A stretch of DNA of 64,000 bases from Sistotremastrum niveocremeum HHB9708 (taxonomy: Eukaryota > Basidiomycota > Agaricomycetes > Sistotremastrales > Sistotremastraceae), in NCBI GenBank assembly GCA_001630475.1, contig KV419419.1:191871-255870 (forward strand), read 5' to 3'. The translations under genes were made by a program, and so were the position numbers. The notes below the pieces were generated by a model, which saw nothing but the letters and a program-made list of their open reading frames with translations, searched no databases and was not told where the DNA came from. Positions 1 to 64,000 of the stretch are shown piece by piece. How positions within the stretch are numbered: the stretch's first letter is position 1; every line of letters begins with the position of its first letter.

Positions 1-2320
1 AAAATTGACAATTTCACAGAAGCAAAATTGTACATGGGGGTAATTTGAATGAATGTCACGGTGGTAGAACATATACCTGGGACTGGCTGGAAGATGTCTG
101 AATCTCTGATCTGACATTGAAGCCATGACTTGTGAGGGAAATGTATGCAATTTTTCCAGAGACATCTTGGCTCCCCCACTGCTGTCCAAGGCTCAGAATG
201 TCAAAGGTAGCTTCAGCAATTATGTTATGATGAGACCACTCAAATAGGTGGTGTTTGTATGTGTTGGTCACACTGTGGAACCCGGGGTGCAGCGAGTGCT
301 TCCCTGGTCTTGTGTGCAGAGTGCAATTTTTTGCATTCATTAAGAAACTTCATGATATTGAGGATGTGCTTGGAGGTGTGTTTCAAGTAATCCAGCATCC
401 ACTAAAGGTGTTTGAGCTGGCATTTAAGACAGGAATGCAACAAACAGTCCCTCAAAGTCTGATATTTGATTGCTTCTTTGTATATCTACAGCAGGTACTG
501 CGGGTACTAATGACAGCCAAATGTTCAGAATTTCTAGCTCTCACACTAATTCAAGACTGGCCTCACTTTTGACTCATACTGATACCAATTTTTGAGCTAA
601 GAAGGGTCCAACCAGTTGAATATTTTAAACTAGAAGCATCAAAGACCCTTCCAAGCAATCTTTGTGGGATTAGAGGACTTCAGTACTCAGTACTGAGCCC
701 ACTGGATATCCAGAAACTTGGGCTACAAGGGATGGGATCTACCCAATGCTGCCTGAGTACAATCCGCATTTTTGCAAATTTAATCTAGGATTTCTCTGTG
801 TTGTAACACCTGGAATGCATGTCAAGTGTGTCTTGAAATGTCAAGAAACATTTTGAAATGGTGACTGCTGCTCCAGCAATCACAATTTGCCAGTCAAACA
901 TGCAAAGAATTTTATGTGAATTAAGTCCGCATTTTTTAGATTTTTTTCTGCATTTCTGTTCACTAGGATCACCCTCTTTGGACTCAACAAGTGCAGTGTT
1001 TTGACTGACCAATGAAGCAGCAAACCAATATAAATAGAGCTCTGATTTTGACCAGAAGAAATACCAATTTTTCGAAATCTACTAACTTTCCCATTGATTT
1101 GATTGCTTTGACCATCCATCAGAACATTCAGAACAGCATAAAATATGTACAGTGCCTTCAATTCACTTGAATGGATGCCCCTGAAGTGCTACAACAAGCA
1201 AAAATCCACTGGCAAGTTGTTAAACAGCCAGAGGTGAGGCAAGCTCTGATTTCTAAGTCCGCTTTTTTGTAATTTTTGTAAACACTTTCTCTGAGTGTAG
1301 ATAGTCTATAGTGTATATACTATGTGCCCAAGGCTTGGCCTGAAGCAGTGTTTGTGCCTGGAATTTCTGTTTGAAGTTGTGTGTGAGTTGTCACAAAGTT
1401 GTGACAGTCTGTCCATGGACAGACTTGGTGACCGCTTGGGGGCACATTTTCAAACTCCGATTTTTTGCGAAGTTTAAATCACCATTCTCATTGCATGGGG
1501 GTCATTCCAGCCACTCTTTCTGTCCTATTGCCTTGTAGTATCATATATAGAGTGAATCCAATAGAAAATGAGCTCTGATGGAGTGAATTAGGGGAATTCT
1601 GGTCAAAATAAAATAAAACCAAGCAATCCCATTGACTTGGTGACCAAAAAAAACCCCTGAAGCGACTAGTGATGGCAGGATTGATGCTGATCTTTGTGTT
1701 GAGCAACAATGGATATGATGGTACTGTGTGGAACACCCTCTGGAGAGGGAAAAGTGAATTTCCTGTTGTTTTTTTGGCTTTGTTTTCCACTATATGGGGT
1801 GTATTTGCGAGCTGTCCTGATGGAATGGAGCATGAAATGACATTACTGAAGTATTGGGGGGTTCATAGGTCCAGGTCACAGCCCATTTTCTTGACAACAT
1901 GCCTGGAGATGTTCTGAGCAAAACAATAGTTTGAAGAGGATGGAAGGCAGAGGGTGTCCACATGATGCCTCAATCGTCTTCTCAGGGGCACAGACTCTGA
2001 TTCTTGACCCCTGAATCCAAGCAGCTGGTCCAGAAGCATCCGCTTCTTTGATTAATTAATATCCGGGTTTTTCCGGATTCTGGCCCAGAACAAGTCCAGA
2101 ACCAGGTCAGGTGATGGCCCGGCAGATGCCAGTCACACACATAGTCACCATGGATTCATTCTCCGCCCCAATTTCGCTTCCTGACTCCCCCCATCATGCT
2201 GGCCCCCCACCCCATTGCTTTGCCCTCCCCTCTCCTCAGCTGCCCTCCACCCCTTCTGGCAAGTACAGTGCGTCATCAATGCATTGCATACTGATATAAA
2301 CTCATTATCCCTGCTATAGA
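1..2320. other. Gene-free AT-rich stretch
   Basis: I see no gene here. No frame carries a recognisable domain, and the short open frames overlap on both strands without splice-like borders. A loose motif recurs every few hundred bases, a CCG followed by a T run (near 763, 927, 1258 and 1456), often preceded by AAGT or AACT. It hints at old repeat DNA, but I cannot name a family. Confidence 0.5.
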
Positions 2321-2329
2321 ATGCACCCT

Positions 2330-2840
2330 GAGCCTCCAAGACCTACCCCATTCCCCATCCCCCCTATTTTTTTTCGCATTTTTCCCTTCTTTTTCGCATT
2401 TCCTCCTTTCATTTCCATCATCACTTCTTCATGCATCCCATACATTGTCTGTGATGACTGCTTGCCTCCATTTTCTACCCCAGTGACCCCAATCCCCAGC
2501 CCCTCATCTCCTCATTCCATTAATTTCGCTTTTTCCCTTTCTTTTTTCCCTTTGTCCCTTTCACAGCCACCTCTATTCTCCCTCTCCCTTCTTCTACTCC
2601 TTTCTTTCACCCCTTGCCTTGGTTTTGGGACCCAGTGGCCCAATTCCTCACTCCTCCATTCTCTTATTTTCGCTTTTTTCCCTCTATTTTTCCCTCATTC
2701 TCCTCAATTCTTCTCCGTGCATGCTCCTTCATTCCCTATGTCTCATATTCCTGAGCTCCTTGATTCATTTTGTCCCCATGTCATTCCTTGTCCCATAAAT
2801 TTCCTGATTATTTTCGCTATTTTTCGCTTTTTTGAGGGCT
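2330..2840. repeat. Pyrimidine-rich tract with TTTCGC motifs
   Basis: About 500 bases of the + strand are almost only C and T. A motif close to TTTTCGCATTTT or TTTTCGCTTTTT recurs (near 2370, 2391, 2525, 2668, 2811 and 2822). The tract is open in one frame (2321-2869), giving a Pro/Phe/Ser/Leu-rich low-complexity peptide. That openness follows from base composition, since stop codons need purines, and is not evidence of a gene. Confidence 0.7.
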
Positions 2841-2861
2841 TAAGGCCCTGGGACTTATTTG

Positions 2862-2975
2862 GCACATAACTAAGGGGACTTAAGACCCTTAAGTCTCAAA
2901 AAAGCGGACTTAAATTTATGTCTCCTTATTTAAGATAAGTAGATAAGTAGATAAGTACTTTTGTACTTAAGTAGT
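2862..2975. repeat. TTAAG palindrome cluster
   Basis: Several short palindromes built on CTTAAG sit together. The clearest is GACTTAAG (2877-2884), loop ACC, CTTAAGTC (2888-2895). A triplicated GATAAGTA run follows (about 2934-2957), then a second hairpin around AAGTAC/GTACTT. The cluster joins the pyrimidine tract to the CA/TG-rich region downstream. No gene is associated with it. Confidence 0.6.
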
Positions 2976-3039
2976 AGGGACTTAATAAAACATATCAAAT
3001 ATGGTATCATATATGGTCTGATCCCAAACCCAAGGAAAG

Positions 3040-3740
3040 AAAACTGGATAGCTGCTGTATGGACAGAAAGTGATCCGCGCGCGCCACTGAGTGATCCGTC
3101 CGCACACACACCTTGGCGCGTGTCCACAAACTTTTTTTTTGGAAACTGCCAGACCTTGGCGTGTGTTTGTAAAAATGAGTGATTGGCGTGCGCTGAGAAA
3201 AAAACCAAGTTAGTGGCGCAAATCAGCAAAATTTCAAGAGTGGCGCTGAAAACTCAAAAATTTGCACTTGTGTCCGCGTGTACCAGGGCAATTTCTGCGC
3301 CAACGCCACAGTGTGCCTTGGCGTCCAAAATTGGTCCAAACTCCCCAGATTTGTCAGAAACCTTGCCCAAATAAGGCAATTTTCACCATGTTGCGGAGCA
3401 CTTTGACTGGTGCGTATAAAAACCAGATTGGGCCTCCATATGGGGGACATGTGAGATGAAGTGGTCTAGATACATAAACGGTGCGTACTCTGACTCCTCA
3501 TTTCTCAACTGATACTAATGTATTGATTCGTCTTTCGTCTCTCCCTCGCCCTCCCTCCCTTTTCACTTTCCTACCGCTGTCGCCTCCGTTCTAGCCCAAT
3601 CCTTTGCCATCGCCGCTATCCCATCCGTCTACCGACTCTACCATCACCATCACCACCAGCCTCCGACACCTCTCTTCTTGCTGCCGCCGCCGACCCACCG
3701 ACACAACAGATTGCCGGAAGTCAGTAGATACTTTGTGTGA
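3040..3740. other. Gene-free CA/TG-rich stretch
   Basis: No gene seen. The first 400 bases carry scattered CACACA, GCGTGTCC and GTGTTTG blocks that resemble in texture the TIR element at 13768-14462, but I find no terminal repeat. From about 3540 the sequence is TC-rich, with CCGCCG and CACCAC runs. Confidence 0.4.
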
Positions 3741-3755
3741 TGTGTGATCATAGTA

Positions 3756-4112
3756 GTCGAGTCCTGTTTGGGCTCGACTACGACAAGAGTGAACACTCGA
3801 GTCCTGTCTGGGCTCGAGTACGAAAAGTGTGAACAAGGACAGCAAGTACTAGTACAAGGACTCGAGTCTGACAAGTCGACTCGAGTATGCAAAAATACTC
3901 GTGAATACAAGTACTCGAGTGCCTCAAAAGCACTCGAGTATTCAAACACTCGAATACCCGTGTGATCTCGAGTACTCGCGAATATACACGCGAGTACTCG
4001 AGTGTTTTGGAAGAAAAAACTCAAAAAAAATTCGGATGCGAGACCTTCGGCCTCGCATCACGAGTACTCACCAACGGGTACTCGAGTACGGCGAGTACGT
4101 ATTCGTTGGATG
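3756..4112. repeat. Dense CTCGAG/AGTACT palindrome array
   Basis: The palindromes CTCGAG, ACTCGAGT and GAGTACTC recur more than a dozen times in 350 bp. At the left end a unit of about 42 bp is repeated in tandem: GTAGTCGAG and CTCGACTAC flank TCCTGTTTGGG, then the next copy has CTCGAG on both sides of TCCTGTCTGGG. The copies differ by paired changes that keep the arms complementary. Near the right end GATGCGAG pairs with CTCGCATC. The array runs into an intron-like acceptor and exon at 4170, so it probably replaced the 5' part of that gene. Confidence 0.75.
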
Positions 4113-4169
4113 CCTTAGTAGGTTTCCCTTTATTGCTTTTGCAATTTATTTCTGATTTTCTGGCCTCAG

Positions 4170-4755
4170 GACCTGAGGGCATGGGGTGTTCTGCACAATG
4201 GATACCCCGGAGAGGAAGACAATGATGAGTTGGTGGGAGAAGACTATGTTCAGAATTATTTTGGGGATTTTTACAATGAGAATCGAGCAAATCCCCAAGC
4301 AGATGAAGACGACGAGTAATGCACTCTTTAGTTTGCAGGTATAGGGCTGACATCTGCCTTTCAGAGAGGCTGTTGAAGAGGCAGAAGATATCACCGACAT
4401 TGACGAGATTGATCATAATCTTGCCGTCAACTTCAATGCTGAACGTCGACGAGTTCCTCGTATCCAATGCCCCTTTGACAGCCAGAGAGTCGTCAATCAC
4501 CTGTTTGATGCCATTAACAGTGCGCAACAGGCTGAGTATGTCCCTCCTGGTTACAAATATTTTCCAGGCGAACATGGCTATGTCGAATGGGATCCAAGAT
4601 CATATATTACAGTGAACCGTCAAGATGTGTCTGTTACACTCCCAGGAGAAGTATGGGTACCTAGACTAGCTCAATGGATAAGAGGGGTCCATTTTCTTAC
4701 TCAATTGCTGGTGCAGGCAAATATACAACCAGCTGCAGCACCGGCGATAGGATAA
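4170..4755 (+). pseudogene. C-terminal remnant of an unrecognised gene
   Basis: Two exons can be read: 4170-4315 and 4365-4755, joined by a 49-nt intron (donor GTAATG, acceptor TTTCAG) in phase. The first exon follows a good acceptor (GGCCTCAG). Together they encode about 178 residues ending in a stop. The product is acidic at first (DNDELVGEDY, then a DEDDE stretch), followed by a region with FDSQRVVNHLFDAI and YVEWDPRSYITV. I do not recognise the family and assign no function. Upstream coding sequence is missing: the CTCGAG palindrome array lies where the rest of the gene should be. It could be a transposon-borne gene, but nothing proves that. Confidence 0.4.
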
Positions 4756-4891
4756 TTTAATAGCTGTAGCATGGCAAACTGTTTTTGGTAGCATTGAGAA
4801 TGTCTCGTATGGATTGGAGTATTTATTCTGCCCTAATTACATGCTAAACAGGCCTGAATCATTGTTGAGAGCAATCAAGGATCAACCGTCT

Positions 4892-5110
4892 GCCGGCGCC
4901 TAAACTCGTTGTGGCCAACAAGGAGTTTAGCCGAAGCGACCCAGGCGTCAACTGACAGACAAACTAACTAAATGGTATCACTGAGTCGAAGTATATGTAT
5001 TTCAACCTATTTACACATAATTAGGATGTACTGCATGTTCGAGACCTAGTCGGTGGTCGACATTCTGGCTGTCACACTCGTTGGAGGCTCCAACGAGTTT
5101 AGCCGACGAC
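4892..5110. repeat. Two related hairpins about 170 bp apart
   Basis: The block ACTCGTTG...CAACRAG-GAGTTTAGCCG occurs twice, at about 4904-4933 and 5076-5107. The second copy is a perfect 10-bp stem (ACTCGTTGGA 5076-5085, loop GGC, TCCAACGAGT 5089-5098). The first is imperfect. Both are followed by TTTAGCCG and a GA-C rich segment. No gene is evident. Confidence 0.6.
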
Positions 5111-5139
5111 CAACGGAGGTCACCGAACAGGTCGTCTGA

Positions 5140-5930
5140 CTTGCCCAGTTGGGTGCAATGATTATGGAATGAATTTCCTTTTATGGTAAGCGATCGTACT
5201 TCGGAGTGTCATGACCTGTGACTTTTCCAGATTTATGCATATATGCTACTTTATTAAATTATTCTAAGGCTGTCCCTACTTTACACTAATCAAAATATAA
5301 TCTACACTACTGTTCTACACTATATACACTAATTATAATATGCAAGATCATAATTCTGTTAGAGGAATCAGAGATCGATAGGGAATAATGAATAAATAAA
5401 TAAAAGTCACTTACGTCGTTCGACGAGCATTATCCGAGACTCAGACCCTTCCTATTCTTCACATCCATAATAGAAGTCTTGATCCAAAAGGGTGAACCAA
5501 CGAGAATAGCATGCTATAGCCCCCTGAACCAACTGAACTCCACAGACACCTCAGTCACATGGAATGGCCCGGCGAGAACACATTCCACATGAAACAGGGC
5601 CTGATCCCAAAGGGACCCAGAACATCCCAGGCTCGGCGAGCCCAGAAGCTGAGGGATTGTAGCAGGGAGTGGGCACCGATAGGGAATTTTGAGGTCGACG
5701 ACCTTGCTCTCCCCTACCATTGGTCCCACTCCACAGCTGTCCAGCCCGCCAAACGCGGATTAGTTACGTGTATAATATGAATATATACTCACCCGAATTT
5801 TTGTTTGATTTTATTCGCGTCGGGGAGGCCAATATCGAGGGGGGAACGCGTCGGCGTCGGGAGGGAAGGCGGGAGGCGGGAGGGAGCGGATTTCGAAGTC
5901 CGCTCGAACATTGGACGACGCGCCTCCGAA
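5140..5930. other. Gene-free stretch
   Basis: No gene recognised. A 73-codon open frame (5559-5780) is rich in polar residues but has no known motif. The right third (5820-5900) is a G-rich, CGGGAGG-repeating sequence. It may be promoter DNA of a lost gene. Confidence 0.4.
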
Positions 5931-5933
5931 AGT

Positions 5934-5976
5934 CACGTGCTCACGTGATCGTCACGTCACGCTAACAGGTCACGTG
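5934..5976. promoter_or_regulatory. Three CACGTG boxes in 43 bp
   Basis: CACGTG occurs at 5934-5939, 5942-5947 and 5971-5976, with two more CACGT half-matches between. CACGTG is the standard E-box bound by basic helix-loop-helix proteins such as Cbf1. The cluster is visible in the sequence; its use as a control element is inference. The nearest intact gene downstream starts at 7869, about 1.9 kb away. Confidence 0.4.
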
Positions 5977-6172
5977 ACTCCGGCAAGACTTTCGGCACGG
6001 CACGTTGGGCGTTTACGATTCGGCAAATCGCCCTTGCCAGCTCATCGCTGTGAGGGCAGCAACGACGTCGTCGTCGACGACAACGACGAGGGGGGGAATC
6101 AAGTAAGTTTATTCTTATTCTAGATTATTCTACTGACTATTCTATAGCACCTTTCCCTTCCTCCCACCTTAC

Positions 6173-6293
6173 CCGACGATGGAATAGCTTGATGCTATTC
6201 CATCGTCGGTCCTTGTTGCGCAAGGCCTGACTCGATGTCAGGCCTTGCGACCACGACCACGACCACGCTCGGATGACTCGACGTCATCCGAGC
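6173..6293. repeat. Array of three perfect hairpins with 5-nt loops
   Basis: Three unrelated perfect inverted repeats follow each other. Stem 1 is CCGACGATGGAATAGC (6173-6188), loop TTGAT, complement 6194-6209. Stem 2 is CGCAAGGCCTGAC (6219-6231), loop TCGAT, complement 6237-6249. Stem 3 is CTCGGATGAC (6269-6278), loop TCGAC, complement 6284-6293. The stems differ in sequence, but all loops are 5 nt and fit TYGAY. They do not look like one repeat copied three times. Confidence 0.9.
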
Positions 6294-6334
6294 CTCGTCA
6301 CCCCTCGTCAGCCCTCGTCCGCCTCCGCCTCTGC

Positions 6335-6440
6335 CGCCATCGCCATCGCCACCGCCATCGCATCGTCATCGCATCACCATCGCATCACCATCGCATTGCA
6401 TCACCATCACCATCGCCGCTGCCATCACCATCACCCACTG
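6335..6440. repeat. Imperfect (CATCGC/CATCAC)n simple repeat
   Basis: A run of CATCGC, CATCAC and CACCGC hexamers. It produces His/Arg/Ser-rich open frames on the + strand, which I regard as by-products of the repeat. It lies directly after the hairpin array. Confidence 0.8.
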
Positions 6441-7103
6441 CCTTGCGACGACCTCGACACCGCCGACATCAGCGACACCACCACGGTCGTCACCGATCGT
6501 CACCGATTGTCAACGACCACGCCCGAATCTCCCTCGCTCCGACGCTACTCTGCTCTACTCAACTCCGGCTCAGTCATTTCATCTCGGACGACGACCGGAG
6601 GTCTAGGAGATGACTTAGCATCGTTACGGACTCCTTCAACCCCATTACTGGGAGGGTGTCGTTTACCCCAGCGAGTCGGTGAGTTTTGTCGTTCATCATT
6701 CAAATGTTCTATCTAACAACGGAATTCCTCTTCGATCATTCCATTAGCCGTTGGTTTCCCTCTCTCTTCGTCACATCTATCGTCACCGCCACCATCGGCG
6801 TGCACCATGTCGACCGTCACAGAAGTTCGGACGCACTACCACGACCAGCGATGTCTTTGAGTCATCGGTCCGTCAAGCCATGAACGTCTTTACGTCGTTC
6901 CTTTGTGTGTATCATCCACCGGCGTCTTTCTGTCGCTGTGTGCATATCGCATACTCTGCCACCAACCGTCTCCTTCACCCTTTCATCACCTGGCCTCCAT
7001 CACTCTCACCACTACCCTCGTATCGCCTCGCCTTACCTCCACCACCACGATCACCAAGGGCTTTGATAAACTCCGAGAGACCCTCAACATCATTCCCTTA
7101 TCC
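6441..7103. other. Gene-free C-rich stretch
   Basis: CAC, GTC and TCG-rich DNA without a recognisable gene. It could be 5' flanking sequence of the dioxygenase gene that starts at 7869, now separated from it by the hAT element at 7112. Confidence 0.4.
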
Positions 7104-7111
7104 ATCGTGAT

Positions 7112-7619
7112 TAGTGTTCTGAGGTCCAGTCACGACTGGACTTTTGACCCCCGGAGGGTGCGACTGGCAACTGCCGGTCCGGTTGCCGTCCAAAATTTGG
7201 TGTGACTGGCAACTGCGACTGCGGTTGCGGTCCGGCGACCGGTCACGACTGCGACCAGTTGCGCAACCGGTCATGGCCACTTTTTCCAGTCACAACTGGT
7301 CTTTTATCAATATTTTAATCATTATTATATTATATAGACTGTATATACACCTCATATGGTATGTTAGATGCATATAGAGACCAATATATACCAGATATGT
7401 CACTATAAACAGCCATTGAGACCCAAAATACCCTCTGGGTACCCTGGTTGGGGACCCTTAAGGGTCCTCGGTTGCGACCACGGTCACGACCGGTCATGAC
7501 TGCGGTTGCCGGTTGCCTGATTTTCCAAGAACCTAGGCGACCGGCAACTGCAGTCCGGTCACGGTCCGGTCGCGACTGCCGGTTGCCACCGGTCACGGCA
7601 ACTGGACCTTGGAACACTA
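7112..7619 (+). mobile_element. Non-autonomous hAT element, copy 1 (508 bp)
   Basis: The ends are TAGTGTTC...GAACACTA, with an 18-bp terminal inverted repeat (two mismatches). An exact 8-bp direct duplication, ATCGTGAT, flanks it at 7104-7111 and 7620-7627. Eight-bp duplications and a TAGNG start are hallmarks of the hAT superfamily. The arms (about 170 bp each) are GC-rich with repeated CCGGTCRCGACTG and GGTTGCC words; the centre (7290-7460) is AT-rich. No transposase frame is present, so it depends on an enzyme encoded elsewhere. It lies about 250 bp upstream of the dioxygenase start codon. A near-identical copy in inverse orientation is at 10003. Confidence 0.92.
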
Positions 7620-7810
7620 ATCGTGATCACATAGTTTGGTGCTGTGCGATCTCCAATCGAGGGAACACGTGGCGATGCAGGACTTGATCGCATGGCTGCC
7701 GATCTTGGTTGCCGTCATCACCGGCACCACTTGTTTGCCTCATTGCATCCTCCTATCTCCTTCATGTCAACGCATGTCTGGCGCCCCTGGCCTCTGCCTC
7801 ATGTGCCAAC

Positions 7811-7817
7811 ATAAATA
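7811..7817 (+). promoter_or_regulatory. TATA-like box of the dioxygenase gene
   Basis: ATAAATA lies 52 bp before the proposed start codon at 7869, with a C/T-rich stretch between. This supports the chosen start and argues against further exons upstream. Confidence 0.45.
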
Positions 7818-7868
7818 GACCGCAACCCCCATCTTCACCATCCTCAACCATCACCCTCTCCCCTGTCC

Positions 7869-10800
7869 ATGGCACAACCACAACGACCTTGCGATATTGC
7901 CCGACGTACTCGCCTCCTCGCCGAACGTGCGCTTCGTGTCCCCACTGCGAAAGAAGCCCCTGTCCCTGCCCCAGACATTCAAGATCTTAATATGTCTGAA
8001 GGAGTCGATCTGTCCGGAATGCAGCTCATCGACGACCTGAACGTGATCGACGAACAGGCTTTTCTCAAGCATGGCGAGAAGGTGCTTGATAAGTTTGACG
8101 AAGCTCTTGCTAAGGGACGTGGTATGTGTGTTTACATGTTCTACATCACCGACAATCTCATTCTTCAGAAAAAAAATAGACCAGCTAATTTGACTCCTGA
8201 GTCCTCCTGAGCGCTCAGGAGCTGAATTAGCTGGTCTATTTTTTTCTGAAGTTTCGCTTAGGGAATCATGTCATCGATGGTGATCTCACCTTCGATGACT
8301 ATGGTCGTCGCCCCAAATCAAAGAAGCAGACTGCCAAAGCCAAGCTCCTACACCAGCAGCGCCTTAAGGACGGTAGTTATCGTCCGGTGCGTAATTCGGG
8401 TGTCTGGAAGGATCGCGACGGCAAGATAGGTATTGTTTACCTATCTTGGGCAGACCTTGCCTCCGGCAAAGACATAGCCTGGGAAGGCCTCCCCGTACGC
8501 TTTGTTGCTCTTTTTATTTACTTTGTCTGACACCTTTCACGTAGCCCGGTCTCCAGAATCTCGGGATCTGGGCAAGCCAGCAGCTCTTTGCCGAATGCCC
8601 GTGTCGACTTGAAAAGAAGAAAAAGGGTATCGACCCTCGTCACGAGATGTATCGTGAGCTCTCGGATGTCCTTGGTGTGGAGTGTCTCTGCAACAAGGAT
8701 ATACCACCTCCCAGTCCGTTGCTAGGGATGACCGAAGGTAACCCTGCCCTTCAAAATAAAATACGGCAGGCTTGGCAGGAGCGCGTCAAGGCACGATGCC
8801 AGCGCGATTCAGTGTATGTCCACATTATCTAACTCTGTATGTGCGTCTTTCTTACTGGTTGAAAGTGGAGTCAGCCCCGGTTACCTCGACGGGAAGGAAT
8901 GGACCGAGAGCGAGCTTGAAGTTTTGGGGCAGGAGGATTTTGAACCGGTCGACGAGGTTGACGAGGACGATGATGTAGTGGAGGATGTGGGTGATTCAAC
9001 CGGCGATCCTAATGATCCAACCAGGCTCGGTAGTAGTGATGCCGAAGTCCGGTTCGGTTCGGTCCTTGAGCCCTCGAGCCCGAACCTCGAACCGGACTTC
9101 GGTTCGGTCCTCCCTTTAGTGCCCGGACCTGAACCGGACGCAGCGTCCGGTCCTCAAAGCGTCCGGTCCGGTTCGAACGCGGTCCGGACGCTTTGAGGAC
9201 GCTTTGAAATAAATTTTTCTTTTCGTAGAAATCTTGAGGGCACGCGCGAGATTATCGTTTGAAAAGAAGATGTGTAAGTTGAGCAGTAGTTCACTAGGTT
9301 CTATTCGCGACGACGAAGGTACTTGTGAAATTGTAAAGTCTTGAAAGGAAACACCACCAGCCGGGGGCGAATGCAGATCGTGCGACAGAGACTAGGACGG
9401 GGATGCAGAGAGTTATGCGGTGATTGTGTCATTTTCGTACAGATGACGGGATTGAGAGACGGAGAGAGACGAAGAGAGAAGTTAGCACGAAGTTTGAGAC
9501 GAATGAATAGAAGAGGAACCGCACCATAATCATCAATACAATCTTTCATCGCATCTCACATCCTCCGTATCTTCCTTTCTCCTTCTGTTTCCAATCTTGA
9601 AGTTCTTCAAGACCTACAGGCCTTCCGGCCTTTGATCACAGGCCGACCCGAATGTGTTCTCATACGTGAGACAACGGCACAGACCTGATGATAGTCTGGC
9701 GAAGAGGAACACTCGCCAGCGAAACGGGTAGAAACGTGTAAGATGGCAATAAAGTATCGTCACACAGGATCGAGAGGCCAGGACGAACGGAGCCTGAACG
9801 GAGGCAAAGCACGGTGGAACAATTTTGATGACGGATGATCAGACAATGATGCGGGTTCTCTTTCTACGCTAGACACGGAAGAAGAAGATAAGTCGCCAAG
9901 TGAAGAGAATCGAGATGAGCCTTCGAGAGACGCAGTTTGAGCTGAAAGATATCCGACTGGCTGCAGGGCTGTGGACGTGTTGAGCGAGCGATGACGAACA
10001 CCTAGTGTTCCAAGGTCCAGTTGCCGTGACCGGTGGCAACCGGCAGTCNNNNNNNNNNNNNNNNNNNNNNNNNNNNNNNNNNNNNNNNNNNNNNNNNNNN
10101 NNNNNNNNNNNNNNNNNNNNNNNNNNNNNNNNNNNNNNNNNNNNNNNNNNNNNNNNNNNNNNNNNNNNNNNNNNNNNNNNNNNNNNNNNNNNNNNNNNNN
10201 NNNNNNNNNNNNNNNNNNNNNNNNNNNNNNNNNNNNNNNNNNNNNNNNNNNNNNNNNNNNNNNNNNNNNNNNNNNNNNNNNNNNNNNNNNNNNNNNNNNN
10301 NNNNNNNNNNNNNNNNNNNNNNNNNNNNNNNNNNNNNNNNNNNNNNNNNNNNNNNNNNNNNNNNNNNNNNNNNNNNNNNNNNNNNNNNNNNNNNNNNNNN
10401 NNNNNNNNNNNNNNNNNNNNNNNNNNNNNNNNNNNNNNNNNNNNNNNNNNNNNGCCGGACCGCAACCGCAGTCGCAGTTGCCAGTCACACCAAATTTTGG
10501 ACGGCAACCGGACCGGCAGTTGCCAGTCGCACCCTCCGGAGGTCAAAAGTCCAGTCGTGACTGGACCTCCGAACACTACGAACACCAGTGACGCCAAGTC
10601 ACTGGTTTTGAGTTATAGCTGGTATGAGTGACACCAAGTCACTCATACCGCAAGCGTGCAACGACAAGCACCAAGCTTGTCGTCGCGAGCGGTTGCTGCC
10701 AGAGGTATTTGATGAGGGAGGGGATGCGGTTGCTACCACGTTCTGGGATTAAGGGGCGAGGGCTAAAACATGGTTGAATATTGTATGTCGCGAGTTGAGA

Positions 10801-12204
10801 GTGGTGAATGTGTCGAAGACGAGAGCCAACGGGTCCTGACAGCAATGGTGTGTCGCAGAGCAAGGGAGAGCTGCTGGCGCGTTGTGGTTGTTTGTTAGGG
10901 TACGGATATAACGGCGTTAACGATCTCTGCAGTCCGAATCATCAATATATCACCGTTTCGACTTTCTGTAACTCAAAAACCGTGTTCTTTATAAGATAAC
11001 TGGTGCTTGTTCGACCATCGGTCCGCGGTTCGGTTCGGTTCGAACCGCGTCCGGGCTGCCAGGCAAATAGCTCGAACCGCGGACCGAACCGTTGGTCCCC
11101 CAGGTCGAACCGAACCTGAACCTGAACCGGACCGCCGGTTCAGTTCGGTTCGGACCGGGTTCGGACGCTTTGCCGGACCGGACGGCGGCATCACTACTCG
11201 GTAGCTCGTCCTCTGTCTCTCTGAACTCTTGCTTATTCCTTGTTTGCCAGGTCGTCACGAGAATGATCCTCATCGACAGTATCATTTTGAGGCCTGTGGT
11301 CTCACACATCTCGTTCATGCCTGGGTTGCGTCAGGTCATCAAAATTCTGTGAGCTCGTTTTCATTTTTCAACTTCTGCGCTCATGAATCATTCAGCCGAA
11401 CGCAAAGCTCGTGCCATCGGCACAGATGCTTGGTGCAGGAACAGCTCACCGGGCTGCCGCTGTCAAGACCCACCTCTACAATACCCGTATCCTCCATGAC
11501 TATGTAGCTATGTGTCTCCGACGAACCGTCCCTTCAGAGTACAACAAGGCCAAACCCGTATACGATGCAGGCCAGTGGATAGCCGAGGATTCTCCAGATG
11601 GGTTTGCTCTTGGTCGAGCAATCCTCTGGAAATTGCAGGTTGCAATTCATCGGGACACTCAGGACGGTCTTGGTAATTTCTGTGTTGCCTTTAATCTTGG
11701 CAGATGGGTAGGCGATGGCAGGTACGGCGGAGGAATGGCTTTTCCTGATCTTGGTTTGATGTTTGAGTACGTCTTTCTTTTCTGTTTGTTGAGTTAAATT
11801 GATGCAGTCTTAGATATCCACCGGGTTCGATTCTCATCTTTCGTTCGGCTGACCTCTTCCATGGAGTCATGCCGTGGCAGCCGGACCAGTGTCGTGGTGA
11901 TAGTATTACTCCAGGCCGTATTTCTTGGGTCATGTTCACCTCTCAGGCCGCTCGTCGTATTCTTGCTGGTAAACCTCCTGATTGGTTTGTTACTACTAAT
12001 CAGGGGCAGAACGCGTATCAGGTACAGCAACTCGAGTTAAAGGTGGCTGCAGATCGTGAGGCTGCAAAGGTTGCGGAAGCAAAAGAGGCTGAACAGCTTG
12101 CTAAGGCTGCTAAGCGGAAGTTGGCTAGACAGGCGCGAGGGGAGGACGCAAAGGCCAAGAAGGCTAAGGCGTCGACTTCGAGTAGTACTTTAGATGAAAT
12201 ATAG
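7869..12204 (+). CDS. TET/JBP-like 2-oxoglutarate/Fe(II) dioxygenase
   Basis: Seven exons keep frame throughout: 7869-8121, 8262-8494, 8545-8813, 8866-9029, 11251-11348, 11396-11766 and 11808-12204 (594 residues). The catalytic core is in the last two exons: HRD (His424, Asp426), GGGMAFPDLGL (450-460), YPPGSILIFRS, LFHGV (His481) and GRISW (Arg500). That gives the HxD...H iron triad plus the distal Arg for 2-oxoglutarate, in the layout of fungal TET/JBP proteins, which oxidise 5-methylcytosine in DNA. No key residue is missing. Residues 250-306 are acidic and the C terminus (about 535-594) is Ala/Lys-rich, possibly a nuclear signal. Introns are 41-52 nt except two that hold mobile elements (8163-8251 and 9034-11196); without these they would be about 51 and 50 nt. 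The substrate is inferred from the family only. No KDZ-type transposase, a frequent companion of such genes, lies nearby. Confidence 0.75.
8163..8251. repeat. Foldback element inside intron 1 of the dioxygenase gene
   Basis: The 28-nt left arm (8163-8190) and 27-nt right arm (8225-8251) are complementary except for one extra A in an A run. The arms start CTTCAGAAAA and end TTTTCTGAAG. The centre holds a second, perfect 18-bp palindrome, CTCCTGAGCGCTCAGGAG. The element takes up 89 of the 140 nt of intron 1, and the remaining 51 nt match the size of the neighbouring introns. I see no clear target duplication. Confidence 0.85.
10003..10578 (-). mobile_element. Non-autonomous hAT element, copy 2, nested and inverted
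   Basis: It has the same ends as the element at 7112 but lies in the opposite orientation. The flanking duplication CGAACACC is exact (9995-10002 and 10579-10586). The sequenced arms match copy 1 with 2 differences in about 171 aligned bases, so the two copies spread recently. The centre is an N gap. It sits inside the larger hAT element at 9034-11196 and is therefore the younger insertion. Confidence 0.92.
10049..10453. other. Assembly gap (405 N)
   Basis: A run of N inside the nested hAT element. Copy 1 at 7112 predicts that the missing part is an AT-rich centre plus portions of both GC-rich arms. Confidence 0.98.
10584..10683. repeat. Second array of three perfect hairpins with 5-nt loops
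   Basis: Stem 1 is ACCAGTGAC (10584-10592), loop GCCAA, complement 10598-10606. Stem 2 is GGTATGAGTGAC (10621-10632), loop ACCAA, complement 10638-10649. Stem 3 is ACGACAAGC (10661-10669), loop ACCAA, complement 10675-10683. As in the array at 6173, stems differ while loop length (5) and loop sequence (RCCAA) are constant. The array starts at the target duplication of the nested hAT copy. Confidence 0.9.
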
Positions 12205-12216
12205 GCTAATTAGTCA

Positions 12217-12308
12217 TTTTTTCTCTATCTCCCAATCATACTGTGTAGGTCTGATATGGCATCTGACATGTCGACTTGCCACATCAAGATTTGGAGATAG
12301 AGAAAAAA
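12217..12308. repeat. Foldback element just after the dioxygenase stop codon
   Basis: TTTTTTCTCTATCTCC (12217-12232) pairs perfectly with 12293-12308. A weaker inner pairing, GATATGGCA with TGCCACATC, extends the structure. It begins 12 bases after the stop codon, so it is probably transcribed in the 3' untranslated region. Its arms are unrelated to the foldback in intron 1. Confidence 0.75.
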
Positions 12309-12399
12309 AAAACTGAAATAGCAGATAATTTCTTCTGGCGCTGTAAATTAGAACTCTGAACTTGTTGTTTGAATTCATGCCTTCCGTGCGCACATGTAT

Positions 12400-12848
12400 C
12401 GTTTGCACCATTGTGTGTGTTTTTATTGTTTGAACCATTGTGTGTGTTTTTTTTTTTTTGAAAATTGTGGTCATTACGCAAGCTGTGGGTGAAACAAAGC
12501 TCTATGTGTGTGTGATAAGTGCGCCTGGAAATACAAGAAAACTGCATGTGTGTGTGTGTGACGACATGACTCTTTTTTTAGTCCACCAATCCTTTGTGTA
12601 CAAAAATTGCAATATCTGGACCGTGTGTGCAAAAAAAAATCTGCGGTAAGAAACACACACACATGAGGCAATGCACTTCACACACAGTGAAGGGTGAGCA
12701 AAAGCACCAATAGACGGCAACTATTTGGATATTTGATTTATTTGAAAAATGATGTGCGCATCAAAAAATATATATGAAAAAACACTGTGTGTAGTGAAAA
12801 ATGTGCTCTGTGTGTGAAATTTGATTTTTTGTGGAAATCCACCATCAT
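12400..12848. mobile_element. Partial copy of a TG/CA-rich TIR element
   Basis: The right end (about 12815-12848) matches the right end of the element at 14428-14462 almost base for base: GAAATTTGATTTTTTGTGG, then AAATCCACCATCAT. The body shares TGTGTGTG and ACACACA runs. I cannot find a matching left end, so the left border is a guess and the copy may be truncated. It abuts the 3' side of the LINE remnant. Confidence 0.5.
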
Positions 12849-15145
12849 AGTACTGGGTCCCCATATGGGAACGACCGGGTCTGTGTCACCCCGAAGGGCC
12901 ACAGGCTACGTAGCATGGGGACCATTGAAGGGCGGAGACCCAACTTCGGTGCCACGCACTACTACGCAACAGATCTACCTATAACTAATATATATACATG
13001 CAGCAGAAGCCGAGGGAGCCGTTAAAACCTTCCACAGCAAACCCGGTGGGTGAATCCACAGAAGGAAAGGTATCCCCCCGCAGTAACAGGACCTACAAGC
13101 GCAGCACAACGTAACTACTAAACACACAGAGTTCATTACCAGTGAGGCAAAGGCACGGAGAGAGGGGAGAGCTGGCAGAATGGCAGGAAGAAGTAATATT
13201 AAGGCAGCAAATAGGCTACAAAGAAGTTACAAGGGGATCGTAGGGACATAGAGTGGGACCTGTTTAAAGCGACGAAAAACTGCGCAGATGTATGCAGCCA
13301 CAGTAGGTAGCAGAGCTTCCTGGTTGAGAATGGAAAGTAATAGGAAATCCAGATCTTGTCTGGCAAAAGGGTGGAGAAGGCCGGGGTCAATGACCAGTGC
13401 CGTGCGGAGGAAGTCCCGGCGCAGAAGGAGTAGATCGTGGTCGGCCATGCATCCAAGCAGGGCATGACTCTCGTTCTCAACTACTGAGCGACAGAAGCGA
13501 CAGAGGCGGAGTTCGCGTGGTAGGCGAGGGTGTCCGCGGATAGCGCGACGCAGTTCCTCAATTGCGAGAGTGTGTGCAGAGAAGAGGAGCTTCGTGAGTG
13601 CCACCCGGTGGTTGTAGTTAGGGAGGGAGAGGTATGAGCGAAAGCGAGGAGCGAAGTCGTGGCGTTGGCAGTTTCGGGTTGCACGACGTGACTCGACGTC
13701 TAGGAAGCCAGTGATGAGGTTGATCTTTGTCAGCTGACTGGCTGCATGTCCTTGAAAGCGATGTAGGTATAGCGGTGGATTTCCACAAAAAATAAATTCA
13801 CACACACAGACCACTTTTTCAACACACACAGCCCAAAAAACAGTAATTTTGCAACGTCCACCAGATTCCTAACCCTAAATTTCCCAGGTGTGCGTGTGTA
13901 AAACGTGAAAAATGTCTGTGGAGGGATATTCTGCCAACAAACTGGGGAATCTCCACAAAAAGTGTTTTTACGCACACACACCTCATTTACACACACAGAG
14001 CCAATTCTGACCCTAGTCCATGAACATGTGCATGCTTGTGTGCATAAAATTCGAGTAAATTTCCTTTTTTGGTAATTAAAATTCCGCACACAAGCACAAT
14101 TTTGTTACACACCGACACTTTTGGGCCTTGTGTGTGAAATTTAATTACCATAAAAGGCAATTTTTCCGAGTTTGAATGATATACACACAGTGTGAGTCAA
14201 GGGTCCTGGGGTTAAAACACAGCATTTATTGTGTTTGTGTGTTTTTTGTGGCAGTGTGAGGAAAAAAACATTTTTGTGGAAATGTAACGGAGTTATTTTG
14301 CCACACATGAATTTGTTGATTTTGCGCATACAGCCCAGAAATTCCAGGGTCCTAGGGTTAGGAAATTTGACTGCGCATGAGAATTTTAGGGAAAATGGTC
14401 TGTGTGTTGCAAAAACTGCCACTGTGGGTGAAATTTGATTTTTTGTGGAAATCCACCATCATATGTAGGGAAGGCCGAATTGAATTGCGCACAGAGTCAA
14501 TGTGAGCATGGGACAGATTCGAGGGGTCGAGGGGCACAATGAGCCCAGCGCGGGAGCACATCACAATAAGGTCACGGAACCAACCTCGTCTGTGTGGATG
14601 AGATTGCGAAAGAGCAATCGAAGACATTAGAGCCTGATGCGACGGACGGACGGTAGGGAGAGAGAGAAGGAATTGTAGATATCGCAGGCACAGCTCGACG
14701 CGGCGAAACAGAAGCGGCCAGAGACCAGTTTCTGAGAAGAGGAGACAGAGAGGTGCAAATGAATTGACCCCAAGAAGACGTCGCAGGTACGTATGCTGCG
14801 CCGCCACCAGAGGGCCGAGCAAGTCGTCGGAGACATCAGGAGAAATCTCACATGCATATGAAAGGTAAGGGTCCACAAGGGATTTGAAGAACATAATGCC
14901 ATCATCCACGTCGAGTGAGGCGACATCATTGGCGAGGGAGAAGATACGTCCAGAGACAGCACGCGCTTTCAGCGCTTGCGCCTCAGCGTGCGGCTGAAGA
15001 ATGTCAGGATGATCAGAGGTAAGCATAGCACCAAGATATGTGGCATCCAGGCACATTGGCAGTGGCTGTCCATCAAGAAAGAAGGGCGGGTAGGGGGAGG
15101 GTGTAGCTGCGAACGGTGTCCAGTAGGACTTTCCCACGTTGATTG
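12849..15145 (-). mobile_element. 5'-truncated LINE (non-LTR retrotransposon) remnant
   Basis: Read on the - strand, two coding blocks belong to one non-LTR reverse transcriptase protein. The block at 15145-14470 carries INVGKSYWTPF, YLGAMLTS and a long helical region typical of the thumb and following segment. The block at 13760-13227 carries the C-terminal Cys/His segment CRFCRSVVENESHALLGC. The polymerase core (FADD) and everything upstream are absent, as expected for incomplete target-primed reverse transcription. A TIR element (13768-14462) interrupts the frame; if it and one duplication copy are set aside, the two blocks join in phase as SLH-RFQ. The 3' limit is uncertain; 12849-13226 may be its 3' untranslated region. 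The 5' end stops exactly where repeat R1 begins. Confidence 0.7.
13768..14462. mobile_element. TIR element inserted into the LINE (695 bp)
   Basis: The ends GGTGGATTTCCACAAAAAAT and its complement form the terminal inverted repeat. ATGTAGG is found at both borders (13761-13767 and 14463-14469), which suits a 7-bp target duplication, although 6 or 8 bp with a mismatch cannot be excluded. The interior is full of TGTGTG, ACACAC and GTGTGTAAA words and has no transposase. I cannot assign a superfamily. A second, incomplete copy ends at 12848. Confidence 0.7.
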
Positions 15146-15550
15146 TCTGGAGATGAGGAGGGGGTAGCAGATAAGCGCCAGCGGAGCTTGAACTCATCGT
15201 TACCACGGACACGCTCTTATCGGCCTAGCTACCGAGACCGCCTCCGTTTCCACTTTGCGCTCAGCTTGAACACTGTCAATTCATGCCTCTTCACCGTTCT
15301 CTGTTTTAGAATATTCCAGCCATATTCTTACTCTTCAAATCACGCCTCAAAATCTGCCAGAATCTTCTACAAAGAATATTCAAGTAATATGGCAACCGTC
15401 TCAGCATTCTCATCCCGTTTCGCAACTGCGGCTGCCACCCAGCATCAGCCTCTTCCTCGCAGCTGCTAGCAGCATCAGAGATCTTCCATACGGTATCCCA
15501 AGGGGTTTGTGCGCGGTCAGCCCCTGTAATTTAACTCAGCAGCACGGCGG
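15146..15550 (+). repeat. Dispersed repeat R1, copy A
   Basis: It starts with GATGAGGAGGGGGTAGCAGA and continues through GCTCTTATCGGC, AGAATATTCCAGCCATATTC, AATATGGCAACCGTCTCAG and CATACGGTATCC. The same blocks in the same order occur in the copy at 42565-43385, and the first half in the copy at 24871-25500. R1 codes for nothing I recognise. It may be part of a larger element, which I cannot classify. Confidence 0.75.
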
Positions 15551-16439
15551 TGTTGTCGTTGGGCACATGTCGAAGTCGATCACCAGCAAAGTGTGGAAGA
15601 TACGCTATCGTTCATGTCCGCAGGTAACAGTCTTGACGGTCGTCGTGGTCGGATTCAAAGCCCTAGGTGAATTTGGTTCTCTGTGTTTCGTCGCCGTATT
15701 GACTGATAGGCATCAGTGTGCTCTCGCGATTTCATATTCTTCTGCTTCGTGCCGCCGGTGATTAAACCTCCATGTCTCGTTCTATTCACTTCTTATCTCT
15801 CTCCTGCTATCCCTTTCCTCCAGCTGAGTACCTTTCCTTTGTTGTCGTCGATTGATTCGATGTACTGAAACGCCTTTGGCAGGTTCTGTCTAGCCCAGAG
15901 TCAAGTACGCTACTTCCAGTTGTGAGTCCATTGATCTGGATCCTCTTGTCAAATCACGCAGATTGAAAACCTGGGGTCTGCTCACTGCTCTCACAGGACA
16001 CGTACAGTGGCCTCGACATTGTTATCAGTGGTCATAGTCGACGTATAGTCCGAATAAAGTTTGACTTTGTTAATGAGCACGTACAACATAAAATCCAAAG
16101 CTTTTTGTCATGCATAAGCCAATGAAATAACACACCAAGCAATGACTAGACACTTCCACTCATCGGTGTCGAGGCCTCGATGGTCGCGTCTCATTCATAC
16201 TTGAGTTGGCCGTGGTGATACACATTGGGAGCTGACGTCAATGACGACCAGCGGATGCTCGTTTCTCTACGCTGACTCGGAGGATAAGCGCGATGTATAT
16301 TCATCGCGACAGCAAGATGGCATGTCAATATATATATAGCATTCTAATGTAGCTTTTAGGTCCTGATAAATAAATCTACTCGATCCTCAACAGCCTATCC
16401 ACTGAAATAGCTATCCAGACGAAAGAACAACCCAAGCAC
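15551..16439. other. Gene-free stretch
   Basis: Nothing recognised. The sequence is TC-rich with several splice-like signals (around 15780-15830), but no frame of useful length. Confidence 0.4.
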
Positions 16440-17180
16440 AGCTTCCCATTGACATTGAAGGAGGTCCCGGCCCATCCACAACGGTATCCCCGTTGTTGAG
16501 TATTCCGTAACCAGAGATGCTCGTTCCATCAATGGGGGAGGCTCATCAGTTGGATCGACCAGAGCACGGTGAAAGGCAAGAGAGGGATGAGAGCGGAGAC
16601 AATAAAGGGGTCGACGGCGAAGCGCCAGTAAAGAAGAAGAAAAAGAAAGGTGTTCGTGCTCCTTCAGAGCCGACACCGGTACCCTTCGACATTCGAAAAT
16701 AAGTGAACATCGAGGACAACGCACCAGCCACCACACGAACCACCCGAACACAAGATTCGCTTCATCTGAGGAGTGTCCGGCCCAGCCGCAACAGTATCCC
16801 TGTTGTTGGGCGCCGGGCAGCTCCGCCAGCGAGTGGGGAAGAGGTTCATCAGCAGTTGAGCGGCAGCGGTAGGTCGTAAGAGAGAATAAAGAAGCGTAGG
16901 AGTCCGAAGAGAGAGAATAACAGACTTAAAAAGAGGATGCAAGGGCAAGTCCACGCCGTCAAAGTCGACATGGTGGAATCTCGAATCTCGAATGCGTACC
17001 CAACACCGTCCCAACGACCCGAACACAGAAATTCCCTTCGTGATAACCCAGCTCAACCACAACAGTAACCCTGTTGCTGACAGTTCCACGAACATACCAA
17101 GAGATCTGCCGGCCTGTTACAGCGAGCCGAAGGGAACAGGTTCCTCAGTGTTGAAGATGGTGGTGGATAGCGGAAGAGAT
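16440..17180. repeat. Three diverged units each carrying a covarying hairpin
   Basis: Units of roughly 270-310 bp share GGCCCA-CC-CAAC, then AAGAGGTTCATC-like and GAACCACCCGAACACA-like blocks. Each holds a 6-bp stem with a 5-nt loop: CAACGG-TATCC-CCGTTG (16479-16495), CAACAG-TATCC-CTGTTG (16789-16805) and CAACAG-TAACC-CTGTTG (17060-17076). The stem changes are compensatory. The same motif is found in R1 copies B and C. No gene seen here. Confidence 0.7.
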
Positions 17181-17305
17181 TGAAGAGACGTCTGAGTCTG
17201 AATAGTTGAGAAAGCACTGTTGCGGAGTTGAAGGCGTGACTTGAATTTCTGGCTCTTAGATACAAGTACTGTTCTTGGAATTACTGGATTTTATGCTGGA
17301 ATAAA

Positions 17306-17769
17306 ATGAAGAGGGCAGCGACGTCGACGAGCGGTTCGGATGCAAATCCTGAAGACAGCCGGAAGCCGACTAATGGCGTTGCCCTGGACACCCGGGGTTC
17401 AAACTCCGACCCGGCTTCTGTCACCCAAGGTGCTCAGGCCCAGGTTCGGTCGACAAAGATGGTTCACGCATTCACCATGACCTCACTGTTGAATTCTCAT
17501 GATATTCTCCGAGGGTTAAGACAGCCAGATTGATATATTCGAAGCCTGCTCGGATCACCGGCAACGATGCATCGTTACTGCTTTACGCTCGAGTTGACGG
17601 CTACCGACCGGACGGCGACCCCAGTGTTCCCGCCATCCTGCCTTTCTACGAAGGTCATTACGAAAATCTGCCTAAGAGACGTCAGACATCAGATTCTGAG
17701 AGTGAGCAATCGAAAACTCACTACGAATCAGGACCGGTGATCAGAACAATCTCATTCTTCGCGCCCTGA
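17306..17769 (+). CDS. Doubtful hypothetical coding remnant
   Basis: Two open segments on the + strand (17306-17533 and 17530-17769) have a polar, gene-like composition, such as DANPEDSRKPTNGVALDTRG and DGYRPDGDPSVPAILPFYEG. They are in different frames, and I find no good intron to join them. The second overlaps the 3' end of the F-box gene on the other strand. I recognise no domain. It may be the end of a decayed gene or chance. Confidence 0.18.
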
Positions 17770-19489
17770 CTTTTCCTTCGTTCAAGCATCATGTCGAATG
17801 CGTCTCGATCTTCATCTGAACCGATTTTCCGCAATTCCTTTAGAGCAGAACCGAGCAATCGTGGATCCTCTAGTGCCTCGCATAATGGAGCGAACGAAAA
17901 TTGGCTCTCGAGTTCGAGCACTTCTAGGAACGGCGCATGGGAGAGTATCGCGCGCCATAGGTCTTTAGTGGGAATCGCTTGTCCGATAAATCCAGTGGAT
18001 AATCCAGCTACTTTGAGTGATATGGGACTCAAGTTTAGCACTGTGAAAGGCGCAGTGCAAGACTCTGCCAGGCAAGAGTGGCCGAATTGCGCACCCGATA
18101 GGTCAGGAATATTGTGGCACACCATCAGGTTAGGAGCGCTGTCTGATCCGACGTGTGTCCTGAGATAACACGGGGAAAATTTCATCGTCATAGTATCGTT
18201 CGTGTGACACAACTGCCTCATGGAGTGTGGAAGGCATGTATAGAGTTCGGTAATGGCATCTGGGCTAGCGTCCCAGGGCATACAGATGTTGAGGGCGAGG
18301 ACGCTCAATGAGGGAAATGAAATGGACGAGAATAGGAATGCTGTAGTAGTTGCGGAGAGACCTGTTGCTTTGAGTTGGGCACAACGATCGAGCGGTACTG
18401 CTCGGCCGAGGAAGGGAGTCAAAGGCCTGGCAGTGTCAGGGTAAGATTCTGGAACGGCTATTTGCAGGGCTTCCAGGTTCGGCGTAGCAGAGAGTATGGA
18501 GGTAAGGCGTTTAAAGGCTGCCGTAGTTTCAAATTCTCCGAGTGTGATTGTGAGGCGAACGAGACTGTGGAACGATGTCTCCTGAATATCTGAGAACTTG
18601 AATCCTTCTACCAACAATTCTCTTAATCGGGGGGCGTCGCGGAAAAAGGGATTGTAGATTGCAACCTCTCCACTGCGGGGTGGAAAGCGGAGTACAATTT
18701 TTTCCAATTTCGGAGCTCTCAAGTGTTCAACTGCTCTCCAGAATTCTGGAAATATTCTCCGGGGTTCAGTCGTCTTTACTCGAATCTCGAGACTCTTGAC
18801 GCGATGCATATTTTGAGATAGGAATTGAGTCCAGAAAGCGATCTGTGTACTCCAGAATGTCAGAGAATCGGTTATCAGCGGTTGGAATACGCGTTGATAG
18901 TCCTGGAGTATGTTCAAGTTCAAGAACAACGGACTTTGCTGCGCACGAGTAGCGAATACTGCAACAGCGGTCGAGGGCCAAAGAAGGTCGATTGCATTCC
19001 AGAGAGTCGTGGCATTGAGACAAACGTAGCGCCACGTAGATGAACTGATAAGTGATCATGAGCCACAATGATCTTCTTCGACAAATGCGATGACTTACAT
19101 GTGTGTCATGCGGTTTGTCATTCTCAATCGATCAAATGACTGTGTCTGATCAGCCAGTTCCCAAGAGTTATTGGCCTCGAATTTGGACTGAAGTAGGTCG
19201 CGAGGATCTTCCAGGGTCATCAGGATGATTTGCAGGATGAGTTCGTGAGGGAGGCGTAAAAGAGGTGAATTCTGTTTGATCGAGCGCAGTGAGATGATGC
19301 GCGGGTCTTGGGGCAGGGAGGCGGTTTGACTACAAAAGGCGAGACAGACTCAGAGATTGAGAGTGTGAACTGTGAGAGCACTCACGTTCTGTCATCGTTA
19401 GCTTCATCTGCACAATCCTGTCTATCCATGTCTCCAGGTTTGTGTAGGTTCTGAACTAAGCCTCCACTTTCGAGACTCGGCCAACTCAT
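17721..19489 (-). CDS. F-box protein with LRR-like C-terminal region (copy A)
   Basis: Three exons in frame (transcript order): 19489-19386, 19329-19099 and 19044-17721, for 552 residues. Exon 2 carries the F-box (LLRLPHELILQIILMTL, from about residue 58), which in this family binds Skp1 of SCF ubiquitin ligases. Exon 3 opens with the W-rich post-F-box segment (WRYVCLNATTLWNAIDLLWP) and continues as irregular leucine-rich repeats (LRELLVEGF, LEALQIAV, LSVLALNICMP). It ends with a conserved tail, FDMMLERRKSQG, shared with the two other F-box genes here. Both introns are in phase 2, as in copy C, so A and C are paralogues. The substrate is unknown. The start was chosen as the first ATG of the exon, in the same position as in copy C. 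Confidence 0.8.
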
Positions 19490-19947
19490 ATTGCCCTGGA
19501 ATGCACAGTGATCAGACTATGCCTGTCGATGCATGTTGACACGCTCTGCGAACCTGTCGTTGACTGGCAAAACGGCGGAAGGGGTGGGAGCAGAATGTAA
19601 TTCCAGGACAATAGTGATCACAAGCCGGTTGCACCGTTGGTAATGGTCCCGTCCCTGCTAACTCCTTCAGACAGCGCTCTATGCAGTTTCCAAGAGAAAA
19701 TTGAAGGAAATACTGACCAGAGTATTTGGAGAGTAGCTGGGCGACGGAGTTTGAAAGACCAACCTGAACTTGACCGTGGCGAGACGTTCAACGCACTGGA
19801 AGCTGGTTCATCCTCAGATATGGTCAAGAAAGACGTAGCTTTGTCTTCATCTATTCTCGCAAAGGGCTCATACCGGTTACGCCACGTTCAAGGTTGACGA
19901 TCCGTCCCCAACAACCCCTGTCGCCTCATCCGTCTGGAAAGAGGAAC
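19490..19947. other. Intergenic stretch between divergent genes
   Basis: Nothing recognised. It separates F-box copy A (- strand) from the fucosyltransferase-like remnant (+ strand) and presumably holds their promoters. An 86-codon frame at 19637-19897 has no motif. Confidence 0.35.
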
Positions 19948-21046
19948 ATGAATGTACGTCCAGCCAGACGCGTCCGCCACAGCGTAGTTATCCTGCTCCT
20001 TTCCTCCTTATTGCTAGGTTTCTTCTTCTTCGCATGACACCTGTTCAGCCAAAGGTCAACTTCTGTCTCCTCCGTGATGGTCAACCTGGGATCTCGAAGC
20101 TGAATTTCCCCACGTCTCCTCTCGTTTATACTGAAGTCACCCTGGTTCAATTTGATCGAGTACAACGCTCTTCGGACTTATTATCGCCTTCGGCACACTT
20201 TCTTGCTTATCTGCCTCGGCGGCTTCCATAATCAACGGATTGCACTCGGGAACGCCATGGGCATCTCGGACCTCCTAAATCGCACCATGATCGTTCCTCC
20301 CATCTTTGCTTCGCGACAAAGACCATCAACCACTTTAAATTTGATACTCTGCAGAGAATTCTTGATGCTTCCGATGCCTTCTTCCTTCGAGATACCTCGC
20401 TTTACGAATTCGCCTTCATCGATGCCGATACTGTGCCGAACCGCACAAAAAATATATCAACACGATTTCCCTCGAAGATCTCGACGACCTGCTCAGATCG
20501 GTAGCGTCTTCGGTACTCCCAGATACTGCGCAAAATCCTAATCCAGGCGCTCGATGAAAGTTGTTCGTGATCAATGGACCTCGACCTTCGAGAAGCTCTT
20601 AGATTGGGGCGGCTCATTCCTGCTGCCATTGACGGCCTAGAACTGCGTCTCCTTGAGGATCACTTGTACCGAAACCGGCGAACTCGGCGAAACCTCTTCA
20701 TCTACCTACGCTCGCATCCCTGCATCATTTTCACATTGCCGAGCACCTCTTCATCATCCGTCGTTCGAGATCATCAATACTCCACCATCTTCTCCACCGA
20801 TGCTCTCTCCCTCCCAACAATCATACAGTCATCCACCGATTCCTCCTCAGCTTACCATACGTGTTCTCTTTATCTGATTCTGAAACTCCATTCCATATCG
20901 TCAACGCAGATGATGGGAAGGACTTGAACCATTATCTGATGGGATTCCTTGACGCAATGATGGCGAGTCTCGGCGCTCGAGTGTCAGTGGTTGGGACGAA
21001 GAACGTACTTTCAGTGTATATTCAGGACGGTCTCTGGCGGAAATAA
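19948..21046 (+). pseudogene. Broken O-fucosyltransferase-like gene
   Basis: The first ATG opens MNVRPARRVRHSVVILLLSS followed by a hydrophobic run, a type II membrane anchor as expected of a Golgi/ER glycosyltransferase. Downstream, family blocks appear in changing frames: AHFLAYLP then GGFHNQRIALGNAM with LLNRTMIVPPIF (20196-20313), HFKFDTLQRILDASDAFF (about 20330-20395), QIGSVFGTPR (about 20495-20525) and LREALRLG. The GFHNQRI-LLNRT-VPP series is characteristic of the fungal O-fucosyltransferase-like family. The frame changes between FLAYLP and GGFHNQ within a few bases, with no room for an intron, and again after VPPIF. So the gene is broken, or the assembly has errors here. The end is approximate. 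Confidence 0.55.
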
Positions 21047-21590
21047 TATAACGGGTGGCCTATTTACATCTCGACGACGACGGATCTACGACTCTCAACC
21101 TCCGACGGTCAATGGTAGGAAGCTATGCCAAATGTCGAAGTCCACGAGTCTTCGACGGTGACCCGCCAGCGTACCAGTCGTTTTCTCTTTGAGCTACTTG
21201 TGTCGGATTTTTCCTGTACAATATGTCCTTTATCGTCAAACGAACCTTTAGCAAGTTGCCAGTCTCTTACAGCCTCTTAATGAATGATAGAGACGATTTC
21301 TCTGTTTGAGCTATAATCATGAAGAAAGCTGGTTCTATTTTTAGCCCTCGATGTCGGAGTTTGGATACTGGGGTACTCTGCTGACGTAAGAGGTTTACTC
21401 TTCTTCTGCCACTGTTCGCCAGTTGCACGATTTGCAGACGGAGAGAAATCTGCCAAAATTTTACAAATCGTTAAAAACCTGCTCCACTCCCATCGCTCTC
21501 TCTCAACCTGAACGGGATCCTTGCTGCGTTGTCAGCTCCTCCTCTCCTCTTCCGAACTCAAGCGACTCGAGCTCGTTGTCAGGCGAAACG
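21047..21590. other. Upstream region of F-box copy B
   Basis: The frame of copy B stays open back to 21423 but contains no ATG before 21591. A strong acceptor-like site (TTCGCCAG at 21415-21422) suggests that a short upstream coding exon may exist; I could not find one with matching phase. Confidence 0.35.
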
Positions 21591-23542
21591 ATGCTCCCAG
21601 GTGATGCAAGCGAGCACAAATTAGGAGATGCCACCCTAGAAGAGTTCAGAGATACTCTGGTTGACAAGAATCAAGAAGAAAGGTACGTGCACATAATGGG
21701 AAAAAATTATCTTCGAAAGAGTGTTGAGAACAGTCTCAGCCTTCAGCCACTCGATTCCTCTGACGCGTCGCTGCCCGTCGAGGCAGCTTCAAACAAGGAG
21801 ATCATCGATAACACCTCATCAGCGGCAGAGAATGTTGAGCAACGTATTCAAGAATCGCTTCTCGAAGCCGAGTTCAGTCTCTTGCGCATTCAAAATGGGA
21901 GGTCGAATCTCCTACTCTTGCCACCGGAAACTCTCGTCGAGATCGCCTTAGCTTATAGAGCTGAAATATTGGGATGTTGTGCCGGTTATGACTGCACTGG
22001 CCATGAAGAAGGCTGGATAGAGCATTCTCGTGCTCGACTTTGCGAGATTTTGAAACTCTCCCAAATGTTTGTTACCTCGATTTTTGGAGTGACATCCACT
22101 GCGATGCTGAAACCTGTTTCCTCAGATTCTCTTGCTTGCGCGATATCTATCTGGGTACTCCTCTGCTTTGGAGCTATATCGAGCTCAGTTGGAGTTCGGC
22201 CATCATCGAGGTATTCTCGGAGCGATCGCGATCGCTGCCTCTCTCCTTAGTGTTGAAGGCCAGGGAGTCTCACAACTGTTCCCACTATTCGGCCAATGAA
22301 TTTGCCTCTTTGGTCAACTTTAACATCTCGTTTCTGAAGAGCAACATACAGAGGATCGAGAATCTACAAATAGTCGTTTTCACAGGCGGCATCGATGTCG
22401 TGAAACTTTGGGCGGGATTCAAGGACATGCCAGCGCCCAAGCTGAAGAAGTTCACCTTCGATGTCGCTTTGAATTTGCCTTCTCGGGCTCGCAGATTTCT
22501 CCCTTTGCAGAACTTGTTCTCCGATCGCGCTCCGAACCTTTCGAAGCTGAAGGTCTGCCTCGCCAATTGCAAAGAATTTCAACCAAAATCATTCACCGCT
22601 CTGGTATCGCTCGCATTGACCATCAAAGCGAAGAGTGCCATCCTGAATATTTGGGACGTCTTATCCCAGACACCTTTGCTCAAGGAATTGACACTCGAGG
22701 GTGACGGTCGGAAACATCGGCTTGACGGCAAGCCTCGCCCGGATCGGGTCCTGAAACTCAGTTCTTGTCAGGTCCTGAGGTTGGGCTTCTACCCTGACGT
22801 GACTGCGTACCTTCTTTCTGTATTGGAATTTCCCGCACTCACAGAGCTGATGCTTTCGAGCGAGGCATACGTAGCGGACGACGGTGCCATCGTCTCAATT
22901 TTCTCGCCGAGTCATTTGCCCCCGATCATCAAGAGCCTGGTCTCTTCAACCTCCGAGTTGGATTTGGAGATTTATGATAACATGATCGGATTTATCGTAC
23001 CCTTTCGAGCCATCTCACACATCCCTGACAAATGTCCTCAACCTTTCACTGCTATCCGTGAGACGGTATACGATGTTCCGTATGTGCGAACGGAGGAATG
23101 CAAACTTGCATTCATTGATTGCGTCTTTCACGCTCTCAAGATGAAACCGGAGATACTCTATCTGGATGGCTGGAATCCAGATGACGAGTGGAAATCGTAT
23201 GAGGACGACGATGTGGAAGTTACTCAAGATAAAGAAAATCCGGACGTCCAGGAGAAAAAGCCGAAACGGGTTGCTACTTTCACAGAAGCTGTCTGGAACG
23301 CCATCCTTTCCGGATGCCCATCCGTCACTACGATGGATTTGCAGAGGACGCTGCCTCTATCGCCGTTCATAGACGTACTCGATCAACCGACGATCAAGTG
23401 TCCGTCCCTGAACCAGCTCAAAATCAGCATCCATCCTGATGATTTCGACCATCAATCCTTTGACAGGATGATAGAAAACCGCAAATCCCAGGGCGTAGAG
23501 ATCGAAGAAGTAGAATTGGATATAGATGTCTTTGACTATTGA
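21591..23542 (+). CDS. F-box protein with LRR-like C-terminal region (copy B)
   Basis: Two exons: 21591-22066 and 22126-23542, joined by a 59-nt intron in phase 2, 630 residues from the first ATG. The F-box is LLLLPPETLVEIALAY, near residue 108. The intron follows the F-box at the place of intron 2 in copies A and C. After it come YLGTPLLWSYIELSW and leucine-rich segments (LFSDRAPNLSKLKVCLANC, LVSLALTIKAK, TPLLKELTLEGD), then the family tail FDRMIENRKSQGVEIEEVEL. It lies head-to-tail after the fucosyltransferase-like remnant. The N-terminal 100 residues are Ser-rich and not conserved with A or C. The true start may lie upstream, because the frame is open to 21423. The substrate is unknown. 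Confidence 0.75.
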
Positions 23543-24870
23543 CCGGCGTACAATATAGGCAGATTCTGACATGATGGGTGTATCAGATGAGGGAGCGGGG
23601 CAAGTCTAAAAGGGGAGTATCAGGTTACGTAAAGAGTCCAGACGCATTCACTGAGTATGCCCGAGTTAGTCGAACCTGCTGTACTGTACATGTAAGCTCT
23701 GCTTTCGCTCGCTGCACTACAAGGCATCCGTGTATTTCCTTGTCGAAGGATCTGGTCCTGAGGTGATACGACTTTCAAGCACACTCGTAATCTATCACTT
23801 TTGTTGTAGATCACGCTGCATAAAATGTCAGTCGCAGTGACAAGCAAGCAAGCAGCAAAGTCGTAGTGCTGCTCGCATTGGACTCAAACCATCAGCCTCT
23901 CGTTCCTACAAATACCAGGCATTTGTCCTCGACAAGGAACGACTACAGTCTAGGCTTATGGTAAGCTACTCGCGAGAATCGGAGGCTCAATAAAGTTTTG
24001 ACTCCGAGAGGTGTAGCACTCCACCAGTCATGATTTCTCACAGAACTCAGGACAGTGGGCGTGGCAGTGTTCACAAAAGCTCCTACCAGGCCCTTCGTTA
24101 TGAGGCAGATTCAGAGAAAGAGCGAAGGAAAGGGTCCACAATGCTCTGAGAAATCATGATGGCGTGAACTGAGATCACCGATGAGTGTACAGTCATCGAA
24201 GGAAGCAATGTAGCCACGTACGTGCATCGAGGCTGAAATGAGAAAGAGCGCAGTCTCGTGAAGACCTGCACGAAACGCGGTCATTTGACCGTTGGCTTTA
24301 CGCGGTCTGAAAACCCATAAAAGGACAAGCGATATTGCAGAGGAGCTCTCGACGAGAAAGTCGGCTCGACCAGAGAGAAAAGAATATTTCTGCCGAGGAT
24401 GCCACTTTCAGAGCAGATGATAGAAGGCCCGACAACTACTTGAACAACTCGAATGAGTTAGGGGGATGACACGATCGTGGGGAGTACTCACTTGCAAGAC
24501 GAAGATCAAAGGCGAAGGCCGATGACTCTGTGCTAAACCCAATTGATAGATCATCAGGCATGGATGTTCGTGTTGCGAAGCCCAACATCATGGGATACAA
24601 CAGCAGGTTGATCTCTGCGATATGAATGACTCGGGTCGACTGAACGATGTCGGGAGGTACTCACTTGGGATAGATCCGTAGATCGAGGTTGTCCAACATC
24701 CAAAGGGGGGGAATTACGAGTAGAAAGTGCAGTACTCGCAATGGCCAGGAGCTCTATGCTATTGACACCAATCAGTATACGACGACAATACAAAATCAAG
24801 ACGTAGACCCACCCAACGCAAAAGAGCCCCTAAACTAGATACACTCACCTCAGAAACGAAACATTCAAAT
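23543..24870. other. Gene-free stretch with a short foldback
   Basis: No gene recognised. TCATGATTTCTCA at 24028-24040 is perfectly inverted at 24147-24159, giving a 130-bp foldback. Near 24485 and 24657 the word GTACTCACTTG recurs, perhaps from a degraded duplication. Confidence 0.45.
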
Positions 24871-25500
24871 TAAGCGCACTTCCCAACCCTGCTGGGGAAC
24901 GGCCCCTCACCAACAACATTCTTGACAACACTAACCGTGTTGCTGGAGAGAGAATACCGAACGCGCACGATCCACGTGGAATGTCACATTACGTGGAATT
25001 GCTGATGCTACCAGACTTTTTGCGAGGAAGCGGCTATGAACAAGAGCTGATCTCGGGCATCAGCTGTAGTATTGCTTGTGGTGGTGGTGGTAAAGGGAAG
25101 AGAATGGAGAGACGGTTTCTGGGTTCCGAGAATTATTTGTAGGTAGCTGTGCGGATTGCGGAGCTGGGGTTGAAACCATTGAGCTTGATAATTCTTGGAT
25201 GCATTTCTATGCAACACTGGAGGGGTTTGAAGGCAACAAGAATTGAGCAAAGCGTGGTCAAAGTGAAAGGCAGCGTCGATGAGGAGGGGATAGCAAATAA
25301 GCGCCGTCGGAGCTTGAAATACCGGTTACCAGGGACGGCTCGGCTCTTAGACCCGATACGTCCGTTCACCTTCAGCTCAGGTCGAACCGTCGAACTGTCA
25401 ATTCAGGCCCCTCACCGTCGCCATATCTCAGAAAATTCCAACGATGCACTCAAAATTTGAACCGTGCCTAAAATTCCGCCAGGTCACTCTTTCAATAATG
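24871..25500 (+). repeat. Dispersed repeat R1, copy B
   Basis: It matches the copy at 42565-43385 (inverted) from GCGCACTTCCCAACCCTGCT through CACGTGGAAT, AGACGGTTTCTGGGTTCCGA, GAGGGGTTTGAAGGCA and the GATGAGGAGGGG-TAGCA block. It contains the covarying hairpin CAACAC-TAACC-GTGTTG at 24926-24942. It is more diverged at its right end than copies A and C. Confidence 0.75.
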
Positions 25501-25759
25501 TGCGATGCCTAGGCGCTACGAATATTCATCCCACATCTCTCATGAAGAACAAGGTGTTCCTTGGTTATTTAGTATGTATAAGCGATTGTGTCATTCGAAG
25601 CTCAAGGATATTCACATGTGTGTAATGGGTTTACGCAATGTGAGAGTTTAATGAGACGTGATTGAATATCGAAGGCAATGCTTTCCTCAACATTGGACCT
25701 ACATCAAGGAAACGACTCCCTTTTTCCGATTGGTATTAATGTATGTCACACACATTAAA

Positions 25760-27549
25760 TCAAATAATCGGAAATCGAGCCTTCAAAAGCTCGAGCTTAC
25801 TTGGAAATAGCGTGACCGTATTGAAGCCTCGAGCGCTTCGTCGTTCGAGCATCAGGTCGAATGCTTCTCTCTCCTCGACTGAGGTGGTTCCCAACAATAA
25901 ATGCAGAGAAGGACACAGGATTCGCGGATCATCGAGTGCGTCAAGCAAAGGAGTCCACGAGACCACCTTGACATCGAGTGCTCTCAAGGACGAGGCATGA
26001 GAGAGTATGGCGCACCATAGATCTTTCGATAAGAATTCCGCCTGTTCAAACATCCCGAAGTTTGTCGTGACCACGCAGAGCCACGCCGGACGTAGGTTAA
26101 AGGCTCGGAAGCATGCAGTGCATACTTGTAACATATACGATCGCTGGTCTTCCCACGTTGACCTGTTAAGATCATGGTGGCATATCCTGAGTCCACAAGG
26201 GCTGCCTGATCCTGCCTCGATGCTGAGAAAACCTGAGAAAAACCTCATTTTCATTGTGTCATGCACATGACACGACTCCTTCACGGAGCGCGGAATGTAT
26301 GAATAGAGCTTCGTGATGCCGTCAGGACCGGCGTCCGTGGGCATATCGACATCAAGATTCAGGATGCGTAACGAAGGGAATGAGATTGTTGAAAATATGT
26401 GTGTCAGAGTTGCCAAGTCTAACGGGAGGCCTCCCAAAAACAGCTCTTCACAATAAGGGAGAGAGACTCTCGGGATCGGAGCAGGATTCATGGATATCTG
26501 CACTGGGGCGTCGATATTCTCGAGCCGGAGGGACTCCAAATTCGGCGTAGAAGAGAGTGCAGTAATAAATCGCGTGAAATGTGACGGAAATTCGGAGAAG
26601 GCGAGGTCAAGAGAAAGTCGTACAAGAGTGTGAAATGACCCAATCTCGAGTTCTTCAAATCTGAAATCCGTTAACATTATTTCTTGCAATCGAGGGGCAT
26701 CTTGCGAGAAGAGATTGTCAACTCTAACGTAGTTCGTAGAGGGATGATTGTTCAGCGTAAATTTCTCCAACATCGGGGCCTTCAAGGGTCGAATGGTGTC
26801 CCAGAAGTCACGGAATATACCCGCATCCATACCAATCCCAATCTCGAAGCTTTTGACTCGATGCATATTCTGAGTCATGAATTCTGTCCAGAAGGCGATT
26901 CGACCATGCCAGATTGCAAAAGCACCAGGTGGCGGTGCGCGCGCTCTGCTTTCGAGTAGGGGGACTGGGTTCATTTTGAAGTCAATGTGCAGCGGAGTAT
27001 GTTGTGCTCGAGAAGCAAATACTTCGATTGCGACGGACGGCCAAAGAAGGTCGATTGTGTTCCAAAGAGTGGCTCCATTAATGCAGACATCACGCCACAA
27101 AGAACAACTGGCACCTCATCATGAGCCTAGATGGCCTACTTCAACATGTGAAGGATGACTTACACGTGTGTCATGTGAAGCTTCGATTTCAGTTGATGAC
27201 ATGAGCCTTCCTCACGGACTGTGTCCTGTTCAATTCCCGGTTGGTTGTCGTTTGGATCGCCGTTCAAGGCCATTGAGGCAATGTGGAGAATGAGCTCAGG
27301 GGGGAGGCGAAAGATGGGCGCATTCTGTTTGATTGATCGCGTGCTGGTGTAGAGTGCGTCTGACGTTACCACAGCGGTGTAACTTCAGTGAGTGAATCGG
27401 TCAGCGATTAGGACAATATGGCGATCAGTATGCACTCACTTTCTGTTGTGATTCTCTTCTTTCAAGTCTGCATAATCCTGTCGAACGATATCTGCGGGCT
27501 CGTGCAGTTTTTCACCCAAGCTTCCGGTCTCAGACGCTGGCCGATTCAT
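25760..27549 (-). CDS. F-box protein with LRR-like C-terminal region (copy C)
   Basis: Three exons in frame (transcript order): 27549-27440, 27382-27164 and 27107-25760, for 558 residues. The F-box, IFRLPPELILHIASMAL, is preceded by the same SIKQN segment as in copy A. Exon 3 starts CSLWRDVCINGATLWNTIDLLWP, followed by leucine-rich segments and the tail FDLMLERRSARG. Both introns share position and phase with copy A. The two are about 6 kb apart with copy B between them in opposite orientation, which suggests local duplication with inversion. It is presumably an SCF adaptor with an unknown target. Confidence 0.8.
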
Positions 27550-28086
27550 CCCGTCCGTGTAGTGTGCAGTGAGCACGAAATTCCAATGAACCGGTCTTGA
27601 CGCCCTTTGCGGACCTTTCCCTGACGAACGAAACGTGTTTTGACTCTGGACAGCTTTCAGCCAATTGCTACAGCTGCAGCATCCAAGAAGCAATCAATAT
27701 CACATCACTTACTAGCAAGACGTCTGCGCCTTGATTTTACGAGATAGGAATTCTCTATCCTCGAGCGGAATGAACGGTGAATTTCGGAATATGTGAGTGA
27801 GATAATCGAGAGAAGGCGTCTCGGTGGCTGAGTTTCAAGTTGAACGTTGAACCGGTGTCCAATGAAGCTTTTGCGAATTCATGACGGGTTATTGGGAACA
27901 TCCCGAAGTCTCGATTTTTTTGGTGGTCACGCAATATATTATGAGCCGGATGACGATAACTAATACCAAAAGTAATGGAGGAGATGCCTAAGAATGAAAG
28001 GAGTGGATCCACACAACCACGCTGACCAGTGACCTTCGCAAGCGTAGCTATAGGGCGAATTGCTCCTTGAAACTCATTAGAGGCTT
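27550..28086. other. Intergenic stretch
   Basis: Nothing recognised between the 5' end of F-box copy C and the 3' end of the xylanase gene. An open frame here is only a read-through of the xylanase 3' flank. Confidence 0.35.
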
Positions 28087-29775
28087 TCACAGACATTGAG
28101 AGTAGTCTGGAGAATAAATTCAGAATAAGGAACCGAATGAAAGATCGTAATAACTGACATGGGTTGGAAGCCTTGCAGGTATATCCTCCGGAGCAGCTGG
28201 TCGGGCCAGTCCAGCCAATACCACCACACTGTCCCCAATGAGTCTGTTGAGCACCAGTTGAAGTGGTCGTGGTGCTCGTGGTCGTCGATGACGTAGTCGT
28301 GGTCGTCGATGACGTAGTCGTGGTCGTCGACTTGGAAGTTGAGGACGATGAGGAGGATGACGAAGAAGAGGTCGTGGTCGACGAGGAAGATGAAGAAGAT
28401 GAAGAAGTACCGGTACCAGCGGTAGCTTGGCAAGAGCTGGAGCCGAGGGCGGTGGCGCACATCTCGGAAGCGCCGGAGGCGTATCGTTGAAGACGGGCGG
28501 CGACTTCGTATGCGGCGAGTTTGGGGTTACCGTTGGAGTCGAAGAGGGTTCCGGACTTGCTGGTACCGAGCCAAGAGAGATCGTCACGGGCATCCCAGTT
28601 GATGAATTCCCAGCAGTTGGAGGCGTAAAGGCAAGCCTATAAAGGTATATCAGATACTGATGAATGAGATTAAGAATGATCGACGTACATCGAGGTAGTC
28701 ACCCCAGATAGCAGCCTGATAACGAAGGTTGGCAGAGCTGGTGCTGGAGACGGCGATATCGAGCTCGGTAACCATTGCGGTAGCACCGAGGGCAGCGAGC
28801 TTGGCGAAAGTAGCCTCGAGGGCAGACTTGGCGACGAATTGACCGGTAGCGGCGGTGATGTGCGACTGGAAACCGACTGCGAGACGGTTGTAGGGGACAG
28901 CAGCGTTCGCGTTGATATCAGCGAGAACGGCAAGGACGCAAGCGGTCTTGGCGTCGTTTCCACCAGTGCTGTAGTCGTTGATGGCGAGACGGGTGCTGGG
29001 GCCAGCGTATTGGAGGGCGGTTGAGAACGCGGCGTGGACGAAGGAGAGATCGGTGACGAGGTTGGTGCTCGAACCGTCGGAGGTCTGAGTGGGCCATGAG
29101 TTTTTGTTTTTCACGCATTGCCATGCGGTCTATAGTATGCCATGAGTATGAATCGACACAGACGAGAAGAGATTGCCTACCATGCCGTTCGAAGTGCCAT
29201 CACCGACGATTTCGTTGACGACGTCCCAAGAGGTGACGGAGGCACCCATGCCGGAGATTTCTTGTTGGACGTGTTGAGGGATGACGTTGGTGACGAGGTC
29301 GGTGGCGGTGATACTTCCGGGCAACCAAGACTGGAACAAGTAATTTAGAATGAAAACGACCAACACGTTGGTCTGTACTCACGGGGGTCTGAGAATGCCA
29401 GAAGGTGTTGTGGCCACGGAAAGTAGCACCATGGCTGGTGGCGAAGGACTGAGCTCCTTGGCATGAAGTCAGACTGCTCACACCACGAGTGGGCTCGGTA
29501 GCGTCCCACTTGCAACCGTTCTCAGCGACTAAGTGGTTGAAGAATGGGCCGAAGACAGTTCCGAGCCAACTGTTGTCATTCGAGTACGTGTCGTAGGTCG
29601 AACCGAAGTGGAAAGTTCCACCCTTGCGAGAGGAGACGCTCTGGAGAACAGTTTGAAGGTTCGGGGTGCCGGTGGTGGAATAACCAGGTAAGTCGATCAA
29701 GAGAGAGACGGCGGGTTGAGCGAGGGCCGGGGAGGCAACGATGGCCAAGACAACGAAGGACGAAAGAGCCAACAT
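28087..29775 (-). CDS. Secreted GH10 endo-1,4-beta-xylanase with C-terminal CBM1
   Basis: Five exons in frame (transcript order): 29775-29383, 29330-29181, 29129-28689, 28636-28159 and 28106-28087, for 493 residues. Residues 1-20 are a signal peptide ([20 protein letters not shown]). The GH10 domain shows [19 protein letters not shown] with the acid/base Glu171, LAINDYS and VTELDI with the nucleophile Glu303. A Ser/Thr linker (about 400-458) leads to a CBM1, [20 protein letters not shown], ending NPYYSQCL. The last exon is only 20 nt and supplies the final aromatic and Cys residues of the CBM1. The enzyme cuts xylan outside the cell, and CBM1 binds cellulose. The early segment reads [11 protein letters not shown] where family members usually have ENAMKW. 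TTATAAA lies about 50 bp upstream of the start codon. Confidence 0.95.
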
Positions 29776-29823
29776 CTTCGGGGGTGTCGATTGAAGATGG
29801 AGAGCTCATAGCATTCGACGTCG

Positions 29824-29830
29824 TTATAAA
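29824..29830 (-). promoter_or_regulatory. TATA-like box of the xylanase gene
   Basis: TTTATAA on the - strand, about 50 bp before the xylanase start codon. Confidence 0.45.
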
Positions 29831-30978
29831 TTGTGCAAGAAACCGTCGAGCATCCTGGAGCCAAGACCTTCCGATGTTGGCCCACCCAGTTGTTGACCAG
29901 ATGATGTTCGAAGTTCCTTCTGTGTATTAGGAATAACCTTTCATGATCGAAAGTTGCCATGAGATGAAGCGGACTGGAGGGCACGGAAAATTTCGTTCGG
30001 CTGCTGGCAATGTGAGCCCTCTATTTCGGGAAATTAGACGGGAGAGGATCTTCAAGCTGAATTGCGCACGTATCCATGACCTCAGTAAAGCGGCCATTTG
30101 TATTCCCTTGGAAGATGTCAGGCGATCCAGCTGTCGTTCCGAGAAATAAGCAGCTTGGTCGGTGCATCCGTGGGCCTCCGACAACGCCCGAGAATTCCAA
30201 GGCTATTAGTCCCGGCCCGCCCGGGACGGCCTTTTGCCTTCGCTCTTCGGGCGCGTCGCTTTGTTGAACTGTCGAGCGTTGTTTCGAGACCACCGTTACA
30301 CGCTTCATTAGTCAATCAACCGATCAGCTGACCTCGTGGTCGGGAGTCTTCGCATTTGAAGAGACACTGCAAGGATCGTCATCCCGCCCTGCAGGGCCTA
30401 AGTCTGGAGGTGATACTTCCGACTCGTAAATCCGATTCATTGACCATAATTCAAAGGAATAATGTCGTCAGAAATCTTGGAACTCTGAACGATTGATTGT
30501 GAGCCAATTCTTTTGAGCACCTCATGGCAAGTGGGCTACTAGTACTACCGATAGTAGACTGCCTGCACAGTACAGCCTGTACCAGTAGCCGATCTCGTAC
30601 CGGACTCGATCTTATTTAAAAATATTCCATGATTTTCCTCAGCCAAAAGCGAAGACTGAAATTTCGTTCATGACCCCGAGTTGCAGAGCTTTTCTTGACA
30701 GACGGATGTGATATATGGTCGATTGAGTTCGGAGGAAATATTAAACACCGGCTGTGAACGTTGTGAACCCCGAATACACTCAGAGTGATTCGTGAGTTTC
30801 GAGCCACATCAAAGGAAGCTGGGATGATTAGTCAAAATATTGCATCAACGGACGTCACTAGGTCAGAGTCGACGAAGAACAGAAATTGGTGGAGAGGTAG
30901 AAGAGACTCGGACATACAGTTGATTATGAGTCAACGTTTCGCTACAGCATGTTTCAACACAATACGATTAGCTGATCA
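29831..30978. other. Gene-free stretch
   Basis: No gene recognised. One imperfect hairpin: GGCTACTAGTAC (30534-30545) against GTACCAGTAGCC (30579-30590), 11 of 12 pairs. The stretch holds the promoter side of the xylanase and the 3' flank of the kinase-like gene. Confidence 0.4.
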
Positions 30979-32439
30979 CTACAGTGATACAGAAAGTGTG
31001 CTCGTAGTGGTGCCAGATAGCAGAAACTTGTTGAAGTCCATAACATTGTCACTGTGCCATGGGCGATCAAGCACAACTCCATCGCCTTCACCACCGCTAG
31101 CCTTGTTCATCGTACACTTGAAATAATAATCCACCAGCATGTCGATAGCTTCTCTCCGAGCAACCCCTGTCAGGATTCCGTTGAACACAGCCAGTAGAAC
31201 ATGAGAGTTCCGAGTGATATCAGCTAGCTCTGGATCGAGACGCCGTATGAGGGAATGATAGTACTCTCTGTGTGCCGCTAAAGCAGCTGGAGATTCGCCT
31301 AATAGCCCCTCCTCCATTGTTGCGGCCGTCACATCGACCTCGGCGAGGTCCTCGGATACGGCTTCGACGTTCAGTTGAACATCCGGATCCTGTAGAGCAG
31401 AAGTGAAGCCGGGGACATCAAACCGCTCATCGTCCGGAGAGTCTGAATGGACTTGCATAACCCTCATTTCCCAAGCATAGAATATCGTACTCCAGTCCTT
31501 CGTGATCCAGGAGGGATACGACGCAAATCCACACCCGCGAGGCACAGTTGTGCTTACTCCATCCCAATTGATGAAGCCTCGCAACTCTCCCGTCGAAGGG
31601 TCGATTACAACGTTCTGAGAATCGAGATCAGGATGACGGATTACGAATGGAGGGCCATCATGTTCTGCATTGGGAATTTGAGCTGCAAAAAGACGAAGCC
31701 AGCCGTGAGCCCATTGCTGAACAGGTTCCTCTTTTGAATAGAGTAGAAGGGAATATTTGAGGAACTCGCGAGTGCTCGTGAAAGGGCCCCGTTCTGGTAC
31801 CTGACTTTCCTCGGTATCTTCTTCCTCTTTGGGCTCCTCGGGTCCATTGATTTCTTCCTCCATGTCTTCATCCGGTTCTTCCATAGATATTTCTCCACGT
31901 AGAGGACCGACAACGAATTGAGATTCATCACGGTCCCAAATGAAACTTCCAATAACAGGAAACTCGAACTTCCGCAGCTGAAGAACGTTCTCGGCAACCT
32001 GATCCAAAAGTCGATGACGTTTCTCATCATCAAAATTCTCCTCCCAGTTCTCCCCCAGAAGCACTCCCGGAATATCTGACAAAAGACTGTAGGGAAGTCC
32101 AACCACGTTCTCCGAAGTCACATCATAAGCGTGGACCTGTGGCACCGGGATAGTCGTTTCGCTCCTGATCATCATGAGAACTCGTAAATCCGCTTCCATA
32201 CACACGGGATCGTAAGAGAACGGATGAGGAATACGGGCAATCCAGCTATCGCCTGAGGATAGGTGAACCGTGTAGACGAGGTTCATGCCAACTTGTTTGG
32301 GGATTTTATCGACTTTGCATGAGTCGCAGCCTGCTGTTGAGCAGACCAGCTCTGTTATGGCGTTGACATCTATCAAAGCAACCAGATCATCGAGAATTGA
32401 ATTTATGGATGATGTAGGCGATGGTGAGCGTTGAGACAT
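30979..32439 (-). CDS. APH-family phosphotransferase (protein kinase-like fold)
   Basis: A single exon encodes 486 residues. The key motif HPDLDSQN (269-276) holds the catalytic Asp271 and the metal-binding Asn276. INWDG (290-294) carries the second metal-binding Asp293. The N-lobe has SWIARIPHP where kinases keep the ATP-binding Lys. The stretch 183-212 is very acidic (Glu/Asp), an insertion in the C-lobe. Fungal genomes hold many such proteins, often annotated as aminoglycoside phosphotransferases although their substrates are unknown; I would not infer drug resistance. The C-terminal part reads WITKDWSTIFYAWEM, also usual in fungal members. TTTTATAA lies about 97 bp upstream on the - strand. 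Confidence 0.88.
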   Translation of the reverse strand: MSQRSPSPTSSINSILDDLVALIDVNAITELVCSTAGCDSCKVDKIPKQVGMNLVYTVHLSSGDSWIARIPHPFSYDPVCMEADLRVLMMIRSETTIPVPQVHAYDVTSENVVGLPYSLLSDIPGVLLGENWEENFDDEKRHRLLDQVAENVLQLRKFEFPVIGSFIWDRDESQFVVGPLRGEISMEEPDEDMEEEINGPEEPKEEEDTEESQVPERGPFTSTREFLKYSLLLYSKEEPVQQWAHGWLRLFAAQIPNAEHDGPPFVIRHPDLDSQNVVIDPSTGELRGFINWDGVSTTVPRGCGFASYPSWITKDWSTIFYAWEMRVMQVHSDSPDDERFDVPGFTSALQDPDVQLNVEAVSEDLAEVDVTAATMEEGLLGESPAALAAHREYYHSLIRRLDPELADITRNSHVLLAVFNGILTGVARREAIDMLVDYYFKCTMNKASGGEGDGVVLDRPWHSDNVMDFNKFLLSGTTTSTLSVSL

Positions 32440-33934
32440 TGTGTTGACGGTGATTCAGAATCACGAGCAAGCAGACCGAGAGCGGAAGAAAAATGAGATG
32501 ACGTTCGGGTGGATTATCTGCTCTCGGCCTCAGCCTTATAAAATTTGAATAGTAATCGAGAAGACTGAAACCTACAACTTTCGGCCTGGGATATTTATTT
32601 GACGTAGCTGTGTTCGCGATCCCCAGTGGTTGAAGGTTGAAGGTTGAAAACGTGGTTGAGATTGAGAAAGGCAACGTGGCTGACGTAAGCTCCAGCCTCG
32701 CTGCTTCGGCTCGGAGTAATACTCAAGAGTCAAGTTTATATATACGTTAGTGGTCAGCTATGTCCTGGACACTCGAGAATGTCAATATCCCGTAGAAATA
32801 TGTTGAAACAATTTTGGGTTTGGACATCGGCCCATCCTTTAATTTATAGATTGACCCAACTACTCGCCTGTGATCAATGTAATCCTCAGAACTCTGCAGT
32901 CCAGCCGATCCAGTGTCATGCCGCCTTGCTGATCAAAATCAGGCTGGCATTTCGAGAAAGTCTGATGCCTTGCGGGAGTGATCGGACGAATAGCCATTTT
33001 TCATCCCCGTGTCGTCGTCGTCCACCGAAAGAAAAAGTCGCCGAATCAATCAATGCTTTTCGAGACCCGTCGAGTGTTCTTTTGGTGAGCTGATGACACA
33101 CCGTTGGCGTGGATTACAGGATTAGAGTGGATGATCCATGAGTTCGACTTCGCTAGAGTCTTCATGACTGGACTGATGCTTTCGCAGATTGAGAGCAAAA
33201 TTTCGGAACGGAACAAATTGACTGAGAAAATCCCGCTGTCCACATTACGTGCGGGAAGATGCTGATGAGACATGAAAGTATTAGAAAGCCAGTCATTGCC
33301 CCACGCTCGTCGTCCACAATGCGTGAAAACTGCGGTCCTCGACTTGCATCTTAAATTTGGTGATGAGGAGATGTATCACCAGATGATTCAGACCGTCAAG
33401 ATCTGGTCAGAGAAGACACTGGAAATCGAAAGAAATAAAGACGGAGCTGGATGAGAGAAGATCCACGCTGTATAGAATGCCATGGACGGTTTGAACTTTT
33501 ACCTAAGGAACAGGCCGTGGACCTTGCCGTGGACCAAAAAAATTGAGTTTTAAGAAAGGAGAAGGAAGTCCAGAAATTCAAGACGGAAGTCATGGCCAGC
33601 GCTTACCGTAGAAGAACACCCACACGCACATCAAGACGGTGTGTGATGCACTGCAGTTGCTGTGAGCTCGTCCTGGCGGATCAAGGAGGTGGCCGCAAAC
33701 CCGAGTCGTAACGCGAAGTCTAAATCGGACTCCCAGTTTTTCTCCAAGTAGCGTTGAGAGGATTTCACCTACAATAAAATACGGCGCTAGCGATATATGA
33801 AATAATTTATGACTCAGAAAGGGAACGTACCAGTCATGACCATATCTGTGCATCGCGTTGCTCTGCGCCGTGGGAGGCTGTGGGAAGTGAACGGTGTTGA
33901 TACCGACTTATTCTTTACTGTTCCTTCGACGCTC
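32440..33934. other. Gene-free divergent promoter region
   Basis: It separates the kinase-like gene (- strand, TATA-like TTATAAAA at 32536-32543) from the NLR-like gene (+ strand). Short open frames are present, but none with a motif. Confidence 0.4.
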
Positions 33935-33940
33935 TATAAG
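33935..33940 (+). promoter_or_regulatory. TATA-like box of the NLR-like gene
   Basis: TATAAG lies 56 bp before the proposed start codon at 33996. Confidence 0.35.
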
Positions 33941-33995
33941 TGTCGTTCGCCTTCCTTCAATCACTTTCCACTTTGCTGTCGAGTTGAACCTTGAA

Positions 33996-36900
33996 ATGTC
34001 CTCTTCGTCGTCCGGGAAGGGTCTGAGGCTATTGTCTCTTGGTAAGCTTCATTATCCCACAGAAGATGCTCGTTAAGACTCGAGATAGATTCTGGTGGTG
34101 TTCGAGGACTATCCATGCTTTTGATACTGAAAGAAATCATGCATCGCGTTCAAATTCAAGAACCTGAGAATGACCCACTTTTACCCTGTCAATACTTCGA
34201 TCTTATAGGAGGTGCTGGAACGGGCGGGTGTGTCTAAGATCCAGAGACGATTCAAGATATTACTGAAGTCATCAAAGGCTCATTGCACTTCTGCTCGGAA
34301 GATGCGGTGTGACAGTCGACGAGTGTATCAAGATATATGTCGAGCTGGGTCCCACCGTATTTCAAGATGTCGTCAGATGGCGCGGAGAAGAGCGTTTCAA
34401 GGTGACGAATCTAGAGAAAGAGTGGAAGAAGATCATGAAGAATTTACTGAAGGATGAAAATGCTCGGATGATGGATCACGGGAACCATCCTCACTGCGAC
34501 ACGTGCGTCTACGTCTCCTCCAGCTCATCCGATCGATATCGTGAAATCAATGTTGATCAGTTTCGTCTGCGCGATGTCGCCACACAACCTCAACCCTGCT
34601 AGCCCTCGACTTTTCTATACTTACAATGCTCCCAAGTATCCTTCCTCCAACTGCATGATATGGGAAGCGGCCCGCGCAACAACTGCTGAACCAACGTTCG
34701 CTGAGTCCATCGAGATTGACGTTACCGGACCCTTGAAGGAAGAATATATTGGTTCCAGTACGGGCAACAGTAACCCGATTCATCAAGTCTTGGAACAATC
34801 TGCTCTTCTTCACCCGTTCCGGGATGTGGCTTGTGTCATTAGCATTGGGTCGGGGAAAGCAGGTATCATTTCACTGCCGCCTCCACGAGCAATCTTCCCT
34901 CGCATGATTCAGCCGGCCCATATCATCAACGCGAGTCTCTTGCGGACAATGGCTACCGATACTGATCGTGCTGCGGAAGAAATAAGCAAACGATTTGGGA
35001 GCGCTGTTGGACCCTATTTTCGACTCACAGTCGAACACGGCCTTCAGAACATCAAATTGAACGAGTGGGACAGGTTGCAAGATGTTACAACTCATACTCA
35101 ACAATATCTACGTCTCGCAGAAACAGATCACAAGGTGCATCTTGCGGCACAACATCTCTTCCGTGCGCCACGGCTTCTTTCAAGCATTGCTGCTGGTAAG
35201 ACTTCAACCATAATAACTATGATTTTGATAAATTTTTGAATCTCTGACTGATGTAGGTGGTCTTATCCAACTGAAAAGCAGGCTTGCCCAGTTGACTTTG
35301 AAATCATGTCCCCTTCCAAGCAAAATATTCACAGGGCGGCTTGATATCCTGGAGAGAATGACTTCCTTCTTTGATCCGGTCTCAGACAAAATGAGAAGAA
35401 TATTTGTTATCCATGGTGTTGGAGGGAGTGGCAAAACCCAGACAGCTTATAAATTTGTTGACCAAAGAAAATCATGGTGAGATGGTGTTTGAGTTTCCTG
35501 ATGCTATTCTTACAGACTCAACTGCCCCAGGTTTTCAGCTGTTGTTCTCATTGATGCCACAAACAAAGACACTTGCGAAGCAGACTGGATGACAATTGCT
35601 CAGGCTGCACAGACTGAGGCAAATGCAAAGGCTGCTGTACAGTGGTTGTCCCAGCAGGAGGATAATTGGATGATCATCTTCAATAATGCTGATGATCCTA
35701 AATTCAACCTGAGACCATATATTCCAGACTGTGCTCATGGAAATGTTGTCATCACTACCCGAAACCCTGAGATGGTGATATATGCTTCTTCTCAGGATGG
35801 TGAATGCAATCTTCCCATGCTATCCAACTCAGAAGCGTTGGAGTTATTCTGGAAAGCATCTCACAAACCCATGTCTGATGAGAATGTAGCACTTCAATTA
35901 CTGGAGGTGATGTATCATTATTCACAATTCAAACATTGCTCATTGTGCAACAGAAAATAAACAATCATTGTCTTGCCATTGTTCAGGCTGGTGCTTACAT
36001 CCATACCCTCAACTATTCAATACAAGACTATCTGCAGCTATATATGGAAAGTCATCAAAGACAAGATGAACTTCTATTGGAAAATCCACGTACCCAACAA
36101 TATGATGACTACGAATATGCTGTTTACCCCACCTTTGAGATCAGTTACCAGCACCTCCCTGCAGTAGCAACAGTTGTGCTTCAACTTTTTGCCTGCTTTC
36201 ACTATAATCACATCTCTATCAGCATCTTCAAACAAGCCTACCAGAACATGTCATCCCTAGATCCCTTGACTGATGAAGAAGCAGTTGATCTTGCTGCTGT
36301 CTTGGTGTTTTTCTGCAGATTCTCATCCACCAATGACTTGGAATCCAAATGGTCTTTTGACCTCTTGGCATTTAGAAAGGCACTCAGAGAGCTCACTTCA
36401 TACTCCTTGATCACCTATGATCAGGGTAATGAAGATTACTCTCTGCACACCCTGGTCTACAAGTGGGCATACTCCAAAATAGATAACATCAAAGCAAACC
36501 AGTCTCTAGCCCAGTATATTCTTGGCCTCTCTATTGAGGACACCTCAATGGGTGGGATCACAGAACAGCTTTCCTTGCTGCCCCATCTTCAGCCTGCCTT
36601 ACATGCTAGCTTCCCAACAAGCCTTCCTCTTGCAGATAATTTGAGTGCAATATTCTTCAATACAGGCTTGTTCCGCAAGGCAATGGATCTGAGGGCAAAG
36701 ATTACAGAAAATTATAAGGAGCTGTTGGGAGAGGATCATCCTGACACCCTTGCCAGCATGGGAGACCTTGCCAGGTCATATTCTGCTCTGGGAAAGGATG
36801 CTGAGGCAGAGAAGTTGGAGAGGATAGTGCTGGAGAAGTGCACAAGGCTCTTGGGAGAGGATCATCCTCAGACCCTTGTCAGCATGGNNNNNNNNNNNNN

Positions 36901-38870
36901 NNNNNNNNNNNNNNNNNNNNNNNNNNNNNNNNNNNNNNNNNNNNNNNNNNNNNNNNNNNNNNNNNNNNNNNNNNNNNNNNNNNNNNNNNNNNNNNNNNNN
37001 NNNNNNNNNNNNNNNNNNNNNNNNNNNNNNNNNNNNNNNNNNNNNNNNNNNNNNNNNNNNNNNNNNNNNNNNNNNNNNNNNNNNNNNNNNNNNNNNNNNN
37101 NNNNNNNNNNNNNNNNNNNNNNNNNNNNNNNNNNNNNNNNNNNNNNNNNNNNNNNNNNNNNNNNNNNNNNNNNNNNNNNNNNNNNNNNNNNNNNNNNNNN
37201 NNNNNNNNNNNNNNNNNNNNNNNNNNNNNNNNNNNNNNNNNNNNNNNNNNNNNNNNNNNNNNNNNNNNNNNNNNNNNNNNNNNNNNNNNNNNNNNNNNNN
37301 NNNNNNNNNNNNNNNNNNNNNNNNNNNNNNNNNNNNNNNNNNNNNNNNNNNNNNNNNNNNNNNNNNNNNNNNNNNNNNNNNNNNNNNNNNNNNNNNNNNN
37401 NNNNNNNNNNNNNNNNNNNNNNNNNNNNNNNNNNNNNNNNNNNNNNNNNNNNNNNNNNNNNNNNNNNNNNNNNNNNNNNNNNNNNNNNNNNNNNNNNNNN
37501 NNNNNNNNNNNNNNNNNNNNNNNNNNNNNNNNNNNNNNNNNNNNNNNNNNNNNNNNNNNNNNNNNNNNNNNNNNNNNNNNNNNNNNNNNNNNNNNNNNNN
37601 NNNNNNNNNNNNNNNNNNNNNNNNNNNNNNNNNNNNNNNNNNNNNNNNNNNNNNNNNNNNNNNNNNNNNNNNNNNNNNNNNNNNNNNNNNNNNNNNNNNN
37701 NNNNNNNNNNNNNNNNNNNNNNNNNNNNNNNNNNNNNNNNNNNNNNNNNNNNNCAGCATGGGAAACCTTGCTTCCTCATATTCTGCTCTGGGAAAGGATG
37801 CTGAAGCAGAGAAGTTGAAGACCATAGTGCTGGAGAAGCGCACAAAGCTCTTAGGAGAGGATCATCCTCAGACCCTTCTCAGCATGGCAAACCTTGCCAC
37901 ATCATATTCTGCTCTGGGAAAAGATGCTGAAGCAGAGAAGTTGGAGAGGATAGTGCTGGAGAAGCGCACAAGGCTCTTGGGAGAGGATCATCCTGACACC
38001 CTTATCACCATGGCAAACCTTGCGTTCTCCTATTCTGCTTTGGGAAAGGAAGCTGAAGCAGAGAAGTTGAAGACCATAGTGCTGGAGAAGCGCACAAGTC
38101 TGTTGGGAGAGGATCATCCTGACACCCTTGCCAGCATGTCACACCTTGCCAGATCATATTCTGCTCTAGGAAAGGATGCTGAAGCAGAGAAGTTGGAGAG
38201 GATAGTGCTGGAGAAGCGCAAAAGGTTCCTAGGAGAGGATCATCCTGACACTCTTGTCAGCATGGCAAACCTTGCCACATCATATTCTGCTCTGGGAAAG
38301 GATGCTGAAGCAGAGAAGTTGAGGAGGATAGTGCTGGAGAAGCACACAAGGCTCTTGGGAGAGGATCATCCTTCCACCCTTTCCAGCATGACCAACCTTG
38401 CCACATCATATTCTACTCTGGGAAAAGATGCTAAAGCAGAAAAGCTGGAGAGGATAGTGCTGGAGAAGTGCACAAAGCTCTTGGGAGAGGATCATCCTCA
38501 GACCCTTCTCAGCATGGCAAACCTTGCTGCATCATATGCTGCTCTGGGTAAGGATGCTGAAGCAGAGAAGCTGGAGAGGATAGTGCTGGAGAAGCGCACA
38601 AGGCTCTCAGGAGAGGATCATCCTTCCACCCTTCTTAGTATGGGAAACCTGGCTGCATCATATTCTGCTCTGGGAAAAGATGCTGAAGCAGAGAAGTTGG
38701 AGAGGATAGTCCTCAACAAGCGCAAAATGCTGTTGGGAGAGGATCATCCTGACACGCTTCTGGCCATGAATAATCTGGCATGTACCTATGATGAGATGGG
38801 ACAATCGGAGAAAGCCCAAGCACTTTGGGATGAGTGGGAGAGGCTAAGAGTTGCAAGACTGTCTATCTAA
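33996..38870 (+). CDS. NLR-like protein: patatin-like, NB-ARC, TPR repeats
   Basis: Seven exons: 33996-34041, 34089-34227, 34278-34502, 34561-35195, 35257-35476, 35531-35906 and 35954-38870, in frame up to the N gap. Residues 16-340 are patatin-like: DSGGVRG (oxyanion hole), FDLIGGAGTGG, FYTYNAPKYPSS. The P-loop is GVGGSGKT (401-408); a Walker B-like MIIFNNADD (468-476), VVITTRNPE and CLAIVQAGAYI follow, as in NB-ARC ATPases. The rest is a solenoid of 42-residue TPRs of the form YSALGKDAEAEKLERIVLEK. The layout is that of fungal NLR-like receptors tied to non-self recognition. Two patatin residues look lost: the elbow is GAGTG (usually GxSxG), and EEYIGSSTG stands where the catalytic Asp (DGG/DGA) is expected. 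So lipase activity is doubtful. The gap lies in the repeats, so full length is unknown. No disabling change is visible elsewhere. Confidence 0.85.
36726..38790 (+). repeat. Tandem 126-bp TPR-coding repeats
   Basis: Each unit is 126 bp (42 codons) and contains GGAGAGGATCATCCT and GATGCTGAAGCAGAGAAG. Eight near-identical units follow the gap, with one degenerate cap after them; one full unit and one diverged unit precede the gap. The DNA identity is high enough to suggest recent amplification or gene conversion. Confidence 0.92.
36888..37753. other. Assembly gap (866 N) inside the TPR repeats
   Basis: The same repeat word (AGCATGG) sits 874 bp apart across the gap, 8 bp short of seven 126-bp units. 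The N length is thus probably an estimate, and the frame difference across it is not evidence of a frameshift. Confidence 0.95.
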
Positions 38871-41800
38871 GTATTATTGGGCTCTGTCATTCATCTTTTT
38901 TTGTCATGCATGTCTACAAACCTTTCACTGTATTTATTCTTCCAAGACTTCATGGCATGGGAAATTATTAAGACCTACTCAAGACAAACAGAATCATGAG
39001 TCATGTAGTGGGAAGCTATACAGATTTCACTGGCAATTAGGATAGCAGAAGACTTTGAAATACAAGGGTTTCATATCAACCAAGAGAGGAAAGGAGTGTT
39101 GAGAATGCATCCTGAATGTTTTGTTTGTTGTTTCTGAGCAGAATGATGTTGTCCCATTTCATACTTTGATGACTTCGGACTGGCAGTGGCCGTGACGGTG
39201 GTCCAAAAATATCTGCATGTCAAGAAGCAGAGCAGATAGAGAATGTGCTCCTAGTTCATGGTCAGATTGCCAAAAGAGACGGAATATTTGTGGCTGCAAC
39301 CCAATATGTCTTTCAGGCACGAGGTTTATGATCGCTCTGCAAGTGAGCACGATGGTCGTTAAGAGGGCGACGAAGGAGCTGGAAAACTCGGGTATAGGTA
39401 TTCTGTTGTATAGCGATGAAGAGCTGGCGGCCGCAAGAGGCGTTACAGAGAGCGCATACGATCTGGGTTCAAATACGGTCGGCGACTAGAATGACGTCAG
39501 CACGACTGTCAACGAAGAACCGTTCATACGTACGAAGACAGTATATTCAAGCTCGCGGAAGGATTTCCGAGTTAAGACGCGTGGGAATTTACGATTCTCA
39601 CGCTCTGAGACGCGTTCGGCGCGATGGAAGGTTGGCGGGACAAAAAACTTCCAGCAGCGCGCGATTAGGTACGAGAGTCGCTCTCGGTTCTTGAGAACGA
39701 CGAGGATGCGGTAGGGAAGCATCAGCTTTAGTTTCGCTCGAGCCTGTCAATGAGGAATAGGGTGAGGAAACGACAGACAGTTGCGTGGCTGTGCTTGCTG
39801 GTCGAAGAGCAAACGATAAGGTCTGGAGGGCTCGGTTTGATGGTGTAAAGGGTGGTAGAAGGCCTCTGCAGGTCATTGGCACTATAGATGACATGACAGA
39901 GTGTAGGTCCAAGAATAACGGTGTTGTGAAAGGCTCGTTGCCCAGAAAAAGCCACGAGTACCTTTCAGAGATCAACAGGTATACGGAGAAGTCGATACAG
40001 TGAAAGAGCATGCTCTTCGAGTGTCCTAGTCCGTTTCACCATGATCACATTGTCTCCAAATGGTGCTATCGGGACCGAAAGATGACCGGCGGGATTACTA
40101 GTACGAAGAGCCGAGATACGCTGGAAGGTCTCCAGCTCCACCGCCAACATTCCGATTTCGAAGAACTGTTCATAACAGACAGAAGCTCGCGCTGAGAGAC
40201 GATCTAGATATCCTAAGGTCGAAGGTTATGAACATCGCGCAGTGAGTGACAGCTGGGAGGGATGCTTGCGTGGACAGGAGGCTGAAGATGTCGTGGTACG
40301 GATACTACCGATGTAGACAGAGCAGGAGAAGCTGGACTGCGACAGGCCTCAACAATATCTTCTGCACTGATCCCAAAATGCGAAACGTGACCCAGGTCGA
40401 GTATGGGGGTGTCGGCGCAGATCGCTTGGGACACGGTCGATCTGAGATGCAGATAGCCGCCGCTATATCCTCGACAGGATGCCCCTGTAGGATGGAATCC
40501 AAGAGGGATGCGTGTTGAACGCAAGGAATATCAGTGTGGACCAGTTTTTGCCGACATGAGTTGAGGCTCGCATGCCGCTCTTGGTCTGACCAAGACCATG
40601 TGAGATTACAAGAGACAAGATAAGAGTTGACCAAAGTGCGCACCACGACCTCGAGAGACGTTCTGAAAGAGACGAATACGGGACATTGACCCCCTTGTAC
40701 TATATATTATTTCGTCATAATGCACGAAATCGTCCTGTGGTCGATATCAGCCTCAGTCTAAGCATTGAACAATGAAGAACCTATACAGTTCATGTCCACG
40801 AAAAGGTGACAAACCTCTGTCCGATTATGTGTGAGCTGACATGCATCTCAGTGGTAGGCCATCCCATCCCAGTCGCGCACTGGCAAGCGAAGATTCGAAG
40901 ACAGCGAGAGCGGCTTTGGCGCCGAAACGCAGGTTGACTCTGAGCCAAATGACCGCATTATCCCGAACTCCTTCAAAGATTCTTTTGCTCTTTTAATTTC
41001 CAGTTTCTCTGATGCCATTGTAGCTGGACGACGTAGTTCCGCAAATGGTTCTTGAGGTCGTACCTGTAACTCTATTACTTATCATTTTCTAACATTGTCG
41101 GTGTTGTTCACAGATCGTGCCACGCGCCGCCATGAAGCTGCTACTGGACCCGGTGAACTAACGATATTGCTAGGCTTAATGTTAGAAGGGAGCTGATTAG
41201 GTCGACGTGTACGCTCGCCGGCTTATGTTTCGTGCGTCGTCTCTTAAATGCAAGCTTGCGTATCAGTCTGGTGACGATACGACCATCTGTGTAGGACTCT
41301 AGATGCCACTTTTTGACACTACCCTTGAACGGGTCCTCCTTCTCTTAAGAATGCTTCCTCTCCAATTTGGAAGCCTCCGCGAGCACCCTCAAAGCTGTCC
41401 GTCAACCATCACAAAATTTGACCCTAATCGAGTATCATGTGTTGAAGAAATATTCTCCAACCTGGATGTGTTCGACCCGTGGTGCTTTATCATCCTCAAG
41501 AACTCGGTTAGCTTCTTTCGGAATCATCCTACTGCTCGTACTGAAGATTGGCTAAGGATCTGATATTCAATACGCGCACCCTCGTCGTTTCTCCTCGGTA
41601 TCTCTCCCTCCGGTTGCACTGCGCCTTCCTCTCCTCTCCGATCCTTCACACATACTTCTCAGTTTTCCGACGGGCCCTCGATCCCTTTTCGCGGCCTGCT
41701 GAGAATTGATCGAAAGGGCCGAGCACGCTAGATCGACGGCTACGCCTTCACTCGTACTTTCGCGCGCGGATGGTCAAACAGAACGTATATGCAACGTCTT

Positions 41801-42564
41801 GATTCAACTCTCGAGAACCAGAGGTGAAATGTCATTTAGTACCTGAGTCAGTCAATAATGCCTGATTGCACTGCAGACCCATCTGAGTTCCGGTCCGTAT
41901 ATCACTTTAGATGAATATTCGACTTATGTTGTCGTGAAACAGTGCGTCTTTTAACGTTCTGGAAAGTCCACGCACTGATGCTAGCTCTTCGTCCATAGGC
42001 TGCGATGGATCCGAACTTCGTCGCAAGCTCTTCGGCGATGCCATTTTCCTGCGCTGAGAATGACCATGAAAGACGATCTACCCCTGATTCCACATGCACA
42101 ACGGATTTCATTACAATTATCGCGTTGTCCGCCGACGACGAAGGCGGAACATTTTACAATGCAACCGCAGCAATGCTTGCCGACTGCTGAACCGGGAAAC
42201 CCAGTGGATCGATGTGATCTAGAGAAGGTCTCACTCAGCCGTACTTCAAGCCGAATCTCATGGGCCTTCTTTGGCGACTCTCTCTCGTGCTCCTACTTCA
42301 ATCTACGGACGCTATCGATGATGCAATACTCTGCCTGAGTGGATTGGATTCGTTCGAATATACTCGGAACCTCCTCGCAAGATGATGATAAAGCTGTTAC
42401 TGTCTATACTCATTGCGGCCCATGCTTCATGCCTAGTTTGCGATGCATACTGTCTACAAGACCCCCCAAACATGGAGTTCGTTTTTGATCAGCACAGGCC
42501 GGGCTCCTTGTTCGTCCATCTGTCGTCTGTTTCCGACTCTTACTGAATGGCTTGGTACTTTGCT
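38871..42564. other. Gene-free stretch
   Basis: About 3.7 kb without a gene I can name. Several short frames on both strands (for example 39598-40011 and 40305-40646 on the - strand) look slightly gene-like but show no motif and no consistent splice sites. They may be remains of decayed genes. Confidence 0.4.
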
Positions 42565-43385
42565 GGGGCAATCAAATTACGAGGCTTCCTTGGAGGCCAG
42601 ATCGAACATGCGCGAACCCCATAGGATACCGTATGGACGATCGCTAATGCTGCCAGCAGCTGCGAGAAAAAGGCTGAGAGAAGGTGCTGGTGCTGGGAAG
42701 CAGCCGTAGTGATGCCAGTGGAAGGAGTGGAAGGGGGAAGAGAATGCCGGTACTGAGACGGTTGCCATATTAGCTGAATATTATTTGTAGAAATTTGACG
42801 GAGTTTGAGGCGTGATTTGAACGTTGAGAATATGGCTGGAATATTCTGAGACAGGAATACGGTGAAGAGGCCTGAGCAGATTCAGCAGAAGGTGGAAACG
42901 GAAGTAGTTTCGGTAGCTAAGCCGATAAGAGCGTGTCCCTGGTAACTCTGAATTCAAGCTCCGACGGCGCTTATCTGCTACCCCCTCCTCATCGACGCTG
43001 CCTTTCACTTTGCGCTCGCTCTGCTCAATTCCTGCTGCATTCAAACCCCTTCACTGTTGCCTGGAAATACATCCAATAATACTCACGCTCAATGGTCTCA
43101 ACCCCAGCTCCGGAATCCGCACAGCTACCTACAAATAATTTTCGGAACCCAGAAACCGTCTCTCCATTCTCTTCCCTCTACCACCACCAACGCAAGCAAT
43201 ACTACAGCTGATGCCCGAGATCAGTCTCTTGTTCATAGCCACTTCCTCGCAAAAAGTCTGGTAGCATCAGCAATTCCACGTAACGAAAATTCTACGTGGG
43301 TCGTGCGCGTTCGGTATTCTCTCTCCAGCAACACGGTTAGTGTTGTGGATGGCTGAGGGGCCGTTCCCCAGCAGGGTTGGGAAGT
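42565..43385 (-). repeat. Dispersed repeat R1, copy C
   Basis: This is the longest copy. On the - strand it runs from GCGCACTTCCCAACCCTGCT through the hairpin CAACAC-TAACC-GTGTTG (43345-43329), AGACGGTTTCTGGGTTCCGA, the GATGAGGAGGGGGTAGCAGA block, AGAATATTCCAGCCATATTC and AATATGGCAACCGTCTCAG to CATACGGTATCC. It joins what copies A and B show separately, so the full repeat is at least 820 bp. Confidence 0.8.
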
Positions 43386-45360
43386 GCGCTTTATTATTTT
43401 GATGGTAAGGCAGGGTATTTGGAGGAAGCCTCCGGGGAGGGTTAGATGGCGCGGTTGGTCACTCTGGCTTGGCAGTGAGAAAGCCCTAGCAATGCGGATA
43501 GCGTTGTGGATAGCCGAGGGGCCGATTGTGTATAGCATCGGGAAGGAATACAGTTCAAGGTTAGTCTATCGAGGTCGAAGGGCGAGCGTCGTGCAAAAGC
43601 GCAGCGCCCCTTGATATCACGAGCACCAATATTCGTGATATCATCTTGTCCCGTGGACGTTTAAAGTTCGATCCGTCTACTTCACCCAATGCCCATATCT
43701 ATACCAGGTGAGTATCATCGTGCCGTCCTCCGTCGAGCCCATTCGTACAACTTTGCTAACCACTGCATACAGTAGTTATCAGCCTACCGCCGTATCCTAC
43801 GACGACCTCCTCCTCATGAGCATCCAGGCTCTGTCATCAGCAAGGGCTGCTCATATCCAAGGCCCTCCGAGACACATTGTCAACCTCCTATGCTAGAGAG
43901 ACCGAACCCGTCGTACTGTAAAAGTCGTTGGACTCGCACCCGCTGTACACGAGACTTCGTGCAACTTCTTAAGTGCGCAGCTGCGCCACGCCTTTAGTTC
44001 TGCGTACCGAATACACGTATATCGTGACATCGCAGCATTCCTGCCAAAAAGGAGAAGGCTCCCAGCTTCCAACAAGCTCATCCGTCATCTAAGCTCCCCC
44101 CATTGGCAATGGGAACCTGGCAAAGCGTCATTTGTTCGTACTCTCGCCCCTTGATCGCGCCAATGCTATGTTCTGTTAGAGTTTTCTCCTACTCAAGGAC
44201 CGTCCTAAGGGCCTAAACCCGATCGCTTGAAGGACCGATGGATCGTCCGAAGTTCGTAAAGAGCTCTGCGAATAGTTCGACGGTCATCGAAATGCAAACA
44301 CCGTCAATTTTGCATACCACACAGATCAATGCTATCTCCTGCGACATGTCGATCATCCTTCGACCCGCAGCACAATACGCGCAATCACTCAGTGATTCGC
44401 TCAGCGCTCTTCGGCGTCGTGCCTCTCAACTTCAAATCTCGAGGACGGTCTCCCATCTCCGTGTTGTCTCAGGGATCAAGATGTGACACTGTCTCATCTC
44501 GTCCTAGGCGTTCCATAATGGTCGTGAACATTGCCGGTGTGTATTGCTTTCGTCTGTCTAATCAGGCTGACGATGACTCTCTGCAGAATGTCTGAAGTCG
44601 AGCCAGTCAGCCGGGTTTGAGAAAAGGCGCTGGCGACTATCGCCATGTACCACGATATCCTAGTACATGGCATAATCTTATTTGGAGCCGATCATCAAAG
44701 CCGCGAATCGCTCCTTGCCAGGATGCATTGCGTCCAAGTCAGTCGACTTTGAGACGACAATTGCACTCAATTCGCGTGTGACGGGCTTTTCCTTACTTTC
44801 GCTATGACAAACGCGCTACTCAGTTCAAATAGAACGCATAGCTAGAATTCTCGAGGTGTGTCAAATCTCTTGATCTTTGTTCGTTTTCGTAGCTGAGGAA
44901 CATTCTGAAGACTTGTCGAATTTTCCGGGCCTCTTAGACGCGAGACAAGAGAAATCCCCTCCAGGCGTGGAAGCTGAGAGAGTACGCTGTTGAATATTAA
45001 CCCAGGTTGGCAGGTTGCACGGGGTCCGGAGGGAGTTGCGCTAAGATGTTCCGGATGCGGTTGGGCCATGAATTCTGAGCCACCAATGTAGGCCGGACAG
45101 AACATTTTTTTCTCGAATTGCTGCGCCCCTGGACATAGTCTCAATGAAGATGTCTGACCTTGATACGTGCACGAGTTGCTATCGTGTGCCCCGAACCTGC
45201 TGAAATCAAAATTGGGATCGGCTAGTGATAATCACATGTGTAACCGGCACCGGCAACGGGGAGCTATAACCGGGGTAAACCTCCCTTCCCCGCGCCTTAA
45301 GAGAGTTCCGTTCAGCTGCTAGGGACTTTCTCACTCGCCCCCATCTCGTCTCATTTCACC
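43386..45360. other. Gene-free stretch
   Basis: No gene recognised. A further, diverged copy of the R1 hairpin lies at 43490-43506 (CAATGC-GGATA-GCGTTG). A perfect 11-bp stem occurs at 43612-43622 and 43633-43643 (TGATATCACGA and complement). Another 8-bp stem, CCATGTAC/GTACATGG, lies at 44643-44670. Confidence 0.45.
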
Positions 45361-46644
45361 ATGGCCCCTCTCACAACAAGAATTACTGAACAATTTGGGA
45401 TCCAGCATCCCATTCTGCTCGCTGGAATGAACGTTGCTGCAGGCCCTGAGCTCGCTGCTGCCGTCACTAACGCTGGTGGTCTCGGTGTCATTGGCGGGCT
45501 TGGATATACCCCTAAGGTCCTCAGAGCTCAGGTATGTTATCGATGAGGCCGAGGGAGTCGCGAAGTGGCTTATGCTCGTTGTGTAGATCCGGGCTATCAA
45601 AGAGGACTTGAAGGATAAGAATGCCCCTTTCGGCGTGGACCTTCTCATTCCCCAAGTCGGCGGTAACGCTCGCAAGACCAACGTACGTCCAACTTCTCAT
45701 TTTAACTGACATATACTCACTGGTGCATTTGTAGTATGATTATACCAAAGGTCAACTGCCCGACCTGATTGACGTCATCATCGAAGAGAAGACTTCGCTT
45801 TTCGTCTGTGCAATCGGTGTCCCTCCAAAAGCCGTCGTCGAAAAGCTTCACAAAGCCAACATCCCCATCATGAACGTCAGTTCCTCCCACCCTCACCCAC
45901 ACACTAATCCGCATACTCACGCGGTCATAATCTAGATGGTCGGCCATCCCAAACACGTAGCCCGAGCACTCGCCGCAGGCGTAGATATCATCTGTGCCCA
46001 GGGAGGCGAAGGAGGCGGTCACACCGGCGACGTCCCCACTTCGCTCCTCATCCCCGCATGCGTCGACGCCGTCAAAGGCCACAAATCACCTCTGACCGGG
46101 AAGCCCGTGTACGTCGTAGCAGCCGGTGGAATCTACGATGGCCGAGGATTAGCGGCGAGTTTGATGTATGGCGCTGAAGGTGTTTGGGTTGGTACGAGAT
46201 TCGTGGCTAGCGTTGAAGCTGGTGCTCCTAAGGCTCATAAGGAAGCGTACGTTCCCTTTTCTCAGTGTGAAGGATCGATGTGATATTCATTGGCTTTGGA
46301 TATCTAGATTGTTGACTGCTGGATTTGGCGACGTCACACGAACACTTATCTTCACCGGTCGACCACTCCGCGTCCGTCGTACACCCTACGTCGAAGATTG
46401 GGAGAAGAACAGACAGAAGGAGATCGTCGACCTCACTTCAAAGGGTATCATTCCCCACGAAGCCGAACTTCAAAAACATCCCGAAAAATCGATGGAGGGA
46501 CGAAGCTGGTTGATGGGCACCGTCGCTGCTTCTATCAACGAAGTCTTGCCTGCGAAACAGATTGTCGATGAGATGGTCCGAGACGCTGCTGAAAGATTAA
46601 GTGCTGGAGCGAAGGTTGTTGGTGGAGCCAAGAGCAAGTTGTAA
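45361..46644 (+). CDS. Nitronate monooxygenase (2-nitropropane dioxygenase family)
   Basis: Five exons in frame: 45361-45531, 45587-45682, 45735-45875, 45936-46246 and 46308-46644, for 351 residues. This FMN-dependent TIM-barrel family oxidises alkyl nitronates such as propionate 3-nitronate to carbonyl compounds and nitrite. Seen motifs are FGIQHPILLAGM at the N terminus, NAGGLGVIGG, ICAQGGEGGGHTGDV with the conserved His, YVVAAGGIYDGRG and GAEGVWVGTRF, which line the FMN phosphate site. RTLIFTGRPLRVRR and a helical C terminus complete the usual length. No targeting signal is obvious, so it is probably cytosolic. It converges on the She3-like gene, with 314 bp between their stop codons. Confidence 0.93.
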
Positions 46645-46958
46645 TTGGCAGATATGCGATACGTGAATACTTTTCTTGCTTTGCATATTTCCGGGATCAG
46701 CGCCGTATTATTATATGTACACGACTCTGCATGCATATAGTAAAACAGAACATTGGAAAACAAATGAATGATATGCGAGCTAGGCATGCAACGTAACGTA
46801 ACGAAAGGAAAGCAATAGTGCAATGAAGATGATGAAAAATGCAAAAGCAATGAATGGATGGGGTATGTATGTAACAGGTCCATGGTAATATGCGATGGAA
46901 TGAGAAAGAGTGAGAATGGCATTAGACAATGAAGTGAAAGAGAAGGGGGTCGTTAAGG

Positions 46959-48795
46959 TCATGAAGTGGGTATAGGATCATTAGATGAAGTCGGTGAGGT
47001 AGATGAACGATGAGAACGGATTAATCTTCTAAATCGTGCCAGTTCCTCTGATATCGATCTATTAAGATTTGTCAATGGGCGGTCAGGAGAGTAGGGAGTC
47101 GATGAGACGTACTCGGCGAGTTTGTTAGCGGCTTCTTGGTCTAGTGAGGATTTTGATACTTGTTCCTTCAGCGATTCTAGTTCTGCACGGAAATTGTTCT
47201 CCAGCTCGGTCTCAACTTTGACTTTCTCCTCTTTCAAAGCAGCCAATCGCGCGCGTTCAGATCTGGATCATAAATCAGTACGTGCGATGGATGAGCAGGT
47301 GTGCGGGAGACGTACTGTGTAGCCTGGACGAGTTTCATCAAACTGCGATATTTCACAGCAACCTCCTCAGCCTCTTTCTTCATCGCCTCTTCCCTCTTCG
47401 CAAAATCCGCCTTCAACCCTTCTAAATCCCGATGCCAACCATCGACAAGATCTTTGATGCTTGCTTTGAGCGTGATGTACTCCCTTTCGCTTTTCTGTGA
47501 TAGGGCTTGTGATTCGGTGAGTTGAGACTCCATCTCGCGGACTGCTTTCTTGGAGGCTGTTGATTCGGTTTTGAATTGAGTTTTGAGTTGTTGGGCTTCG
47601 GCTTCGGCTTTTCGAGCACGTTCGAGGACCTGGAATCACGTTTAGATCCGGAAGGATGACGAGAATAGCAGAGAACTCACCTCCTGCAACAATCGTTCCT
47701 TCCGTGCAACCACATTATTTAACCCCTCATTCTCCAATCTTAATCTCTCTCGTCCATCTTTCAAATCCTCCACTTGTCTCGTCAACTGAGCCACCGTTCT
47801 TTGCGAAAGCCTCAACTGGGCCTTCGTATTCTCCAACGCGTTTCTAGCGTTCAAGACCCCCGTCTGAAGATCCGCTAGAACCTTGGATGTCCCAGCACCT
47901 CCCATCGAACGTCGATTCGGATTCGAAGACATTGGTGATGTGGGGATTTGAAGTGATGAAGTTGTCGAAGCATTGAGATCGGCGCTCGTGGGAGTATGAT
48001 TTGAGCCTGAGCTGGACGGTTCCGGCCCTTGCTGTCCTTGAGGTGGTACGTGATTCTCTTCTGCGAGCATTCGTGCGTTTCCTGAAATAAGGATAAATAA
48101 GCGTTAGAGAGAAGGAAGCAACGATCGAGATGGAGATGGTGGAGTAAGAGGAGTAAGGGTAAGGAAATGGCAATTACCGACTGAGCTAACGGGGATGCCT
48201 GCTTAGCATTCAGCAGAGGTGATTCGAGAATAGAGACGACTCACGGCTTAGAGTTCTCGTAGGACTCGCACTCCTCTTTCCATTCTGTGATGATCCCAGA
48301 TTATTCACGCCAAACGAAAGTGGCACCCCTTCCTTGATCTCATCCGGTCTCGTACTCGCCGAGCGCGTAGGTAAAGGGATATAGCTATCCGGACCATTCG
48401 CAGTGTACGCTGCTAGGACGTCTGCTGAAGCCCTCCGTTGGACCTTGATAGAAGGAGTTCCGGGTGAATGTAATGGTGGCTCGGGAGAAGTGCCAGGTGG
48501 TGAAGGAATAGACGGAGGGAGAGGTCTAGGACTTCGTAATAAACTTGTCTCTAGTGAATTGAAATGAGCTTGTTTCTGTCGAATTTCATGCTTCAACGTG
48601 CTCATTTGATTTCGGAGGGCAACTAAGTGAATCAGACGCTTTTGGTCAGGAACGCGATCGGTGAGAAATTGAGAATATTGGAAAACGCGTACCAGGGTCG
48701 TCTGGGGATGGGCTCGGGGGGCGTATTGAGCCTCTGGAGGACGTTCGAGATAGTGGACGCGTGGAAAGACCGTTGAGAGACATCGTGGCTGCCAT
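46959..48795 (-). CDS. She3-like coiled-coil protein
   Basis: Seven exons in frame (transcript order): 48795-48693, 48622-48245, 48198-48178, 48081-47681, 47629-47316, 47262-47113 and 47058-46959, for 488 residues. Exon 3 is only 21 nt (RIPVSSV). The N-terminal third is Ser/Pro-rich with RNQMSTLKHEIRQKQAHFNS; the middle has TKVLADLQTGVLNARNALEN-like helix and LRLSQRTVAQLTRQVEDLKD, followed by long coiled coil up to ELARFRRLIR. Basidiomycete proteins of this shape are usually annotated as SWI5-dependent HO expression protein 3 (She3), named after the yeast mRNA-transport adaptor. The name is a family label: the role in mushrooms is not established. The gene is divergent from ATP1. Confidence 0.8.
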
Positions 48796-50043
48796 CTTAG
48801 GCCACGATGCGTGAAATGAGAATGAGAATGAGAGGTCGGAGTGTCAAAGTTGCTATAACGGTCTCGAGAGCATCATTGAATTCATTCAATGCAAAAACAG
48901 AGCGTATGAATTAAATAGTGCAGAATATTCAGAAATGGAGGGAGATGAGAGAGACAGGGGCCAAGCACGATTGTCTACTTTTGACTAGATATATTGTATG
49001 GAAGACGCTTGACATCGGCACGCGTACATGCAATGGTTCCATCCAACGTTCCATCCGTGAACCATGAGGCGAACTGGCTCAAGGAGCGTCGCCCGGATAA
49101 GATTCGCTCTCCTTGGCAGGGTACGGAGTGAGAGGGGAGGTGGGAGAAGTCTGGATGAGCGATATCCTGGAGTCCAACGACGCAATGCAATTCATGGCTC
49201 TCTTCCGAAATTCGTCCAAGCGCAGAGACTCTGAATTAGGCGGATTTTCTGCTCAACGAATGCCGTCAGGTACGACAATGCCCTAGTAGCTTGATCGACT
49301 TGAAGAAGAAAAGTCGATTCAGTGGGGTGTGTAGAGAAAAGACAGCATGCGCAGGACCATCGTCTCTGGAAGCACACGAAGATAGGAGAGATTTCGTGAC
49401 AAAAAGTCGCCCGAGGATTTCACAGTATAAAGCGCTAATCTTAAAGAGAAAGGCCAACAACGTCGCTTGACTCGAAAGTAGTGCGTCGGAATCCAGCGTC
49501 TGAGTATGAGCGACAACTTCATGAATTGGATCGTGATTTTGTAAGTCAGTCGGGATTCCGTTGAGACTATGGACAGTAGAGATTTGAATTTTCTCTTGGA
49601 ATAACCAGCTGCTGATGGAAATAATGCGGCGACAGACCGAGAAGAGTAGATTATTTGTTCTTTTGGAGAGGAGCACACCAGGAAAGAGAGTATTGGTTAT
49701 TTTGACGAAGACGTCTGCTGCCCAGTTATCCAAAACTGACCTGTATCCAGGTTGAACGTCGAGACGAATGCTTTTGCGATATTCAAGACAATATTAGACG
49801 CTGCGAGCAGAAGCGTTTACAGGACTAGACAACCACCAAGGCGATGAGACAATAAATAGCAGCGATTTTTCTTCAAAGCTGCCCAGCCAGAGAACATAGG
49901 AAAAAAGAGCCCGAGTGAAAAGACGTCGTCCCCAACGAACGAACGTGACGAGGATGAGGCAAGTGCCGAGCGGAGTTTTGTGCAAACCTTGTTAATTCCT
50001 TAGCTCTAACGCATCTTTATCCTCACCCTTCCACTTGACTGCG
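48796..50043. other. Divergent promoter region of the She3-like gene and ATP1
   Basis: No gene that I can support. A 155-codon frame on the - strand (49266-49733) lacks any motif and lies between two conserved genes where one expects promoter DNA. I could not point to specific control sites. Confidence 0.4.
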
Positions 50044-52381
50044 ATGCACTCGCTCGCCCTGCGCAACGCAGCTCGAGCTGCAGCCTTTGCCACAAAAGCG
50101 TCGGCCCCCTTGGTGCGACCCATCCGCGTTAATTTCAGCCCATCCAGCTCACGCAGAAATCTTCTCATCGTTTTATAGCTGCGCGAGCAGGCACTCCCTG
50201 CCCTCTCTCGTTCATATGCCACCGCAAAGCCTGGTTCGTCTAGCCTCACTGGGATATTTAGAGAGAGATTTGAATAATTTTGTAGCGGCTTCTGAGGTTT
50301 CTTCGATATTGGAATCCCGTATCGCCGGTGCTGGTGCAGCTGGTGACGTGCAGGAGACTGGTCGCGTTCTGAGTGCGCATCCATCGTTCTTTCATCGCAT
50401 TTATATCCCTGACATTGTTTTCTAGCCATTGGTGATGGTATTGCTCGAGTGTACGTGGCTGCTATCCTTTCGATGCTTCCCAATGCTGACGTAACGACAG
50501 TTATGGTCTCCGGAATGTCCAAGGTGCCTTTTAACTGAATTGAGTCTAAGCGTACTGAACTAAATGACATCTTCGCCGTCTTTTCTTTCGCAGCCGGTGA
50601 GCATCCTGTTGATGGCTGTCCTGCGCTCGTACTGACGTTTTACAGAGGAGATGGTGGAATTCTCGTCTGGTGTCCGCGGCATGTGTCTGAACTTGGAAGC
50701 CGACAACGTCGGTATCTCTATCTTCGGTAATGATCGTCTCATCAAGGAGGGCGACACCGTCAAGAGAACCGGTCAGATCGTGGATGTCCCCGTCGGTCCT
50801 AAACTCCTCGGACGTGTCGTTGACGCCCTCGGCAACCCCATCGACGGCAAAGGACCTATCGAGGCCGCTGAGCGTCGCCGTGCGTCTCTCAAGGCCCCTG
50901 GTATCCTTCCCAGAAGATCCGTCAATCAGCCTATGATGACTGGCCTTAAGCCCATCGACGCTATGGTTCCTATTGGTCGTGGCCAGCGTGAACTTATCAT
51001 CGGTGATCGTCAGACTGGCAAGACTGCTGTCGCTATCGACACTATTCTTAACCAGAAGCGATGGAACGACGGTCAAGACGAGGACAAGAAGCTTTACTGC
51101 GTTTACGTCGCCATTGGCCAGAAGCGATCTACCGTCGCTCAGCTCGTGCAGACTCTTGAGGAGAACGACGCGATGAAGTACACCATCATTGTCGCTGCTA
51201 CCGCCTCCGAGGCCGCTCCTCTGCAGTACCTCGCACCCTTCTCTGGTTGTGCTATGGGTGAATGGTTCCGTGACAACGGCAAGCACGGTACGTTCTCGAA
51301 TGTCGTCCAATTCAAAGCAGGTGGCTCACGGCGTACTACACAGCTCTTATCATCTACGATGATTTGTCGAAACAGGCCGTCGCCTACCGTCAAATGTCCC
51401 TCCTCCTCCGTCGTCCTCCCGGACGTGAGGCTTACCCCGGTGACGTCTTCTACCTCCACTCTCGTCTCCTCGAGCGTGCCGCCAAGATGAACGAGAAGTT
51501 CGGTGGAGGCTCTTTGACTGCCCTGCCCATCATTGAGACTCAGGGTGGTGACGTGTCTGCGTACATCCCTACCAACGTAAGTTCTATGAGACCCACTGCG
51601 CTTTTCATCTGACGCCTATGTAGGTCATCTCCATCACTGACGGTCAAATCTTCTTGGAGGCCGAACTCTTCTTCCGTGGTGTCCGACCTGCCATTAACGT
51701 CGGTCTCTCTGTGTCTCGTGTCGGTTCTGCCGCCCAGACGTATGTTCATTTTCGTCTTCACCGTGGGGCCTGTACTCATACCTATTGCGCGCGCGTTCAG
51801 TAAGATCATGAAGAAGTTTGCCGGTTCTCTCAAGCTTTACTTGGCTCAATACCGTGAAGTCGCCGCCTTCGCCCAATTCGGTTCTGATCTCGATGCCTCA
51901 ACTCGCTTCCTGCTCTCTCGAGGCGCTCGCTTGACTGAACTTCTCAGTACGTTCACCAATCCAATTTACTTTCTATGATCGCTCAGGGTTTGCTGATCAT
52001 TCCTAAAGAACAGGGTCAATACCAGCCCCTTCCCACTGAAGTCCAGGTTCCGATCATCTACGCTGGCGTCAACGGTCTCGTAAGTGTCTCATGATTGACA
52101 GCGTCTTCCTGTCTAACCGACTGACATTCTGTCCGCAGCTCGATTCTATCCCTGTTGACCAGATCACTCGTTGGGAGGGAGAGTTCCGTGAGCATTTGAC
52201 GAGCACCCAGGGCGCTCTCTTGGAGAAGATCTCTGGCGGCAACGTCACCCCTGAGATGGAAAAGGATATCAAGAAGGTGGGCGTCTGTTTTGCCATGAGG
52301 CCTGGCGCTTGAGCATATTACTGACTGAATTGCTTATCGTTCTAGGTTGTCGAGGACCACGTCTCCTCTTTCACTTCCTAA
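50044..52381 (+). CDS. ATP1: Mitochondrial F1Fo-ATP synthase subunit alpha
   Basis: Thirteen exons in frame: 50044-50127, 50179-50233, 50286-50372, 50426-50450, 50501-50523, 50594-50596, 50646-51287, 51344-51576, 51624-51739, 51801-51946, 52009-52079, 52139-52276 and 52346-52381, for 552 residues. The first 40 residues are an Ala/Arg-rich mitochondrial presequence ([18 protein letters not shown]). [12 protein letters not shown] starts the mature protein. The Walker A motif is GDRQTGKT (212-219). [19 protein letters not shown] and the C-terminal [10 protein letters not shown] are standard. The protein forms the non-catalytic nucleotide sites of F1 in the inner membrane. The 5' half is split by seven short introns around tiny exons of 25, 23 and 3 nt. 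The 3-nt exon is needed to give the conserved VQAEEMVEF. Confidence 0.96.
50594..50596 (+). other. ATP1: Probable 3-nt microexon of ATP1
   Basis: CCG lies between a 70-nt intron (50524-50593, ends TTTCGCAG) and a 49-nt intron (50597-50645, starts GTGAGC, ends TTTTACAG). Including it yields Gln-Ala-Glu-Glu, the conserved sequence; skipping it deletes the Ala but keeps the frame. Confidence 0.7.
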
Positions 52382-55197
52382 TCGTGCTCTGTCTTGAAAA
52401 ACAAAACTTTCTCGCAAACTATTCTGGAATTGTGCACCCCAGAATGACTGAAATAGCAGGCGGCATAGGATCCGATCTATTCAAGGACTACTTAGGATAG
52501 TCGGCAACTGTGTTCTCTGCGGCCTTTCTGCACTTTTACATAATATAACGAATTAGAATGGAAAGCAAAATTCCTCACGCTTTGTGCATGCGTCGGTGTT
52601 TGCCTCTTAGACTTCTCTGCAACCCTGCAAGGATCGTTCGGGTGTACTAGCCAAAGACTGACCAGCGACCGATCATGGGTTCTCTCGACTGTTTTGCCGT
52701 CGGTTTGCCGAAGGGATCACAATCAAAAGTTCTAGAGATTCGCACGTGGGTGAGTCGAATGTGTGAACGACGACGATAAGTCCCTGAGCCGAGAAAGGCA
52801 TGAAACATAAAATCTTATCGACGTAATGTCCTTGGCCGAGGCCAAATTTACAGTGCGGCAACCCCAGAAGGCGATAGCGAGGAGTAAAAATGGTAAATAT
52901 TTGGTCGCGAGTGTGTGCCTGATCGAAAACAAGGGGAGAGGAAGAGGCGATAGGGCGAACGGAAGAGAATGGAAGAAAAGTGTATCTTCGGGTTACCAAG
53001 ACAGACGGCGGCCGGGTAGACTTGTAGGAATATTCTATAATTTGAACGTCAGAGCGCTATTGACCTTGACAACCGAAAGAATGTTGACGTTGTTCAAAAG
53101 CGTACGTGTACATGTTCATATGACTTGTCTCGGGTGGGATTACATCATGGATGCATGGATTTTGAGTTGTCATTCGGGGTGATTCGAGAAGACCCGGAAG
53201 CAGAGGAAGACATAGCTGCAGTTTAAGTGGATCCGACGCGGGGCGGCGCGAGGCGGGAACGTCTTTGGTCTCGTCTCGCGATTGGATCCAGAATTTATTC
53301 GGGTCGATTTGGAGATTGATCAGATCTGTCCGGGCCTTCTTTCTTGGAAAGAATGAAGATTTGTTCTCTATGGAATATACCCCTGCGAGTCAGTGCCTAA
53401 TCGCGGAATCCGCGGTGACGGTGACACAATCAGCATATCCCCGAACGGGATGAAAGAGAACCACATACCTGCTTCTTGAGTTACTTCGAGGGAACGACCC
53501 AACCTCTGGGACTTTCAATGAATCAAGTTTCCCATGATTCACGGGATTTGAGGAGCGTGAGCGCGAGGGGTAAAGAAAATTAAATTGGAAGAACGAGGGG
53601 TCCACCTCGGCAATCATGGAAAGCTGATCTCGGTTCTATTGGTCCACGACCGAGTTCCCATATTGAGGCATCAGGCCTCTTGACCGTTGCTGGAAGGGTT
53701 ACAGATGACCTCTGTCCTGTACCTGACTGCAAAGTAGATGCAGCTCGTATCTCAGATCGGGTTCGAGGAACCATGCGGACGTGCGGCACGGCCACGGAAA
53801 CTTTTTTTTTTCAGGTGACAGTCAATTTCCTCTCAAATATTCGTGGAGCGGGAAGGAATGAATGTCATGTATTGGTTTTCGTAAGACCTGCTTCCGTCAT
53901 ATCGCTTTGAACACGACAGGCACGCCGACCATGACTTGGCATATTGAAATAGGCGATATGAGCCAATACAACAGTGAATGCGGCGCGTAGGGCGTGTGCA
54001 ATGTGCTGGCGCTCGCACAGGCTTGGAGATTGAAGGAGAGATGAGGATCGTCTGATGTCGGCGCGCTATAAGAGTTCGGAAGGATCAAAAAATCGACATG
54101 ACTTGCTTACGCATGACCGACTTTCCCAGCCAGGGCGGTTTGGCGCTGTTGCTCTCGGATTCCGGGCTGAGGAAGAACACTCGGCCTCCCGTGTGGTTCC
54201 TGCAGAGAGATGAGCTCCGGAAGAGGTGGCGAGTGTCCATTGATCGCTCACTTGCAGATGCTGAATCTCTAACAGGAACGAATTAGAATCATGATGACGG
54301 TGTCACAGGACCGGTTGCCAGTGGATAGGGGTACGCAATACCTGCAGTTTACCAAGGAAGGAAATACAACCCATTGATCAGATACTGGTACTGGAGTGTG
54401 CGATCTATACCATCTGCCTTTACGAGAGCCCAAGGTTATGGGAGATCGGAACGCGTTCTTCCCATAGGACACGAGTGAATAACAAGGTCTGGAGCAGATA
54501 AAAAAAAGGCTGTGATCGCGGTGTTATGTTACTGCATTTGTAAAGCTGACTGGGCGGCACCGAGGCAAGTTACGGAACGCGCTGGAGCATTCGATCATTT
54601 GTATGTTCTGCAGGAGGATGATCGTACCGACGGATATGGCGCACGGTACAAGCGATTGGAGAAAGCACGACAACGTTGGGAGATATGATATCAAGATAAA
54701 GATATCGTTGAATTTGTAGCGCTGGTATATCGGGAGTGCGTCACTGTCTCCAAGGATCCTCATCTTGGACGGATGAGCCAAACGCCCGTGGCTGGCCAGC
54801 AGGATATCATGATCATATCGGGGCATATGGACGAATCAAATCGTTGAGTGCCAGGATCTGGGAAGCACATTTACATGCAACACATTGCTTTGTCAATCGC
54901 AACCATAAGAGTCAAGTAACCCCTCTTTGAACCGGTCGATCAGATATGGGTCCGCGGTACAGAGTGGAAGTATATCGGCAGAGATCTCATGTAGCTGTTA
55001 TTGCACGCCTAAAAGAGACGAACCATAGATGGGATATGATTTGAAATGCCGGATGCAGGAGTAGCCTATAGAAGATTAGATTCCGTGCCAGCGCCAAAAG
55101 CTGCCTCAAGTTGCTGATGCGAAGTCCGACGGAAGTGATCATTTCTCACGGCTGCTCTAGCTCATCACTGCACTGTGCTCGAGAACTCGTCATCAAC
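52382..55197. other. Gene-free intergenic stretch
   Basis: About 2.8 kb between two housekeeping genes on the same strand. I see no domain, RNA gene or clear repeat. Unrelated short frames occur on both strands. Confidence 0.4.
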
Positions 55198-58100
55198 ATG
55201 CCTCGTGGTGTTCCAAATACCAAGAAAGATGACCTATCAATGCGATATACGACTTTCAATGTTCCCGCACCGTGAGCCTCATCCAATCCACTTTCCTTGG
55301 TCGTGATGCCACTGCATCCTTGGCGACAGGCTGAATCCCAAAACTGGAGGTGCAAATTATCTAAAAACAGAGACAAATTCGTTGTGGGGGAGAAAGCCGA
55401 AGAGAAGAGAGGCAGAACCTATCGAAGTCAGCCATATCAGCTATCAATTTATCTCCAAATGCCAGCCCTGATCGGTGTTTGCGAAGGGAAAACGAGGATC
55501 CAATGTCATTGTCATACACCCTGGAAGTCGTTACTTGCGTATGGGTCGTGCATCTGACATTTTTCCTATCACGGTCTCACATGTCATTGCTCGAAAAATC
55601 AACGGAGTCGTCAATCCACCGCCTCCCATTCAGCGGATATCACGGCCTACACCCAGCAAGAAAGACGGTACAGACGAAGACCCAATAGACGATGATGATT
55701 ATCCTATATCTCTCTCACCGGACGATCCTGTGAGAAATATCAAAATTTATTGCTTCTTTAATATTGAAATTCCCACCCTCTTATACAGCTTGAAGCCAAA
55801 ATCGCTTCTATTTCAATATCCTTACGAGAGCGTATGCGATTTTACAAACTCCGTATATCTCGTGATGCCCGAAAAAATGCAACTGCTTTCAACAAGCGCT
55901 CTAAACCTGAGATTATTCATGACCATAACGATCCATATCGTGTCCAATGGGTAACGACGCCCCCTGCGGGAGATATTGTTGTCGGTGAACGAGTAAGGGC
56001 GTTCGATTAAATTCCAAAGATTTTTTTTCCATGCACTACCGCAGGTTTTTCGACTCGTAGATCCTGCAAAAATGGGATATAGCGTTCGGTGGCCGATATA
56101 TGGAACCACCCTGAACACCCGACAGTATCCCTCCATTCCAGAGCTGCTGGGAGACTTGGAAGCTATTTGGGTCACAGTCTTACGCGACGGTCTCAAAATT
56201 GAACGATCGGCATATCGAGTATGGGGTCCTCTGATCCTGCGTTATCTTCTTTTCTTATGTTGATTTCATCAGAATTACTCTGTTGTGCTTGTTGTTCCTG
56301 ACTTCTATGACCGAGGCACGCTTCGAGAGCTGTCACACCTTCTCCTCGTGACCATGGGTTTCAAACAATTATGTGTTCAACAGGTGAGCCAGCTTCTCGT
56401 ATACAATATGTTCCTTACCTCGTGATCCACGATCAATTGCTATGTTCACAATAGGAGTCCTTAAGTGCCACATTCGGTGCGGGTATTTCGAACGCCTGTG
56501 TCATCGATATGGGTGCTGTGAAAACAAGCATCTCATGCGTAGATGAAGGGATGGTCATCCCCGACACTCGGTTAATCTATCTTTAGCGTACATCACACTT
56601 AAAAACTGATTTTTCTATGTCAGCTTAGTCCTTTCGATGGGAGGGGATGACATAACAGAATTCCTACACGTTCTCCTGGATCGCATTCATTTTCCCTATC
56701 GGGACCTTGACCTTTCAAAGGCATACGGTTGGCAGGTTATTGAAGACCTGAAGGCCCGAATCTGCACTCTTTTGGAAGTAAGTGCGAAAGCCCTTCTTGC
56801 GTCGTTAGCGACCCTGACTGATGTTTCTCTAGAGTGACGTCGCAGAAAACATGTCAGATTTCTTTGTGAGGAGTCCTGGGAACGAGGCTCAAAAATATGC
56901 ATTCCGGCACTACGACGAGACCATCATGGCGCCAATGGTTGGTGTTTCTTTATCCTATCCGCATATTCAATTGAACTTCCGATCCTAACGGGATTCTCCT
57001 CAGTGCGTTTTCGAGCCGCGGGTCATCGAGTTCGAAAGGAAGAGTCAAGGCTTCCGATCGGTCTCACACCCGAGTGTTGAAGAAGTCGTAGATCATCAAA
57101 GAGACCATGTCGTAAGTCCCACATGGGAATTTATGGTTACAGAGTCTCACGGGGCTTATATGTGCTTCTGCTCCCCTCAGACGCAAGCGATGATCATCTC
57201 GACGCAACATCTTTTGCCTCCGAGCGGCCCTCCGCCTCCGTTGACCTTTGCGTTTCCTCAATCAACTCAGCCGACTCCGCCCCCGCCTTCTGATCAACCC
57301 GCATTTGCCGTCGCACCACAACCGGCCCAGGTCGACTCTGCAGAACCTCAAACAGGCTCCTTCGAGGGTGCTCCTTTGGTCGAGGCTAATCAAAGTGTCA
57401 CTTTTGTTTCCGTCGACCCGTCCGATTTTGGATCAAAGGTTAGTCTTGGGCCAGAAAAAGAGAAGGAAAAAGAAGAAGAGCTGAAACCGTCGACCCCGAT
57501 ACCCCCTGGAGCGGATGTGGTTGAACCAACACCTGTCGCTGCTTCCGTGCCTGAGTCTGACCCTGCGATACCTATTGTCCCTGAAGAACCTGTCAAAGCA
57601 GCTCCTACGCCTATTGATGTCGACGCGCTATCGCCGATTCCTACGCCTCGGGCACGGACGCCTTTACCACTTCCTCCTCCTCCCGCGCACGATCCGAATG
57701 TGATCTACCCGGGAGGATTTCCCATAGATGTGATGTTCGAGGCCTCCAAGTTACCGCTCGACGTAGCCATTTTCAATAGTGCCAGATCTGCGGGCGGAGA
57801 TGATAAAATCCGGAAACATCTCCAGGCGGTAATGGTTGTTGGTGGCACGAGCCTGATCCCTGGTATGGCTCACGCTCTGGAGAGTCGGTGCGTGAATCAT
57901 TAGAAGACGGAGTCTACGTATTAAGAAGCGTCTGTTTACAGGTTGCAAGCAATAGCAACACCCTTGGTCCCTAATATGGAGAAGGTGCAAATTATTCCAC
58001 CTCCCAAAGACGTTGACCCCCGCGTCCTCGCCTGGAAGGGTGCCGCTGTCCTCGGTAAGATGGACGCGGTTCAGGATATGTGGATCACACCATCCGATTG

Positions 58101-58200
58101 GGTTAGCCCTTTGTTTTGCAAGCGGTGTCTCCTTTTTCTAACATTGAACCAGGATATTCTCGGCTTGCGCGGGCTCAGAGAGCGATGTCTTTTGGGTTAA
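55198..58200 (+). CDS. ARP8: Actin-related protein 8, INO80 chromatin-remodelling subunit
   Basis: Thirteen exons in frame: 55198-55271, 55330-55426, 55487-55729, 55789-55992, 56045-56218, 56273-56383, 56455-56570, 56624-56777, 56833-56937, 57004-57111, 57181-57887, 57942-58101 and 58153-58200, for 766 residues. Actin-fold marks are VIVIHPGSRYLRMGRASD (about 64-81), VIDMGAVKTSISCVDEG (phosphate loop 2, from about 318), VLSMGGDDITEFL and MVVGGTSLIPG. The C-terminal WITPSDWDILGLRGLRERC is characteristic of Arp8, as is HVIARK after the first loop. Residues about 475-645 are a Pro/Glu/Val-rich insertion of low complexity, longer than I would expect in the core fold. Arp8 binds nucleosomes with Arp4 and actin on the INO80 HSA module in the nucleus. 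Confidence 0.92.
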
Positions 58201-61200
58201 ATAATCAACTGATAAGAGAGGATATTGTAAGATTTCTTGGCGCTACTGATATAAAAAAAATGTTATATGTACACATTCCTCAGAGGCAGCACTGATCTGA
58301 TCTGGCATTGACTGATCGATAGATGGGGGCAAACATGAGTGGGGTAAGAAAGGAGCTAGTCGTTCCGGGTCCGGATCAGCTAATGCAGTTGCACGCGATT
58401 TACGAGAAGCAAGGAACAAGAAGCAATATCAATGCCGCAATCACAAACAATGTGGTCAGGCTACAAAGCGCACCGTGGTGCGGAGAGGCGGGGTTCTCAA
58501 ACCCTGTACCCGGGATTCGTCCTGATATGCCTATCTTCGACGTTGCCCATTCAAAGACATGCGACTCTATACACATTCAGAATGACTGTGTTGGAGACGA
58601 CACTGAATGACCGTGAGGTAAGGTTTGCTTGATGGTTTGCTCGTTCTATTAGGTGGCTTGGCGTAACAGGGAAACGGCTGAACGAGAAAGGCATGGAGGA
58701 GTCGAGCGTCGGGTAGATGATAATAAAGAATTTTCGTGAAGGACCCGAGGGACCCTGATGTGATCGACTAGCCGATGTATGGGTGTCTTGTGAAAGGCCC
58801 TGTCTTACATAGAGTGAACACCATATCCAGACGAAAGCTGAGTGTGAATATCGATATTGGTATGATGACCAAGTTCAGCCTGAAGAAAATGTTATCTTTC
58901 CCAGCGCCCACTGGCAGATTCTGCGAAATGTCGAGATAATGATAAAAGGTTGTACGTGCGGCAAATGTGACCGAGGGCATTGGATAATGATCAGCGGAGC
59001 CAAATAGGTGTGCTTTGTGGATTATCGGACGCTTAGATCCAGAGGGATTGGGCGCCAATGAATGCATCAGCGTCAAGATATTCAATCCGAGGTTCCACAA
59101 GAAGCTGAGATGCTTCCGTGAGGTTGCAGATCTTCCCGCCCGTAAATCAGCGTCAGTCGAGATCTATCACTCCAATAAAGAATTAATATTCTTACATGGT
59201 CTTGTTGACTGAAAGAGAATACAAGAAGCACGGATGATCGTCGGAACAATGTGGCGTGTTATATATACTTGAAAGGCGCGGACAAGCCACGACACTGTAC
59301 CTAGCCTCCTTCCTTGGACGTGTCTTGGATCATCATGCAGAATCTCGACAGCCATCTCGCTCGAGCGCCTGTGAGTGTTCTCCTGGACGAACACGCGGAG
59401 AAAGCGGAGTCGTTACCCCTTGCAATGACGCAAAATCTCGTTGTATCCCCATGTGACCCAGGAATACAATTAAGGAGCGCGTCAAAGAACTGTCGAGGCA
59501 CTTACGAAGAACAGGAGGGCAAATTGAATTGGAGGTCGATGACATTCGAGGGTATGCATGTACACGCCCAACTGAATAGGTTCAAAGGAAAACTTATTGG
59601 GGCACTGCACGACTTCGATGCTGGACGGAAGTGCGGGCCTGTGCCGAGGTAGGTTTTCTGAGCGCTGCTATCGCAGAACGTGGTGACGTATGACATAGGA
59701 ACTTGGGAAGATATGTTGAACCCGATGTCGACAACGGGGCTCAGATTTCTGGTTCACCGCGGTCGAAAAAATTTCATCATGCACTCTGTTGCCTATCAAG
59801 GCTTCCGTCGAGGAGCGAACCGTAGCGAACGTTGAATCACGCGGACCCAAAACGCCACACTTCCCGTTCTACAACGAAGTCCATAACGGAGCGACCCCCT
59901 CGTCCATGAACTCAGGTTTTACAGAAAGGCTGCCACTGGGTGCAGGAGAAGGCGATGGACTTCAAGTTTTGTTCAGACGTGCAGTTCTTGCTAAGATAGG
60001 GGACAAACAACTTCCGCTACTTTAGCCGACCAATTCCGACAACTCGTATCCACTCACACTTTGGTTACCAAACGCTAATATGAACACATCAAACGATTGC
60101 GGACGTCGAGAGTTTCCAACTGATGCAATGATGTCGAGAAAATAATCGTTTTTGGTCAAGAAATATTCGATTTTCCAATTATGCTCCAAATCCCCAACTG
60201 AGTATGGGACGAGCAGTTTCCAAAAGTTGGAAATTTTTCTTGGGGATTTTGGCCGCTGACAAATCATGCACGTGACTCGCTTAGACGGGCGCTTTTCCAT
60301 ATCAAGCATGTGACCGTCACGTCAACTCGTCTACTTTCTCGGTTCCCAGGTGCAGCCCTGGCGCTACAGTCGTATGTCTTTAGCCACTTCACTTGATACG
60401 TCGGGATAGCATAGAGGCATGTGTCTTGCTTTCACAAGATCTTGAATATTTTACCCAATTTTTGAACAATTTTTTTCGATGGTTTCAGACAATTTCGAGC
60501 CACCGAGGTTTTCCTCCTCGAGAATTTGGCCGCTTACATAATCTCAATTTCAAACTCCGACATGTAGCGGGAATTGTTTGACCCCTATCTTAACCATGTC
60601 TGGCTTGCTCTAACAGCACTTCGCGACAGCTCTTCTTATTCGATCATCCTGCCGAGACCCTGGACACCCTTTGCCGAGTTTGCCGAGACGATCGAAGCCG
60701 GTTCCCCTCACGTTCTCGGCAAGCTTCGGTCAGGTGCAGAAGCCAAACAAAGGCACCCACGGCAACTCAGACCCCGCACTCTGGTCCGCAGAAATTCGAT
60801 TGCTTGGTGACGCTGATGGGCCAATTTCGCTACATGATTGTCCAAGGGCGAGCCGCAAATGGGCGTTTCAGGTTTATTTTCTCGCTTTTGCGTTGGTCAT
60901 TGGTGCGTCATGGACGTCGTAACATATCCTGGGTGCCGACCAAGAAAAAGATATCTTCACACCCAATTTAATTGGTTAGTGATGTGCGCCGTCGCTTTTG
61001 GGAAGCCCGAATCATTTCGAGGGAAGCTGACTGCTTGTAGAGGCAGATCCTCCATCTGTAAATTCATTCCTGAAGGCACTCACATTCACAGTGTTTCTGT
61101 TCACCGTTGATCCCCATTCGCGGCGCGTCAGAGTGTTCTTCGGAATTGAAGCGTTCAAATGCTCCCCGCGAGTTCACCGAAATCCCCCAGGCCAGCCGGG

Positions 61201-64000
61201 ATCTCCACCGCCAGATGCCGGACCCCAACAATCTCTGAACGTGTCCCTTTGAGCGTTCTTTCCACACGAATCTCATCAGCATCATTATGTTCTTCTTTTC
61301 CTGGCACTGCTCCAAACTGGGCTGGAAGATCCCCTCGCCTAGACCAGGATCAGCCCGAAGAATGCCAGCCTTAAGGTTGCCGAAGAGTCGGCACGTTCCT
61401 TTGGTAGCCGCAGCATAATGGTTATCATCCACCAATCCCGCTCTTTCGTCGACTGGGCGGGTATTGTAAATGTGGATCTTCCCGTTTCTACCGCCCTGTG
61501 GCGTCAAGTTCGCTCTCCCTCTTCATTGATTTTTCTCGCTTGACGCTGTTCCCCTGTCAATGTTCTGATGTCTGGTAACAATTCCAAGACCTCAGGAACC
61601 GTACGAGCGCATTAATGTTTTTGCAGGAAACCTGACCTATTCTGAGAAAGATTAGGGAGATATGAGAAGGGCATCGAAGGTCAGGATACTTCCCTGTACT
61701 TCCTACCCACTGAGCGATCAGATTACAATCCCCTCCCAGATCCATTCGGCACGTAGATCTGAAGGGGACAATGCCCATAGCCTCTTCTGGACCTGGCCGG
61801 AGATTTTCCCCTGGCGATCGTTCGCAAATTGCTCCCGCACGCAATAAGGAGGAAGGCAATTTACCCCCGCCCGGTTATCTATTCTCGGTCGGCCTGCGGT
61901 TATCGTACAGAATTCATTGTTCTTCTTCTTCCGGAGCACTCAGGCGTCCGAAATTTCGGTCATGGAAGTAATTTGTCACGTCCCTGCGGTGACGAAGCTC
62001 AATTTGTTGGCAGGCCATTTGGAGAGTCTCTATATACGTCTGAACTTCTCGTGAGACGTCATACTGTGCCATTGAATCTTGCACATCTCCAAGGAGTCCA
62101 GGATCGGATACGAGTTGTCCGATATCCGTAGCACTGCGTTGCCTGATTTCACCCCTCAGTTCTTGGTGATTTCGGCTGGTAGGCCAGGACTGGTTGAGTA
62201 TTCTCACTGTGTCAGCATTGCATCTTTACTCGATGATTGACGGCCATATAGATGATGACTTATGTACTGATATAGTCAGAACATGTCCCCAAAACTGCAT
62301 GCGTCGGGTGGAGCATCCCCGTACAACCGCGAATTCGATGATCGAGAGCGTCCCCGCCGTACACCAAGCGTACTTCCGCAGTCGCCATCAGTACCATAAT
62401 TTCCTATCATACAATCCTGGCCTTCTCCCAATGTTTTTAGAACTGGCCAAGCAACCTTGGTCTCCTCGGATCGCTGGAGCCGCTTTCCCTGACGCTCGAA
62501 ACTGCCTGGTTCTCTCAAGATTCTGATGCGTGGTTCCTTCGAAGCACTATCGCCCATATCTTGTCAGGATCTCAACTGTGAGCCTTGTCCGCCGCAATGT
62601 GGTCATTTGAATCAGTAAAGATCCCCGATGTCGTCGTGCACTTCTTGTCGGCCTCCAGCGGAGCTACGTGTGCGAGTCATGTCCTAGCTGTGCATTCTCG
62701 CCATATTCTCTCTCTCGTTATGTGTGTGGCGTATGGCTTGAGTTCAGTATCTTCACCTGGGCTGGAGACGCAAAGAGATCTCGTCGAGCGGCGAGTAAAC
62801 ATGACCGCGTCGATCACAGCCACTCCGGCCCCGATATTACTGGATAATAGACGGGCTCGACCAAAGATAAGGATTCCAATCAAAGTACACATTCCATCTC
62901 TCCTAACATTCCATTCGAATCTGACACTCCTACCCACGAAAAAAAACCTTTGTTACAGTAGATCCTAGTCTCGGCATCTTGCGAAGCAGCGAACAGAGAA
63001 TCAAATGATTTCGAGTCTACGTACCATTTTTCTCCCACGAACACCCACGCCCACGCCCTGTCCAGGGTTATTCATACATGTATCCTATCATTCGAATTCG
63101 AACTAACTAAGAAAGATGGCGAATTGATCTCGCCTTCGAGTCGATTTCTCGGTTGTGGGCGATCTTTGGATCTCTACCGTGTAATGGGGTTCGGCACTGC
63201 CACATACTTATCGATATCCTAAGCTCCTAGCCGCTGCCCCCCGGCCGGCCTCGAGAGCTCAACTGCCATCCAGTCGGCGGCGGAAAGAAGGCTGGTATAT
63301 GAGGACGAGACGAGCCGACGCTAGATGATAATGATATGATATTACTACTCCGAGTCCGACGACGCCTTTCGCATATGCGCACTGTGTACCTCTCGGCGTT
63401 GAACGGATTACTCTTTCGGTTTCCTGTTCTCTCCGGGAGTTTGGACTTGATGGTGCGGTGTTTAGATTCGATTGTGTAGCGATGGCAGTTACTAGAATAT
63501 ACTATCTATATGAGAAATGTAGGGATCTTGTCTTGGGAGTCGGGAGAGTCGGCACAGGTTGAGGAGACGATTGAATTGAACGCCGAGAGTGCCGAGGCTG
63601 GCTGTGGAATGCGTTTAGAGTGGAAAATAAACGAGTGACGATGATAGTTGTCTAAGAGACGATAAGAATAGTCGGACTGGAAGATTCAACAATTGAATGA
63701 ATTGCAATTGCGCAGTTATGAAAATACTATACAAATAATAGGATAGTTGCAACTCCAAAACTCCTGAGATGGACAACTTATGTAGCGGGAAGTCTCAGAG
63801 ACGATCACGATCACGAATATTTAGGACGGTCACGGTTGTTCTCTGCAGCCGCAAACCCGTTATGAATGGGATAGAGTTTATGTTCTTACAAGGAGTTGTG
63901 CTGTGCGATCGAGAGGAGACGGAGTGTTTTCGCCTAAGTTGCGAAGGAGAGGGAGGCCGCTGAACACGGATAACCGATGACTTGACTGACGTCAACACTT
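58201..64000. other. Gene-free stretch to the window end
   Basis: About 5.8 kb without a gene I can name. A 95-codon frame directly after ARP8 (58323-58610), one at 59314-59652 and one at 60671-60922 (ends AFQVYFLAFALVIGASW) have somewhat gene-like composition but no known motif. I saw no tRNA signature and no transposon ends. Confidence 0.4.

What the first reader, a model, noticed from the sequence alone, without database searches (positions are those of the whole stretch)
7869..12204. Intact TET/JBP-like DNA-dioxygenase gene in a transposon nest
Seen: seven exons in frame, His424/Asp426/His481 and Arg500 in the correct order, GGGMAFPDLGL and YPPGSILIFRS. Known: basidiomycetes have expanded TET/JBP families, frequently associated with KDZ transposons. 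Inferred: a functional 5-methylcytosine oxidase. Here no KDZ partner is visible, yet hAT, foldback and LINE sequences crowd the gene while its frame is preserved, which suggests selection.
Basis: partly seen in the sequence, partly recalled or inferred. Interest (0 to 1): 0.8.

Follow-up and report, generated by a model that had tools for sequence, protein, structure and literature searches.

The report
Transposon-borne TET-like DNA-modifying enzyme gene
A fungal gene for a TET-like enzyme that probably edits chemical marks on DNA is intact and looks like old cargo of a type of jumping gene not listed as carrying it in mushroom-type fungi, so jumping genes may carry their own anti-silencing tools more widely than recorded.

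Summary
The gene is real: 7 exons, 6 GT-AG introns, 594 codons, HxD...H...R in order. Tet_JBP membership is weakly supported: window core 12.2 bits, best paralogue 17.4, cut-off 34.9; the full-length scan did not list it, and no other 2OG family matched. The window copy keeps the gene order (integrase split by a TE nest) and a TIR-like right end at 12785-12849; no left end was found. dN/dS between the copies is 0.15 (0.115-0.205): selection, perhaps the transposon's. Integrase synonymous sites are saturated (pS 0.83), TET's are not (0.45), which suggests cassette exchange between elements. Intron 4 holds a 2.16-kb hAT whose TSD spans the 5' splice site; splicing and 5mC activity are untested.

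The parts
7869..12204 (+). TET/JBP-like dioxygenase gene, 7 exons (7869-8121, 8262-8494, 8545-8813, 8866-9029, 11251-11348, 11396-11766, 11808-12204), 594 aa
11396..12018 (+). catalytic core part: HxD (424-426), distal His 481, Arg 500, invariant in 6 of 6 copies
9034..11196 (+). non-autonomous hAT, 2163 bp, inserted at the 5' splice site of intron 4
   Evidence: TIR TAGTGATGCCG; related ends at other places
9026..9033 (+). hAT target-site duplication CTCGGTAG, first copy; holds the 5' splice site CTCG|GTAG
11197..11204 (+). hAT target-site duplication CTCGGTAG, second copy
10003..10578 (+). hAT-type MITE nested in the hAT (405 of 576 bases are N); TSD CGAACACC
   Evidence: (read directly)
7112..7619 (+). 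MITE of the same family upstream of the gene; TSD ATCGTGAT
8170..8245 (+). hairpin (foldback) insertion in intron 1; the C40 copy's intron 1 is 49 nt against 140 nt here
4143..4755 (+). C-terminal exons of the rva_4 (IS3EU-like) integrase gene; its core lies at C26:186010-187375, before the window, separated by a TE nest of about 8.6 kb
4975..6347 (.). conserved non-coding block, 84% identical to C40:103497-104908 (93-95% in the middle), found only beside these two TET copies
12785..12849 (-). TIR-like right terminus of the TET-bearing element (reads TATGATGGTGGATTTCC...), 645 bp after the TET stop; candidate TSD GTACTG follows
13768..14463 (.). small non-autonomous element with TIRs of the same kind and a 6-bp TSD TGTAGG (13762-13767/14464-14469)

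Best explanation
This is the dioxygenase cargo gene of an old, broken-up IS3EU-like DNA transposon. The element carries a third gene of unknown function (minus strand), an integrase-type transposase (plus), a conserved non-coding block and the TET/JBP-like gene (plus). The protein is an Fe(II)/2-oxoglutarate oxygenase: H424, D426 and H481 bind iron and R500 binds 2OG (inferred from invariant residues). It most likely oxidises a modified base, 5-methylcytosine being the best candidate, on the transposon's own DNA and so relieves silencing (inferred; the genome has DNA-methyltransferase-like matches). The hAT that landed on the splice donor duplicated the donor, so a GT-AG intron survives with its length raised from 50 to about 2221 nt; whether it is still removed is open. 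Shown: gene, invariant residues, transposon ends at the C40 copy, shared gene order, past selection, insertions. Inferred: substrate, benefit to the transposon, expression.
For: C40 copy inside an 11,514-bp unit with 25-bp perfect TIR and TSD CATCAC; the longest inverted match in 200 dinucleotide shuffles of the two flanks was 16. The flanks of that unit, with one TSD, read through as one open frame of 435 codons whose left part matches Plavaka transposase, 92 codons of it beyond the junction (the other two frames run 71 and 34 beyond it), as expected of an insertion into a Plavaka gene. Same gene order third gene - integrase - TET in C26 and C40; rva_4 over its cut-off in both. TIR-like right end 645 bp after the window's TET stop, with the same TIR kind and a 6-bp TSD in a neighbouring small element. 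IS3EU has TA..TA termini and usually 6-bp TSDs (PMC10045372, passages), and TET+ IS3EU exist in rusts and a truffle (PMC12730594). Family: the only 2OG family to match, weakly, is Tet_JBP; CcTET's Fe triad, Arg385, Tyr361 and Phe391 have counterparts H424/D426/H481, R500, Y466, F506 at equal distance from the nearest anchor (residues from passages of PMC11040006). dN/dS 0.153.
Against: Neither the window protein nor its paralogues reach Pfam's Tet_JBP cut-off, and the full-length scan lists only a chance match to DUF7272; no TET among PDB sequence matches. No left terminus found for the window's own element in C26:181100-196000, which holds a 1270-base N stretch. Only 2 of 6 TET-like loci have a listed rva_4 match within 13 kb and only 3 of 6 a terminus of this kind within about 2.1 kb. 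In published TET+ IS3EU the TET gene lies between transposase and third gene; here it lies on the other side of the transposase. The equation of rva_4 with IS3EU is recalled, not tested by a tree. CcTET's 5mC-specific Asp337 corresponds to C435.
Confidence: 0.7

Rival explanations
1. A gene once brought in by a transposon but now kept for the fungus: the transposase of this copy is broken while TET stays open, so the host may use it, for instance to set oxidised cytosine near transposons.
For: Window TET intact, its integrase split by a TE nest; dN/dS 0.15; both insertions inside the gene lie in introns, which are 289 of 2077 native bases, about 2% by chance for two (a sum made after the fact, intron 1 length taken from C40).
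Against: The figure averages over the time since two transposon copies split and need not cover the time after the insertions; the C40 sister has a stop and an exonic MITE, so loss is tolerated there; no population or expression data.
Confidence: 0.2
2. A dying copy: the frame is intact only because the decay is recent, and the 2.2-kb intron 4 blocks splicing, so no full-length enzyme is made.
For: Intron 4 grew from 50 to 2221 nt; the other introns are 41-140 nt. If retained, the frame stops about 55 codons into the intron, before the catalytic core. The sister copy on C40 is a pseudogene.
Against: Donor and acceptor dinucleotides are unchanged and the last 46 bases of the old intron are still there (sequence).
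Confidence: 0.4
3. Another branch of the 2OG-Fe(II) oxygenases, not TET/JBP, acting on a protein or small molecule.
For: Below Pfam's cut-off for Tet_JBP; no TET among PDB sequence matches.
Against: No other 2OG family matches at E up to 10 (the program's filters drop most weak matches); the C34 match runs over profile positions 38-161 of 164; TET/JBP genes are known cargo of IS3EU elements (PMC12730594).
Confidence: 0.15

Closest known systems
TET+ IS3EU transposons of Pucciniales and Tuber (Kojima 2025, PMC12730594)
   Same: 6-bp TSD, TA..TA ends, integrase-type transposase, TET/JBP-like gene, third gene on the opposite strand to the transposase; TET in the orientation of the transposase as in three rust families
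   Different: TET lies outside, not between transposase and third gene; the third gene has no Pfam match (alpha-kinase there); the ends are TATAG/TATGATGG, not TAYGG, and the perfect TIR is 25 bp (over 30 there); TET+ IS3EU are not listed there for Agaricomycotina, the likely host group here (inferred)
AG-type TET of Kyakuja/Zisupton and CcTET (PMC12730594, PMC11040006)
   Same: HxD...H...R, Tyr and Phe positions of the pocket, several copies per genome, transposon-borne
   Different: Asp337 position is Cys435, Gly331 position is Asp429; H-to-R spacing 19 against 9; no KDZ partner
PE-type TET (PMC12730594)
   Same: Very diverged, borne by DNA transposons including IS3EU
   Different: PE has HxE; this family has HxD in 6 of 6 copies
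Ds/hAT insertions that behave as introns (recalled: maize Dissociation)
   Same: hAT with 8-bp TSD at splice junctions
   Different: Here a pre-existing intron was enlarged; splicing untested

Membership tests
Tet_JBP (PF12851) | Pfam gathering score 34.9 bits | tested here: not met
   window core 12.2 bits, C34 paralogue 17.4 bits, E 0.0026, of 4 cores scanned; 1 of 6 members of A1 listed; full-length window protein not listed
Tet_JBP (PF12851) | 2-His-1-carboxylate triad and 2OG-binding Arg | tested here: met
   H424, D426, H481, R500 invariant in 6 of 6 copies
Tet_JBP (PF12851) | double-stranded beta-helix of TET type | not tested
   Structure prediction not used: a spliced protein is not given letter for letter by the window DNA, as its rule asks
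Tet_JBP (PF12851) | oxidation of 5mC or thymine in DNA | not testable with these tools
   needs an enzyme assay
AG-type TET | Asp at the CcTET Asp337 position | tested here: not met
   ungapped register gives C435, invariant in 6 of 6; a gap in the alignment could change this
PE-type TET | HxE in place of HxD | tested here: not met
   HRD in 6 of 6
PU-type TET | PU conserved residues | not tested
   the alignment figure is not held as text
IS3EU transposon (C40 element) | TA..TA termini in inverted repeat | tested here: met
   25-bp perfect TIR TATAGTGGACC...
IS3EU transposon (C40 element) | 6-bp TSD | tested here: met
   CATCAC on both sides
IS3EU transposon (C40 element) | TIR over 30 bp ending TAYGG..CCRTA (as in the rust TET+ families) | tested here: not met
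   perfect TIR is 25 bp and begins TATAG; only patchy subterminal similarity beyond it; TAYGG/CCRTA sites near the genes do not pair
IS3EU transposon (C40 element) | IS3EU-type transposase | tested here: inconclusive
   rva_4 PF24764 over cut-off; no tree made; rva_4 = IS3EU is recalled
IS3EU transposon (window copy) | two termini and TSD | tested here: not met
   right terminus found, left not found in C26:181100-196000, part of which is N
KDZ partner | KDZ transposase beside the TET gene | tested here: not met
   19 KDZ matches at 12 places listed for the genome, none on C26 (a lower bound)
hAT (9034-11196) | 8-bp TSD and TAGNG termini | tested here: met

The most novel reading that the evidence does not exclude
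A fourth type of transposon-borne TET/JBP-like enzyme (HxD, without CcTET's Asp337, outside AG and PE), carried by IS3EU elements in a mushroom-type fungus with a new third gene and a new gene order, in which a cassette of non-coding block plus TET moves between already diverged IS3EU lineages by recombination; its substrate may not be 5mC.
Probability: 0.4. Interest if true: 0.65.

Novelty: new variant of a known kind. Interest (0 to 1): 0.5.

Why it matters
Transposons that carry their own base-editing enzyme are a direct way to test how mobile DNA escapes silencing. A TET-like gene on IS3EU-like elements outside rusts and truffles would widen the list of carriers, and two copies whose transposases are saturated in divergence while their TET genes are not make cassette exchange between elements testable. 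The divergent pocket makes the substrate an open and assayable question.

Tried and rejected
Introner idea: the C40 copy has a 456-bp hAT MITE in exon 7 whose TSD (GGTACAGC) and 3' end offer GT and AG at frame-neutral places. Of 80 hAT/MITE copies fetched, chosen from the listed, paired ends had a TSD matching at 7 or 8 of 8 bases and 6 did not; 3 of 74 begin GGT, against about 1.9 expected (my product of the base frequencies printed): no sign of intron making.

Family searches of the genome: KDZ found but not beside this gene; Tet_JBP and 2OG-FeII_Oxy_6 gave 0, but their controls rang nowhere, so this shows nothing.

The non-coding block 4975-6347: no ORF in common that I could see, one Rfam match far below its gathering score (14.5 of 38 bits), folds no better than shuffles on either strand (z +2.0 and +1.2), no tRNA in the window. 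Unexplained.

Is the transposase always beside a third gene or TET? One other rva_4 locus was fetched (C23, 1 of about 20 places listed): neither matched there. TAYGG..CCRTA ends at C40: no pairing. Relatives in viral contigs and genome contigs: 6 and 39 pattern matches, none confirmed. PDB: 1, 2, 1 and 0 matches, all chance-level at E 0.9 or worse and none a TET. Structure prediction not run.
Full report
What is there. Seven exons between 7869 and 12204 join through six GT-AG introns into 594 codons and a stop, with H424, D426, H481 and R500 in order. The genome (34.7 Mb, 111 contigs; the window is C26:191871-255870) holds at least five more copies of the family: C40 (85-87% identical) and C34, C46, C6, C33 (37-45%). 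Introns 5 and 6 are at the same places (within 3 residues, same phase) in all six, introns 1-4 in C26 and C40, so these are old gene copies, not chance frames or retrocopies. Fifty columns are invariant in 6 of 6, among them the triad and R500.

Family. The scan of the whole protein lists only DUF7272 at 13.2 of 27 bits over residues 36-78, a chance match, and not Tet_JBP. The isolated core gives Tet_JBP at 12.2 bits (E 0.1), the C34 core 17.4 bits (E 0.0026, profile 38-161 of 164); the cut-off is 34.9; the C46 core gives nothing and the C6 core only Dcc1 at E 0.17. No TET among PDB sequence matches. By distance from the nearest anchor, CcTET's His326/Asp328/His376, Arg385, Tyr361, Val378 and Phe391 (the base-stacking residue) have the same residues here (H424/D426/H481, R500, Y466, V483, F506), and Thr323 has Val421, of the kind other TETs have; Arg321, Gly331, Asp337, Leu339 and Arg393 do not match (L419, D429, C435, A437, S508) (CcTET roles from passages of PMC11040006). 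So: it works like a TET/JBP oxygenase with fair confidence, formal membership is not reached, 5mC as substrate is unproven. It is neither AG type (Asp337) nor PE type (HxE) as defined in PMC12730594 (seen: abstract and outline, parts 2-4 of 7, passages, section 4.2); PU type could not be tested.

Selection. Against the C40 copy dS is 0.69 and dN 0.106, dN/dS 0.153 (bootstrap 0.115-0.205; core 0.15, 0.086-0.231; 592 codon pairs, the one with a stop skipped). The C40 copy has a TAG at codon 104 and a 456-bp hAT MITE in exon 7. This is a pairwise figure and averages over the time since the split; it does not show that the window copy is under selection now.

The hAT. The 2163-bp hAT at 9034-11196 duplicated CTCGGTAG, which spans the old 5' splice site (CTCG|GTAG). 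The upstream copy can still serve as donor, so the intron grew from 50 to 2221 nt. The C40 copy shows the unoccupied site with a 52-nt intron. If the intron is kept, the frame stops in the hAT before the catalytic core. The length includes 405 N inside the nested MITE (576 bases against 509 in most copies fetched), so it is approximate.

The missing partner. Upstream of TET in both C26 and C40 lies a gene whose core matches rva_4 (PF24764) above its cut-off of 26 bits (C26 51.3 and 60.9; C40 49.2 and 56.3; both listed). In C40 its pieces lie together (about C40:101400-103389) and show no stop in the aligned parts, exon joins not modelled; in C26 the core is at 186010-187375 and the C-terminal exons at window 4143-4755, parted by about 8.6 kb of other sequence, part of it N. 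Before it, on the other strand, both loci share a third gene (37% over 199 aa, E 4e-46) without Pfam match. The outer flanks differ (no match at E 0.01 on the right; on the left only short or repetitive matches).

Transposon ends. At C40 the unit is bounded by TATAGTGGACCGTGTCAACAAAAAA at 97862 and its exact reverse complement ending at 109375, flanked by CATCAC on both sides: 11,514 bp, TIR 25 bp, TSD 6 bp. The longest inverted match between dinucleotide shuffles of the two flanks was 16 in 200. The left flank is a Plavaka transposase frame (56.3 bits); joined to the right flank with one TSD it stays open for 92 more codons, 435 in all (the other two frames run 71 and 34 beyond the junction, so this alone is modest evidence). 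The window has a terminus of this kind at 12785-12849, 645 bp after the TET stop, 88% identical over 65 bp to the right end of a small element at 13768-14463 that has a perfect 6-bp TSD, TGTAGG. No left terminus was found for the window's own element in C26:181100-196000. C46 has two left-type ends about 2.1 kb from its TET core. In C34, C6 and C33 none was found in the 6.0-6.5 kb fetched; C6 and C33 are alike over nearly all of the overlap fetched (79-83%). Complete IS3EU families have TA..TA ends and usually 6-bp TSDs (PMC10045372, passages). TET+ IS3EU are described in seven Pucciniales and in Tuber indicum; the rust families have TIRs over 30 bp ending TAYGG..CCRTA, and the TET gene is said to lie between transposase and an alpha-kinase gene in all TET+ IS3EU; for Agaricomycotina five other carriers are listed (PMC12730594). 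Here the TIR is shorter, the ends differ, the third gene is another and TET lies on the far side of the transposase, so this is IS3EU-like, not the same kind. One paper in the held library has both 'IS3EU' and 'dioxygenase'. The host is probably an Agaricomycete (GH10 with a CBM1-like tail, KDZ, Plavaka, short introns; inferred, species unknown), so this would be a carrier not listed there.

Cassette exchange. Synonymous sites of the integrase pieces are saturated between C26 and C40 (pS 0.825 over 540 codon pairs), yet TET's are not (pS 183.4/407 = 0.45), and the non-coding block at 4975-6347 is 84% identical overall and 93-95% in its middle. The block starts 220 bp after the integrase stop; a DNA search of the genome found it only beside these two TET copies. 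Exon 1 of TET is again far more diverged (dS 2.3). The simplest reading is exchange or gene conversion of block and TET tracts between two older IS3EU-like lineages, in line with the passive transfer between transposons proposed in PMC12730594. Strong constraint on the block is the alternative.

Mechanism. Most likely the enzyme oxidises modified bases on its own transposon and keeps it from being silenced. DNA-methyltransferase matches exist in the genome (2 matches), so a substrate is plausible. No activity, expression or methylation data were available.

Noticed in passing
L048 (C40:107826-109081) and L027:5226-5683: A hAT MITE in exon 7 of the C40 TET copy lies between a GT in its TSD and an AG made at its 3' junction, at places that would leave the frame unchanged if spliced; 3 of 74 copies with a clear TSD have such a GGT TSD, near the 1.9 expected.
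   Followed up: yes
window 4975-6347: 1.37-kb block conserved at 84-95% beside both TET copies and found nowhere else in the genome by DNA search, without Rfam family at its threshold or stable fold.
   Followed up: partly
L118:120-1364 (C40:96619-97863): Plavaka transposase frame (56 bits) that the C40 element interrupts, preceded by a hAT dimerisation match below its cut-off.
   Followed up: partly
C34:376 kb and 395 kb: One TET-like paralogue lies 18 kb from a KDZ transposase match; it is the best Tet_JBP match of the family.
   Followed up: partly
L029/L030 (C6, C33): Two TET-like copies share at least 5.4 kb at 79-83% DNA identity with a 505-bp MITE present in one only; the ends were not reached.
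   Followed up: partly
L119:404-466 and around (C26:181.5 kb, minus): A second rva_4-type integrase gene lies a few kb left of the window's TET-bearing element, where its left terminus would be expected.
   Followed up: no
window 27755-29805 (minus): GH10 xylanase gene with a CBM1-like tail; GH10 confirmed by Pfam in 2 of 2 ORFs scanned, CBM1 read by eye.
   Followed up: partly
window 35882-38870: TPR-repeat protein of NB-ARC/NACHT look (by eye), crossed by an 866-base N gap at 36888-37753.
   Followed up: no
window 12217-12308: Second hairpin-like insertion just after the TET stop codon.
   Followed up: no
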